DNA of 43,820 nt, taken from positions 1-43,820 of the forward strand of contig CAIOLW010000274.1 of NCBI GenBank assembly GCA_903859215.1, read 5' to 3'. This DNA comes from an uncultured bacterium. GTDB taxonomy: Bacteria > Krumholzibacteriota > Krumholzibacteriia > LZORAL124-64-63. A program made the translations under genes and the position numbers. The notes beneath the pieces are model-generated. The model was not told where the DNA came from. It saw only the letters and a list, made by a program, of their open reading frames with translations, and did no database searches. Shown in pieces: positions 1 to 43,820 of this stretch; the first letter of the stretch is position 1; each line of letters opens with the position of its first letter.

Positions 1-62
1 CCCCTCACGACATGTTCGTCCGGGAAACCCGTCCCGCACCCTCGAAAAGGGAGAGTGGTTCG

Positions 63-2774
63 ATGCCGAGTCTTTGCAGGAAATCGTCGCCGTCGTGGCG
101 GTGGCTGCCGGTCGTGCTGCTGACGGCCATGACGCTGACGGTCATGACGCTGACGTCTTGGGCGCTGGCGCCCGCGGCGCTCTGTGCGCCCGCGGCCGTG
201 GCTGACCACATCGTCATCTCCGAAGTCCAGACGCTCGACGCGGTCGCCCCGCGCGCGGCCAGCGAGTTCGTGGAGATCACCAATCCGACCGGTACGGCGA
301 TCGACCTCGGCCAGTACTACCTGACCGACGGGACGTTCTCGAACAACAGCCAGTACTACTGGCGCATCGCCGAACCGACGCCGACCACGGCGACGGCGGG
401 CGGCGGCGCCTTCGGCGATTTCCACGCGCGGTTCCCGAGCGGCTACATGCTGGCCGCCGGCGACACCATCGTCGTGTCCCTGGCCGGAAGCACGAAGTAC
501 CAGACCGCGTATGGACGCGCGCCGGACTTCGAGCTCTACGAGGACGGACTGGCGCCGGACAACGTGCCGGAGATGGTCGAGGCCTTCCCGGGCGCGATCT
601 CGGCCGGTCTCGGCAGCGCCGCCTCCAACGCGCCTTCGCTGGCCGAGAACGGCGAGAGCCTGGTGCTCTACCGCTGGAACGGCAGCAGCGACCTGGTCCA
701 GGACGTGGATTACATCCGCTGGGGCGCGGGCACGACCGTCTGCTTCGACAAGACCGGCGTCAGCGTCGGGTCGTCGGTCTACCTGGCCGACACGCCGCTC
801 GCAAGCCAGGTCCCCGTGTCCGTCTCGGCGCTGACGCCTCCCAACGCGTACTCCCGCCTGTCGGCCGACGAGGGCGCCGAGGTGGTCAGTGGCGGCAACG
901 GCCTGACCGGCCACAACGAGACCAGCGAGAACCTGTCGACGACCTGGCGCACGGCAACCCAGGTGCTGCCGGCGCCGCCTGCGTCGCCGTTCGCAGCGGC
1001 CCCGATCGTCACCGGGACGGCCCACGCACCGGCCACGCCGGTCATCGGCGAGGCGGTCACTGTGTCGGTTACCGCCGTGTCGGCAACCGCCGTCTCCTCG
1101 GCCACGTTCCACTACACGGTCAACGGCGGCTCGGACAACCAGGTGGCCGGCGCCGTGTCGAGCGGGAACACCTGGTCGGCCGCGTTTCCGGCGCAGGCCG
1201 AGGGCACCGTGGTCCGCTGGTGGGTCAGCGTGGCCAACACCGCCGGCGGCACGGCGATCTACCCGTCGGCCGCGCCGCGATTCACGTCCACGTGGACCGT
1301 GATCGCGCCGCCGCCGCCGACCATCACGGCCTTCAGCCAGAGCCCCGCGGTGCCGTACGCCGACCTGCCGGCCACGCTTTCGGTGACGGCGACCTCGGTC
1401 AGCGCGCTGGCCGGCGCCGTGTTCCACTACAACGTGGGCGGCGGCGCCTACGCACAGTTGACCGGTACGTCGCAGGGCGGCGGCACGTACACGGCCACGG
1501 TGCCCGGGCAGGACGCCGGCGCGGTGGTCACCTGGTACGCCGTGGTGACGAACCAGGCCGCGCTGAGCGCCAGCAGCCCCGCCGACGCGCCCGCGTCGAC
1601 GCATGGCTGGACGGTGGCGGCGGCGCCGGATCCGAAACTGCTGCTGACGGAAGTCTGCACGCTGGGCAGCGACCAGGAGTTCATCGAGATCTGCAATCCC
1701 AGCCGGCAGAGCGTGAACCTGAGCGACTACTACCTGTCGGACGCCATCTACTTCACGGCCAACACCGGGTACTGGAACATGGGAGCCGGCGTGCCGAACG
1801 TCGACTCGGTCGGTGGCGGCGCCTTCACCGATTTCACGGCCCGCTTTCCGGACGGCTACTCCATCGCCGCCGGCGACACCATCGTGGTCTCGATCGCCGG
1901 CAGCACGAAGTTCACGGCTTCCTTCGGCTTCGAGCCGGACCTTGAACTGTACGAGGACGATGCGTTCCCGGACGCCGTGCCCGACATGCGGTCGATCTTC
2001 CCCGAGCCGAACAACAGCATCATCACGCCGGCCGCGGGCTCGAACACGGGCTCGATTCCGAGCCTGACGAACAACGGCGAACCCGTCATCCTGTTCAAGT
2101 GGACGCAGGGCAGCGCCCTGGTGACGGACGTCGACGTCTTCGTCTGGCTGACGCCGGCTTCGACGAATACGGCGTTCATGTTCAGCAAGACCGGCAAGTC
2201 GGTGGGATCATCGACGTACCTGCCGGATACGGCGGTGGCGCAGCAGCATCCGTTCACGACGCTGCTGACGTTCGGCAGTTCATACACGCGCATCGACCCT
2301 ACCGAAGGTTCCCAGATCACCAGCGGCAGCAACGGCGTGGGCGGGCGCGACGAGCTCAGCGAGAACTGGGCCGTCACCTGGGCGATCAGGCCGTCCGACC
2401 CGTCGCGTCCGCGCGTCATCGAGACCGGCGAGAAGGGCAAGATCGAACTGGTGGTGCCGGCCAAGACGTTCCTGCCCTCTTTGGGCGAGACGTTCCCGAT
2501 CAAGTTCGTCAGCCGGCCCCGCAGCGAGACCCGGGTGCGGCTGTACGACCGCGAGGGGCGCCTCGTGCGCACCATCTTCGACAGCCGCTTCAACGGCGCG
2601 CCGTCCACCACGCCGGGTCGCTATACGACGGCCCAGTGGAACGGCCTCGACGAGACGATGCAGTCTGTCGACGGCGGCATGTACATCGTGCACCTGTCGG
2701 TGGTCGACAAGGCCACCGGCGCCGAGGAAACCCGCACCGCCCCCGTGGTTGTCGCCACGCGGCTGAGCAAATAG
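63..2774 (+). CDS. Secreted two-lamin-tail-domain protein with FlgD-like C-terminal domain
   Basis: About 903 residues. An in-frame ATG lies at 12, but the ATG at 63 is preceded by a good ribosome site (AAAGGGAGAG near 46-55) and gives a clean signal peptide (basic start, then a hydrophobic stretch to about residue 45), so I chose 63. Domain order seen: lamin-tail domain (about 49-300, beginning HIVISEVQTLDA), two Ig-like modules (about 316-412 and 416-520), a second lamin-tail domain (about 525-780, LLLTEVCTLGSDQEFIEI), then a FlgD-type Ig module (about 810-903, VRLYDREGRLVRTIFD). Lamin-tail domains in bacteria are found on secreted proteins, often with nucleases or phosphatases; no catalytic domain is visible here. 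The FlgD-like tail resembles C-terminal sorting modules of FCB-group secreted proteins. First gene of a five-gene operon; the next start is 12 bases after the stop. Function unproven, probably a surface or extracellular binding protein. Confidence 0.85.
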   Translation: MPSLCRKSSPSWRWLPVVLLTAMTLTVMTLTSWALAPAALCAPAAVADHIVISEVQTLDAVAPRAASEFVEITNPTGTAIDLGQYYLTDGTFSNNSQYYWRIAEPTPTTATAGGGAFGDFHARFPSGYMLAAGDTIVVSLAGSTKYQTAYGRAPDFELYEDGLAPDNVPEMVEAFPGAISAGLGSAASNAPSLAENGESLVLYRWNGSSDLVQDVDYIRWGAGTTVCFDKTGVSVGSSVYLADTPLASQVPVSVSALTPPNAYSRLSADEGAEVVSGGNGLTGHNETSENLSTTWRTATQVLPAPPASPFAAAPIVTGTAHAPATPVIGEAVTVSVTAVSATAVSSATFHYTVNGGSDNQVAGAVSSGNTWSAAFPAQAEGTVVRWWVSVANTAGGTAIYPSAAPRFTSTWTVIAPPPPTITAFSQSPAVPYADLPATLSVTATSVSALAGAVFHYNVGGGAYAQLTGTSQGGGTYTATVPGQDAGAVVTWYAVVTNQAALSASSPADAPASTHGWTVAAAPDPKLLLTEVCTLGSDQEFIEICNPSRQSVNLSDYYLSDAIYFTANTGYWNMGAGVPNVDSVGGGAFTDFTARFPDGYSIAAGDTIVVSIAGSTKFTASFGFEPDLELYEDDAFPDAVPDMRSIFPEPNNSIITPAAGSNTGSIPSLTNNGEPVILFKWTQGSALVTDVDVFVWLTPASTNTAFMFSKTGKSVGSSTYLPDTAVAQQHPFTTLLTFGSSYTRIDPTEGSQITSGSNGVGGRDELSENWAVTWAIRPSDPSRPRVIETGEKGKIELVVPAKTFLPSLGETFPIKFVSRPRSETRVRLYDREGRLVRTIFDSRFNGAPSTTPGRYTTAQWNGLDETMQSVDGGMYIVHLSVVDKATGAEETRTAPVVVATRLSK
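128..155 (+). repeat. 13-bp direct repeat (period 15) in signal-peptide codons
   Basis: CATGACGCTGACG occurs at 128-140 and again at 143-155. It lies in frame within the hydrophobic core of the signal peptide of the lamin-tail protein and repeats the residues MTLT. It looks like a slippage duplication that lengthens the hydrophobic core without breaking the frame. Confidence 0.7.
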
Positions 2775-2786
2775 GAAGGGCGAGCG

Positions 2787-3674
2787 ATGATCCGCAAAGC
2801 AACAATCCTGCTGATCCTGGCCGGGCTCGTCCTGGCGGCGCCGGCGGGAGCCTACTTCGAATCCACGCCCGTCAGCGCCCGTTCGCGGGCGATGGGCGAG
2901 TCGTTCACGGCCGTGCCCGATCCGGCCTTTGCCGCGTTCCAGAACGCGGCCTGGCTGGCCGACGTGCCGACCGGCGAGCTGGGTGTGTCCTACGTCCGCC
3001 CGTTCGGGTTCTCGTTCAACGATTTCTATTCGGCCGGCGCAGCTGTGCCGCTCGACGGCAAGTTCGGCAACCTCGGCGTGGGCATCACCCACTTCAAGGT
3101 GGCCACCGGCGACACGACGCTGCTGAGCGAGACGCAGGTCACGCTGGCGCACGGCTTCGAGCTCTTCTCGGACTACCATTCGCGCATCTGCCTGGGCTGG
3201 GCGCTGAACCTGTACAGCGTCAAGGCGGGACAGAGCGTCAGCGGTTTCGAGCCGGGCTCGGACACGGCGATCGGCGTCGACGCCGGCCTGACGATGCTGC
3301 TGCACAAGCGCACCCGCGCCGGCGTGCAGGTGCACAACCTGAACAACCCGACGATCGGCCTGGATGGCGAGGAACTGCCCCGCTCCCTGGTCGCGGGCAT
3401 CGCCTACGAGCCGTACGACGGCGTCATCACGACCTTCGAGTTCGACAACCGGCTCGGTGAGCTGACGCGCTACCACGGCGGCCTGGAGATGGCGATCATC
3501 GACGGTTTCTCGGTGCGCGCGGGCGTGATCACCGACCCGAACCGCCTGACCGGCGGCTTCGGCTACCGGAACGGCAATATCGGCATGGACTACGGCTTCT
3601 CCACCGGGGGCGGCACCCTCGCCAGCACGCACCAGTTCGGGCTGCGCCTGTCCTGGGGCGGGGAGGCGCCGTGA
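2787..3674 (+). CDS. PorV/PorQ-like outer-membrane beta-barrel protein
   Basis: 295 residues starting with a signal peptide (MIRKATILLILAGLVLAAPAG, cleavage near AGA-YF). The mature start (residues 23-50: SARSRAMGESFTAVPD, then FAAFQNAAWLAD) matches the N-terminal signature of the PorV/PorQ and FadL-like barrels: a Gly-rich turn followed by an asparagine-containing plug-like segment. The rest alternates short beta strands with Gly/Asp turns and ends in a typical barrel strand (HQFGLRLSWG). In Bacteroidota PorV carries C-terminally tagged cargo in type IX secretion and PorQ belongs to the same system. The gene directly follows a cargo-like protein with a FlgD-type tail, which supports an export or surface-anchoring role, but barrel proteins are hard to assign from sequence alone. 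RBS GGAAGGGCGAG precedes the ATG. Confidence 0.7.
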   Translation: MIRKATILLILAGLVLAAPAGAYFESTPVSARSRAMGESFTAVPDPAFAAFQNAAWLADVPTGELGVSYVRPFGFSFNDFYSAGAAVPLDGKFGNLGVGITHFKVATGDTTLLSETQVTLAHGFELFSDYHSRICLGWALNLYSVKAGQSVSGFEPGSDTAIGVDAGLTMLLHKRTRAGVQVHNLNNPTIGLDGEELPRSLVAGIAYEPYDGVITTFEFDNRLGELTRYHGGLEMAIIDGFSVRAGVITDPNRLTGGFGYRNGNIGMDYGFSTGGGTLASTHQFGLRLSWGGEAP

Positions 3675-3676
3675 CC

Positions 3677-6217
3677 ATGACCACCCACAACAACCGCACG
3701 GCCCGCTCGCGGTTCGCCGCGGCGGCCGTGGCGTTGGCGCTCGGCGTGGCGTTGCTGGCGGGGCTGCCCCTGGTCGGCGGCGCGGCCGGCGCGGCCCGGG
3801 CGGCGCCGGCCGCACTGAGGCAAGTCGACCTGAACAGCGCGCCGCTGGAGCAGATCCGGGCGCTGCCGATTCCGGCCGACCTGGCGCTCAGGATCTACGA
3901 GCGGCGCGTCTATGAGCGCTACTACGGCAGCGTCTACGAGCTGATGGAAGTGGACGGGATGACCGCCGCGATCCTGGAGCAGCTCAAGCCCCTGGTCGAG
4001 ACGCTCCCGCCCAAGGTCGAGGACGCGTCGATCGCCCGGCTGTCCGCCTCGTTCCGCACCGTGCGGAACTTCCTGGGCGAGGAGGGCGCCAGCGAGGGCC
4101 TGGCCGACGAGTACCTGGACCGGCTGCGGAACCCGCAGGACGTCAACGACCTGGACCTCTACGACCTGATGTCGTACCAGAACGTGTCGCCGGTCGATGC
4201 GACGGCCATCATCAAGGCGCGCACGCAGCTCGGCCACATCGAGGACGAGCGGCAGCTGCGCGGCGTGGAGGGCCTGCGGTACTTCACCTTCCGCAGCCTG
4301 CGCGACTACCTGGTCTACAACAAGAAGCAGGTGTCGCCGAACGCGCTGACCGGTTTCTACCAGACCCGCACCTGGGAAGAGAACCCGCTCGGCACCGAGA
4401 ACGACCTGCTGAACTTCGCGCTGGGCCGGCCGCGCGGCCGGTACACGACCGACCAGGTCGCCCTGATCCAGCCGGGCTGGCTGAACAAGGTGCGCCTGAG
4501 CCACGAGTCGGGCGTCCAGGCCGGGCTCCTGACGGCGCGTGAGTACGGCGAATCCGACTGGAACGAGACCACCAAGGCCTTCGTGGGCGTGACCGACAAG
4601 CACATCGGCGACTTCCGCCTGAAGTCGCTCATCTTCGGCAACTTCCGCGTCGCCTGGGGCCTCGGCCTGGTCATGGACAACACCGACTTCCTCAAGTATC
4701 GCAAGACCGGATACGGATTCGACACCCGACCGGTGGGTGTCTACGGCGACCTGTCCCGCAGCCACGAGTTCGCCCTGAGGGGCGCCGCGTTCGAGGGCGC
4801 CTGGGGCCCCGTGCAGGCCACGGCCTTCGTGTCGAGCGCCGACAAGGACGGCATCCTCAATGCCGACGGCACCATCAACCGCTACGTCGAGATGCACCCG
4901 CGTCCGGCTGCCGACTGGCTGTTGGACCGCTCGGTGGGCGGCGTGGCGACCGGCCTGCGCCGCGATGCGTTCCATGAGGACATGCTCGGCGGCGACGTGA
5001 AGGTCATGATGGCGCCCGGCACGTATCTCGGCGTCAGCGGCTACGAGGCGCGGTACGACCGCGGCTTCCGCGCCGCCGAGACCACGCTGGTCACCGACAC
5101 GAGCCTGCTCGAGGCCCGCGACTCGGAGATCTGGAACGGCTACACCAGCGTCTTCGCCGATGCCGACGGCGTGGTCCAGACGCACAAGTACCGGCGGGTG
5201 CTCGGCGCCGAGGGGCAGGCCGTCCTGGCCAATGTGGCGCTGCAGGGCGAATACGCCTTCCTGCAGAACCCGCAGCACAGCCTGTTCCACAAGGACAACC
5301 CCGACGCGTACGTCATCAACGCCTTCAGCCAGTGGGACAACCTGCACCTGCTGGCGATCTGGCGCGACTACGACGTCGGCTTCGATAACCCGTACTCGCG
5401 CGCCTTCAGCAACGACAGCCGCTACGAGATGACGCTGCTGGACGCGCCGTACCGCCTGAACGACGACCTGTACACGTGGCTCGAGACGGCCAACCCGCAA
5501 CCGAAGGCGGAAAAGGGCCTGTTCATGGACATGCGGTACAAGATCAGCCGCAACCTGACCCTGAGCAGCCTCCAGTACGACCAGTGGACGCGCAAGGCCG
5601 ACGGCGCCGACCTGATGCGGTACACCATCAAGGGCGACTACCAGCCGGTGTTCAACATCCGCCTGGGCGTGCGTCACCGGTACAGCAGTCGTTCCGAGAA
5701 CGACCCCGGGGACGTGCGCAAGTTCCGCAACTGGGAAACGCGTTGGCAGGCAGTCTTCATGCTCAGCGACTACAACCGGCTGGGCTTCACCTACGTGACG
5801 AGCAACGTCCTGTTCCCGCCGCGGCCCCGCCTCGGCGGCACGGCGGACGCGGGCGCCGGCGACCCCTCGGTCGGCACGGCGGGCAGCCTGGCCCACGCCT
5901 TCGAGGCGCGCTACGAGCACAACCTGTCGCCGGCCCTCAAGCTGGCCATGGCTACCTGCATGTACGACGGGTTCTTCTGGAATTTCGAGGGGAGCGAGTT
6001 CGTCGTCCTGGACGGCAAGGCGTTCCGCAACTGGCTGCAGTTCGAGAGCCGGATCTCCGACCGGCTGCTCTGCCAGTTGAAGGTCACGCGGGACCACAAG
6101 ATGCCGCGTGACGTCGATGTTCGTAACTTCGGCGACCCGTTCGGCAACGCGCCGGACGCCAGCAACGCGCCGCGCGACATCACCACCGTCCGTCTGCAGA
6201 TGGACTACACGTTCTGA
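3677..6217 (+). CDS. Helix-hairpin-helix protein with predicted outer-membrane barrel
   Basis: About 846 residues. A GTG at 3671 overlaps the previous stop and an ATG follows at 3677; GGGAGG at 3661-3666 could serve either, and I prefer the ATG. A long Ala-rich signal peptide is followed at about residue 50 by a ComEA-like helix-hairpin-helix (VDLNSAPLEQIRALPIPA), then a second, more divergent pair (about 150-215, including YQNVSPVDATAIIKARTQLG). From about residue 230 the chain reads as strands and turns rich in Tyr/Arg/Asp, ending in an aromatic terminal strand (VRLQMDYTF), typical of an outer-membrane barrel. HhH motifs of this kind usually bind DNA backbones without sequence specificity. 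The fusion to a barrel suggests DNA contact at the periplasmic face of the outer membrane, though HhH folds can also be structural. Sits between a PorV-like and a FadL-like barrel gene. Confidence 0.72.
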   Translation: MTTHNNRTARSRFAAAAVALALGVALLAGLPLVGGAAGAARAAPAALRQVDLNSAPLEQIRALPIPADLALRIYERRVYERYYGSVYELMEVDGMTAAILEQLKPLVETLPPKVEDASIARLSASFRTVRNFLGEEGASEGLADEYLDRLRNPQDVNDLDLYDLMSYQNVSPVDATAIIKARTQLGHIEDERQLRGVEGLRYFTFRSLRDYLVYNKKQVSPNALTGFYQTRTWEENPLGTENDLLNFALGRPRGRYTTDQVALIQPGWLNKVRLSHESGVQAGLLTAREYGESDWNETTKAFVGVTDKHIGDFRLKSLIFGNFRVAWGLGLVMDNTDFLKYRKTGYGFDTRPVGVYGDLSRSHEFALRGAAFEGAWGPVQATAFVSSADKDGILNADGTINRYVEMHPRPAADWLLDRSVGGVATGLRRDAFHEDMLGGDVKVMMAPGTYLGVSGYEARYDRGFRAAETTLVTDTSLLEARDSEIWNGYTSVFADADGVVQTHKYRRVLGAEGQAVLANVALQGEYAFLQNPQHSLFHKDNPDAYVINAFSQWDNLHLLAIWRDYDVGFDNPYSRAFSNDSRYEMTLLDAPYRLNDDLYTWLETANPQPKAEKGLFMDMRYKISRNLTLSSLQYDQWTRKADGADLMRYTIKGDYQPVFNIRLGVRHRYSSRSENDPGDVRKFRNWETRWQAVFMLSDYNRLGFTYVTSNVLFPPRPRLGGTADAGAGDPSVGTAGSLAHAFEARYEHNLSPALKLAMATCMYDGFFWNFEGSEFVVLDGKAFRNWLQFESRISDRLLCQLKVTRDHKMPRDVDVRNFGDPFGNAPDASNAPRDITTVRLQMDYTF

Positions 6218-6239
6218 CAAAGCCGAGGAGACTCTCGAG

Positions 6240-7577
6240 ATGAAGACGAGCAAGTACAGTTTCCCGAGCGGCGTGGCGGCGGTGGTCACGGCGGCGCTCA
6301 TCAGCCTGGCGCTGACTGGCGCGGCGGGGGCGGGCCCCCAGGTGACGACCACGTACGGCGACCAGTTTTCCTGGATGGGTGCCGAGGCTGCGGCCATGGG
6401 CGGCACCGGCGCGGCGATCTATCGCGGCGGCCTGTCCAACGTGTTCAATCCCGCGTTCCTCGTCGTCGAGACGGGCAAGCGGATCGACGGCGGCGTGCTG
6501 CTGACGCAGGACCACGAGGACCGCTTCCAGCCGCTGTTCGACAGCTTCGACAGCTGGGTGATCGACGCGGCCATCGCCAGCAACCGCACGCACTCGTGGC
6601 AGAGCGGCTTCGGCTTCGCAAGGCGCGTGGGTTCGGGCCCGCGGGCCGTTTCGTTCGGCGTCTCGCTGGCCGACCGTTTCCCGTTCGCCTATTCGTTCTC
6701 CGAGGAACTGCGCAACCCGAGTCCGTACCCGCCGGGGTCCGGCCAGCCGGCGCGCGACATGCTGGTCGCCATGCGCGAGCGCAACGTGACCGGCACGCTG
6801 CACGCGCTGTCGTTCGGGGCGGCGACCGAGACGAGCGAGAACGTCTCGATCGGCGCGGCCTTCCACTACAACTTCGGGACGCGCCGCGAATCGGTCAGCT
6901 CGATGGACCTGGACAACGCCGGCACCAACGACAGCTACCGCAACACCGACGAGCTGAAGCTGTCCGGGGTCAGCGCGACCGCGGGCCTGCGCGCCCACGT
7001 GAACGAGCGCCTGGACCTGGGGTTCGCGGTCGAGAGCAGTCTCAAGACCTCGGGCAACTGGCGCCGGCAGCACGTCGCGCTGTCGCCGGCCGCGGCCTCG
7101 GACACGACGCTGAGCGGCTCCTACGACTACCCGTGGTGCGCCCGCGCCGGCCTGGCCTTCCGGCCCCGGAACGAGCTGCCGACGGTGTTCACGCTCGAGA
7201 TCGAGTACCGGCCCTGGAGCGAACTGCGTGACGGCACGCTCGCGGACACGACGCCGATCCTGCAGGACGCCGCCGACGTGCGCCTGGGCGTCGAGCACCG
7301 CTTCTACAACGGCATGCCGCTGCGCTTCGGCTTCCGCCACATCAACAGCTACGCCGATCGCGATGCCGGCATGACGGCGTTCACGGCCGGCACCGGCATG
7401 AAGGTCGGTGAGGGCAACCTCAGCGCCTCGGTCGAGCTGTCGAAGCTGACTGCCGTCCTGACGCATCAGTTCCCGTACCCGGTGAACTACTTCGGCAACG
7501 CCTTCGTCACCGACCCCAGCGCCCGGGTGGAGAGCACCAGCTTCCGCGTCGGCGTCAGCTACGCGATGGAGTTCTAA
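6240..7577 (+). CDS. OmpP1/FadL-like outer-membrane protein
   Basis: 445 residues. The frame is open from 6108, but the ATG at 6240 has GAGGAG at 6225-6230 and begins a signal peptide (MKTSKYSFPSGVAAVVTAAL, then an AGAG cleavage region), so 6240 is the start. The mature N terminus (GAEAAAMGGTGAAIYRGGLS, then NVFNPAFLV) has the Gly-rich plus Asn-Pro-Ala pattern of FadL/OmpP1 plug regions. The remainder has repeated amphipathic strands and closes with a barrel strand (SFRVGVSYAMEF). FadL-family members pass hydrophobic substrates such as fatty acids or aromatics; the substrate here is not readable. It is the fourth gene of the operon, 22 bases after the HhH-barrel stop and one base before the 5'-nucleotidase start, so co-expression with the nucleotidase is very likely. 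Confidence 0.68.
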   Translation: MKTSKYSFPSGVAAVVTAALISLALTGAAGAGPQVTTTYGDQFSWMGAEAAAMGGTGAAIYRGGLSNVFNPAFLVVETGKRIDGGVLLTQDHEDRFQPLFDSFDSWVIDAAIASNRTHSWQSGFGFARRVGSGPRAVSFGVSLADRFPFAYSFSEELRNPSPYPPGSGQPARDMLVAMRERNVTGTLHALSFGAATETSENVSIGAAFHYNFGTRRESVSSMDLDNAGTNDSYRNTDELKLSGVSATAGLRAHVNERLDLGFAVESSLKTSGNWRRQHVALSPAAASDTTLSGSYDYPWCARAGLAFRPRNELPTVFTLEIEYRPWSELRDGTLADTTPILQDAADVRLGVEHRFYNGMPLRFGFRHINSYADRDAGMTAFTAGTGMKVGEGNLSASVELSKLTAVLTHQFPYPVNYFGNAFVTDPSARVESTSFRVGVSYAMEF

Positions 7578-7578
7578 G

Positions 7579-9291
7579 ATGACGAAACTGCGCGTTCTGC
7601 GGTCCCTGGTCACGGTCGCCTGCCTGGCGACGGCCGTGGCCGGGTTCGCCGCCAAGGATGACGGCCTCCTGCGCGTGCACCTGCTGTGGACCAACGACGT
7701 CCACGGCCATATCGCGCCGGAGGGCGCCAAGTTCATGAACCCCGACTTCCCGCCGCCGCTCGGCGGCGGCGCCTCGGCCGCGACCTACATCCGCGAGGTC
7801 ACGGAAAAGGCGAAGGTCGACGGCGACGAAGTCCTGTTGATGGATGTCGGCGACATGTTCCAGGGCACGCCCATCGGCAACAAGACGAAGGGCTCCGCGG
7901 TCATCGACTACTTCAACTCCGTCGGCTACGTGTTCGCGGTGCCGGGCAACCACGACTTCGACATGGGTCGCGAGAACTGCGAGCGCATGGCCCGCATGTC
8001 GAAGTTCCCCTGGCTTTGCGCCAACCTCGTGGAGTCCGCCACGGGCAAGCTCGTCGACTGGGTGCAGCCCACGATGATGCTCGAGATGGGCGGCATCCGG
8101 ATCGGCGTGATCGGCATCATCACGCCGGGAACGAAGAACATGTCGTTCCCGAAGAACATCGAGGGGCTCGAGTTCCTCGACATGGCCCCGACGGTCGAGC
8201 GCTACCGCGACCAGTTGAAGTCGCAGGGCGCCGACCTGATCCTCCTGGCCATCCACGAGGGCCTGCCGTTCGACCCGGTCGCGGGCTGGAACAACCTCAT
8301 CGCCGACCAGGAGAGCAGCGATCGCGACCAGCAGGGATCCTACGGCTCCAACTACTCGCGCGGCGGCAAGAACCTCATGGAACTGGTCAACGCCGTCAAG
8401 GGCGTGGACATCGCCGTGGGGGGCCACACGCACCGCGGTTACCGCGAGCCCTGGATCGACCCGCAGACCCACACGATGTGCTTCGAGAGCTTCGGCAACG
8501 GCAGCAGCCTCGGGCACGCCGTGCTGCTGGTCGATCGCGCCACCCGCGCGCTGGTCGGGTACGAACCCGCCGACGCGCAGGGCACGCTCATCACGCTGTT
8601 CGAGGACGAGATCTGGCCGGACCCGGCGACGACCGCGATCATCCGTCCCTACAACGAGCAGGCCGAGGCGGACATGGGCAAGGTCATCGGTTCGTCGACG
8701 GCCCCGCTCGGCCGCGGCGGACCCGGCGCCAGCCTGGTGGCCAACCTGGTGTGCGACGCCATGCGCGAGCGCTTCAGCGCCGACCTGTCGGTGCAGAACG
8801 CCGGCGGCCTGCGCGCCGACATGCCGGGCGGCGACCTGACCACCCGTGACGTGTTCTCGGTCCTCCCGTTCGGCAACGAGCTGGATGTCGTGACCATGGA
8901 CGGGCGGATGGTGCGCAAGATGATCGAGTCACGCGTCGCCGGCCGTAGCGGCGGCATCCTGCTATCGGGCGCGCGCGTGGTCATCGACCTGACGCGGCCC
9001 GACGGGGATCGCGTGGTCGAACTCGAGATCGGCGGCAAGCCCTGGGACCCGGATTACGAGTACGATGTCGTGATCACGGACTTCCTGATGGCCGGCAACA
9101 GCGGCCTGGGCTTCCTGACGGGCATCCCACCCGGGAAGATCACGCCGACGGGCGTGACGCAGGCCGAGGCCGTCGAGCAGTACATCGGCCGGCACAGCCC
9201 GCTGAAGGTCAGGAACGACGATCGCTGGGTCGAGAAGCCCGGCGTCCCGCAGGCGCCGTACCTCGCCAAGCCGTACCTGGAAGGTTCCTGA
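7579..9291 (+). CDS. Secreted 5'-nucleotidase / UDP-sugar hydrolase family phosphatase
   Basis: 570 residues with a signal peptide (MTKLRVLRSLVTVACLATAV). The N-terminal metallophosphatase domain (about 30-340) carries the expected metal motifs in order: WTNDVHGH (Asp/His), DVGDMFQGTP, GNHDFDMG and AVGGHTHRGY. The C-terminal substrate domain (about 360-550) has VQNAGGLRADMPGGDLTTRD, followed by an SVLPFGNELDVV segment, as in UshA and other 5'-nucleotidases. Such enzymes act outside the cytoplasm and strip phosphate from nucleotides so that the nucleoside can be taken up. The length matches the family. It starts one base after the stop of the FadL-like gene and is the last gene of the envelope operon. 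It is the only catalytic protein in the operon, which suggests that the locus handles extracellular nucleotides or another phosphorylated substrate. Confidence 0.9.
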   Translation: MTKLRVLRSLVTVACLATAVAGFAAKDDGLLRVHLLWTNDVHGHIAPEGAKFMNPDFPPPLGGGASAATYIREVTEKAKVDGDEVLLMDVGDMFQGTPIGNKTKGSAVIDYFNSVGYVFAVPGNHDFDMGRENCERMARMSKFPWLCANLVESATGKLVDWVQPTMMLEMGGIRIGVIGIITPGTKNMSFPKNIEGLEFLDMAPTVERYRDQLKSQGADLILLAIHEGLPFDPVAGWNNLIADQESSDRDQQGSYGSNYSRGGKNLMELVNAVKGVDIAVGGHTHRGYREPWIDPQTHTMCFESFGNGSSLGHAVLLVDRATRALVGYEPADAQGTLITLFEDEIWPDPATTAIIRPYNEQAEADMGKVIGSSTAPLGRGGPGASLVANLVCDAMRERFSADLSVQNAGGLRADMPGGDLTTRDVFSVLPFGNELDVVTMDGRMVRKMIESRVAGRSGGILLSGARVVIDLTRPDGDRVVELEIGGKPWDPDYEYDVVITDFLMAGNSGLGFLTGIPPGKITPTGVTQAEAVEQYIGRHSPLKVRNDDRWVEKPGVPQAPYLAKPYLEGS

Positions 9292-9350
9292 CCACTCTAA
9301 TATCAAGGGAGCGCATGATTTGCGCGCCCCTGCCAAAACTTTTGCGCTCA

Positions 9351-9395
9351 AGCCCACCCGTCGGCGTCCGAAAATGGCGCTACGGGTGGGTTTCG
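9351..9395 (+). terminator. Hairpin terminator after the envelope operon
   Basis: Perfect 9-bp stem (CCCACCCGT at 9353-9361 with ACGGGTGGG at 9382-9390), extendable by two weaker pairs, with a 20-nt loop and a TTTCGCTC tail. It lies 60 bases after the 5'-nucleotidase stop. The loop is long and the T-tract short, so efficiency is uncertain. Confidence 0.5.
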
Positions 9396-9408
9396 CTCAT
9401 CTACCCCA

Positions 9409-9447
9409 GGACATGGATGTCCCGACTGTCGATTTGATCGGCAGTTG
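9409..9447 (+). promoter_or_regulatory. Paired hairpins in the leader of the Clp-type ATPase gene
   Basis: Two adjacent inverted repeats lie just upstream of the ATPase start: GGACATGGATGTCC (9409-9422, 6-bp stem), then CGACTGTCGAT / ATCGGCAGTTG (9423-9433 with 9437-9447, 11 bp including two G-U pairs, loop TTG). The second ends 22 bases before the ATG at 9470. They could form an RNA leader structure or a protein-binding site; function is inferred only from position. Confidence 0.4.
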
Positions 9448-9469
9448 ACCTGACGCCAACGAACAGGAC

Positions 9470-10717
9470 ATGGACGTGAAGATTCTTCGCCATGAAAAGC
9501 GCAATGAGCAGATCTCCCGCTTTACGGCGCACATGAACAAGATGGTCGTGGGGCAGCCCCAGGCCATCGAGAAGATGTCCGACAGCTTCAGCCGCCTCAT
9601 TGCCGGCGTCCATGACCCGGAACGGCCGCTGCTGACGATGATGTTCATGGGCCCGACCGGCGTCGGCAAGACCGAGACCGTGCGGGCGCTCGCCGAGACC
9701 GTCTTCGGCAACCGCCGCGCGTTCACGCGGATCAACTGCCAGGAATATTCCGCGCACTACAACATCTCGAAGCTGCTGGGCTCGCCGCCAGGCTACGTGG
9801 GTGGCGAAATCCGTCCCCTGCTCTCGCAGGAGAACATCGATCGCCACCACCGCAAGGCGCTCGATGCCCAGACGGGCATGATCAGTGAGACCGAAAGCAA
9901 GCTTGGCCAGTTGTTCCCGCCCGACAGCGACCGGCACCTGTCGATCATCCTGTTCGACGAGATCGAGAAGGCGCACCCGAAGCTGTGGAACCTGCTGCTG
10001 GGCATCCTCGAGGACGGCACCGTCGTGCTGGGCAACAACGAAGAAGTCGATTTCCGGCAGTCGATCATCATCCTGACGTCGAATGTCGGCAGCGAGGCGA
10101 TGGGCGCCCACCTGTCGCAGAACGGCATCGGCTTCTCGACCGGCACCAGCGAGGCAAAGCTGGACCGTGATGTGGAAGATGCGGCCATGCGGGCGGCCAA
10201 GAAGGTCTTCCCGTTCGAGTTCCTGAACCGCTTCGACGAGATCATCACGTACCACACGCTCAAGGAACAGCACCTCTACCAGATCCTGGACATCATGATC
10301 GCGCAGGTGCACCACCGGTCGCTGCGCTGCTCCGAGCCGTTCCTGCTGGAGATCACGCAGGAGGCCAAGCGCTTCCTGGTCGATACCGGGACCGACGTCC
10401 AGTTCGGCGCCCGGCCGCTCAAGCGCGTGGTCGAGATGCAGATCGTCACCCCGATCAGCCATTTCATCTGCAGCGAGCAGATCCGCCGCGGCGACCTGAT
10501 CACGGTCGACCGGGGCGAAAGCGGCGACCTGGTCTTCCGCAAGGAGACCGGCGTCACCAGCTGGGAGGAACTGGAGAGCCTCGGCCCCTTCCCGCAGGCC
10601 ACCTGGGCCCGCGAGGACCTTGGGGTCAAGGACGACGGGGGCGAGAAGAAGGAGATCGTCGAGCGGATCACGCGGGTGGTCGCCAACGCCGGCGCCCTCG
10701 TGGGCCAGGACGACTGA
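9470..10717 (+). CDS. Stand-alone Clp-type (ClpA/ClpB D2-like) AAA+ ATPase
   Basis: 415 residues, cytoplasmic. Walker A GPTGVGKT (61-68), the ClpB/ClpA pore-loop signature GSPPGYVGG (104-112), Walker B with IILFDEIEKAH (159-169), sensor 1 ILTSN, Arg-finger region FLNRFDEII and the C-terminal sensor-2 motif FGARPLKRVVE all match the second ATPase ring of ClpA/B/C. The protein has no Clp N-domain, no D1 ring and no visible zinc finger, and is much shorter than full Clp unfoldases (about 750-860). Between pore loop and Walker B there is an extra stretch of some 30 residues (about 118-155) where Clp proteins have only about 15. No IGF/L-type ClpP-docking tripeptide is obvious. Probably an unfoldase or remodeller; substrate unknown. 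Monocistronic between two hairpin terminators. Confidence 0.8.
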   Translation: MDVKILRHEKRNEQISRFTAHMNKMVVGQPQAIEKMSDSFSRLIAGVHDPERPLLTMMFMGPTGVGKTETVRALAETVFGNRRAFTRINCQEYSAHYNISKLLGSPPGYVGGEIRPLLSQENIDRHHRKALDAQTGMISETESKLGQLFPPDSDRHLSIILFDEIEKAHPKLWNLLLGILEDGTVVLGNNEEVDFRQSIIILTSNVGSEAMGAHLSQNGIGFSTGTSEAKLDRDVEDAAMRAAKKVFPFEFLNRFDEIITYHTLKEQHLYQILDIMIAQVHHRSLRCSEPFLLEITQEAKRFLVDTGTDVQFGARPLKRVVEMQIVTPISHFICSEQIRRGDLITVDRGESGDLVFRKETGVTSWEELESLGPFPQATWAREDLGVKDDGGEKKEIVERITRVVANAGALVGQDD

Positions 10718-10770
10718 CCAGGCTGAAAGACAATTTTCTGCGGCGTCACGCAATTGTCACGTGTCTTGCA

Positions 10771-10803
10771 AGCGGCTCCCGACGGGAGCCGCTTCAATTT
10801 TGT
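10771..10803 (+). terminator. Rho-independent terminator after the AAA+ ATPase
   Basis: Perfect 10-bp stem AGCGGCTCCC (10771-10780) / GGGAGCCGCT (10784-10793), loop GAC, followed by TCAATTTTG. It separates the ATPase transcript from the cytochrome operon. Confidence 0.75.
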
Positions 10804-10859
10804 CCAGCGGAAGGAATCGAGAGTCGGTATCGACACGGAAGTGCTTAAACAGGAAGCAT

Positions 10860-10923
10860 TTGGTTGGCAATTGTTAATTTATCAACTAAAGCTCTTGACA
10901 CTTTTCACCGATCAACCAACTCT
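10860..10923 (+). promoter_or_regulatory. AT-rich putative promoter region of the cytochrome operon
   Basis: An unusually AT-rich island for this genome, just upstream of the cytochrome genes. It has a perfect TTGACA (10895-10900), but 17 bases on the -10 candidate AACTCT is poor. A 7-bp inverted repeat, TTGGTTG (10860-10866) / CAACCAA (10913-10919), flanks the -35 and could be an operator. With a terminator directly upstream, the operon needs a promoter in this gap; the exact site is uncertain. Confidence 0.35.
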
Positions 10924-10943
10924 CCGCAGGGATATTCCGCGTT

Positions 10944-11954
10944 GTGGCGCTCAACCCGAACCGAGAGGTTTCCACTTTGGACGCTGACTTCAGGAAATTG
11001 TCATGGTTCGTGGGTGGCCTGCTGTGCTGTGCCCTCGGGGTGGCGTGGAACGTCACACCGCTGGGAGCCGCCGAGGCTGCCACGGACGCTGGCGGAACAG
11101 GCCAGACCCAGGTCTGCCTGGACTGCCACGATGGTCAGGCGGCGAAGCTGGCCGCCAGCCCGCACCGCGTGCTGATGGGGGCGGCCGGAGACGTGGCCAC
11201 CCGCATCTCCTGCACCAGTTGCCACGCCGGCAAGCCGGCCCACTGGCAGGACGACCCGTCGGCCAACCCGATGCCGAACCCGGCCAAGCTGGGCGCCAAG
11301 GAAGTGGCCGCCATCTGCGCGACCTGCCACCAGGGCGCCCACCAGGTCAATATGCAGACCCTCAGCGCGCATGCCGCGGCGGACGTGTCCTGCACCGCCT
11401 GCCACAGCGTGCACGAGGGCACGGCCAAGGGCCTGCTGCACGAGTCGCAGCCGGAACTGTGCTTCGGGTGCCATACCGGCGTCCGCGGCCAGTTCGCGCA
11501 GCTGTCGCACCACCCGGTCGAGGAAGGCGGGGTCCGTTGCACGGACTGCCACCTGTCCGGTGACGACGGCATGGCCGGCGCGGTCCGCCGCGACGTGAAC
11601 GCCACCTGCGGCAAGTGCCACGCCGGCATGCGCGGGCCGTTCCCGTACGAGCACGGCGCGACCCTCGACTACTCGGTCGAGGACGGCGGCTGCCTGAACT
11701 GCCACGACCCGCACGGGTCGGCGCAGCCGGTGCTGCTGAAGCAGCCCTATGCGGCGCCGAACTTCCAGCTGTGCTCGCAGTGCCATACGGTGCCGGGCCA
11801 CAGCATGAACATCATGCACGGCAACCGCTGGGCGGGCATGGCCTGCAACGAATGCCACGTGGACGTGCACGGCTCGTACACCAACCGGCTCCTCCTGACA
11901 CCCGCGCTGCAGTCACAGGGCTGCCTCGCGATCGGGTGCCACGGCGGCCACTAG
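10944..11954 (+). CDS. Periplasmic decaheme c-type cytochrome, DmsE/MtrA family
   Basis: 336 residues from the GTG at 10944. A TTG at 10977 with GAGAGG 8 bases upstream is an equally credible start and gives a tighter signal peptide (core WFVGGLLCCALGVAW). Ten CxxCH heme sites begin at Cys58, 90, 125, 150, 173, 199, 222, 250, 277 and 301. The C terminus adds CLAIGCH (327-333), a C-x4-CH motif that could hold an eleventh heme. Length, heme number and even spacing fit MtrA/DmsE, the periplasmic heme wire that threads into an outer-membrane porin. The next gene is a barrel of the right kind and the third a multiheme lipoprotein, so a porin-cytochrome complex is the natural reading. The alternative is a soluble periplasmic shuttle. 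No terminal reductase gene such as dmsA is adjacent. Confidence 0.88.
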   Translation: MALNPNREVSTLDADFRKLSWFVGGLLCCALGVAWNVTPLGAAEAATDAGGTGQTQVCLDCHDGQAAKLAASPHRVLMGAAGDVATRISCTSCHAGKPAHWQDDPSANPMPNPAKLGAKEVAAICATCHQGAHQVNMQTLSAHAAADVSCTACHSVHEGTAKGLLHESQPELCFGCHTGVRGQFAQLSHHPVEEGGVRCTDCHLSGDDGMAGAVRRDVNATCGKCHAGMRGPFPYEHGATLDYSVEDGGCLNCHDPHGSAQPVLLKQPYAAPNFQLCSQCHTVPGHSMNIMHGNRWAGMACNECHVDVHGSYTNRLLLTPALQSQGCLAIGCHGGH

Positions 11955-11966
11955 AGGGGGTGCGGA

Positions 11967-13553
11967 ATGCGTAACCAAAGCATCAGAAATGACCTGAAGC
12001 GGATCGTGGCGGTCAGCCCGTTGCTGATCGTCGTCCTGGCCCTTGCGCAGCCGGCCCTCGCCGGCACGGTCGGGGGCACGCTCGAGGTCGGCAAGGTGTA
12101 TGTCGAGAAGACCGCCGGCGACGCGAGCACGATGCCCGAGTTCTGGGAAGTGTACGACGGGTTGAATTTCTCCCGCCTGAACTTCGACGGGACGACGGGC
12201 AACCGCACGGCCTTCCACCTGGACGTCCGCGACCTGTCCGCCCACGGCGGCCAGGGCCTGTTCACGTGCCGGGTGGCCGACCTCGGCTCGTTCAGCGTGC
12301 GTCATCACCAGTCCCGGCAACTCTACAGCGCGGACGACCAGGTCCGCGCCGAGCGCCATGACTGGAATTTCAGCGCGAACGTGACGCCGAGTCCGAAGGT
12401 CCGCTTCACGGCCGAGTACGGCCGCCAGGCGCGCGAAGGCGACCGCTGGGCCACGCCCGACGGGACCATCTCGGCGCTCGGGACCGGGTACGACTACCTG
12501 CTGCAGACGCGGTTCCTGGAGGGCGAGTACCGCGGGAACGGTCGTATGTTCGCCGTCGGCCTGGAGGGCTCCAGCCTGACGGACGACCTGCACGCGGGCA
12601 TGGACCGTTCCGGGAGCATCATCTCGGCGCGCGCCAGCCTGCCGTGCCTGCTGTTCCCGGGCAAGGTGACCCACTTCGTGCGCGCCTCGTACGGCACGCA
12701 GGGGCTGGACCACACGGGCATCGACTGCACGACGTCGGCGTTCCAGTACTTCGGCACCGTGCGGGCCTCGGATGACGTCGACCTGCGCTACCGCTTCGAC
12801 GCCAGCCGGATCAAGAGCGACACCACGCACCTGCAGACCGACCGCCTCCGCAACGACGTCGACGTGACCTGGCGTCACGCGAAGGGCTCGTTCTTCGCCG
12901 GTTACGGCTACGCCACGACCGACGATGACAAGACCCTGACCGACACGAACACGTGGCGGGTCGGCGGCGCGTACCACGATCCGCGCTGGCAGCTCCGCGC
13001 CAGCTACGCCACGAGCGAAAAGAACGACCAGGAGAGCCTGACGCTGCTGAAGGACGTGGAGTCCAGTCGCTGGCGGGCCAGCGCCCAGGCCAAGGTGAAC
13101 GACCGGTTGACGGTCGGCGGCGCCTTCCTGCAGCGCGATCGCGACTATCCGATCCTCGACGTCACGGCCAGCGGGAAGCGCTACAGCGGCTTCACGCGGC
13201 TGGCGATCGCCGAGTGGGGGACGGCCTCGGTCGAGTACGCCTACAGCGACGACCAGTACGTGGACCAGGTCGGCGCCTACCGCGCCGACAACAGCACCGT
13301 GACGGCCCGCGTCGACCTGACCGGCGTCAAGAGGCTGCGCCTCGGCGGCGGGGTCACGTACCTGGACCTGGGCAAGGACATGGACGTCGAAAAATCCATC
13401 GTGACGTTCGACGGCAAGTACGACCTGAACAAGGACTACTTCGTGAGTGTGCGCTACAACGTGTACAACTACGACGATTTCGTCCTGCTCGACCGTTACT
13501 TCACGACGAACGTCGTCTCGCTGAATGTCGGTTACAAGTTGCCTGTGGACTGA
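11967..13553 (+). CDS. MtrB/PioB-like porin of the cytochrome conduit (putative)
   Basis: 528 residues with an N-terminal signal peptide (core SPLLIVVLALAQPALAG, mature start near residue 33). The rest is almost entirely alternating polar and aromatic beta strands with short turns (for example ATSEKNDQES, YSDDQYVDQV), ending VVSLNVGYKLPVD, a plausible last barrel strand. MtrB of Shewanella is nearer 700 residues, so this is shorter, and I do not see the N-terminal CxxC of MtrB. The assignment rests on barrel-like sequence and on its place between a decaheme MtrA-type cytochrome (12 bases upstream) and a hexaheme lipoprotein (37 bases downstream). MtrB-type porins sheath the heme wire across the outer membrane. 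RBS GAGGGGGTG precedes the ATG. A generic outer-membrane barrel is the alternative. Confidence 0.65.
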   Translation: MRNQSIRNDLKRIVAVSPLLIVVLALAQPALAGTVGGTLEVGKVYVEKTAGDASTMPEFWEVYDGLNFSRLNFDGTTGNRTAFHLDVRDLSAHGGQGLFTCRVADLGSFSVRHHQSRQLYSADDQVRAERHDWNFSANVTPSPKVRFTAEYGRQAREGDRWATPDGTISALGTGYDYLLQTRFLEGEYRGNGRMFAVGLEGSSLTDDLHAGMDRSGSIISARASLPCLLFPGKVTHFVRASYGTQGLDHTGIDCTTSAFQYFGTVRASDDVDLRYRFDASRIKSDTTHLQTDRLRNDVDVTWRHAKGSFFAGYGYATTDDDKTLTDTNTWRVGGAYHDPRWQLRASYATSEKNDQESLTLLKDVESSRWRASAQAKVNDRLTVGGAFLQRDRDYPILDVTASGKRYSGFTRLAIAEWGTASVEYAYSDDQYVDQVGAYRADNSTVTARVDLTGVKRLRLGGGVTYLDLGKDMDVEKSIVTFDGKYDLNKDYFVSVRYNVYNYDDFVLLDRYFTTNVVSLNVGYKLPVD

Positions 13554-13590
13554 TCCACGTTAGAAACGACCGGTACAAGGAGGAATCGCA

Positions 13591-14622
13591 ATGTCGCTGA
13601 CTCGCAAGCATCTGCTGATCTTGGTCGGCCTCGTGGGCCTGCTGGCCCTGACCGCCTGCACCAGGGAAATCACGACCGTTGTGCAGGAAGAGCCGCAGCC
13701 TTCGACGTGCTTCGAATGCCATTCGGACTCGGACCTGAAGGTTGTCTACGCGGAAGAGCAGTGGGCACTGAGCAAGCACGGCGAGGGCGAGACCCTGGCC
13801 GAGGGCGCGCAGGCCGGCTGCGTGCGCTGCCACTGCAACGAGGGCTTCATCCAGTACGTGGCTGACCCTGCCCGCCTGACCTACGAGGCCACGAACAGCC
13901 CGTCGAACATCGGCTGCTTCACGTGCCACGCGCCGCACTCGAACGGCAACTTCGGCCTGCGCATCACGACGCCGCAGCCGCTGCTGAACGGCGTCTCGTT
14001 CGACCTGGGCGAAGGCAACGGCTGCGTGGTCTGCCACCAGGCCCGCCGCGACGTCGCCGTGTACATCACCGCCAGCAACAGCATCAACAGCCGCTACGGC
14101 CCGCACCACGGCCCGCAGGGCGATATGCTGCTGGGCACGAACGGCTACGAGTACGCCGGCTACACCTACGGCGACACTCCGTACCATCGCGAGATGAACG
14201 AGGACGGCTGCGTGAACTGCCATATGCGCACGGTCGGCCTGGACATGGGCGGCCACACGTTCAACGTGACCGCAGTCAACGAAGAGACCCTGGCCGAGAC
14301 GTTCAATGTCAATGCGTGCAAGGGCTGCCACACCGACATCGGCTCGGACTTCGACTTCAACGGCGTGCAGTCCGAAGTGGACGCGCTGGGCCTGCAGCTG
14401 CGCGGCCTGCTGGTCACTGCCAACCTGATGGTCGAGAGCCCGGCCGGCAGCGGCATCTTCGTCCCGAAGACCGCCAGCGGCGTTTCCGCCGGCAATGCGG
14501 GCGCGGTCTGGAACTACATGTACGTCATGGTCGAGGACAAGAGCCACGGCGTGCACAACCCGGACTACGCGCGTGACCTGCTGCAGTCGGCGATCAACTA
14601 CCTGACCCCGACGGTCCAGTAG
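13591..14622 (+). CDS. Hexaheme c-type cytochrome lipoprotein
   Basis: 343 residues behind a near-perfect ribosome site (AAGGAGGA, 13578-13585). A lipoprotein signal peptide ends in LLALTAC with Cys23 as the lipidated residue. There are six CxxCH sites at Cys40, 77, 109, 145, 207 and 243. A cytochrome-type C-terminal segment (HGVHNPDYARDLLQSA) is shared with many multiheme cytochromes, where its His can be a distal heme ligand. No Asp follows the lipid Cys (it is Thr), so nothing favours inner-membrane retention and surface display is possible. As the third gene after an MtrA-like cytochrome and a porin it is the likely outer, electron-delivering partner, in the role of MtrC/OmcA but smaller (those have ten hemes and about 670 residues or more). 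The downstream terminator closes the operon. Confidence 0.85.
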   Translation: MSLTRKHLLILVGLVGLLALTACTREITTVVQEEPQPSTCFECHSDSDLKVVYAEEQWALSKHGEGETLAEGAQAGCVRCHCNEGFIQYVADPARLTYEATNSPSNIGCFTCHAPHSNGNFGLRITTPQPLLNGVSFDLGEGNGCVVCHQARRDVAVYITASNSINSRYGPHHGPQGDMLLGTNGYEYAGYTYGDTPYHREMNEDGCVNCHMRTVGLDMGGHTFNVTAVNEETLAETFNVNACKGCHTDIGSDFDFNGVQSEVDALGLQLRGLLVTANLMVESPAGSGIFVPKTASGVSAGNAGAVWNYMYVMVEDKSHGVHNPDYARDLLQSAINYLTPTVQ

Positions 14623-14656
14623 TCGCACTGCCCGGCGTTTCGGCCGGGACGGTGAA

Positions 14657-14690
14657 GCGGGCGGTCTTCGGGCCGCCCGCTTTCGTTTTC
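14657..14690 (+). terminator. Rho-independent terminator closing the cytochrome operon
   Basis: 10-bp stem GCGGGCGGTC (14657-14666) / GGCCGCCCGC (14671-14680) with one G-U pair and a TTCG tetraloop, then TTTCGTTTTCCC. It lies 35 bases after the hexaheme gene. Confidence 0.85.
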
Positions 14691-14710
14691 CCTCTCCGGC
14701 GACGCCGGGG

Positions 14711-14742
14711 AAGAAGAAAGGGCCCGGCGACTGCCGGGCCCT
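14711..14742 (-). terminator. Rho-independent terminator for the minus-strand zinc-ribbon gene
   Basis: Perfect 10-bp stem AGGGCCCGGC (14719-14728) / GCCGGGCCCT (14733-14742), loop of four. Read on the minus strand it is followed by TTTCTTCTTCC. It lies just beyond the stop of the gene at 14771-15109. Confidence 0.75.
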
Positions 14743-14770
14743 CGTCCATTTCCTGCAACGTGAACGCGGA

Positions 14771-15109
14771 CTACGGCCAGTACAGCAGCCGTCCGCAGCT
14801 CTCGCATTTCTGCACCTTGTCGACGTTGGTCTTGCTGACGAACGAAGACGGGATGCTCGCGAAGCAGCCCATGCACAGGTTGCCGACCACCGGCACCACG
14901 GCGTGGCCGAAGCGCGCGGTCAGGCGCTTGTACCAGCTGCCCAGGCTCGGGTCGATCTGGCCGGCCAGGCCCTCACGGGCCCGCTTGAGGTTCTCCAGGC
15001 CTTCGTGCTTGAAGCCGAGATCCTCGAGCTGCTCACGGCTTTCCTCGGTCTCGCGGATCATCTGATCCATGTCCTGGAGGGCGACCAGCAATTGCAGTTG
15101 CGGGTGCAT
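14771..15109 (-). CDS. C4-type zinc-ribbon protein with coiled-coil N terminus
   Basis: 112 residues. An N-terminal helical segment (about 5-50, LQDMDQMIRETEESREQL) is predicted coiled coil. The C terminus has two cysteine pairs, CMGC (79-82) and CESC (102-105), followed by GRLLYW, the pattern of COG1579-type zinc-ribbon proteins, which are usually about 240 residues; this one has a shortened coiled coil. The family is thought to bind nucleic acid or ribosomes, but its role is not established. The start lies two bases after the stop of the upstream EIIA-like gene and uses the ribosome site GGGGGAGTG inside that gene's end, so the two are translated as a pair. A second possible use of the coiled coil is as a small secretion or flagellar chaperone. 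Confidence 0.75.
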   Translation of the reverse strand: MHPQLQLLVALQDMDQMIRETEESREQLEDLGFKHEGLENLKRAREGLAGQIDPSLGSWYKRLTARFGHAVVPVVGNLCMGCFASIPSSFVSKTNVDKVQKCESCGRLLYWP

Positions 15110-15111
15110 GG

Positions 15112-15573
15112 TCACTCCCCCTTCAGGACGGCACAGAAGGATTCGTAGTCGGCGGCCTCGCGCAGCTTGGCGCGCAGGTCGGCGTCCTGCAGCCGGTCGA
15201 TCAGCGTCGCCAGCGACTTGATGTACTGGTGGCCGGAATCCTGCGGGGGCGCCACGAGCACGAAGAACAGGTGCGTGGGGCCGCCGTCCTCCGACTCGAA
15301 GTCGACGCCGGCGACCGAGCGCGCGATCAGGATGGTCAGCCGCTGAACCGCCAGCGTGCGGCCATGGGGGAACGCGATGCCCGGGCCGACCGCGGTGCTG
15401 CCGAGGTGCTCGCGGCTCTTGAGCATCTGCAGGATCGTGTCGGCGTTCTGGATGTCGGTGCCCGCGACAAGCCCCTCGACCATTTCGGCCAGGGCGGCGG
15501 CTTTGTCGGTGGCTTTCAGTTCGGGCAGGAAGAGCGCAGGTGAGGTATGCTTCAACACCTCGACGATGTCCAT
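15112..15573 (-). CDS. EIIA-Ntr-like PTS IIA domain protein
   Basis: 153 residues, a single PTS EIIA type-2 (mannitol/fructose/PtsN) domain. The phosphorylatable histidine is His70 in GPGIAFPHGR, preceded by LKSREHLGSTAVG as in PtsN. Length matches PtsN. In Proteobacteria PtsN is a regulator phosphorylated by PtsP/NPr and acts on potassium transport and nitrogen or carbon signalling rather than importing sugar. No HPr, EI, HPr kinase or sugar permease gene is nearby, so a regulatory role is likelier than transport. First gene of a two-gene minus-strand unit with the zinc-ribbon gene, divergent from rsgA across a 129-base gap. RBS AGAAGGTG precedes the ATG. Confidence 0.85.
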   Translation of the reverse strand: MDIVEVLKHTSPALFLPELKATDKAAALAEMVEGLVAGTDIQNADTILQMLKSREHLGSTAVGPGIAFPHGRTLAVQRLTILIARSVAGVDFESEDGGPTHLFFVLVAPPQDSGHQYIKSLATLIDRLQDADLRAKLREAADYESFCAVLKGE

Positions 15574-15702
15574 GTGGGCGCACCTTCTTGAGAATGCGGA
15601 AAAATTGTGCTACCTGTTCAACTCCCAAGCTAACCCATCACCCGTCGATAGACAAGATCCAAAAAGGCCCCGCGAAGGCGCGTCGGATCCCAAAGGAATG
15701 GC

Positions 15703-16698
15703 ATGAGCGCAGGCGTAGAACAGCGCGAGGGCATCGTGATCCGGGCCGGCGCCGGGCATTGCCAGGTGTATGTGGCCCCGGAGCAGGTGCACGTGGCACC
15801 GGAAACCTGGCAATGCCAGGTCCGCGGGCGCCTGAAGAAGGGGCCCAAGCAGGTGCAGTCGCTGGTCGTGGCCGGGGACCGGGTGCGTTTCGAGGCGGTG
15901 GCGGGCCAGGGCCCGGACGGGCGCGAGGGCATCGTGGAGGAGGTGCTCCCGCGGCGCAACCGCATCTCGAGGATGGCCGCCCGCCGCAGCGGCGGCCGCA
16001 TCGAGCAGGTGCTCATGGCCAACCTCGACCAGCTGGTCGTGGTGCAATCGGTGCGCGACCCCGAGCCGCAGACCGGGTTCGTCGATCGCCTGCTGGCCGC
16101 TGCGCTGCGGTTCGACGTGCACGGCGTCGTCATCGTCAACAAGGTCGACCTCTGCGGCGACGACGCGGCGCGACGGCGCGAGCTCGAGCGCTGGGGCTAC
16201 TACCGCTCGCTCGACGTCGAGGTGGTGCCGGCCTCGGTCGCCACCTCCGAAGGGTTGCCTGAACTGGCGGCGCTGCTGGCCGGGAAGATCTCGCTGCTGC
16301 TGGGCGCCTCGGGCGTGGGCAAGAGCAGCCTGCTCAACGCGCTCTATCCGGAACTGGGCCTGCGCGTCAATTCCGTCACCGACCGCACCGGGCTCGGGCG
16401 CCATACGACCACGCACACCGAACTGCACGCCGTGCGTGGCGGCGGGTTCATCGCCGACTCGCCGGGCTTGCGCGGCTTCGACCCGTGGGACATTGCCCCG
16501 GGGGGGATCCGCGCCTATTTTCCGGACCTTGAGGTCGTGGCTCTCGAATGCCGCTTCCGCGGGTGCCTGCACCGCGACGAGCCCGGCTGCGGCGTCAAGG
16601 ATGCGGTCGCGCGCGGCCGGGTGCCGGCCTGGCGCCACGAGGCGTACCTGGCGTTGCTGAGGGACCTCGAGGACAGGGAGCGCGCAGCCGGCTACTGA
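15703..16698 (+). CDS. rsgA: Ribosome small-subunit-dependent GTPase A
   Basis: 331 residues. It shows the circularly permuted G-motif order that marks RsgA: G4 NKVD (146-149) precedes G1 GASGVGKSS (201-209), and G3 is DSPG (252-255, usually DTPG). An N-terminal OB-fold (about 10-90) and a C-terminal zinc site (Cys283, Cys288, His290, Cys296 in CRFRGCLHRDEPGC) complete the family layout. RsgA checks late 30S ribosome maturation and releases RbfA. The start is ATG with AAAGGAA upstream. The OB-fold contains a small duplicated element (VAPEQVHVAPE), which at DNA level is bounded by a 13-bp inverted repeat. The 3' end overlaps the end of a small minus-strand gene by 7 bases. Confidence 0.95.
   Translation: MSAGVEQREGIVIRAGAGHCQVYVAPEQVHVAPETWQCQVRGRLKKGPKQVQSLVVAGDRVRFEAVAGQGPDGREGIVEEVLPRRNRISRMAARRSGGRIEQVLMANLDQLVVVQSVRDPEPQTGFVDRLLAAALRFDVHGVVIVNKVDLCGDDAARRRELERWGYYRSLDVEVVPASVATSEGLPELAALLAGKISLLLGASGVGKSSLLNALYPELGLRVNSVTDRTGLGRHTTTHTELHAVRGGGFIADSPGLRGFDPWDIAPGGIRAYFPDLEVVALECRFRGCLHRDEPGCGVKDAVARGRVPAWRHEAYLALLRDLEDRERAAGY
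15755..15817. repeat. 13-bp inverted repeat inside rsgA
   Basis: GGCATTGCCAGGT (15755-15767) and its exact reverse complement ACCTGGCAATGCC (15805-15817) are separated by 37 bases that themselves hold an imperfect duplication (GTGGCCCCGGAGC / GTGGCACCGGAAA). It lies entirely in the OB-fold codons near the gene start and keeps the frame open. Confidence 0.7.
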
Positions 16699-16961
16699 GG
16701 CCGGGCGTGGAACCACGAACGGGATCCGACCAGGGTGGCGTAGAAGCGGGCGGCCTCTTCACCCTCGTGCATGAGCTTGTCGACCGGGAGGACGCCCGTC
16801 CGCGGGCGCCAGCGGGTGTCCCGTTCGGCCTGGGCGGTCGCCCACCAGCCCGGCAGTGTTTGCCCGGTCAGCAACGGCGATTTGGCCGTCATTTCGTACA
16901 CGCTCAGCCCCGCCAGAAGCCAGGCGGACAGGACCAGGAGCGGCAGTCGCAGGCGATTCAC
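16692..16961 (-). CDS. Small single-pass membrane protein, unknown function
   Basis: 89 residues from a GTG with GGGAGA 8 bases upstream. The frame extends further upstream, but that part reads as low-complexity shadow sequence. The N terminus is one hydrophobic helix (LRLPLLVLSAWLLAGLSVYE), followed by a polar tail (WRPRTGVLPVDKLMHEGEEA). I do not recognise the family; the DKLMH fragment recalls VanZ-type proteins but the rest does not match. Convergent with rsgA, whose end it overlaps by 7 bases, and divergent from the glycosyltransferase gene across about 120 bases. The good ribosome site and sensible topology support a real gene, but with no recognised homologue it could still be a chance frame in G+C-rich DNA. 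Confidence 0.5.
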   Translation of the reverse strand: MNRLRLPLLVLSAWLLAGLSVYEMTAKSPLLTGQTLPGWWATAQAERDTRWRPRTGVLPVDKLMHEGEEAARFYATLVGSRSWFHARPQ

Positions 16962-17081
16962 GGACCGGATCTCCCAGGGGGCGGTGGAGGTCGTAGCGGG
17001 CCGACGGCCCGGCGGACGGCTGCCGGATCGCAAGCGGTGTGCCACCGGGACCGGCGCCGGCGCCTCAACCAGGGGAAGGGC

Positions 17082-18227
17082 ATGTCAGCCACCAGGCGGG
17101 CCAAACAGTTCGTGATGCGCCCGCTGGCCCGGGCGCTGCGGCGCCCGCCGCTGGATCCCGCCGGCCTGGCGGCGTTGCGCCCGGCGCGCATCCTGGTCGT
17201 GCGCCAGCACAACCAGATGGGCGACATGGTGTGCGCGACGCCGGCGCTGCGGGCCATCGCCGCCAGGTGGCCGGGGGCCGAGGTCGCGCTGGTCACTTCC
17301 CCCGCCAACGTCGAGGTCGTGCGGAACAACCCGCATCTCGCGCGGGTGCTCGTCTTCGAACGCCCGCTGCGCCGCCTGCCGGGCTTCCTGCGCGCCCTGC
17401 GCGCGTGGGACGCGGACCTGGCGATCGTGCTCAGCAGCGTCTCGTTCTCGCTGACCAGCGCGCTCATCGGCCTGCTCAGCGGCGCCCGCCACGTCGTGGG
17501 CGCCGACAGCCGCCCGTTCGGCTGGGAGTTCAGCGGGCACTGCTTCTCGCTGGAGATGCCGGGCTCGCCCGAGGTCACGACGCACGCCATCGAGCACAGC
17601 CTGGCGCCGCTGCGCGCGATCGGCGTGACGGCGGACGATGTGTCGACGGTCGTCGTGCCTTCGCCGGAAGAAGAGCGCGAGGCCGCGGCGATCGTCGCCC
17701 GGCTTGCGCTCGGGCCCGCGTACTGGGCGTTGCATCCGGGGGCGGGCAAGAAGCAGAACGTGTGGCCGGTCGACCGGTTCGTCGACCTGGCGTGGCGCGC
17801 CGCCGCGGCGGGTCGGCGCGTGCTCGTGCTGCACGGGCCGGCCGACCGCGAGGCGCTCGGTGTGTTCGCGGCCCGCGCGGGAACCGGGATGCCTGCGGGA
17901 GCCGTCGTCGTCGCGCCGCCGTGCGCGGTCGGTGTGGCCGCGGCGCTGCTGGCGGGCGCCGACCGCTTCCTGTGCAACGACACCGGCATCATGCACGTCG
18001 CAGGCGCCCTGCGCGTGCCCACGCTGGCGCTGTTCGGGCCCACTGATCCCGCGCGCTGGAAGCCGCCGGCCGCCGAAGTCGTGGCGCTGCGGGCGGCCTC
18101 GCGCCTCGAGGACGAGCGCGGCGCGGAGTACGGCTGGATGGAAAGCCTGGACGAAGAAACCGTCTGGCGCGCCTGGGCCGCGATGGCTGGCCGCGCCGCG
18201 ACAAGCAGGGATGGTCGTGATGGGTGA
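17082..18227 (+). CDS. Glycosyltransferase family 9 (heptosyltransferase-like)
   Basis: 381 residues. The frame is open far upstream but the ATG at 17082 follows AGGGGAAGGG and starts a normal GT9 protein. N-terminal Rossmann half: RILVVRQHNQMGDMVCATPA (about 35-54), the GT9 acceptor-side signature. C-terminal half: WALHPGAGKKQNVWPVDRF and CNDTGIMHVAGALRVPTLAL, then FGPTDPARWKP, the ADP-heptose donor-site motifs of WaaC/WaaF-type enzymes. It likely adds heptose or a related sugar to lipopolysaccharide core at the cytoplasmic face of the inner membrane. No other LPS gene is next to it, so the acceptor cannot be named. Its last codons overlap the start of the M50 protease gene, indicating translational coupling. 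Confidence 0.88.
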   Translation: MSATRRAKQFVMRPLARALRRPPLDPAGLAALRPARILVVRQHNQMGDMVCATPALRAIAARWPGAEVALVTSPANVEVVRNNPHLARVLVFERPLRRLPGFLRALRAWDADLAIVLSSVSFSLTSALIGLLSGARHVVGADSRPFGWEFSGHCFSLEMPGSPEVTTHAIEHSLAPLRAIGVTADDVSTVVVPSPEEEREAAAIVARLALGPAYWALHPGAGKKQNVWPVDRFVDLAWRAAAAGRRVLVLHGPADREALGVFAARAGTGMPAGAVVVAPPCAVGVAAALLAGADRFLCNDTGIMHVAGALRVPTLALFGPTDPARWKPPAAEVVALRAASRLEDERGAEYGWMESLDEETVWRAWAAMAGRAATSRDGRDG

Positions 18228-18900
18228 CGTGCTGATCCGCGTGCTGGTGCTCGTGTTCTCCGTGGTCTTCCACGAGGTGGCGCACGGCTGGGCGGCGCTG
18301 AAGCTGGGCGACCCGACGGCGCGCGACCAGGGCCGCCTGACGCTGAACCCGCTGCCGCACATCGACCCGGTCGGCAGCATCATCGTGCCGGCGCTGCTGG
18401 CCTTGACCAGTTCCTTCATGATGGGCTGGGCCAAGCCCGTGCCTGTCCACCCGGGTCGCCTGCGGCAGCCGTGGAACGACTACCCGAAGGTCGCGGCGGC
18501 CGGACCGCTCAGCAACCTGCTGCTGGCGCTCGTTTCGGCGGTGTTGCTGGGCGTGACGGCGGCCATCGGCGATCACCTGCCGGACGGCAGCCTCGCGCTG
18601 GCCCCGATCGCGTTCCTGGTGCGCGTGTGGCTGGTCGGGATCTACGTCAACGTCGCGCTGGCGGCGTTCAACCTGATCCCGCTGCCGCCCCTGGACGGCA
18701 GCTGGATCTTCTCGCGCCTGTTGCCCAGGTCATTGCGCGCGTCCTACGAGAACCTGCGCCGCTACGGGATGGTGCTTGTCGTGGGCTTCCTGCTGCTGAT
18801 GCACTACACGCCCGCCGGCGGCCTGTTCTCTCGCGGCATGATGGCGATGATCAGCCCGTTCATGTCGATCGCCCAGGCGCTCTCGCGGCTGGGTGCCTGA
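18220..18900 (+). CDS. Site-2 protease family (M50) membrane metalloprotease
   Basis: 226 residues from the ATG at 18220, which lies 9 bases after AAGCAGGG; an ATG at 18211 abuts that site too closely. The zinc motif HEVAHG (His18, Glu19, His22) sits in the first transmembrane helix. The second metal-ligand region NLIPLPPLDGS (about 150-160) supplies the Asp. Four to five hydrophobic helices are visible. The family cuts peptide bonds inside the membrane, often in sigma/anti-sigma control, but this compact type without PDZ domain (similar to YwhC/Rip3-like small forms) has few known substrates. It overlaps the 3' end of the GT9 gene. Its stop codon lies in a 15-bp tandem repeat. Confidence 0.88.
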   Translation: MGDVLIRVLVLVFSVVFHEVAHGWAALKLGDPTARDQGRLTLNPLPHIDPVGSIIVPALLALTSSFMMGWAKPVPVHPGRLRQPWNDYPKVAAAGPLSNLLLALVSAVLLGVTAAIGDHLPDGSLALAPIAFLVRVWLVGIYVNVALAAFNLIPLPPLDGSWIFSRLLPRSLRASYENLRRYGMVLVVGFLLLMHYTPAGGLFSRGMMAMISPFMSIAQALSRLGA

Positions 18901-18935
18901 TTGCCGGGTGCCTGATTGCCGGGCGCCTGATCGTC
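18891..18935. repeat. 15-bp tandem repeat spanning the M50 stop codon
   Basis: GGGTGCCTGATTGCC occurs at 18891-18905 and 18906-18920, with a third degenerate copy at 18921-18935. The first copy encodes the last residues and the TGA stop of the M50 gene; each copy repeats an in-frame TGA. Confidence 0.8.
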
Positions 18936-18980
18936 CGTCCGCACCTGCGCCCTCATTCCCGCCCCGCCGGTAACACACGA

Positions 18981-19002
18981 GCCCCCCGCTGGTGCGGGGG
19001 GC
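18981..19002 (-). terminator. Hairpin between M50 and FN3-lipoprotein genes
   Basis: Perfect 9-bp stem GCCCCCCGC (18981-18989) / GCGGGGGGC (18994-19002), loop TGGT. On the minus strand the tail is TCGTGTGTT, only moderately T-rich. It sits 38 bases past the minus-strand lipoprotein stop and could also end the plus-strand transcript. Confidence 0.45.
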
Positions 19003-19039
19003 CCGGGAACTCGAAGGAGGAATCGCTCCGGTCGAGGGA

Positions 19040-19450
19040 TCAGTCGGACAGGTTGTCTTCCGCGTGGTTGCCGGTGATCTGCAGGTAGGTCGTCGCCGCG
19101 GCGCTCTCGTTGCCCGACGTGTCGACAGCGTACACGTGGTAGGTGCTGGAGCCGAGCTCGGCGGTCGCATCGTCGACCATCGTCACGAGCGTCGGCGCGT
19201 CGACCAGCACCACGGTGGCGCCGTTGTGTTCGCGCGTCACGACGTAGCCCGCGAGGTCGGCGTCGACGGCCTGGATGTCCCAGCTCAGCGTCGCCACGCC
19301 ATCGACGAACGTGACGGTCACGTTGCCGGCGGGCGTCGGGGGAGCCGTGTCGGGGGTGGTCGTCGGAGCCGTCGTGGAGTCGCTGCAGCCTGTGGCCAGA
19401 GCCACCAGACCGAGAATCAGAGCCGTCGCGATCATCTTCTTGTTAGCCAT
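19040..19450 (-). CDS. Small fibronectin type III-like lipoprotein
   Basis: 136 residues. The start is ATG with AAGGAGGG upstream. A lipoprotein signal peptide ends LVALATGC with Cys22 as the lipid site, followed by a Thr/Pro-rich linker (about 24-45, TTAPTTTPDTAPPTPAG). The remainder (about 47-130) reads as one FN3-like beta sandwich, with WDIQAVDADLAGYVVTRE and STYHVYAVDTSGNESAA, the second being the classic FN3 end strand. There is no catalytic motif. Such proteins are common surface or periplasmic accessory lipoproteins in FCB-type genomes; the specific role is unknown. It stands alone on the minus strand between the M50 and HU genes. Confidence 0.8.
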   Translation of the reverse strand: MANKKMIATALILGLVALATGCSDSTTAPTTTPDTAPPTPAGNVTVTFVDGVATLSWDIQAVDADLAGYVVTREHNGATVVLVDAPTLVTMVDDATAELGSSTYHVYAVDTSGNESAAATTYLQITGNHAEDNLSD

Positions 19451-19739
19451 GAGTGGCCCTCCTTCAGTTCGCCGTCTCGCCCGATGATGGTGTTGTCTGG
19501 CTCGGCCGGCGGAGATCGGTTGCAGTGGCACGTTGTTCAGGTCCTGCTCCGCCGGCCGCGCCGTTGCCGGATGGATTGCAAAGCAGGTGCCCTTTTGAGC
19601 AATCGTTGGATATATCGGCGTAATCCCTTATTTGTTTAGCTATTAGAAAGAAGAAGCAGGCATCTTGGGGAACAGCGCGCCCCTCTGGACCACGTCCGGA
19701 ACGTGTGGAATGCGATGCGGACAGCCCCGGATCTTGCAC

Positions 19740-19796
19740 ATTGCCCTGTGGGCGGTGCCGCGGGCCGGGTCGCCCACCCGTGCCGGGCAGGGCAAT
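19740..19796. repeat. Nested inverted repeat upstream of the HU promoter
   Basis: Outer arms ATTGCCCTG (19740-19748) and CAGGGCAAT (19788-19796) are exact complements. Inner arms GTGGGCG (19749-19755) and CGCCCAC (19771-19777) also pair. The element ends 14 bases before the -35 box of the HU promoter, so it could be a regulator site or part of a small RNA. Confidence 0.6.
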
Positions 19797-19810
19797 CATC
19801 ATTAAAGCCC

Positions 19811-19839
19811 TTGACAAGTATTGGCTTATGCCGAAGAAT
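19811..19839 (+). promoter_or_regulatory. Sigma-70-type promoter of the HU gene
   Basis: Perfect -35 TTGACA (19811-19816), 17-base spacer and -10 AAGAAT (19834-19839, 4 of 6), placed 60 bases before the HU start and in AT-richer DNA than its surroundings. Confidence 0.65.
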
Positions 19840-19898
19840 CCGGTCTGAGCGCGTGGGTAGCGCCGGGAGCCGACCCTAGGAAAACCAGGAGGAGCGCC

Positions 19899-20177
19899 AT
19901 GACGAAGGCCGATATCGTTGAGGACATTGCCCAGAGGACCGGCCTGACCAAGAAGGAAGTCGCCGAGACGGTGGATCTCTTCCTGGACAAGATCGGGGAT
20001 CTGCTGGTCGATGGCAAACACCTGGAAATCAGGGGCTTTGGCACCTTCAAGGTCAAGGAGCGCAAGGAGCGCATGGCGCGGAATCCGCGCACCGGCGACT
20101 CCGTTCCCGTGCCGTCACGCAAGGTGCCCGTGTTCAAAGTGTCCAAGATGTTGAAGGACAAGGTGGCCGGCGACTGA
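19899..20177 (+). CDS. HU/IHF family DNA-binding protein
   Basis: 92 residues. The frame is open from 19821, but the ATG at 19899 follows AGGAGGAG (19887-19894) and gives the normal HU start MTKADIVEDIAQRTGL. The HU signature GFGTFKVKERKERMARNP (about 47-64) forms the base of the DNA-bending arm; Pro in the RNPRTG segment is the intercalating residue. HU-type dimers bend and compact DNA. It cannot be placed as HU or an IHF subunit from sequence alone. Monocistronic: own promoter upstream, strong hairpin downstream. Confidence 0.93.
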   Translation: MTKADIVEDIAQRTGLTKKEVAETVDLFLDKIGDLLVDGKHLEIRGFGTFKVKERKERMARNPRTGDSVPVPSRKVPVFKVSKMLKDKVAGD

Positions 20178-20233
20178 GCCGGTCCCGCTCGCCCCGCTTC
20201 GGCCCCGGCGCGAACGCGCGATATGGCATCGGT

Positions 20234-20282
20234 GAACCGGTTTTCCGGCCCCCGGGGGGGTCTGGAGAACCGGTTCTGTTTC
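20234..20282 (+). terminator. Long-stem terminator after the HU gene
   Basis: 5' arm GAACCGGTTTTCCGG then CCCCC (20234-20253) pairs with the 3' arm GGGGG, TCTGGAGAACCGGTTC (to 20276), giving about 20 pairs with two G-U pairs and a bulge, followed by TGTTTCT. It lies 57 bases past the HU stop and 35 before the threonine aldolase start. Confidence 0.65.
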
Positions 20283-20317
20283 TACCCGCCGCACGCGCGG
20301 CCCAAGGAGTTATCCCC

Positions 20318-21352
20318 ATGTCCGGCGACCGGCACCTGATCGACATGCGCAGCGACACCGTCACGAAGCCCACTCCGGGCATGCTGAAGGCCATGTGCGA
20401 GGCCGAGGTGGGCGACGACGTCCTTGGGGACGATCCCACCGTGCAGCGCCTGCAGGAGCGCGTGGCGGCGCTCCTGGGCAAGGAGGCGGGCCTGTACGTG
20501 CCCAGCGGCACGATGAGCAACCAGCTCGCCGTCAAGGCCCAGACCAGCCCCGGCGACCAGGTCGTGCTCGAGGACGGCGCCCACATCTACCGCTACGAGG
20601 CCGGGGCCCCGGCCGTGCTCAGCGGCGTGCAGCTGACCTGCGTCGAGGCGCCGGGCGGCTGCCTGGACTGGCCGCGGGTGGCCGGGGCGCTCAACGGCGC
20701 CAATGTGCACTGCGCCCCGCCCAGCCTCGTCTGCCTGGAGAACACCCACAACCGGGCCGGCGGGCGCATCGTCCCGCAGGAGATGGTGGTGGCGGTCGGC
20801 GCCGGCGCCCATGCGCTGGGCCTGCGCGTGCACCTGGACGGGGCGCGGCTGTGGCACGCGCACGTGGCCGGCGGCCTGCCCTTGGCCGAGCTGGCGGCGC
20901 CGGCCGACACGGTCAGCGTCTGCTTCTCGAAGGGGCTGGGGGCGCCCGTGGGCTCGGTGCTGGTCGGGGACCGCGCGGCCATCGCGAAGGCGTACCGCTT
21001 CCGCAAGATGTTGGGCGGCGGCATGCGCCAGTCGGGGCTCCTGGCGGCGGCCTGCCTGTACGCGCTGGACCATCACCTGGCGCGGCTGGCGGAAGACCAC
21101 GCGCGCGCCACGGCGATCGCCGCCGGCCTGGACCACCCGCTGCTGGCGGTGGGTCATCCCGTGGACACGAACATCGTGATCGTCGACGTCGACGCGCCGA
21201 ACGGCGAGGCCGCGCTGGTCGCGCACCTCGGCGCGCAGGGCGTCCTGGCTCTGGCCTTCGGGCCCGGCCGGGTCAGGCTGGTGCCCAACCTGCAGAACCG
21301 GGACCAGGACATTCCGCGCGTGATCGCGGCGCTGGGGAGTTTCGCGGCCTGA
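20318..21352 (+). CDS. ltaE: Low-specificity L-threonine aldolase
   Basis: 344 residues, a fold-type I PLP enzyme. It opens IDMRSDTVTKPTPGML, the family N-terminal signature, followed by GDDVLGDDPTVQRLQ. The PLP lysine is Lys205 in SVCFSKGLGAPVGSVL, and HLDGARLW (about 172-179) carries the Asp that contacts the PLP ring nitrogen. The enzyme splits L-threonine or L-allo-threonine into glycine and acetaldehyde in the cytoplasm. Length is typical. Start ATG with AAGGAGT about 9 bases upstream. It is followed by a 129-base gap before nadE, so it may or may not be cotranscribed with it. Confidence 0.93.
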   Translation: MSGDRHLIDMRSDTVTKPTPGMLKAMCEAEVGDDVLGDDPTVQRLQERVAALLGKEAGLYVPSGTMSNQLAVKAQTSPGDQVVLEDGAHIYRYEAGAPAVLSGVQLTCVEAPGGCLDWPRVAGALNGANVHCAPPSLVCLENTHNRAGGRIVPQEMVVAVGAGAHALGLRVHLDGARLWHAHVAGGLPLAELAAPADTVSVCFSKGLGAPVGSVLVGDRAAIAKAYRFRKMLGGGMRQSGLLAAACLYALDHHLARLAEDHARATAIAAGLDHPLLAVGHPVDTNIVIVDVDAPNGEAALVAHLGAQGVLALAFGPGRVRLVPNLQNRDQDIPRVIAALGSFAA

Positions 21353-21481
21353 CGGCCGACCGCCGGACCGGGGTTTTCCTTCCCGGCCCTCGGGTGTATG
21401 TTAGCCGCCGCCCGGGCCGGCTGTCGGCCGCCCGCCGACCTGAGACCATTTTCGGCACGCGACCGTGGGAGGACCGGCCTG

Positions 21482-22321
21482 ATGTCCGCCGCTGCATCCG
21501 ACTCCGTTCCCGCCTGGGCGATCCCGCCCGCTGCGGCGCAGGAAAGCTGCGGCGCCTTCCTGCGCGAACAGATGCAGGCCTCGGGCCATCGCAACCTCGT
21601 GATCGGCCTGTCCGGCGGCATCGACTCGGCCGTGGCCGCCGGCCTGGCCGTGGCCGCGCTGGGCGCCGACCGCGTGCGCGGCGTCATGCTGCCGTACGCC
21701 ACCAGTTCGGCCGCCTCGCTGGTCGACGCGCAGGCCGTCGCCTCGTGCCTGGGGATGGCCGTCGAAAAAGTCGACATCACGCCGATGGCCGATGCCTTCC
21801 TGGCCGGCATCCCGGCCGGCGAGCGCGTGCGCCGCGGCAACGTGATGGCGCGCTGCCGCATGGTCGTGCTCTACGACCGCTCGGCGCGTGACGACGCGCT
21901 GGTGCTGGGCACCGGCAACCGCACCGAGGGCCTGCTCGGCTACACGACGATGTACGGCGACAATGCGTGCGCCCTCAATCCCATCGGCCAGCTTTACAAG
22001 ACCGAGGTGCGGCTCCTGGCCGCCCACCTGGGGCTGCCCGCTGCCGTGCTTACGAAGGCGCCGAGCGCGGACCTCTGGGAGGGACAGGCCGACGAGGACG
22101 AACTGGGCGTGACCTACGCCGAGGTCGACCGGCTGCTGCACGCCCTGGTCGATGACCGGCTCGGTGAACGCCAACTGGCGGCGCTGGGATTCGAGCCGGC
22201 GCTGGTGGCGCGCGTGACGGCCCGGGTGAAGGCCATGGCCTTCAAGCGCCGGCTGCCGCCGGTGGCGGCGATGCCCGGCCGCCCGGATCCCGACGCAGGC
22301 GACCCCGGGGCGACGCCTTGA
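21482..22321 (+). CDS. nadE: NAD+ synthase (ammonia-type)
   Basis: 279 residues. The frame opens earlier, but ATG 21482 has GGGAGGA upstream. PP-loop ATP site SGGIDSA (44-50). Family motifs GTGNRTEGLLGYTTMYGD (about 140-157) and NPIGQLYKTEVRLLAAHLG (about 162-180) are present, as is KAPSADLWEGQADEDELG. It adenylates nicotinate adenine dinucleotide and amidates it to NAD+ in the cytoplasm. There is no N-terminal glutaminase (nitrilase) domain, so ammonia is the direct nitrogen source or is supplied by a separate protein. The stop TGA overlaps a TTG that could start rsmI, so it heads a closely packed run nadE-rsmI-phosphatidyltransferase-tmk. Confidence 0.94.
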   Translation: MSAAASDSVPAWAIPPAAAQESCGAFLREQMQASGHRNLVIGLSGGIDSAVAAGLAVAALGADRVRGVMLPYATSSAASLVDAQAVASCLGMAVEKVDITPMADAFLAGIPAGERVRRGNVMARCRMVVLYDRSARDDALVLGTGNRTEGLLGYTTMYGDNACALNPIGQLYKTEVRLLAAHLGLPAAVLTKAPSADLWEGQADEDELGVTYAEVDRLLHALVDDRLGERQLAALGFEPALVARVTARVKAMAFKRRLPPVAAMPGRPDPDAGDPGATP

Positions 22322-22332
22322 CCGGACCCGCG

Positions 22333-23076
22333 ATGAACCCGGCCGGCCCGCGGCTGCTGGCCCTGCCGGACGCCGAGTTGCCCGCCGGCGTCTGCCAGTT
22401 CGTGGCTACGCCCATCGGCAACCTGGCCGACATCAGCCTGCGCGCCCTGTCCGTGCTCGCCGCGGCCGACGTCGTCTATGCGGAGGACACGCGCCACACG
22501 CGCCGGCTGCTCGACCGCTACGGGCTGTCGGTGCCGCTGCAGAGCTTCCATGACCACAACGCCGCGCGCGCCGTGCCGGCCATCCTTGCGCGCCTGCAGG
22601 GCGGCGGCCGCGTGGCCGTCGTCAGCGACGCGGGCATGCCCTGCGTTTCGGACCCGGGCTACGCGCTGGTCGCGGCGCTCCGGCGCGAGGACGTGCCGTA
22701 CTCGATCGTGCCCGGCCCTTCGAGCGTGCTGGCGGCGCTCGTCCTGTCGGGCTTCCCGACCGACCGCTTCACGTTCGTCGGCTTCGCGCCGCGCAAGACC
22801 GGCGCGCGCCGCCGCCTGCTGGCCGAGGCGCTGGCCGAAACCGGCACCACCGTCATCCTGGAATCGTGCCACCGCATCCGCGCGACCGTCGAGACGCTGC
22901 TCGAACTGGACCCGACGCGCGAGGCGGCGGTGGCGCGCGAGATCACGAAGATCCACGAGGAGACGTTGCGGGGCACCGCGGACGACCTCCTGCGGCAACT
23001 GACCGGACCCCGGTTGCGCGGCGAACTGGTGCTGGTCATCCGCGGCACCGGCGAGCGCCGGCAGAAAGAGGTGTGA
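22333..23076 (+). CDS. rsmI: 16S rRNA (cytidine-1402-2'-O)-methyltransferase
   Basis: About 247 residues from ATG 22333. A TTG at 22318 overlapping the nadE stop is the alternative and adds five residues; neither has a strong ribosome site. Motifs of the tetrapyrrole-methylase fold appear in RsmI order: VATPIGNLADISLRAL, YAEDTRHTRRLL, SDAGMPCVSDPGY, PGPSSVLAALVLSGFP, FVGFAPRK, and the C-terminal ITKIHEETLRGT. RsmI methylates the 2'-OH of C1402 in the ribosomal P site using SAM. The stop overlaps the start of the next gene (TGATG). Confidence 0.95.
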   Translation: MNPAGPRLLALPDAELPAGVCQFVATPIGNLADISLRALSVLAAADVVYAEDTRHTRRLLDRYGLSVPLQSFHDHNAARAVPAILARLQGGGRVAVVSDAGMPCVSDPGYALVAALRREDVPYSIVPGPSSVLAALVLSGFPTDRFTFVGFAPRKTGARRRLLAEALAETGTTVILESCHRIRATVETLLELDPTREAAVAREITKIHEETLRGTADDLLRQLTGPRLRGELVLVIRGTGERRQKEV

Positions 23077-23699
23077 TGGGACTGGCCGAATTCAAGAAGT
23101 CGGCGCGCGGCGTGGTCAGCCCGGTCGTCGCCGCGCTGGATCGGCTCGGCTTCAGTCCGACCGGCGTGTCGATCACGGGCCTGCTCATCACCGCCGTCTC
23201 CGGCTACGTGATCGGGCAGGGGCGGCTGCTGGGCGGCGCCCTCGTCTTCCTGCTCGGGTCGGCCTTCGACATGCTCGACGGCGATCTTGCGCGGCGGCAG
23301 GGCACGGTGTCCAAGCGCGGCGCGTTCCTCGACTCGTGCTTCGACCGCCTGGGCGAGGCGTTCCTGTTCGCCGGCCTGACCTGGTACTTTTCCGGCGGCG
23401 AGAAGGGCCCCGACCGTGTGGCGCTGCTGCTGATCACGCTGACGGTGGTCGGCAGCCTGACCACCAGCTACGTGCGCGCGCGGGCCGAAGGCGTCGGCGA
23501 AACGTGCCTGGTCGGCTGGATGCAGCGCACCGAGCGCGTCGTGCTCCTGACGATCGGCCTGCTCGTGGGCCGCTGGGCGCTCGTGCCCATCCTCGGCTTC
23601 CTGGCCTTCGGCACGCTGGCGACCACGGTGCAGCGCCTGGTGCACGTGGCGGCGAAGCTGCCGGGCCCCGGGCCGCGCGGGCAGAAGGACCCGTCGTGA
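23076..23699 (+). CDS. CDP-alcohol phosphatidyltransferase
   Basis: 207 residues, integral membrane. The complete family motif D-x2-DG-x2-AR-x8-G-x3-D-x3-D is present: Asp65, Asp68-Gly69, Ala72-Arg73, Gly82, Asp86, Asp90 (DMLDGDLARRQG, then GAFLDSCFDR). About five to six hydrophobic helices surround it. The enzyme transfers a phosphatidyl group from CDP-diacylglycerol (or a related CDP-alcohol) to an alcohol acceptor. The acceptor (glycerol phosphate, inositol phosphate, serine) cannot be read from the motif. ATG overlaps the rsmI stop and its own stop overlaps the tmk GTG start, so the three are translationally coupled. Confidence 0.9.
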   Translation: MGLAEFKKSARGVVSPVVAALDRLGFSPTGVSITGLLITAVSGYVIGQGRLLGGALVFLLGSAFDMLDGDLARRQGTVSKRGAFLDSCFDRLGEAFLFAGLTWYFSGGEKGPDRVALLLITLTVVGSLTTSYVRARAEGVGETCLVGWMQRTERVVLLTIGLLVGRWALVPILGFLAFGTLATTVQRLVHVAAKLPGPGPRGQKDPS

Positions 23700-24337
23700 A
23701 CGCCCCCGGCCTGCTGGTCACCTTCGAGGGCCCCGAGGGCAGCGGCAAGTCGACGCTGATCGCGTCGCTGGCCGGGCGCCTGCGGGACCTGGGCCGCGAG
23801 CCGCTGCTGGTGCGCGAGCCCGGCGGCACGGCCATCGGCGAGCGCATCCGCGCCGTGCTGCTGGACCCCGCCAGCGTCGACATGACGCCGCAGACCGAGT
23901 TGCTGTTGATGGTGGCCAGCCGCGCGCAGCTGGTGCGCGAGAAGATCCGCCCTGCGCTTGCCGCCGGGCAGCTGGTGCTGTGCGACCGCTTTGCCGATGC
24001 GTCGGTCGCCTACCAGGGTTTCGGGCGTGAACTGGGACGGGACCTCGTGGACCGGGTCAACGCCGTGGCGCTGGACGGCCTGGAGCCGGACCTGACGCTG
24101 CTGTGCCTGCTGCCGCCCGAACAGGGGCTGGCGCGCATCGGCGGCCGCGCGCCCGACCGGCTGGACGCCGAGCACCTGGAATTCCACCGGCGCGTCCATG
24201 CCGGTTATCTCGCGCTGGCGGCCTCGGCGCCGCGGCGTTTCCGTGTCCTCGATGCCGCCGCCAGTCCCGGGCAGTTGCTGGCGCAGGCGCTCGAACAGTT
24301 GCGCGGGCTGGAACACGGCTTGCTCTGCGACCTATAA
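23696..24337 (+). CDS. tmk: Thymidylate kinase
   Basis: 213 residues from a GTG that overlaps the previous stop (GTGA). P-loop GPEGSGKS (12-19), DRx motif CDRFADASVAYQGFGRE, and the REPGGTAIGERIR segment, which gives the dTMP-contacting Arg; the LID-like RIGGRAPDRLD follows. It phosphorylates dTMP to dTDP for DNA synthesis in the cytoplasm. Length matches bacterial Tmk. The frame is open upstream, but those residues are a shadow of the phosphatidyltransferase gene. It ends 53 bases before the S41 protease start. Confidence 0.95.
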   Translation: MNAPGLLVTFEGPEGSGKSTLIASLAGRLRDLGREPLLVREPGGTAIGERIRAVLLDPASVDMTPQTELLLMVASRAQLVREKIRPALAAGQLVLCDRFADASVAYQGFGRELGRDLVDRVNAVALDGLEPDLTLLCLLPPEQGLARIGGRAPDRLDAEHLEFHRRVHAGYLALAASAPRRFRVLDAAASPGQLLAQALEQLRGLEHGLLCDL

Positions 24338-24390
24338 GCGACCCGTCAGGACGACATGTGTCAGACCTCCGGCAAGGAAGTGGACCCGAA

Positions 24391-26145
24391 ATGAGCGGTG
24401 ACCGCGTGGGTAAGTCATTCTACGGCATTATCTTGCGAAGCAGGCTGTCCTGGGGCGTCCTGCTCCTGGCCGTCGTCCTGCTGGTCGTCCCGGGCGCGCG
24501 GGCACAGGACGATCCTGCCCAGAAGCGGCAGGAGTTCTACGACAACCTGAAGATCCTCGGCGATGTCTACGAGCGGATCATCAACAATTACGTGGACGAA
24601 GTGGACGCCCACAAGATGATGGAAGCCGCGGTCGAGGGCATGCTCTCCCAGCTGGACGAGCACTCCAACTACCTGCCCCCGACGAACTACGAAGACCTCA
24701 TGATGTCCACCGAGGGCGAGTTCGGCGGACTGGGCATCACGATCAACATCCGCGACCACTACCCGACCGTGGTCTCGCCGATCGAGGGCACGCCGGCGTA
24801 CTACATGGGCGTGCAGGGCGGCGACCAGATCATCGAGATCGAGGGCGAGTCGTGCAAGGACTTCACGAGCGACGCCGCGGTCAAGAAACTGCGGGGCGCG
24901 CCGGGCACGGCGGTCAACCTGGTCATCCAGCGGCCGGGCACCGAGAAGCCGATGCCGCTGACGATCACGCGCGACATCATCAAGCTCGAGAGCGTGCCTT
25001 ACGCGTTCATGATCGGCGACATCGGCTACATCCGCGTGCAGAACTTCGCGCGCACGACCGCCGACGAGACGAAGGCCGCGCTGGACAAGCTGACGGCGCA
25101 GGGCATGCGCGGGCTCATCCTCGACCTGCGATTCAATCCCGGCGGGCTGCTCGAGGCCGCGCAGCAGGTCAGCGAACTGTTCCTGCCCAAGGACAAGCTG
25201 ATCGTCTTCACGAAGGGCCGGCTGCGTTCGCAGAACCACAGCTTCTACAGCCAGGCCGTCGGCCAGGTCTACGACAAGGTGCCGATGATCGTGCTGGTCA
25301 ACGGTTCGTCGGCGTCGGCCAGCGAGATCGTGTCGGCGGCGATCCAGGACCACGACGCGGGCCTGGTCGTGGGGCAGACCTCGTTCGGCAAGGGTTCCGT
25401 GCAGACGGTGTTCCGCCTGGACGAGGACGAGGCGCTGAAGCTGACCACGGCGCGCTACTACACGCCCAGCGGCCGCTCCATCCACAAGGACCGCCCGCGG
25501 CACCCCGACACCGAGGCGATGGCAGCGGCCGCCGAGGACGGCGCCGAGGCGCCGCCGCTGGACAAGGCGCCGGCCGACAAGGAGCTGCATCGCAGCCAGC
25601 TGGAGAAGTTCTACACCGACGCCGGCCGGGTCGTGTACGGCGGCGGCGGCATCCGGCCCGACATCGAGATCGACCAGGACCTGCTGACCGATTTCGAGGT
25701 GGCGATCGAGCGTGACGGCGCGCTGTTCAGCTTCGCCGTCGACTACGCGGCGGCGCATCCGCAGACGCCGGAGGACTTCCAGGTTTCCGACGCCGTGTTC
25801 AAGCAGTTCACGAGCTACCTGAAGAAGCGCGAGAAGATCGACGAGTACCTGGGCGTGTTCAAGCTGACGATGTCCGACTCGCTGCTGAACGCGAACGCCG
25901 ACTACCTGAAGCGCGGCATCCGTCGCGAGCTGGGTCGTCGCCTGCACGGGCCCCAGGCGGCCTACAAGGTGGCCATCGAGGCGGACACGCAGCTGCACCA
26001 CGCGCTGGACCTGTTCGCCAAGGGGCGCACGCTGCCGGAGCTGATGGCGCTGGCGGCCGAATGGAACAAGGCCGAGGTGGCCAAGGCGGCCGCGGCGGCC
26101 CAGGCGACGCCGGCGACGCCGACCAAGGAGCCCGTCCACAACTGA
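24391..26145 (+). CDS. C-terminal processing protease, S41 family
   Basis: 584 residues from ATG 24391 (AAGGAAG ten bases upstream). An N-terminal signal/anchor (about 18-38, SWGVLLLAVVLLVVPGARA) sends it to the periplasm. The PDZ domain spans about 108-195 (GGLGITINIRDHYP). The S41 catalytic core has GLILDLRFNPGGLLEAA, the serine within NGSSASASEI (304-313) and the general-base Lys334 in SFGKGSVQT. A C-terminal helical region of some 200 residues ends in an Ala/Thr-rich tail. CtpA-type proteases trim C termini of periplasmic substrates. Length is in the range of long FCB-type members. A strong terminator follows. Confidence 0.93.
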   Translation: MSGDRVGKSFYGIILRSRLSWGVLLLAVVLLVVPGARAQDDPAQKRQEFYDNLKILGDVYERIINNYVDEVDAHKMMEAAVEGMLSQLDEHSNYLPPTNYEDLMMSTEGEFGGLGITINIRDHYPTVVSPIEGTPAYYMGVQGGDQIIEIEGESCKDFTSDAAVKKLRGAPGTAVNLVIQRPGTEKPMPLTITRDIIKLESVPYAFMIGDIGYIRVQNFARTTADETKAALDKLTAQGMRGLILDLRFNPGGLLEAAQQVSELFLPKDKLIVFTKGRLRSQNHSFYSQAVGQVYDKVPMIVLVNGSSASASEIVSAAIQDHDAGLVVGQTSFGKGSVQTVFRLDEDEALKLTTARYYTPSGRSIHKDRPRHPDTEAMAAAAEDGAEAPPLDKAPADKELHRSQLEKFYTDAGRVVYGGGGIRPDIEIDQDLLTDFEVAIERDGALFSFAVDYAAAHPQTPEDFQVSDAVFKQFTSYLKKREKIDEYLGVFKLTMSDSLLNANADYLKRGIRRELGRRLHGPQAAYKVAIEADTQLHHALDLFAKGRTLPELMALAAEWNKAEVAKAAAAAQATPATPTKEPVHN

Positions 26146-26180
26146 CGCGGCCCGGCCGCGGCCGGTGGATTCTGAACGCG

Positions 26181-26217
26181 AAGAGGCCCGCCACTCCACA
26201 TGGCGGGCCTCTTTTTC
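26181..26217 (+). terminator. Strong rho-independent terminator after the S41 protease
   Basis: Stem of at least 11 bp, GAGGCCCGCCA (26183-26193) / TGGCGGGCCTC (26201-26211), extendable by two A-T pairs, loop of seven, followed by TTTTT. The A-rich 5' flank means it can also act for the minus-strand CheV gene that ends at 26242. Confidence 0.9.
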
Positions 26218-26241
26218 GTCGCTTTCGTCGGCGGACGCCGG

Positions 26242-27234
26242 CTAGACCCCGGCGGTCTCGAGCCGGCCGCAGTGCTGGTCCAGCAGGGCCACCAGTTGCG
26301 TGAACTGGGGCTTGCTGATGTAGGCGTCGGCGCCCACGGCTTCGCACTTGATCGCGATCTGCTCGTTGATCAGCGAGCTGAACATGATGACCGGCACCTT
26401 CTCGGTCTGCTTCGTCTGCTTGACCCACCGGCACAGCGCCAGCCCGTCCATCGCGGGCATTTCGATGTCGCTGATCAGCGCCGCCACGAGGTCGCCGACC
26501 GGCTGCCCGGCGGCGTCCGCCTGGCCGATCAGGCGGTTCAACTCGTCGTAGCACTCCTTGCCGTTGGCGAAGGTCCGCAGGTCGGTGTAGCCGCCCCGGC
26601 GCAGCTCCTCGGCCACATGCTTGCGCAGCACGGCGGAGTCCTCGGCCAGCAGGATCGGGCGCGAGGCCCGGGCAGCCGTCAGGTCCTCGTCATCGGATGC
26701 CTCGACCGAGTGCAGGAACTGGCCGCGCGGCAGGATCTCGGTGACGATCTTCTCCATGTCGATGAGCAGGATCTCGCGGCCCTCGATCTGCAGCGAGCCG
26801 GTGAACTTGCTGTCTGACGTGCCGAGGAACGGGCTCAGCGGGTTGATCGACTCCCACGAGACGCGGTGGATGCGGTGCACGCCGTGCACCAGGAACGACG
26901 TCTTCAGCTGGTTGAATTCCATCACCAGCACCAGGCGGTTCGGCGCGCCCTCGCCGCAGGCGGGCTTGCCCTCCTCGTACGCGGCGTCGCCGCTCGGGTC
27001 GGCCGTGTCCATCTCCTTGCCCAGGTCGATCATCGTCAGGCAGTGGTCGCGGAAGCGCAACGTGCCGATGACCGACGGATGGGCCAGGTGGATGCGCGTC
27101 ACGCGCTTCGGGTCGTACTGCTCGATGGCCTGGATCTTCAGGACATTGACGCCGAACGACTGTCCACCCAGGACGAACTCCAGGATCTCGACCTCGTTCG
27201 TACCGGATTCGAGCAGGATGCTGGCTTTGGCCAT
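26242..27234 (-). CDS. cheV: CheV-type chemotaxis coupling protein (CheW plus receiver)
   Basis: 330 residues. The CheW-like domain (about 14-170) includes VNVLKIQAIEQYDPKRVTRI and GTLRFRDHCLTMIDLGKEM, typical of coupling proteins. The receiver domain (about 192-325) has the acidic pair Glu198-Asp199, phosphoacceptor Asp256 in LISDIEMPAMDG, Ser286 and Lys308. CheV links chemoreceptors to the CheA kinase and dampens the signal when phosphorylated. No cheA, cheY or receptor gene is in the window. It follows a PilZ-domain gene with a 52-base gap, so the two are probably cotranscribed. AAGGAAA precedes the ATG. Confidence 0.92.
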   Translation of the reverse strand: MAKASILLESGTNEVEILEFVLGGQSFGVNVLKIQAIEQYDPKRVTRIHLAHPSVIGTLRFRDHCLTMIDLGKEMDTADPSGDAAYEEGKPACGEGAPNRLVLVMEFNQLKTSFLVHGVHRIHRVSWESINPLSPFLGTSDSKFTGSLQIEGREILLIDMEKIVTEILPRGQFLHSVEASDDEDLTAARASRPILLAEDSAVLRKHVAEELRRGGYTDLRTFANGKECYDELNRLIGQADAAGQPVGDLVAALISDIEMPAMDGLALCRWVKQTKQTEKVPVIMFSSLINEQIAIKCEAVGADAYISKPQFTQLVALLDQHCGRLETAGV

Positions 27235-27288
27235 GACGTTTCCTTCCCGGGCGCAGGTTCAGCGGCGGGCTGCGCCCGCCAGGTACAA

Positions 27289-27636
27289 TCAACCAACCAG
27301 GTTCAATCGATGCATGACGTCCTCGAGCAGGAAGCCTTCCTCGCCGGGAAGGTTTGCGAACGCGAAGCCGACCTTGTGGAAGGCGGGATTCGTGTCCGGG
27401 GCGCACCACACGGCACGGGCCTCGACCGTCACGTCGGACCGGTCCTGGACCATCACCGGCAGGGTGATGCGCACGAAGAACACGCAACCGGGCGCGATGG
27501 CCTGTTGGCAGACGAGCATCATCCCGTCGGCCGTGACGTCGACGATGCGGCCGAGGACGCGACCGGTCTGCTCGTCGATGACCCTGACGTGGTGCGGCGT
27601 GTTGCGACGGGGTCGCTGGCGGTGTTCGGACGACAT
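27289..27636 (-). CDS. PilZ-domain protein, probable c-di-GMP receptor
   Basis: 115 residues, a single PilZ barrel. The N-terminal arginine cluster RQRPRR (6-11) and DVTADGM (33-39) correspond to the RxxxR and (D/N)xSxxG c-di-GMP-binding elements, with Thr in place of Ser in the second. A VTVEARAVWCAPD strand and KVGFAFANL close the fold as in other PilZ domains. It likely senses cyclic di-GMP and acts on motility or surface behaviour. Its place ahead of cheV suggests a link between c-di-GMP level and chemotaxis. A ribosome-site-like AAAGGA lies about a dozen bases upstream of the ATG. Confidence 0.85.
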   Translation of the reverse strand: MSSEHRQRPRRNTPHHVRVIDEQTGRVLGRIVDVTADGMMLVCQQAIAPGCVFFVRITLPVMVQDRSDVTVEARAVWCAPDTNPAFHKVGFAFANLPGEEGFLLEDVMHRLNLVG

Positions 27637-27748
27637 GTTGAGACCCGGATCCTTTCCGTTGACGGGACAGGGCTGTTTTCGACCCGGGCCGCAGGGACTT
27701 GAGCGTGGATAAGGGCATCCCGCAGCCCGGGCGGGTGACGGGCGCCGG

Positions 27749-27777
27749 TTGCCGGTCCCGGGGGCGCCCGCTATGAT
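27749..27777 (+). promoter_or_regulatory. Sigma-70-type promoter of arginine deiminase
   Basis: -35 TTGCCG (27749-27754, 4 of 6), 17-base spacer, -10 TATGAT (27772-27777, 5 of 6), 54 bases before the arcA start. Confidence 0.6.
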
Positions 27778-27831
27778 GCCTCAGCCGCCGGCCCGGCCAC
27801 TGGGGGCCTGGCTCGACGGCAGGGGTGGTTC

Positions 27832-29088
27832 ATGGACGGGAAACTGCAATTCAATGTCGATTCGGAAGTTGGCCGCCTCGAGGCGGTGATCGTGCACCGA
27901 CCGGGCCAGGAGGTCGCCGACATGACGCCGGCGGCGGTCGAGCGCGCCCTGTACGGGGACATCCTGAACCTGGGCGTGGCGCTGCGCGAGTACGACGAGC
28001 TGCTGGGCGTGCTGCGCCGCCGGGCCCAGGTCCTGGAGGTGCACGACCTGCTGGCCGGGCTGCTGGCCGACCGGGCCGTGGCCGAGCCCCTGGTGCGCCG
28101 CCTCTGCGCGGCCGAGGGGGCTTCCGACCTGGCGGCCGAGCTGGTGGCCGCCCCGCCGGACGACCTGGCGCGCCTGCTGGTCGAGGGACTGCCCCTGCGC
28201 AAGGACAACCTCTCGAGGTTCCTCAGCCGCGAGCGCTACTCGCTGCCGCCGCTGCACAACTTCTTCTTCACGCGCGACAGCGGCATGGTCGTGGGCCGGC
28301 ACGCGCTGGTCGGCAACATGGCGAGCCCCGTGCGCGGCCGCGAGGCGCTGCTGATGGAGGCGCTCTTCCGGTACCACCCGGGCTTCGCGACCACGGCGGT
28401 GAACCTGCTCGAACTGGACCCGGGGACCGCGGGCGTTGCGATCGAAGGCGGCGATGTCCTGGTCGCGGCGCCGGGCATCATCATCGTCGGCATGGGCGCG
28501 CGCACGACGCGGCAGGCGATCGACCTGCTCATCGGCCACTTCCGTCGAACAATGGCCACGCAGCACATCCTGGTGCAGGAACTGCCGGCCGAGCCGTCGT
28601 CCTTCATCCACCTGGACATGGTTTTCACGCTGCTGGACCGCGACTGCTGCCTGGCCTTCGAGCCGGTGATCATGCAGAAGCACCACTTCGACACCGTCCA
28701 CATCCACATCGACCACGGGCGCGTGGTGACGATCGAAGAAGAGGACAACCTGCCGGCCGCGCTGGCCGGGCTGGGGATGGAGCTGGAGGTGCTGTCCTGC
28801 GGCGGGCGCTCCGACGCGTGGGTGCAGGAGCGCGAGCAGTGGCACAGCGGCGCCAACTTCTTCGCGCTGGGGCCGGGACAGGTGGTGGGCTACGGGCGGA
28901 ACGAGGCGACGATCGCCGAACTGGCGCGGGCCGGGTTCGCGGTGGTGCCGGCGTGCGACGTCATCGATGGGCGCTTCGACCTCGAGCAGGCGGGTCGCTG
29001 CGTGGTGACGATCGACGGCGCCGAGCTGGCGCGCGGCGGCGGCGGCTGCCGCTGCATGACGATGCCGGTGCGCCGCGCGGCAACGTAG
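27832..29088 (+). CDS. arcA: Arginine deiminase
   Basis: 418 residues, the normal length. The guanidino-group-modifying fold shows its landmarks: FTRDS (146-150), EGGD (205-208), HLDMVF starting at His260, and near the C terminus GGGGCRCMTMP with Cys408 as the catalytic nucleophile. It hydrolyses arginine to citrulline and ammonia in the cytoplasm, the first step of fermentative arginine use. The usual partners arcB, arcC and the arcD exchanger are not in the window. Convergent with a transporter gene 14 bases past its end. Start ATG with CAGGGGTGG upstream and a good promoter 54 bases before it. Confidence 0.93.
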   Translation: MDGKLQFNVDSEVGRLEAVIVHRPGQEVADMTPAAVERALYGDILNLGVALREYDELLGVLRRRAQVLEVHDLLAGLLADRAVAEPLVRRLCAAEGASDLAAELVAAPPDDLARLLVEGLPLRKDNLSRFLSRERYSLPPLHNFFFTRDSGMVVGRHALVGNMASPVRGREALLMEALFRYHPGFATTAVNLLELDPGTAGVAIEGGDVLVAAPGIIIVGMGARTTRQAIDLLIGHFRRTMATQHILVQELPAEPSSFIHLDMVFTLLDRDCCLAFEPVIMQKHHFDTVHIHIDHGRVVTIEEEDNLPAALAGLGMELEVLSCGGRSDAWVQEREQWHSGANFFALGPGQVVGYGRNEATIAELARAGFAVVPACDVIDGRFDLEQAGRCVVTIDGAELARGGGGCRCMTMPVRRAAT

Positions 29089-29102
29089 GCCAGGGCCCCC
29101 GA

Positions 29103-30389
29103 TCAGGGTCCGGTGGCGTCGGTCGCGGCGCGCTGGCGGCGGCCGAGGTACAGCGCCAGCCAGGTCCACAGCGCCGCCGTGGGCACGCCGATGAGCGCCA
29201 GGGGCCCCAGCCCCAGCCCGGCCACCCCGAGGGCCTCGACGGTGCCGGCCCCGAGCGCGTCGCCGCCGCGGTAGACGAAGGTGTCGATAAAGCTCTTGGC
29301 CTTGTAGCGGACGTCGTTGCCGACGGTCGTGAACAGCGTCTCGCGCGCCGGCCGCGCCAGCGCGTAGTTCGCCGCGCGGCGCAGCACCTGGAACAGCGCC
29401 AGGACCAGCAGCTGCGGCCGCAGGGCCAGCGCGGCGAAGCCCACGGCGGTGCCGACCGGCAGCAGGGCCAGCACGCGGCCGGTGCCCAGCTTCTTCAGCA
29501 GCCGGCCGGTCAGCAGGATCTCGCAGGCGATCGTCAGGATATTCGTCCACAGGTCGATGCGCGCGAACAGGGCCGCCTTGCCTTCTCGCGTCAGCGCCTG
29601 CGCGTCGACGATGTGCGCCTGTTCGAAGTAGAGAAACGTCGACGTCAGGCTGTACAGGAACAGGTAGCCCGCCACGGCGATCAGGTAGGGCGACGTGAAC
29701 GTCAGCGTGACGCCGCCCAGCACGCTGCGGCCGGTGCGCGTGGCGACCGGCGCCACTGGGGGCTCGTCGGCGAGGAAACCCGCGGCGTCGAAACGGCGCA
29801 CCAGGCGGGCGATCAGATGGACGCCGCCCTCGAGCATCACCGCGGCGATCACCATCAGCCAGGCGCGCCCGATCCGTTCGACCAGCGCGGCGGTCAGCGC
29901 GCTGCCGAGGATGGCCCCGGCGGTGCCGCCGATCGCCACCAGCCCGAACAGCCGCCGGCTGCGCGCATAGCCCAGCCCCTCGGCCATGAACGACCAGAAC
30001 AGCGATACGGCCAGCATGTTGAACACGCTCAGCCAGATGTAGAAGACGCGCCCCAGGGACAGCATCTGCGCCGGGTCGGCCAGGCGGACGAACAGCTGGA
30101 AGACCAGCAGGTTCACGGCGAAGAAGCGGTACACGATCGGCAGGAAGACCTCGCGCCGGTAGCGCTTCACCAGCCAGCCGAAGCACGGGGCCAGGGCGAT
30201 GGTGCCCGCCAGCGTGCCCATGTACATGCGCGGCAGGTTCTCGACGCCGGCGGCCAGGCCGAACTCCTCGCGCAGCGGGCGCAGCACGTAGTAGGCGCTC
30301 AGGATCAGGTAGAACAGCAGGGCGGACTGGAGGGCGACGACGGGTTCGCCCGGGCGCAGGTCGAAGGCGCGTTGGAGTCGGCGGCGCAC
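29103..30389 (-). CDS. NTP/NDP-translocase-like (Npt/TLC or MFS-type) membrane transporter
   Basis: 428 residues from a GTG at 30389. The frame stays open far upstream, but those residues are antisense to the hpd operon and lack membrane character. About eleven to twelve hydrophobic helices. The N-terminal motif FYLILSAYYVLRPLREEFG is the sequence shared by ATP/ADP translocase-like (TLC/Npt) proteins of free-living bacteria. A loop with ARPARETLFTTVGNDVRYKA, then KSFIDTFVYRGGDALG in the second half is also typical of this branch. Substrate unknown; members in non-parasitic bacteria are generally annotated only as MFS-like. It converges on arcA, 14 bases away, and is divergent from the hpd operon. 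Confidence 0.75.
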   Translation of the reverse strand: MRRRLQRAFDLRPGEPVVALQSALLFYLILSAYYVLRPLREEFGLAAGVENLPRMYMGTLAGTIALAPCFGWLVKRYRREVFLPIVYRFFAVNLLVFQLFVRLADPAQMLSLGRVFYIWLSVFNMLAVSLFWSFMAEGLGYARSRRLFGLVAIGGTAGAILGSALTAALVERIGRAWLMVIAAVMLEGGVHLIARLVRRFDAAGFLADEPPVAPVATRTGRSVLGGVTLTFTSPYLIAVAGYLFLYSLTSTFLYFEQAHIVDAQALTREGKAALFARIDLWTNILTIACEILLTGRLLKKLGTGRVLALLPVGTAVGFAALALRPQLLVLALFQVLRRAANYALARPARETLFTTVGNDVRYKAKSFIDTFVYRGGDALGAGTVEALGVAGLGLGPLALIGVPTAALWTWLALYLGRRQRAATDATGP

Positions 30390-30506
30390 AGGTGTTCTCG
30401 TACCGGTCCGGCGGTGGCGCGGGGGAGCGTCGGGGCAGTCTAGCGCGGGCGCCGTGGCGCGACCAGCCTCGAATGGGGGCGCCGGTGCGCGCCACCCCGG
30501 CCGGGG

Positions 30507-30535
30507 TTGACAGGGGCCGCGAATGAAACTAGAAG
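30507..30535 (+). promoter_or_regulatory. Sigma-70-type promoter of the tyrosine-degradation operon
   Basis: Perfect -35 TTGACA (30507-30512), 17-base spacer, -10 TAGAAG (30530-30535, 4 of 6), 58 bases before the hpd start. The remaining part of the 204-base gap shows no gene. Confidence 0.65.
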
Positions 30536-30593
30536 TGTCCGGGATGTCCATCCGTCCGGATCGCCAGCATTTTCCCGTCCAAGGAGTCCTTGC

Positions 30594-31670
30594 ATGACCC
30601 CGGTGCTCAAGCGCATCCACCACGTCGAATTCGCCGTCGGCAACGCCAAGCAGGCCGCCTTCTTCTACCGGCAGGCCTTCGGCTTCGACCAGGTCGCCTA
30701 CCGCGGGCCCGAGACCGGTTGCCGCGAAAGAGCCTCCTACGTGATGAAGCAGGGCGACATCTTCCTGGTCCTGACGACGCCGCTGCGCCACGACGATGCC
30801 CTGTCGGTGTGGCTGATGCTGCACGGCGACGGCGTCTGCGACATCGCATTCGAGGTGGACGATGCCGCCGCTGCGCACGCCCACGCCGTCGGGGCCGGCG
30901 CCGCCTCGGTGCAGGCCGCCGCGCCGCAGGGCGACGCTGCCGGCACGATCACCACCGCCGCCATCCGCACCTACGGCGAGGTCTTGCACACCTTCATCCA
31001 GCGGGACGGTTACCGCGGGTTCCTGCCCGGCTTCGAGAAGCGCGAGATCAAGGGCCGGTCGACCGGCCTGATGTGCATCGACCACATCGTCGGCAACGTC
31101 GAGGACCGCCAGATGGACCGCTGGGTGCGCTGGTACGACCAGACGCTCGGGCTGGGCCGCTTCGTCTCCTACGACGACAAGGACATCTCGACCGAATTTT
31201 CGGCCCTGCGCAGCACGGTCGTGGCCTCGGACGACCGCAACATCAAGTTCCCGCTCAACGAGCCCGCCGACGGCCGCAAGAAGAGCCAGATCCAGGAGTA
31301 CATCGACGCCAACCTGACGGCCGGCGTGCAGCACCTGGCCCTCAAGACGGACGACATCCTGGCCACGATCGCGGCGCTGCGCGCCAACGGCGTCGATTTC
31401 CTGCCCGTGCCGGGCGGCTACTACGACCATCTCTGGGAGCGCATCGGCGACGTCGCCGAGGACCGTGGGAAGATCAGGGACCTGCGCATCCTCGTCGACC
31501 GCGACGATTCCGGCTACCTGCTGCAGCTGTTCACGCGCCCGCTGCAGGACCGGCCGACGTTCTTCATCGAGATCATCCAGCGCCGCGGCAGCGAGAGCTT
31601 CGGCAAGGGCAACTTCAAGGCGCTGTTCGAGACCATCGAGCAGGAGCAGGCGCTGCGCGGCAACCTCTAG
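30594..31670 (+). CDS. hpd: 4-hydroxyphenylpyruvate dioxygenase
   Basis: 358 residues from ATG 30594 (AAGGAGT eight bases upstream). Two vicinal-oxygen-chelate domains; the iron ligands in the second are His164 (CIDHIVGNV), His247 (GVQHLALKT) and Glu326 (FFIEIIQR). The product-side motif GGYYDHLWERIG and the C-terminal FGKGNFKALFE are also conserved. It converts 4-hydroxyphenylpyruvate, the transamination product of tyrosine, to homogentisate using oxygen. First gene of an operon that continues with hmgA, an unknown gene, fahA and aacS. It implies at least occasional aerobic life. Confidence 0.96.
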   Translation: MTPVLKRIHHVEFAVGNAKQAAFFYRQAFGFDQVAYRGPETGCRERASYVMKQGDIFLVLTTPLRHDDALSVWLMLHGDGVCDIAFEVDDAAAAHAHAVGAGAASVQAAAPQGDAAGTITTAAIRTYGEVLHTFIQRDGYRGFLPGFEKREIKGRSTGLMCIDHIVGNVEDRQMDRWVRWYDQTLGLGRFVSYDDKDISTEFSALRSTVVASDDRNIKFPLNEPADGRKKSQIQEYIDANLTAGVQHLALKTDDILATIAALRANGVDFLPVPGGYYDHLWERIGDVAEDRGKIRDLRILVDRDDSGYLLQLFTRPLQDRPTFFIEIIQRRGSESFGKGNFKALFETIEQEQALRGNL

Positions 31671-31706
31671 GTTCCCGGCAGCACGCCGCCGGCGGAAGGA
31701 CCGACC

Positions 31707-32870
31707 ATGCCCATCTACCACAGGCTCGGCAAGCTGCCGGCCAAGCGGCACGTCGCCTTCCGCAGGGCGGGCGGCGCGATCCACTACGAGCACCTCATGG
31801 GCAACCTGGGGTTCACCGGCCTGCAGTCGCTGCTCTACACGCTGCGCCGGCCGACCACGGTCAGGTCGGTCACGACGGCGTGGACGAGCCTGCGCGAAGC
31901 CGATGCCGGCAGCCCGTTGCGCATGCGGCACCTGCGTTCGCACCGCCTGCAGGCGGCAGGCCCGAGCGCCGTGCGCGATCGCCAGTTGCTGCTGTTCAAT
32001 GACGACGTCTCGATGTCGCTGGCGCGCCCGACGGCCACCGACCCGTACTTCTACCGCAACGCCCGCGCCGACGAGATCGTCTACGTGGCGTGCGGCGCCG
32101 GCCTGCTCGAGTCGCAGTTCGGCAACTTGCGTTATCGGGAGGGCGACTACCTCGTCATCCCGCGCGCCATCATCCACCGGCTGTGCCCGGACCCGGGCGA
32201 ACAGGTCCTGCTGGTGCTCGAGAGCCGCGGCCACGTGCGCACGCCGAAGCGCTACCGCAACGAGCACGGGCAACTGCTCGAGCACAGTCCGTTCTGCGAG
32301 CGGGACCTCCGGCTGCCGTCCGAGCTGCCGGTGCACGACGAGACGGGCGACTTCGAGGTCATCACGCGGGTCGGCGAAACCTGCCACCGCGTGGTGATGG
32401 ACCACCACCCGCTGGACACGGTGGGCTGGGACGGGTACTACTACCCGTGGGCGTTCAACATCCACGACTTCGAGCCCATCGTCGGCCGGCTGCACATGCC
32501 GCCGCCGATCCACCAGACCTTCGAGGGCGACGGTTTCGTGGTCTGCTCGTTCGTGCCGCGCCTGTACGACTTCCATCCCGAGGCCGTGCCGGCGCCCTAC
32601 AACCATTCGAACGTGATGACGGACGAAGTGCTGTACTACTGCAATGACGAGTTCATGAGCCGCCGCGGCATCGAGTTCGGGTCCATCACCCTGCACCCGG
32701 ACGGGCTGCCGCACGGGCCGCAGCCGGGGCGCACCGAGGACTCGATCGGCGCCGTGCGCACCGACGAGCTGGCCGTCATGCTCGACACCTTCCGGCCGCT
32801 GCACGTGGCCCGCGGCGCGGTCGCCTGCGAGGACACGGCGTACGGCGATTCCTGGCTGGAGGACGCGTGA
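31707..32870 (+). CDS. hmgA: Homogentisate 1,2-dioxygenase
   Basis: 387 residues, on the short side of the family (about 380-440). The cupin core contains YLVIPRAIIHRL and the iron-binding region near the C terminus, NHSNVMTDEVLYYCND followed by SITLHPDGLPHGPQPG, whose histidines and nearby acidic residue are the family ligands. It cleaves the ring of homogentisate to maleylacetoacetate with oxygen in the cytoplasm. It sits 36 bases after hpd and its stop overlaps the GTG start of the next gene by 4 bases (GTGA), so the two are coupled. Confidence 0.95.
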   Translation: MPIYHRLGKLPAKRHVAFRRAGGAIHYEHLMGNLGFTGLQSLLYTLRRPTTVRSVTTAWTSLREADAGSPLRMRHLRSHRLQAAGPSAVRDRQLLLFNDDVSMSLARPTATDPYFYRNARADEIVYVACGAGLLESQFGNLRYREGDYLVIPRAIIHRLCPDPGEQVLLVLESRGHVRTPKRYRNEHGQLLEHSPFCERDLRLPSELPVHDETGDFEVITRVGETCHRVVMDHHPLDTVGWDGYYYPWAFNIHDFEPIVGRLHMPPPIHQTFEGDGFVVCSFVPRLYDFHPEAVPAPYNHSNVMTDEVLYYCNDEFMSRRGIEFGSITLHPDGLPHGPQPGRTEDSIGAVRTDELAVMLDTFRPLHVARGAVACEDTAYGDSWLEDA

Positions 32871-33820
32871 GCAGCAACGACGGCGCGCGATCGTTCCTGG
32901 CGGGCCTGGTCGACTACGCAGGCCTGTTCCCGCCTGCGGCCCTGCCGCTCGGGCCGGCGCTGGCCGAGTATGCGCGCCATCGCGCCGGGCCCGGGGCCTG
33001 GATGCTGGGACGCTTCGTGGTGCCGGCCTCGCGGCTGGAAGCTCTGGCCGGGACGCTGGCGACCGACCCCTTCCTGGCCGGCCGCCGGTCATGGCGGCTG
33101 GCGGTGCTGTCCGGCGCTCCCGAATTGCCGGCGGCGCTGGCGGCCATTGCGGCCCAGGCGGATGCCATCGTGGCCTGCGAGCAGGGCGGGCCCGGGGGCC
33201 TGACGGTCGAGGCGCTCGAGTTGCCGCTGCCGGCGAAAGCGGGGGCGGCGGGCGCGCTGGCCGAGGCGCTGGCCGACGAGGGTCTGGGCGGGCGCGACCT
33301 CTGCCTGGAAGTCGGGGCGGATGTCGAGGCGGCGCTGGACGGCATCGCCGCGGCTGCGGCCGACTGGTCCGGCCCGTCCGGCGCGTTCCCGCAACTGGGG
33401 GCCAAGCTGCGGTGCGGCGGGGTGACCGCCGACGCGTTCCCGGCGCCGTCGCGGGTCGTCGCGGTGATCGGCGGTTGCGCGCTCCGGGGCCTGCCGCTCA
33501 AGTTCACGGCCGGGCTGCACCATCCGGTGCGCCACCTGTCGGCCGAGCCCGCGGTGATGATGCACGGATTCCTGAACGTGGTCGGGGCCGCCCTGCTGGC
33601 GAACGCCGGCATCGACGACCCGGCCGTGCTGCTCGGCTGCGTGGAGGAGACCGACCCGGCCGCCTTCCGGCTGGACCGTGGTGGTTTCGCCTGGCGTGAC
33701 CACGTGGTGGCGGCGGCGGCTGTCGCCCGCGCCCGCGCCGGCCTGGTCGGCGGTTTCGGGAGCTGTTCATTCGACGAGCCGCGGCAGGACCTGGTCGACC
33801 TCGGCCTGCTGCCGTCCTGA
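32867..33820 (+). CDS. Conserved-looking protein of unknown function in the homogentisate operon
   Basis: 317 residues from a GTG overlapping the hmgA stop. I do not recognise a named family. Visible landmarks: DYAGLFPPAALPLGPALAEY (about 16-35), AWMLGRFVVPASRL, GLTVEALELPLPAKAG, LCLEVGAD, LPLKFTAGLHHPVRH (about 208-222) and a C-terminal GSCSFDEPRQDLVDLGLL. Alternating hydrophobic strands and Ala-rich helices suggest a TIM-barrel-like soluble enzyme; the KFTAGLHHP segment looks like an active-site strand with Lys and His. It is not a glutathione-transferase fold, so it is not an ordinary maleylacetoacetate isomerase, yet it occupies the position between hmgA and fahA where that step would fall. 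A replacement isomerase is an inference; an accessory role is equally open. Confidence 0.8.
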   Translation: MSSNDGARSFLAGLVDYAGLFPPAALPLGPALAEYARHRAGPGAWMLGRFVVPASRLEALAGTLATDPFLAGRRSWRLAVLSGAPELPAALAAIAAQADAIVACEQGGPGGLTVEALELPLPAKAGAAGALAEALADEGLGGRDLCLEVGADVEAALDGIAAAAADWSGPSGAFPQLGAKLRCGGVTADAFPAPSRVVAVIGGCALRGLPLKFTAGLHHPVRHLSAEPAVMMHGFLNVVGAALLANAGIDDPAVLLGCVEETDPAAFRLDRGGFAWRDHVVAAAAVARARAGLVGGFGSCSFDEPRQDLVDLGLLPS

Positions 33821-33840
33821 AACGGAAAGGATCCCTCGCC

Positions 33841-35139
33841 ATGGACCCGACCGTCGATCCGCGCGCGAAGTCGTTCGTGCCGGTCGCTGCCGATTCGCAT
33901 TTCCCGCTGCAGAACCTGCCCTACGGCGTGTTCAGCCCGCGCGGCCACGACACGCCGCGCGTGGGCGTGCGCATCGGCGACATGGTGCTGGACCTGACGG
34001 TCCTCCAGGAGGACGACCTGCTCGACGAGGCCGAGCTGCCTTACGGCATTTTTTCCTGTCCGTGGCTGAACCCGTTCATGTCGCTGCCCGCGGAGCAGCG
34101 CCGCCTGGTGCGCTCGTGCCTGCACCGCCTGCTGGACGAGAACGAGCCGACGCTGCGCGACGACCGCGACCTGCGGGCCCGCGCGCTGCGGCCTCTGCAC
34201 GCCTGCGAACTGCACATGCCCGTCGGCGTGCCCGACTACACCGACTTCTACTCGTCGCGCGAACACGCCACCAACGTCGGCATCATGTTCCGCGGCGAGG
34301 ACAACGCGCTGATGCCCAACTGGCTGCACCTGCCGGTCGGCTACCACGGCCGCGCCAGTTCGCTGGTCGTCTCGGGCCAGCCGGTTGTGCGCCCGCGGGG
34401 CCAGACGCAGCCGGTCGAGGGCGCACCGCCCGTCTTCGGGCCGTCGCGCCTGCTCGACTTCGAACTGGAGATGGGCTTTTTCATCGGCGCCGGCAACACG
34501 CTGGGCGACCCCGTGCCCATCGACCGCGCGACGGACCACATCTTCGGCCTGGTGCTGGTGAACGACTGGTCGGCCCGCGACATCCAGAAGTGGGAATACC
34601 AGCCGCTCGGCCCGTTCAACGCAAAGAACTTCGCCACCAGCGTCTCGCCGTGGGTCGTCACGCTCGAGGCGCTCGCGCCGTTCCGCTGCCCGGCCCCGAC
34701 GCAGGACCCGGCCGTGTTGCCGTACCTGGCCGAGGGCGATCGCCACACCTACGACATCAACCTCGAGGTGCACCTGCAGGCGGCCGGCGAGACCCAGCCG
34801 CACCGCATCTGCGCCAGCAACTTCCGCTATCTCTACTGGACGATGGCCCAGCAGCTGGCGCACCACACCGTCACCGGCTGCAACCTCAACACCGGCGACC
34901 TGCTCGCCTCCGGCACGATCAGCGGTCCCACGCCCGACAGCTTCGGCTCCATGCTGGAACTGACCTGGCGCGGCACGAAGCCGCTGCGCACGCCCGGCGG
35001 CGCCGAGCGCCGCTTCCTGTCCGACGGCGACTCGGTGTCGATGTCGGCCTGGTGCCAGGGCGACGGCTACCGCGTCGGTTTCGGCGAGGTGACCGGCACC
35101 GTGTTGCCGGCGCGGCCCTTCGGCGACGCGGGGCGCTGA
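33841..35139 (+). CDS. fahA: Fumarylacetoacetase
   Basis: 432 residues. The N-terminal SH3-like domain (about 1-120, starting FPLQNLPYGVFS) is followed by the FAH fold with DYTDFYSSREHATNVG, PVGYHGRASS, DFELEMGFFIG and NDWSARDIQKWEY, covering the calcium/magnesium and substrate residues of the family. It splits fumarylacetoacetate into fumarate and acetoacetate. Length matches eukaryote-type FAH. AAAGGAT precedes the ATG by about 8 bases. The stop overlaps the ATG of the acetoacetyl-CoA synthetase (TGATG), so product and consumer are translated together. Confidence 0.96.
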   Translation: MDPTVDPRAKSFVPVAADSHFPLQNLPYGVFSPRGHDTPRVGVRIGDMVLDLTVLQEDDLLDEAELPYGIFSCPWLNPFMSLPAEQRRLVRSCLHRLLDENEPTLRDDRDLRARALRPLHACELHMPVGVPDYTDFYSSREHATNVGIMFRGEDNALMPNWLHLPVGYHGRASSLVVSGQPVVRPRGQTQPVEGAPPVFGPSRLLDFELEMGFFIGAGNTLGDPVPIDRATDHIFGLVLVNDWSARDIQKWEYQPLGPFNAKNFATSVSPWVVTLEALAPFRCPAPTQDPAVLPYLAEGDRHTYDINLEVHLQAAGETQPHRICASNFRYLYWTMAQQLAHHTVTGCNLNTGDLLASGTISGPTPDSFGSMLELTWRGTKPLRTPGGAERRFLSDGDSVSMSAWCQGDGYRVGFGEVTGTVLPARPFGDAGR

Positions 35140-37094
35140 TGCCCGGCGCGGTCGGCGACATCCTTTGGCAACCGTCGCCCGAACGCGTGGCGTCCGCGCG
35201 CGTGACACGCTTCGCCGCCGCCGCGTCCGCGCGCGCCGGCTTTCCCGGGGGTGACCACCACGATCTGTGGGCCTGGTCGATCGCCCGCACGGCCGATTTC
35301 TGGCGTCTGGTCTGGCGGGAATGCGGTGTGGTCGGCGACGGACCCGGCGACGTCATCGTCCAGGATGCCCACCTCATGCCGGGGGCGCGCTGGTTCCCGG
35401 GGGCGCGCCTGAACTACGCCGAGAACCTGCTGCAGGGCGAGGATGCGGCCGAGGTCCTGGTCTTCCGCGAGGAGGGCGGCCGCACCGCGCGGCTGACGCG
35501 AGGCGAACTGAGGGCGCAGGTGGCCGCCGCGGCCGCCGCGCTGGCCGCCGAGGGCGTCGGCCCGGGTGTCCGCGTCGCGGGCTTCCTGCCCAACGTCCCG
35601 GAGGCCGTCATCGCCATGCTGGCCGCCGCCAGCCTGGGCGCCGTGTGGACCAGCTGCTCGCCGGACTTCGGCCAGGCCGGCGTGCTCGACCGCTTCGGGC
35701 AGGTTGAGCCCACCGTGCTCGTGGCCTGCGACGGCTACCGCTACGGCGGCCGCGGCCACGACCGCCTGGAGCTGGTGGCCGGGCTGCGCGCGGCGCTGCC
35801 GTCGGTGCGTCGCCTGGTCGTCGTGCCGGTGCTCTCGCCGCGTCCGCACGCGCCGGCCGGCGCGGTACCGTGGGACGAGTGGCTGCGCCCGCACACAGGT
35901 GCCCCGTTGCGCTTCGCGCGCCTGCCGTTCGCGCACCCGCTGTTCATCATGTACTCGTCCGGCACCACCGGCCTGCCCAAGTGCATGGTCCATTCCGCCG
36001 GCGGCACGTTGCTGCAGCACCTGAAGGAACACCAGTTGCACTGCGACATCGCGCCCGGCGACCGCCTGTTCTACTACACGACCTGCGGCTGGATGATGTG
36101 GAACTGGCTCGCGTCCGGCCTGGCCAGCGGGGCGACGCTCATGCTCTACGACGGCCAGCCGCTGCTACCGGCCAGCGCGCTGTGGGACTACGCCGCCGGG
36201 GAGCGCTTCACGGTGATGGGTTCAAGCGCGCGCTGGCTGGCGGCCTGCGCCAAGCTCGGGCTGCGCCCGGGCCTGACGCATCGCCTCGACCACCTGCGAC
36301 TCCTGCTGTCGACCGGCTCGCCGCTGTTGCCGGAGACCTACGACTGGGTCTACGAGGCGGTCGGTCGTGACCTCCAGCTGAGTTCGATCACCGGCGGCAC
36401 CGACATCATTTCGTGCTTCGCCCTCGGCAGCCCCGTGCTGCCGGTGCGCCGCGGCGAGATCCAGTGCCGGGGGCTGGGGATGGCCGTCGACGTGTTCGGC
36501 GACGACGGCCGGCCGGTTCGCGGCGGCCCGGGGGAGCTCGTCTGCACGGCGGCGTTCCCGTCCATGCCCACCGGGTTCTGGAACGATCCGGACGGCGCGC
36601 GCTACCGCCGCGCCTACTTCGACCGCTTCGAGGGGGTGTGGTGCCATGGCGACTTCGCCGAACTGACGCCGGCCGGCGGCCTCGTCGTCCACGGGCGGTC
36701 CGACACCGTGCTCAATCCCGGCGGCGTGCGCATCGGCACGGCCGAGATCTACCGCGTGGTGGAGAAGTTTCCCGAGGTGGTCGAGAGCGTGGTGGTCGGG
36801 GTGGACCAGGGCGGTGACCAGAGGATCGCGCTCTTCGTCGTGCTGCAGGCCGGCGCCGCCCTGACGCCCGGGCTCGTCGCGCGGTTGCGCGCGGCGCTGC
36901 GCGACGAAGAGTCGCCGCGGCACGTGCCGTACTGGCTCGTCCAGGCGCCGGCCATCCCGCGCACCATCAGCGGCAAGATCGTGGAGAAGGCGGTCGCCCA
37001 GGCGCTGGCCGGTCAGCCGGTGGAGAACCTCGATGCCCTGGCGGACCCGGCGGCGCTGGCGTGGTTCCGGCAGCCGGGGCTGCTCGACGGCTGA
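35139..37094 (+). CDS. aacS: Acetoacetyl-CoA synthetase
   Basis: 651 residues, the usual length for acetoacetate-CoA ligase. The frame is open upstream, but ATG 35139 overlaps the fahA stop and starts a normal protein. The acyl-adenylate P-loop YSSGTTGLPKCMVHSAGG, the family segment TTCGWMMWNWLASGLASGA, ITGGTDIISCF, the hinge region HGRSDTVLNPGGVRIGTAEI and the C-terminal catalytic lysine in RTISGKIVEKAV are all present. It activates acetoacetate from the fumarylacetoacetase reaction to acetoacetyl-CoA, which a thiolase turns into acetyl-CoA. Its inclusion completes carbon recovery from tyrosine in one operon. Confidence 0.93.
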   Translation: MPGAVGDILWQPSPERVASARVTRFAAAASARAGFPGGDHHDLWAWSIARTADFWRLVWRECGVVGDGPGDVIVQDAHLMPGARWFPGARLNYAENLLQGEDAAEVLVFREEGGRTARLTRGELRAQVAAAAAALAAEGVGPGVRVAGFLPNVPEAVIAMLAAASLGAVWTSCSPDFGQAGVLDRFGQVEPTVLVACDGYRYGGRGHDRLELVAGLRAALPSVRRLVVVPVLSPRPHAPAGAVPWDEWLRPHTGAPLRFARLPFAHPLFIMYSSGTTGLPKCMVHSAGGTLLQHLKEHQLHCDIAPGDRLFYYTTCGWMMWNWLASGLASGATLMLYDGQPLLPASALWDYAAGERFTVMGSSARWLAACAKLGLRPGLTHRLDHLRLLLSTGSPLLPETYDWVYEAVGRDLQLSSITGGTDIISCFALGSPVLPVRRGEIQCRGLGMAVDVFGDDGRPVRGGPGELVCTAAFPSMPTGFWNDPDGARYRRAYFDRFEGVWCHGDFAELTPAGGLVVHGRSDTVLNPGGVRIGTAEIYRVVEKFPEVVESVVVGVDQGGDQRIALFVVLQAGAALTPGLVARLRAALRDEESPRHVPYWLVQAPAIPRTISGKIVEKAVAQALAGQPVENLDALADPAALAWFRQPGLLDG

Positions 37095-37127
37095 GCGGGC
37101 GCCGACGGCCGCAATTCAGGCGCATAT

Positions 37128-37153
37128 GTCAGGCGAGCAGGTCAGGCGAGCAG
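37128..37153. repeat. 13-bp tandem repeat at the end of the response-regulator gene
   Basis: GTCAGGCGAGCAG occurs at 37128-37140 and 37141-37153 without a gap. The right copy encodes the last residues and stop of the minus-strand response regulator; the left copy lies just past its stop. Confidence 0.8.
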
Positions 37154-37507
37154 ATCCCGCACCGCCGCCACGATGGCCTCGTTCGAGAACGGCTTGCGCA
37201 GCGTGCGGTTGGCGCCCAGGAGTTGCGCCGAGTGCAGGTAGTTCTCGGGCTCGGCGCGGCCGCCGCCCGAGATCGCGATCAGCTTGAGGTCGGGGCGGCC
37301 CCGCCTCAGGTCCATGATGGCCTCGATGCCGTCCTTCTCGGGCATGATGATATCGGTGATCACCAGGTCGAAGGGCTCAGCCAGGAAGGCTGCGACACCC
37401 TGCTTGCCGTTGGCTGCGGTGGCTACGACATGGCCCTCGCGGGTCAGCAGGCTCTCGAGCAGCTCACGGACCTCGTCGTCATCCTCGATGACCAGAATGC
37501 GCGGCAT
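37142..37507 (-). CDS. Single-domain response regulator
   Basis: 121 residues, a receiver domain only. The start is the ATG at 37507 with AGGAGGT upstream; an earlier in-frame ATG lacks a ribosome site. Acidic pocket Glu8-Asp9-Asp10 (VIEDDDE), phosphoacceptor Asp52 (LVITDIIMPEKDG), conserved Ser80 (IAISGGG) and Lys105 (RTLRKPF). There is no output domain, as in CheY/Spo0F-type or phosphorelay receivers. It lies 59 bases after a hybrid histidine kinase gene on the same strand, the obvious phosphodonor candidate. Confidence 0.92.
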   Translation of the reverse strand: MPRILVIEDDDEVRELLESLLTREGHVVATAANGKQGVAAFLAEPFDLVITDIIMPEKDGIEAIMDLRRGRPDLKLIAISGGGRAEPENYLHSAQLLGANRTLRKPFSNEAIVAAVRDLLA

Positions 37508-37566
37508 GGCCAACCTCCTGCGGGTATCATCCATCATCCACGGCCCGTGTCAAGGGGCGCGGCGGG

Positions 37567-40170
<2,604 letters not shown>

Positions 40171-40245
40171 CGGGCCTCCTTCGATGGCCAGCTTAGCGGG
40201 TGGCGGCGCCGGCGGTCAACGAGTGCCCGCAGATGTCCGGTCGCG

Positions 40246-41469
40246 TCAGGCCAGGGCCAGGGCCCGGCGCAGGTCGGCGATGATGTCCTCGACGTTCTCC
40301 AGACCGACCGACAGCCGGACCATCGCCGGGTGGATGCCCACCTTGAGCAGTTCGGCTTCCGAGTACGTCGAATGCGTCATCGTCGCCGGGTGCTCGATCA
40401 GCGTGTCGACATCGCCGAGGCTCACCGCGAGCGTGCACAGCTGCACGTTGTCCATCACGACGCGGCCGGCCTCGCGGCCGCCCTTGAGCAGGAAGCTGAT
40501 CATCCCGCCCGCGCCCCGCTGCTGGCGGCGCGCCAGTTCGTACTGCGGGTGCGTCTTCAGCCCGGGATAGATCACGCTCTCCACCTTGGGGTGGAAGCTG
40601 AGGAACTGCGCCACTTCCATCGCGTTGGCGATGTGCCGGTCCATGCGCACCGGCAGCGTCTTGAGGCCGCGCAGCAGCAGCCAGGCGTTGAACGGCGAGA
40701 TGCAGCCGCCCAGGTCGCGCAGGACCTCCATCCGCGCGCGCATGATCCAGTCGGCCTTGCCCACCAGCACGCCGGCCACGGTGTCGCCGTGCCCGCCGAT
40801 GTACTTGGTCGCCGAGTGAAGCACGATGTCCGCGCCCAGCTTCAGCGGGTTCTGCAGGTACGGCGTGCAGAACGTGTTGTCGACCAGCACCGGCACGCCG
40901 CGCGCGCGCGCCACCTCGGACACGGCCGCGATGTCGGTCAGGACCAGCGTCGGGTTGGCCGGCGTCTCGAGGTACACCAGGCGCGTCTTCTTCGTGATCG
41001 CACGCGCGAAGTTGGCCGGGTCGGTTGCCGGCACCTCGGTCACGGTGATGCCCAGGCGCGGCAGCGTCTGCGTGAACAGCTGGTGCGTGCCGCCGTAGAG
41101 CGTGTCGCCGGCCACGATGTGGTCGCCGCTGCGGCAGCAGTTCAGCACGGCCGTCGTCGCCGCGGCCATGCCGCTGGCCAGCGCCAGCGCCGCCTCGCCC
41201 TGCTCCAGGTAGGCCAGCTCCGACTCGAAGGCCGCCTGCGTCGGGTTGCCCAGCCGCGTGTAGACGTAGCCCGGGTCCTCGCCGCGGAAGATGGCGGCGC
41301 CGTGCTCGGCGTTCTCGAAGGCGAAGGTCGAGCTCTGGAAGATGGGCGTGCTCACCGCGCGGATCGGCCGGCCCACCTCGTGCTTGTCGAGGTGCTTCTT
41401 GCCGTGGATGCACAGCGTCGCGAAGCCGGGGCCCTTCGCGCCGTCGCCGGTGTCGTGTTCGTCCGCCAT
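40246..41469 (-). CDS. Cys/Met-metabolism PLP enzyme (methionine gamma-lyase or cystathionine gamma-synthase/lyase type)
   Basis: 407 residues, fold-type I PLP enzyme. PLP lysine Lys222 in LHSATKYIGGHGD; the neighbouring-subunit phosphate site YTRLGNPT (70-77); LVDNTFCTPYLQNPLKLGAD and SVGLENVEDIIADL at the end. Overall phrasing resembles methionine gamma-lyase and O-acetylhomoserine sulfhydrylase groups. The cysteine that marks classical methionine gamma-lyase in the LYGCT loop is replaced by Gly (LYGGTHQLF, 124-132), so lyase activity on methionine is not assured. The ATG overlaps the metK stop (TGATG), which ties it to methionine/SAM metabolism, for example sulfur recycling or homoserine sulfhydrylation. 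Confidence 0.85.
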   Translation of the reverse strand: MADEHDTGDGAKGPGFATLCIHGKKHLDKHEVGRPIRAVSTPIFQSSTFAFENAEHGAAIFRGEDPGYVYTRLGNPTQAAFESELAYLEQGEAALALASGMAAATTAVLNCCRSGDHIVAGDTLYGGTHQLFTQTLPRLGITVTEVPATDPANFARAITKKTRLVYLETPANPTLVLTDIAAVSEVARARGVPVLVDNTFCTPYLQNPLKLGADIVLHSATKYIGGHGDTVAGVLVGKADWIMRARMEVLRDLGGCISPFNAWLLLRGLKTLPVRMDRHIANAMEVAQFLSFHPKVESVIYPGLKTHPQYELARRQQRGAGGMISFLLKGGREAGRVVMDNVQLCTLAVSLGDVDTLIEHPATMTHSTYSEAELLKVGIHPAMVRLSVGLENVEDIIADLRRALALA

Positions 41470-42677
41470 CACGCCCGTCCCTTCGCCGGGCGCCTGGAAA
41501 CGGCGCCGGGCTTGCCGGGCAGGTGCCTGCGCAGCGCCTCCACGCGGTCCAGCCGTTCCCAGGTGAATCCGTCGCCGTCGCGCCCGAAGTGCCCGTAGAC
41601 CGCCGTCGCCCCGTACACCGGCCGCCTGAGGTCCAGGCTCTCGATGATGCCGGCCGGCGAGAGGTCGAATTCCTTCATCACGATGTTCGCCAGCTTGTCG
41701 TCGGGCAGCTTGCCGGTGCCGGCCGTGTGCACGGTCACCGACAGCGGCTCCTGCATGCCGATCACGTAGGCGATCTCGACGGTGCAGCGCCGCGCCAGGC
41801 CCGCCGCCACCAGGTTGCGCGCCACCCAGCGCGCGGCGTAGGTGCCGCTGCGGTCGGGCTTCGTGGGGTCCTTGCCGCTCAGCGCGCTGCCGCCGTGCGG
41901 GCAGGCCGGGCCGTAGCAGTCGACGGTGATCTTGCGGCCGGTCAGCCCCGAGTCGGCGCGCGGCCCGCCTTCGCGGAAGGCCCCGACGGGGTTGATGAAC
42001 ACCTGCGTCGCGGTTTCCAGCAGCCCCGTGGGCTCGAGCACCGGCTTGATGACCAGTCGTCTGACGTCGCGCCGCAGGGTCGCCAGGTCGGCATCGGCGT
42101 GGTGGTGGGCCGAGACCACGACGGCGCTGATCGCCACGGGCACGTCGTCCCGGTAGCGCACCGAGACCTGGACCTTGCCGTCCGGGTAGAGATAGGGAAC
42201 CTTTGCCGACTCGCGGACGTCCTGCAGCCTGCGGGCCAGCTGGTTGGCGAGCAGGGCCGGCACGGGCATATGATGGGTGTCGAAGGCGAGGGTGCGGCCC
42301 TCGTCGGTCGCGTAGCCGACGCAGACGCCCTGGTCGCCGGCGCCCTTGCGGTCGACGCCCAGCGAGACGTCGCCGGACTGCTCCTCGAGCATCACCAGCA
42401 CCGAGCAGCTGCGGTGGTCGAAACCGGTGGCGGGATCGGTGTAGCCGACCCGGCGCAGCGTCCCGCGGACGAGGCCCGTGATGTCCAGCCAGCACTTGGT
42501 CGTGATCTGGCCGGTCACGATGACCATGCCCGAGGTGGCCATCACCTCGCAGGCGACGCGGGCGTAGCGGTCCTCGCGCAGGATGGCGTCGAGGATGTCG
42601 TCGGCGATCTGGTCGCAGATCTTGTCGGCGTGGCCGGCGGTGACCGATTCGGCGGTCTGGACCCAGGTGACGGACAT
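41469..42677 (-). CDS. metK: S-adenosylmethionine synthetase
   Basis: 402 residues from ATG 42677 with AAGGAG seven bases upstream. Family motifs: ESVTAGHADKICDQIADDIL (usually GHPDK), GAGDQGVCVGYATDE (usually GDQGLMFGYA or similar), GLTGRKITVDCYG, and HGGSALSGKDPTKPDRS, the phosphate-binding loop with its lysines. The protein condenses ATP and methionine into SAM in the cytoplasm. Several positions normally near-invariant differ (Pro to Ala in GHPDK, Phe to Val in MFGY, Gly to Ser in GGGAF), so it is a divergent member, but the metal, potassium and phosphate-binding residues I can check are kept. It leads a coupled pair with the PLP enzyme. I see no SAM-riboswitch-like fold in the 120 bases upstream. 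Confidence 0.93.
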   Translation of the reverse strand: MSVTWVQTAESVTAGHADKICDQIADDILDAILREDRYARVACEVMATSGMVIVTGQITTKCWLDITGLVRGTLRRVGYTDPATGFDHRSCSVLVMLEEQSGDVSLGVDRKGAGDQGVCVGYATDEGRTLAFDTHHMPVPALLANQLARRLQDVRESAKVPYLYPDGKVQVSVRYRDDVPVAISAVVVSAHHHADADLATLRRDVRRLVIKPVLEPTGLLETATQVFINPVGAFREGGPRADSGLTGRKITVDCYGPACPHGGSALSGKDPTKPDRSGTYAARWVARNLVAAGLARRCTVEIAYVIGMQEPLSVTVHTAGTGKLPDDKLANIVMKEFDLSPAGIIESLDLRRPVYGATAVYGHFGRDGDGFTWERLDRVEALRRHLPGKPGAVSRRPAKGRA

Positions 42678-42797
42678 GCTCGGCTCCTTGCGGACGGCAA
42701 GGCGCGGGCCAGCCGTCGAAAAAGCGGTTCCCAAGCGCGCGACGACCTGAAACAATGTGGCGGGGGAATCGTTTAGCTCCGACCCCCGGTCCCTAAC

Positions 42798-43793
42798 TTG
42801 GAGGAGCCCGCCATCAAAGTCAATCGCAGCCGCGACGGCCGGCAGCAGGGCATCGAGGTGTCCGGGCTGACCTTCGCCTACCTGACCGAACCCGTCCTGA
42901 AGGACGTCTCGTTCACGCTCGAAAAGGGCGCCATCGGGCTGTTGGGCCCCAACGGTTCGGGCAAGACGACCCTGTTGCGCTGCCTGCTGGGCCAGGTCCC
43001 CCTCTCGCGCGGCCACGTGCAGGTGCTGGGCTGGGACATGGCCGCCCACGCGCGCGCCGCGCGGGCGGGCCTCGGCTGGATGCCCGAGCGCGGGGGCGTC
43101 ATCCCCGGCATGAGCGGCGTGGCCCTGGTGGCGTACATGGGCGAGCTCTCCGGCCTGCCGTCGCGCGACGCCATGCAGCGCGCGCACGAGGTCCTGCACT
43201 ACGTCGGCCTGGCCGACGAACGCTACCGGGCCTGCCAGGACTACAGCCAGGGGATGAAGCAGCGCCTGAAGCTGGCGCAGGCCCTGGTGCACGATCCCGA
43301 CTGGCTTTTTTTGGACGAGCCCACCAGCGGCCTGGACCCGCGCGGTCGCGTGTCGGTCCTGGAACTGATCCGCGACCTGGCCTGGAACAAGGGCCTGGGC
43401 GTCATCCTCTCGACGCACCTCTTGGCCGACGTCGAGGCCGTCTGCCACGAGATCCTGGTGCTGCGCGCGGGCGAGTTGCTGGCGCGCCAGACCGTCGACA
43501 CGCACACGAAGCAGGCCAAGCAGGTCTTCGAGGTGGAAGGCTTCGGCAACGAGGAGGCCTTTATCAAGGACCTGCGCGAACTGGGCGCCCTGTTCGAGCC
43601 CGACGGTCGCCTGCTGCTGGTCACGCTCGACCTGTCGCGCATCCCGGAGGCCTGCCGGCCCGAGGGCTACGACCCGACTGCGGGCGTCAATGCCATCCTG
43701 AAGGTCGCGAAGGCGCGCGAATACGCGCTGCGCCGGCTGCGCCGCCGGCCCGTTTCGCTGGCCGAGGAATTCTATCGCATGGTGGAGGCCTGA
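42798..43793 (+). CDS. ABC transporter ATP-binding protein (ABC-2 type)
   Basis: Up to 331 residues. Walker A GPNGSGKTT, Q-loop region ERGGVIPGMS, signature YSQGMKQRL in place of LSGGQ, Walker B WLFLDEPTSGLD and H-loop STHLL are all present, followed by a C-terminal extension (about 230-331) ending SLAEEFYRMVEA. This is the layout of ABC-2 exporters or gliding/Gld-type ATPases. The start is odd: the TTG at 42798 has no ribosome site in front of it, whereas a perfect GGAGGAG (42800-42806) sits 6 bases before an ATC at 42813. I list the TTG as the first conventional initiator, but the ATC may be the real one. Divergent from metK; the next gene begins 3 bases after its stop. Confidence 0.88.
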   Translation: MEEPAIKVNRSRDGRQQGIEVSGLTFAYLTEPVLKDVSFTLEKGAIGLLGPNGSGKTTLLRCLLGQVPLSRGHVQVLGWDMAAHARAARAGLGWMPERGGVIPGMSGVALVAYMGELSGLPSRDAMQRAHEVLHYVGLADERYRACQDYSQGMKQRLKLAQALVHDPDWLFLDEPTSGLDPRGRVSVLELIRDLAWNKGLGVILSTHLLADVEAVCHEILVLRAGELLARQTVDTHTKQAKQVFEVEGFGNEEAFIKDLRELGALFEPDGRLLLVTLDLSRIPEACRPEGYDPTAGVNAILKVAKAREYALRRLRRRPVSLAEEFYRMVEA

Positions 43794-43796
43794 CCG

Positions 43797-43820
43797 ATGC
43801 CCGTCTACGAACGCGGATAC
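43797..43820 (+). CDS. Start of a gene cut by the window edge, probably the ABC permease
   Basis: ATG at 43797, three bases after the ABC ATPase stop, opens a frame (MPVYERGY) that runs off the window. Position right behind an ABC-2 type ATPase suggests the cognate membrane permease; eight residues are too few to confirm it. Confidence 0.45.

Follow-up and report, generated by a model that had tools for sequence, protein, structure and literature searches.

A predicted eleven-heme porin-cytochrome conduit with an OcwA/NrfA-related outer lipoprotein in Krumholzibacteriota

Introduction

Does an uncultured member of the Krumholzibacteriota encode a route for electrons across its outer membrane, and from which proteins would such a route be built? 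The question is raised by three adjacent genes in the window, i.e., the whole stretch of 43,820 nucleotides analysed here, which is contig C274 of a 4.33 Mb draft genome. A preliminary description of this DNA proposed a compact MtrCAB-like conduit, consisting of a decaheme cytochrome, a reduced barrel and a six-heme lipoprotein. A literature search of open-licence papers retrieved no description of this conduit arrangement in Krumholzibacteriota.

Gene organisation

The three genes, here termed wire, barrel and hexaheme lipoprotein, are found in the order and at the places previously described, with gaps of 12 bases between wire and barrel and 37 bases between barrel and lipoprotein (Table 1). 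The signal sequence of the second protein and the lipoprotein nature of the third, with its six CXXCH motifs, were likewise confirmed. The hairpins that had been reported to bound the triplet are present, and they constitute the two plus-strand terminator sites of a scan in which 3.5 terminator-like sites are expected by chance on both strands together. Hairpins and gene order point to a separate transcription unit, while the promoter scan gave no consensus promoter for the plus strand.

Table 1. Features of the conduit locus (positions refer to the window).
Feature	Position	Strand	Remarks
Upstream terminator-like hairpin	10770..10794	+	11 pairs, T-rich tail
Eleven-heme MtrA/DmsE-related periplasmic/transmembrane cytochrome (wire, P0001)	10944..11954	+	336 aa from GTG; 10 CXXCH and 1 CX4CH
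Predicted eleventh heme site (CX4CH) of the wire	11922..11942	+	residues 327-333 (C327, C332, H333)
Barrel gene (P0002)	11967..13553	+	528 aa; no heme motif; N-terminal signal sequence; 26 predicted strands, MtrB fold
Hexaheme lipoprotein gene (P0003)	13591..14622	+	343 aa; 6 CXXCH; proposed outer-surface cytochrome
Lipobox of the hexaheme protein	13648..13659	+	L20-T-A-C23, from sequence
Downstream terminator-like hairpin	14654..14683	+	13 pairs, T-rich tail

The start of the wire gene is uncertain, since the codon aligned with the GTG at 10944 reads E or T in the nearest relatives; the downstream protein sequence is conserved. An in-frame TTG at 10977 or 10998 may be the true start instead. 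Judged by homologues in the same order in other genera and by dN/dS ratios below 1, all three are real genes and not chance open reading frames.

The wire

By sequence, the first protein is clearly a homologue and close relative of the MtrA/DmsE family, placed just under its cut-off. It scores 180.8 bits (E 3e-53) with TIGR03508, the MtrA/DmsE decaheme family, for which the curated cut-off is 192.2 bits, and matches NF041028 with an E-value of 9e-47, below the cut-off of that model. The MtrA chain in the PDB, 6r2q_A, is matched at E 1e-25, and a profile of the wire aligns with Photobacterium MtrA in hhalign (99.9%, 3e-35). Chain 6r2q_A carries the label cystathionine beta-synthase in the PDB sequence file.

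The decaheme assignment of the preliminary description was correct for the ten CXXCH motifs, the number required of the MtrA/DmsE family, and incomplete in that a predicted eleventh heme site, a CX4CH extension, sits C-terminal to heme 10. Both cysteines and the histidine of this site are invariant in 17 of 17 relatives, one of which carries a plain CXXCH there and thus has 11 CXXCH (L011/L026). CX4CH is an established heme-attachment site in tetraheme cytochromes c3. Eleven histidines outside the motifs are conserved in at least 15 of the 17 rows of the alignment. Together, the invariance of CX4CH, its known role in cytochromes c3 and the eleven conserved free histidines make it likely that the wire carries an eleventh covalent heme. 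Bis-His ligation is predicted from the conserved histidines: with eleven of them for eleven hemes in the wire, and six for six in the hexaheme protein, every heme can be bis-His.

The CX4CH extension is absent from sister decahemes of the same phylum, which end after heme 10, and the eleven-heme proteins all lie on one side of a fully supported branch (100/99) in the cytochrome tree. As heme 10 of MtrA is the one that meets MtrC in the 6R2Q structure (PMC7198977), the extra C-terminal heme of the wire should, by analogy, point towards the outside.

The barrel

No family model recognises the barrel protein by sequence. It has no match to TIGR03509 (MtrB/PioB) at E<1 and none to NF041027 (GSU2204-type), PDB sequence searches with the protein and its profile returned nothing relevant, and the hhalign comparison with Photobacterium MtrB gives 20% over 77 columns. 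Across the phylum, TIGR03509 yielded zero matches, controls included, which shows only that this profile misses these barrels.

Given this lack of a sequence-level link, the relationship to MtrB rests on the predicted fold. An AlphaFold2 model built from a 12-row alignment has 26 strands, a pLDDT of 82.8 and a pTM of 0.71. Its top fold match in the PDB is MtrB (6r2q_B) with an E-value of 5e-16, a TM-score of 0.78 on the query and a rmsd of 5.7 over 658 columns, and the runner-up follows at 3e-8. An MtrB fold is thus well supported by the model. The porin call, which the preliminary description had named as its weakest link, is borne out in this way and now ranks as the firmest part of the proposal, and the comparison with MtrB/PioB suggested there failed with sequence profiles and succeeded with the predicted fold.

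It may be objected that the protein is an unrelated large porin or receptor which lies between two cytochrome genes by chance. Such a barrel would also lack a sequence-family match, and LptD and TonB-dependent receptors do match the model by fold, albeit more weakly than MtrB. However, the E-value of MtrB is better by some eight orders of magnitude and its strand number is equal, and the barrel is in strict synteny with the cytochrome genes, so a chance neighbour is very unlikely.

MtrB is a 26-strand barrel with extracellular loops reaching about 45 Å, and it has the negatively charged outer face of MtrB-family porins (PMC7198977). In the model, the face with the longer loops, presumed to be the outer one, has a mean loop length of 6.4 residues and a net charge of -16. 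Across 12 relatives, the loops of this face carry net charges of -9 to -18, and the opposite face is near 0. According to the model, the barrel is smaller mainly through short loops and not through fewer strands. The earlier term "reduced" is therefore apt for the loops, but not for the strand number, which is 26 as reported for MtrB.

The hexaheme lipoprotein

The third protein contains six CXXCH motifs and six further invariant free histidines, and Cys23 of its lipobox is invariant in 15 relatives. Its sequence profile identifies it as a member of the OcwA/NrfA superfamily that is not MtrC-like. The nearest solved structure is OcwA (6i5b), matched with an E-value of 7e-12 over positions 57-329, the C-terminal helical part included; matches to NrfA and octaheme reductases have E-values of 1e-7 and weaker. 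OcwA, a relative of NrfA, acts as a terminal reductase at the cell surface (PMC6703420). The structure model of the hexaheme protein is poor (pLDDT 61), and its fold-search matches all have E > 0.3, the top ones being NrfA-type.

An assignment as an MtrC/OmcA-type cytochrome was considered and rejected. The protein has six hemes, and its alignment with MtrC (hhalign, 48%) covers only 69 columns around the heme motifs. The match to the Pfam MtrC/F domain is marginal (E 1e-7, 32.2 bits, cut-off 30).

The protein could also be an NrfA-like enzyme, e.g., a nitrite or hydroxylamine reductase, that is fed through the wire and does not serve as a transfer cap. OcwA, NrfA and octaheme nitrite reductases are its best solved relatives, and OcwA itself reduces nitrite slowly (PMC6703420). 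Against this, the sequence holds no CXXCK, and with six invariant free histidines for six CXXCH, an open heme for catalysis is not evident. In OcwA, by contrast, the distal position is open at two hemes (PMC6703420). An enzymatic role is thus considered improbable.

Conservation and selection

Related records bear the titles Candidatus Krumholzibacteriia, Eisenbacteria, Gemmatimonadota and Latescibacterota. Of 80 genomes of the phylum, 15 contain the barrel; the four genomes of the genus all do. A strong hexaheme match (E < 1e-130) was obtained in 11 phylum genomes, and in all 11 the hexaheme gene adjoins that of the barrel. Synteny of the triplet extends over several genera of Krumholzibacteriota and to some genomes titled Eisenbacteria and Gemmatimonadota, as expected if the genes stay together in relatives, a point on which the earlier proposal had been made to depend. 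The three conduit genes are common to nearly all compared loci, whereas the flanking genes (5'-nucleotidase, ClpX-like ATPase, PTS IIA, RsgA) are shared only within the genus. Thus, the triplet is a conserved unit.

The outer member of this unit is exchangeable. In the deepest branch (L014), the pair of eleven-heme cytochrome and barrel is followed by an eight-heme lipoprotein (L014:3202-4350). Another locus (L026) lacks the hexaheme gene and has a gene for a nine-heme protein about 1.7 kb further on.

Within the genus, dN/dS is lowest for the wire (0.18-0.22), higher for the barrel (0.28-0.37) and reaches 0.28-0.59 in the hexaheme lipoprotein. In known systems for extracellular electron transfer (EET), cytochromes rank in the same way, from those facing the periplasm to those at the surface (PMC12977616). 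By this analogy, the rise from wire to lipoprotein supports surface exposure of the latter.

Electron supply and direction of flow

Family searches of the genome provided an inventory of other cytochromes, which may be incomplete. One locus (L068) encodes a six-heme protein with a NapC/NirT-type region, 66% identical to the product of a gene that is divergent from the conduit and about 215 bases away from it in a relative (L018). Two further proteins (L070 and L074), with 19 and 11 hemes, are CbcL-like, i.e., a multiheme c-domain is fused to a formate-dehydrogenase-gamma-like cytochrome b; the former is 46% identical to a protein near the conduit in L026. By sequence type, the NapC/NirT-like and CbcL-like proteins are candidate quinol-oxidising cytochromes for the conduit. 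Together with the conduit, they would provide an encoded route from quinol through the periplasm to the outside.

The genome also encodes very large multiheme proteins with 20, 31 and 42 CXXCH motifs. The one with 42 motifs (L069:8603-11749, contig C36) comprises 1049 aa, the motifs forming doubled-CXXCH repeats, and three more multiheme genes with 6, 7 and 7 hemes lie within about 10 kb. The other two, with regular repeats, are neighbours in overlapping frames (L071:2205-6490, contig C43).

Because the wire belongs to a family named after DmsE, the triplet might be read as a DmsEF-like conduit that supplies a terminal enzyme outside the cell, e.g., a DMSO reductase, and in which the hexaheme protein acts as wiring. 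No molybdoenzyme was found in the flanking genes scanned around the conduit, and the genome has a single molybdopterin (PF00384) match, which is a complex I subunit resembling NuoG. The earlier observation that no DMSO reductase gene is adjacent is upheld, and a family search of the genome found none either. This reading is therefore extremely unlikely.

COX1-type (heme-copper) oxidases are encoded in the same genome, and the organism can probably also respire oxygen. Given these oxidases, and since the organism is known from metagenomes only, EET need not be its main mode of respiration. The oxidases also lend some weight to a conduit that runs inward, in which they would be fed with electrons taken up from a donor outside the cell, e.g., Fe(II), as in PioAB/MtoAB. 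Systems with an MtrAB core are known in both directions (PMC8805035). The dedicated outer lipoprotein cytochrome, which serves export in characterised MtrCAB, and the CbcL-like and NapC/NirT-like candidates on the quinol side speak against inward flow, although neither is decisive. Overall, an inward conduit is regarded as a minor possibility.

Proposed function

The reading best in line with these data, held with a probability of about 0.8, is that the triplet is an outer-membrane porin-cytochrome conduit which works like MtrCAB and exports electrons. The MtrCAB-like conduit originally proposed is retained insofar as a wire of the MtrA/DmsE family is conserved as a unit with a barrel of MtrB fold and an outer lipoprotein cytochrome; the cap, however, is OcwA/NrfA-like and no shortened version of MtrC. 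The eleven-heme cytochrome would thread through the slim 26-strand barrel and move electrons across the outer membrane, and the additional C-terminal heme, placed past the tenth (exit) heme known from MtrA, would extend the wire to the outer face. There, the hexaheme lipoprotein, presumably an OcwA/NrfA-derived bis-His cytochrome, would cap the wire on the cell surface and hand electrons to an extracellular acceptor. Quinol would be the electron source, via the NapC/NirT-like and CbcL-like cytochromes, whose genes lie at other places in the genome. The order and conservation of the genes, the family of the wire, the predicted fold of the barrel and the count of heme motifs and histidines are shown by the data; we infer the complex formation, the surface location, the direction of flow and the acceptor in this scheme.

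On balance, there is a slight preference for regarding the triplet as a separate class of conduits centred on Krumholzibacteriota and neighbouring phyla. This class would combine an MtrA-like wire with eleven hemes, a barrel that has the MtrB fold, minimal loops and a sequence too distant to be recognised, and an exit cytochrome of the NrfA/OcwA lineage that does not derive from MtrC, the cap being swapped for other cytochromes in the deepest branches. If true, a little-studied uncultured phylum gains an EET route that is missed by curated MtrB and MtrC profiles. The joining of an MtrAB core to an OcwA/NrfA-type cap would link the surface reductases of Gram-negative and Gram-positive bacteria. 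Furthermore, the short-loop barrel would suit structural work as a minimal scaffold.

Comparison with known systems

The Uet undecaheme pathway of Tenderiales and Gallionella (PMC10734462) also includes an 11-heme cytochrome, a barrel and a smaller extracellular cytochrome, a likeness in described composition. It differs in its triheme, peptidylprolyl-isomerase and NHL-repeat genes, none of which are seen here.

The GSU2203/GSU2204-type decaheme-barrel pair resembles the locus in that the wire matches NF041028. The wire nevertheless stays below the cut-off of this model, the barrel lacks an NF041027 match, and those decahemes have no CX4CH extension. A true GSU2204-type barrel (NF041027, E 2e-160) is found beside another decaheme in a relative of the same bacterial family (L108). 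Further MtrA-type decahemes occur in other genomes of the phylum (L105-L109), each followed by an open reading frame of barrel size (about 610-645 aa); in L107, this frame has no match among NCBIfam models.

OcwA of Thermincola potens (6I5B), the best solved match of the hexaheme profile, shares the NrfA-type C-terminal helical part with the hexaheme protein. In contrast to the latter, OcwA has nine hemes, two of them with open distal positions, and is seated, with no barrel, on the cell wall of a Gram-positive bacterium.

MtrCAB of Shewanella (6R2Q) has the same overall composition, namely an MtrA-family wire, a 26-strand barrel with a negative outer-loop face and an outer lipoprotein cytochrome, encoded by adjacent genes. 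The wire described here has 11 predicted hemes compared to 10 in MtrA, the barrel of 528 aa has short loops and no detectable sequence similarity to MtrB, and the outer cytochrome is hexaheme, with the gene order A-B-cap. As regards family membership, sequence profiles do not place the barrel with MtrB despite the shared predicted fold, and they assign the cap to OcwA/NrfA and not to MtrC.
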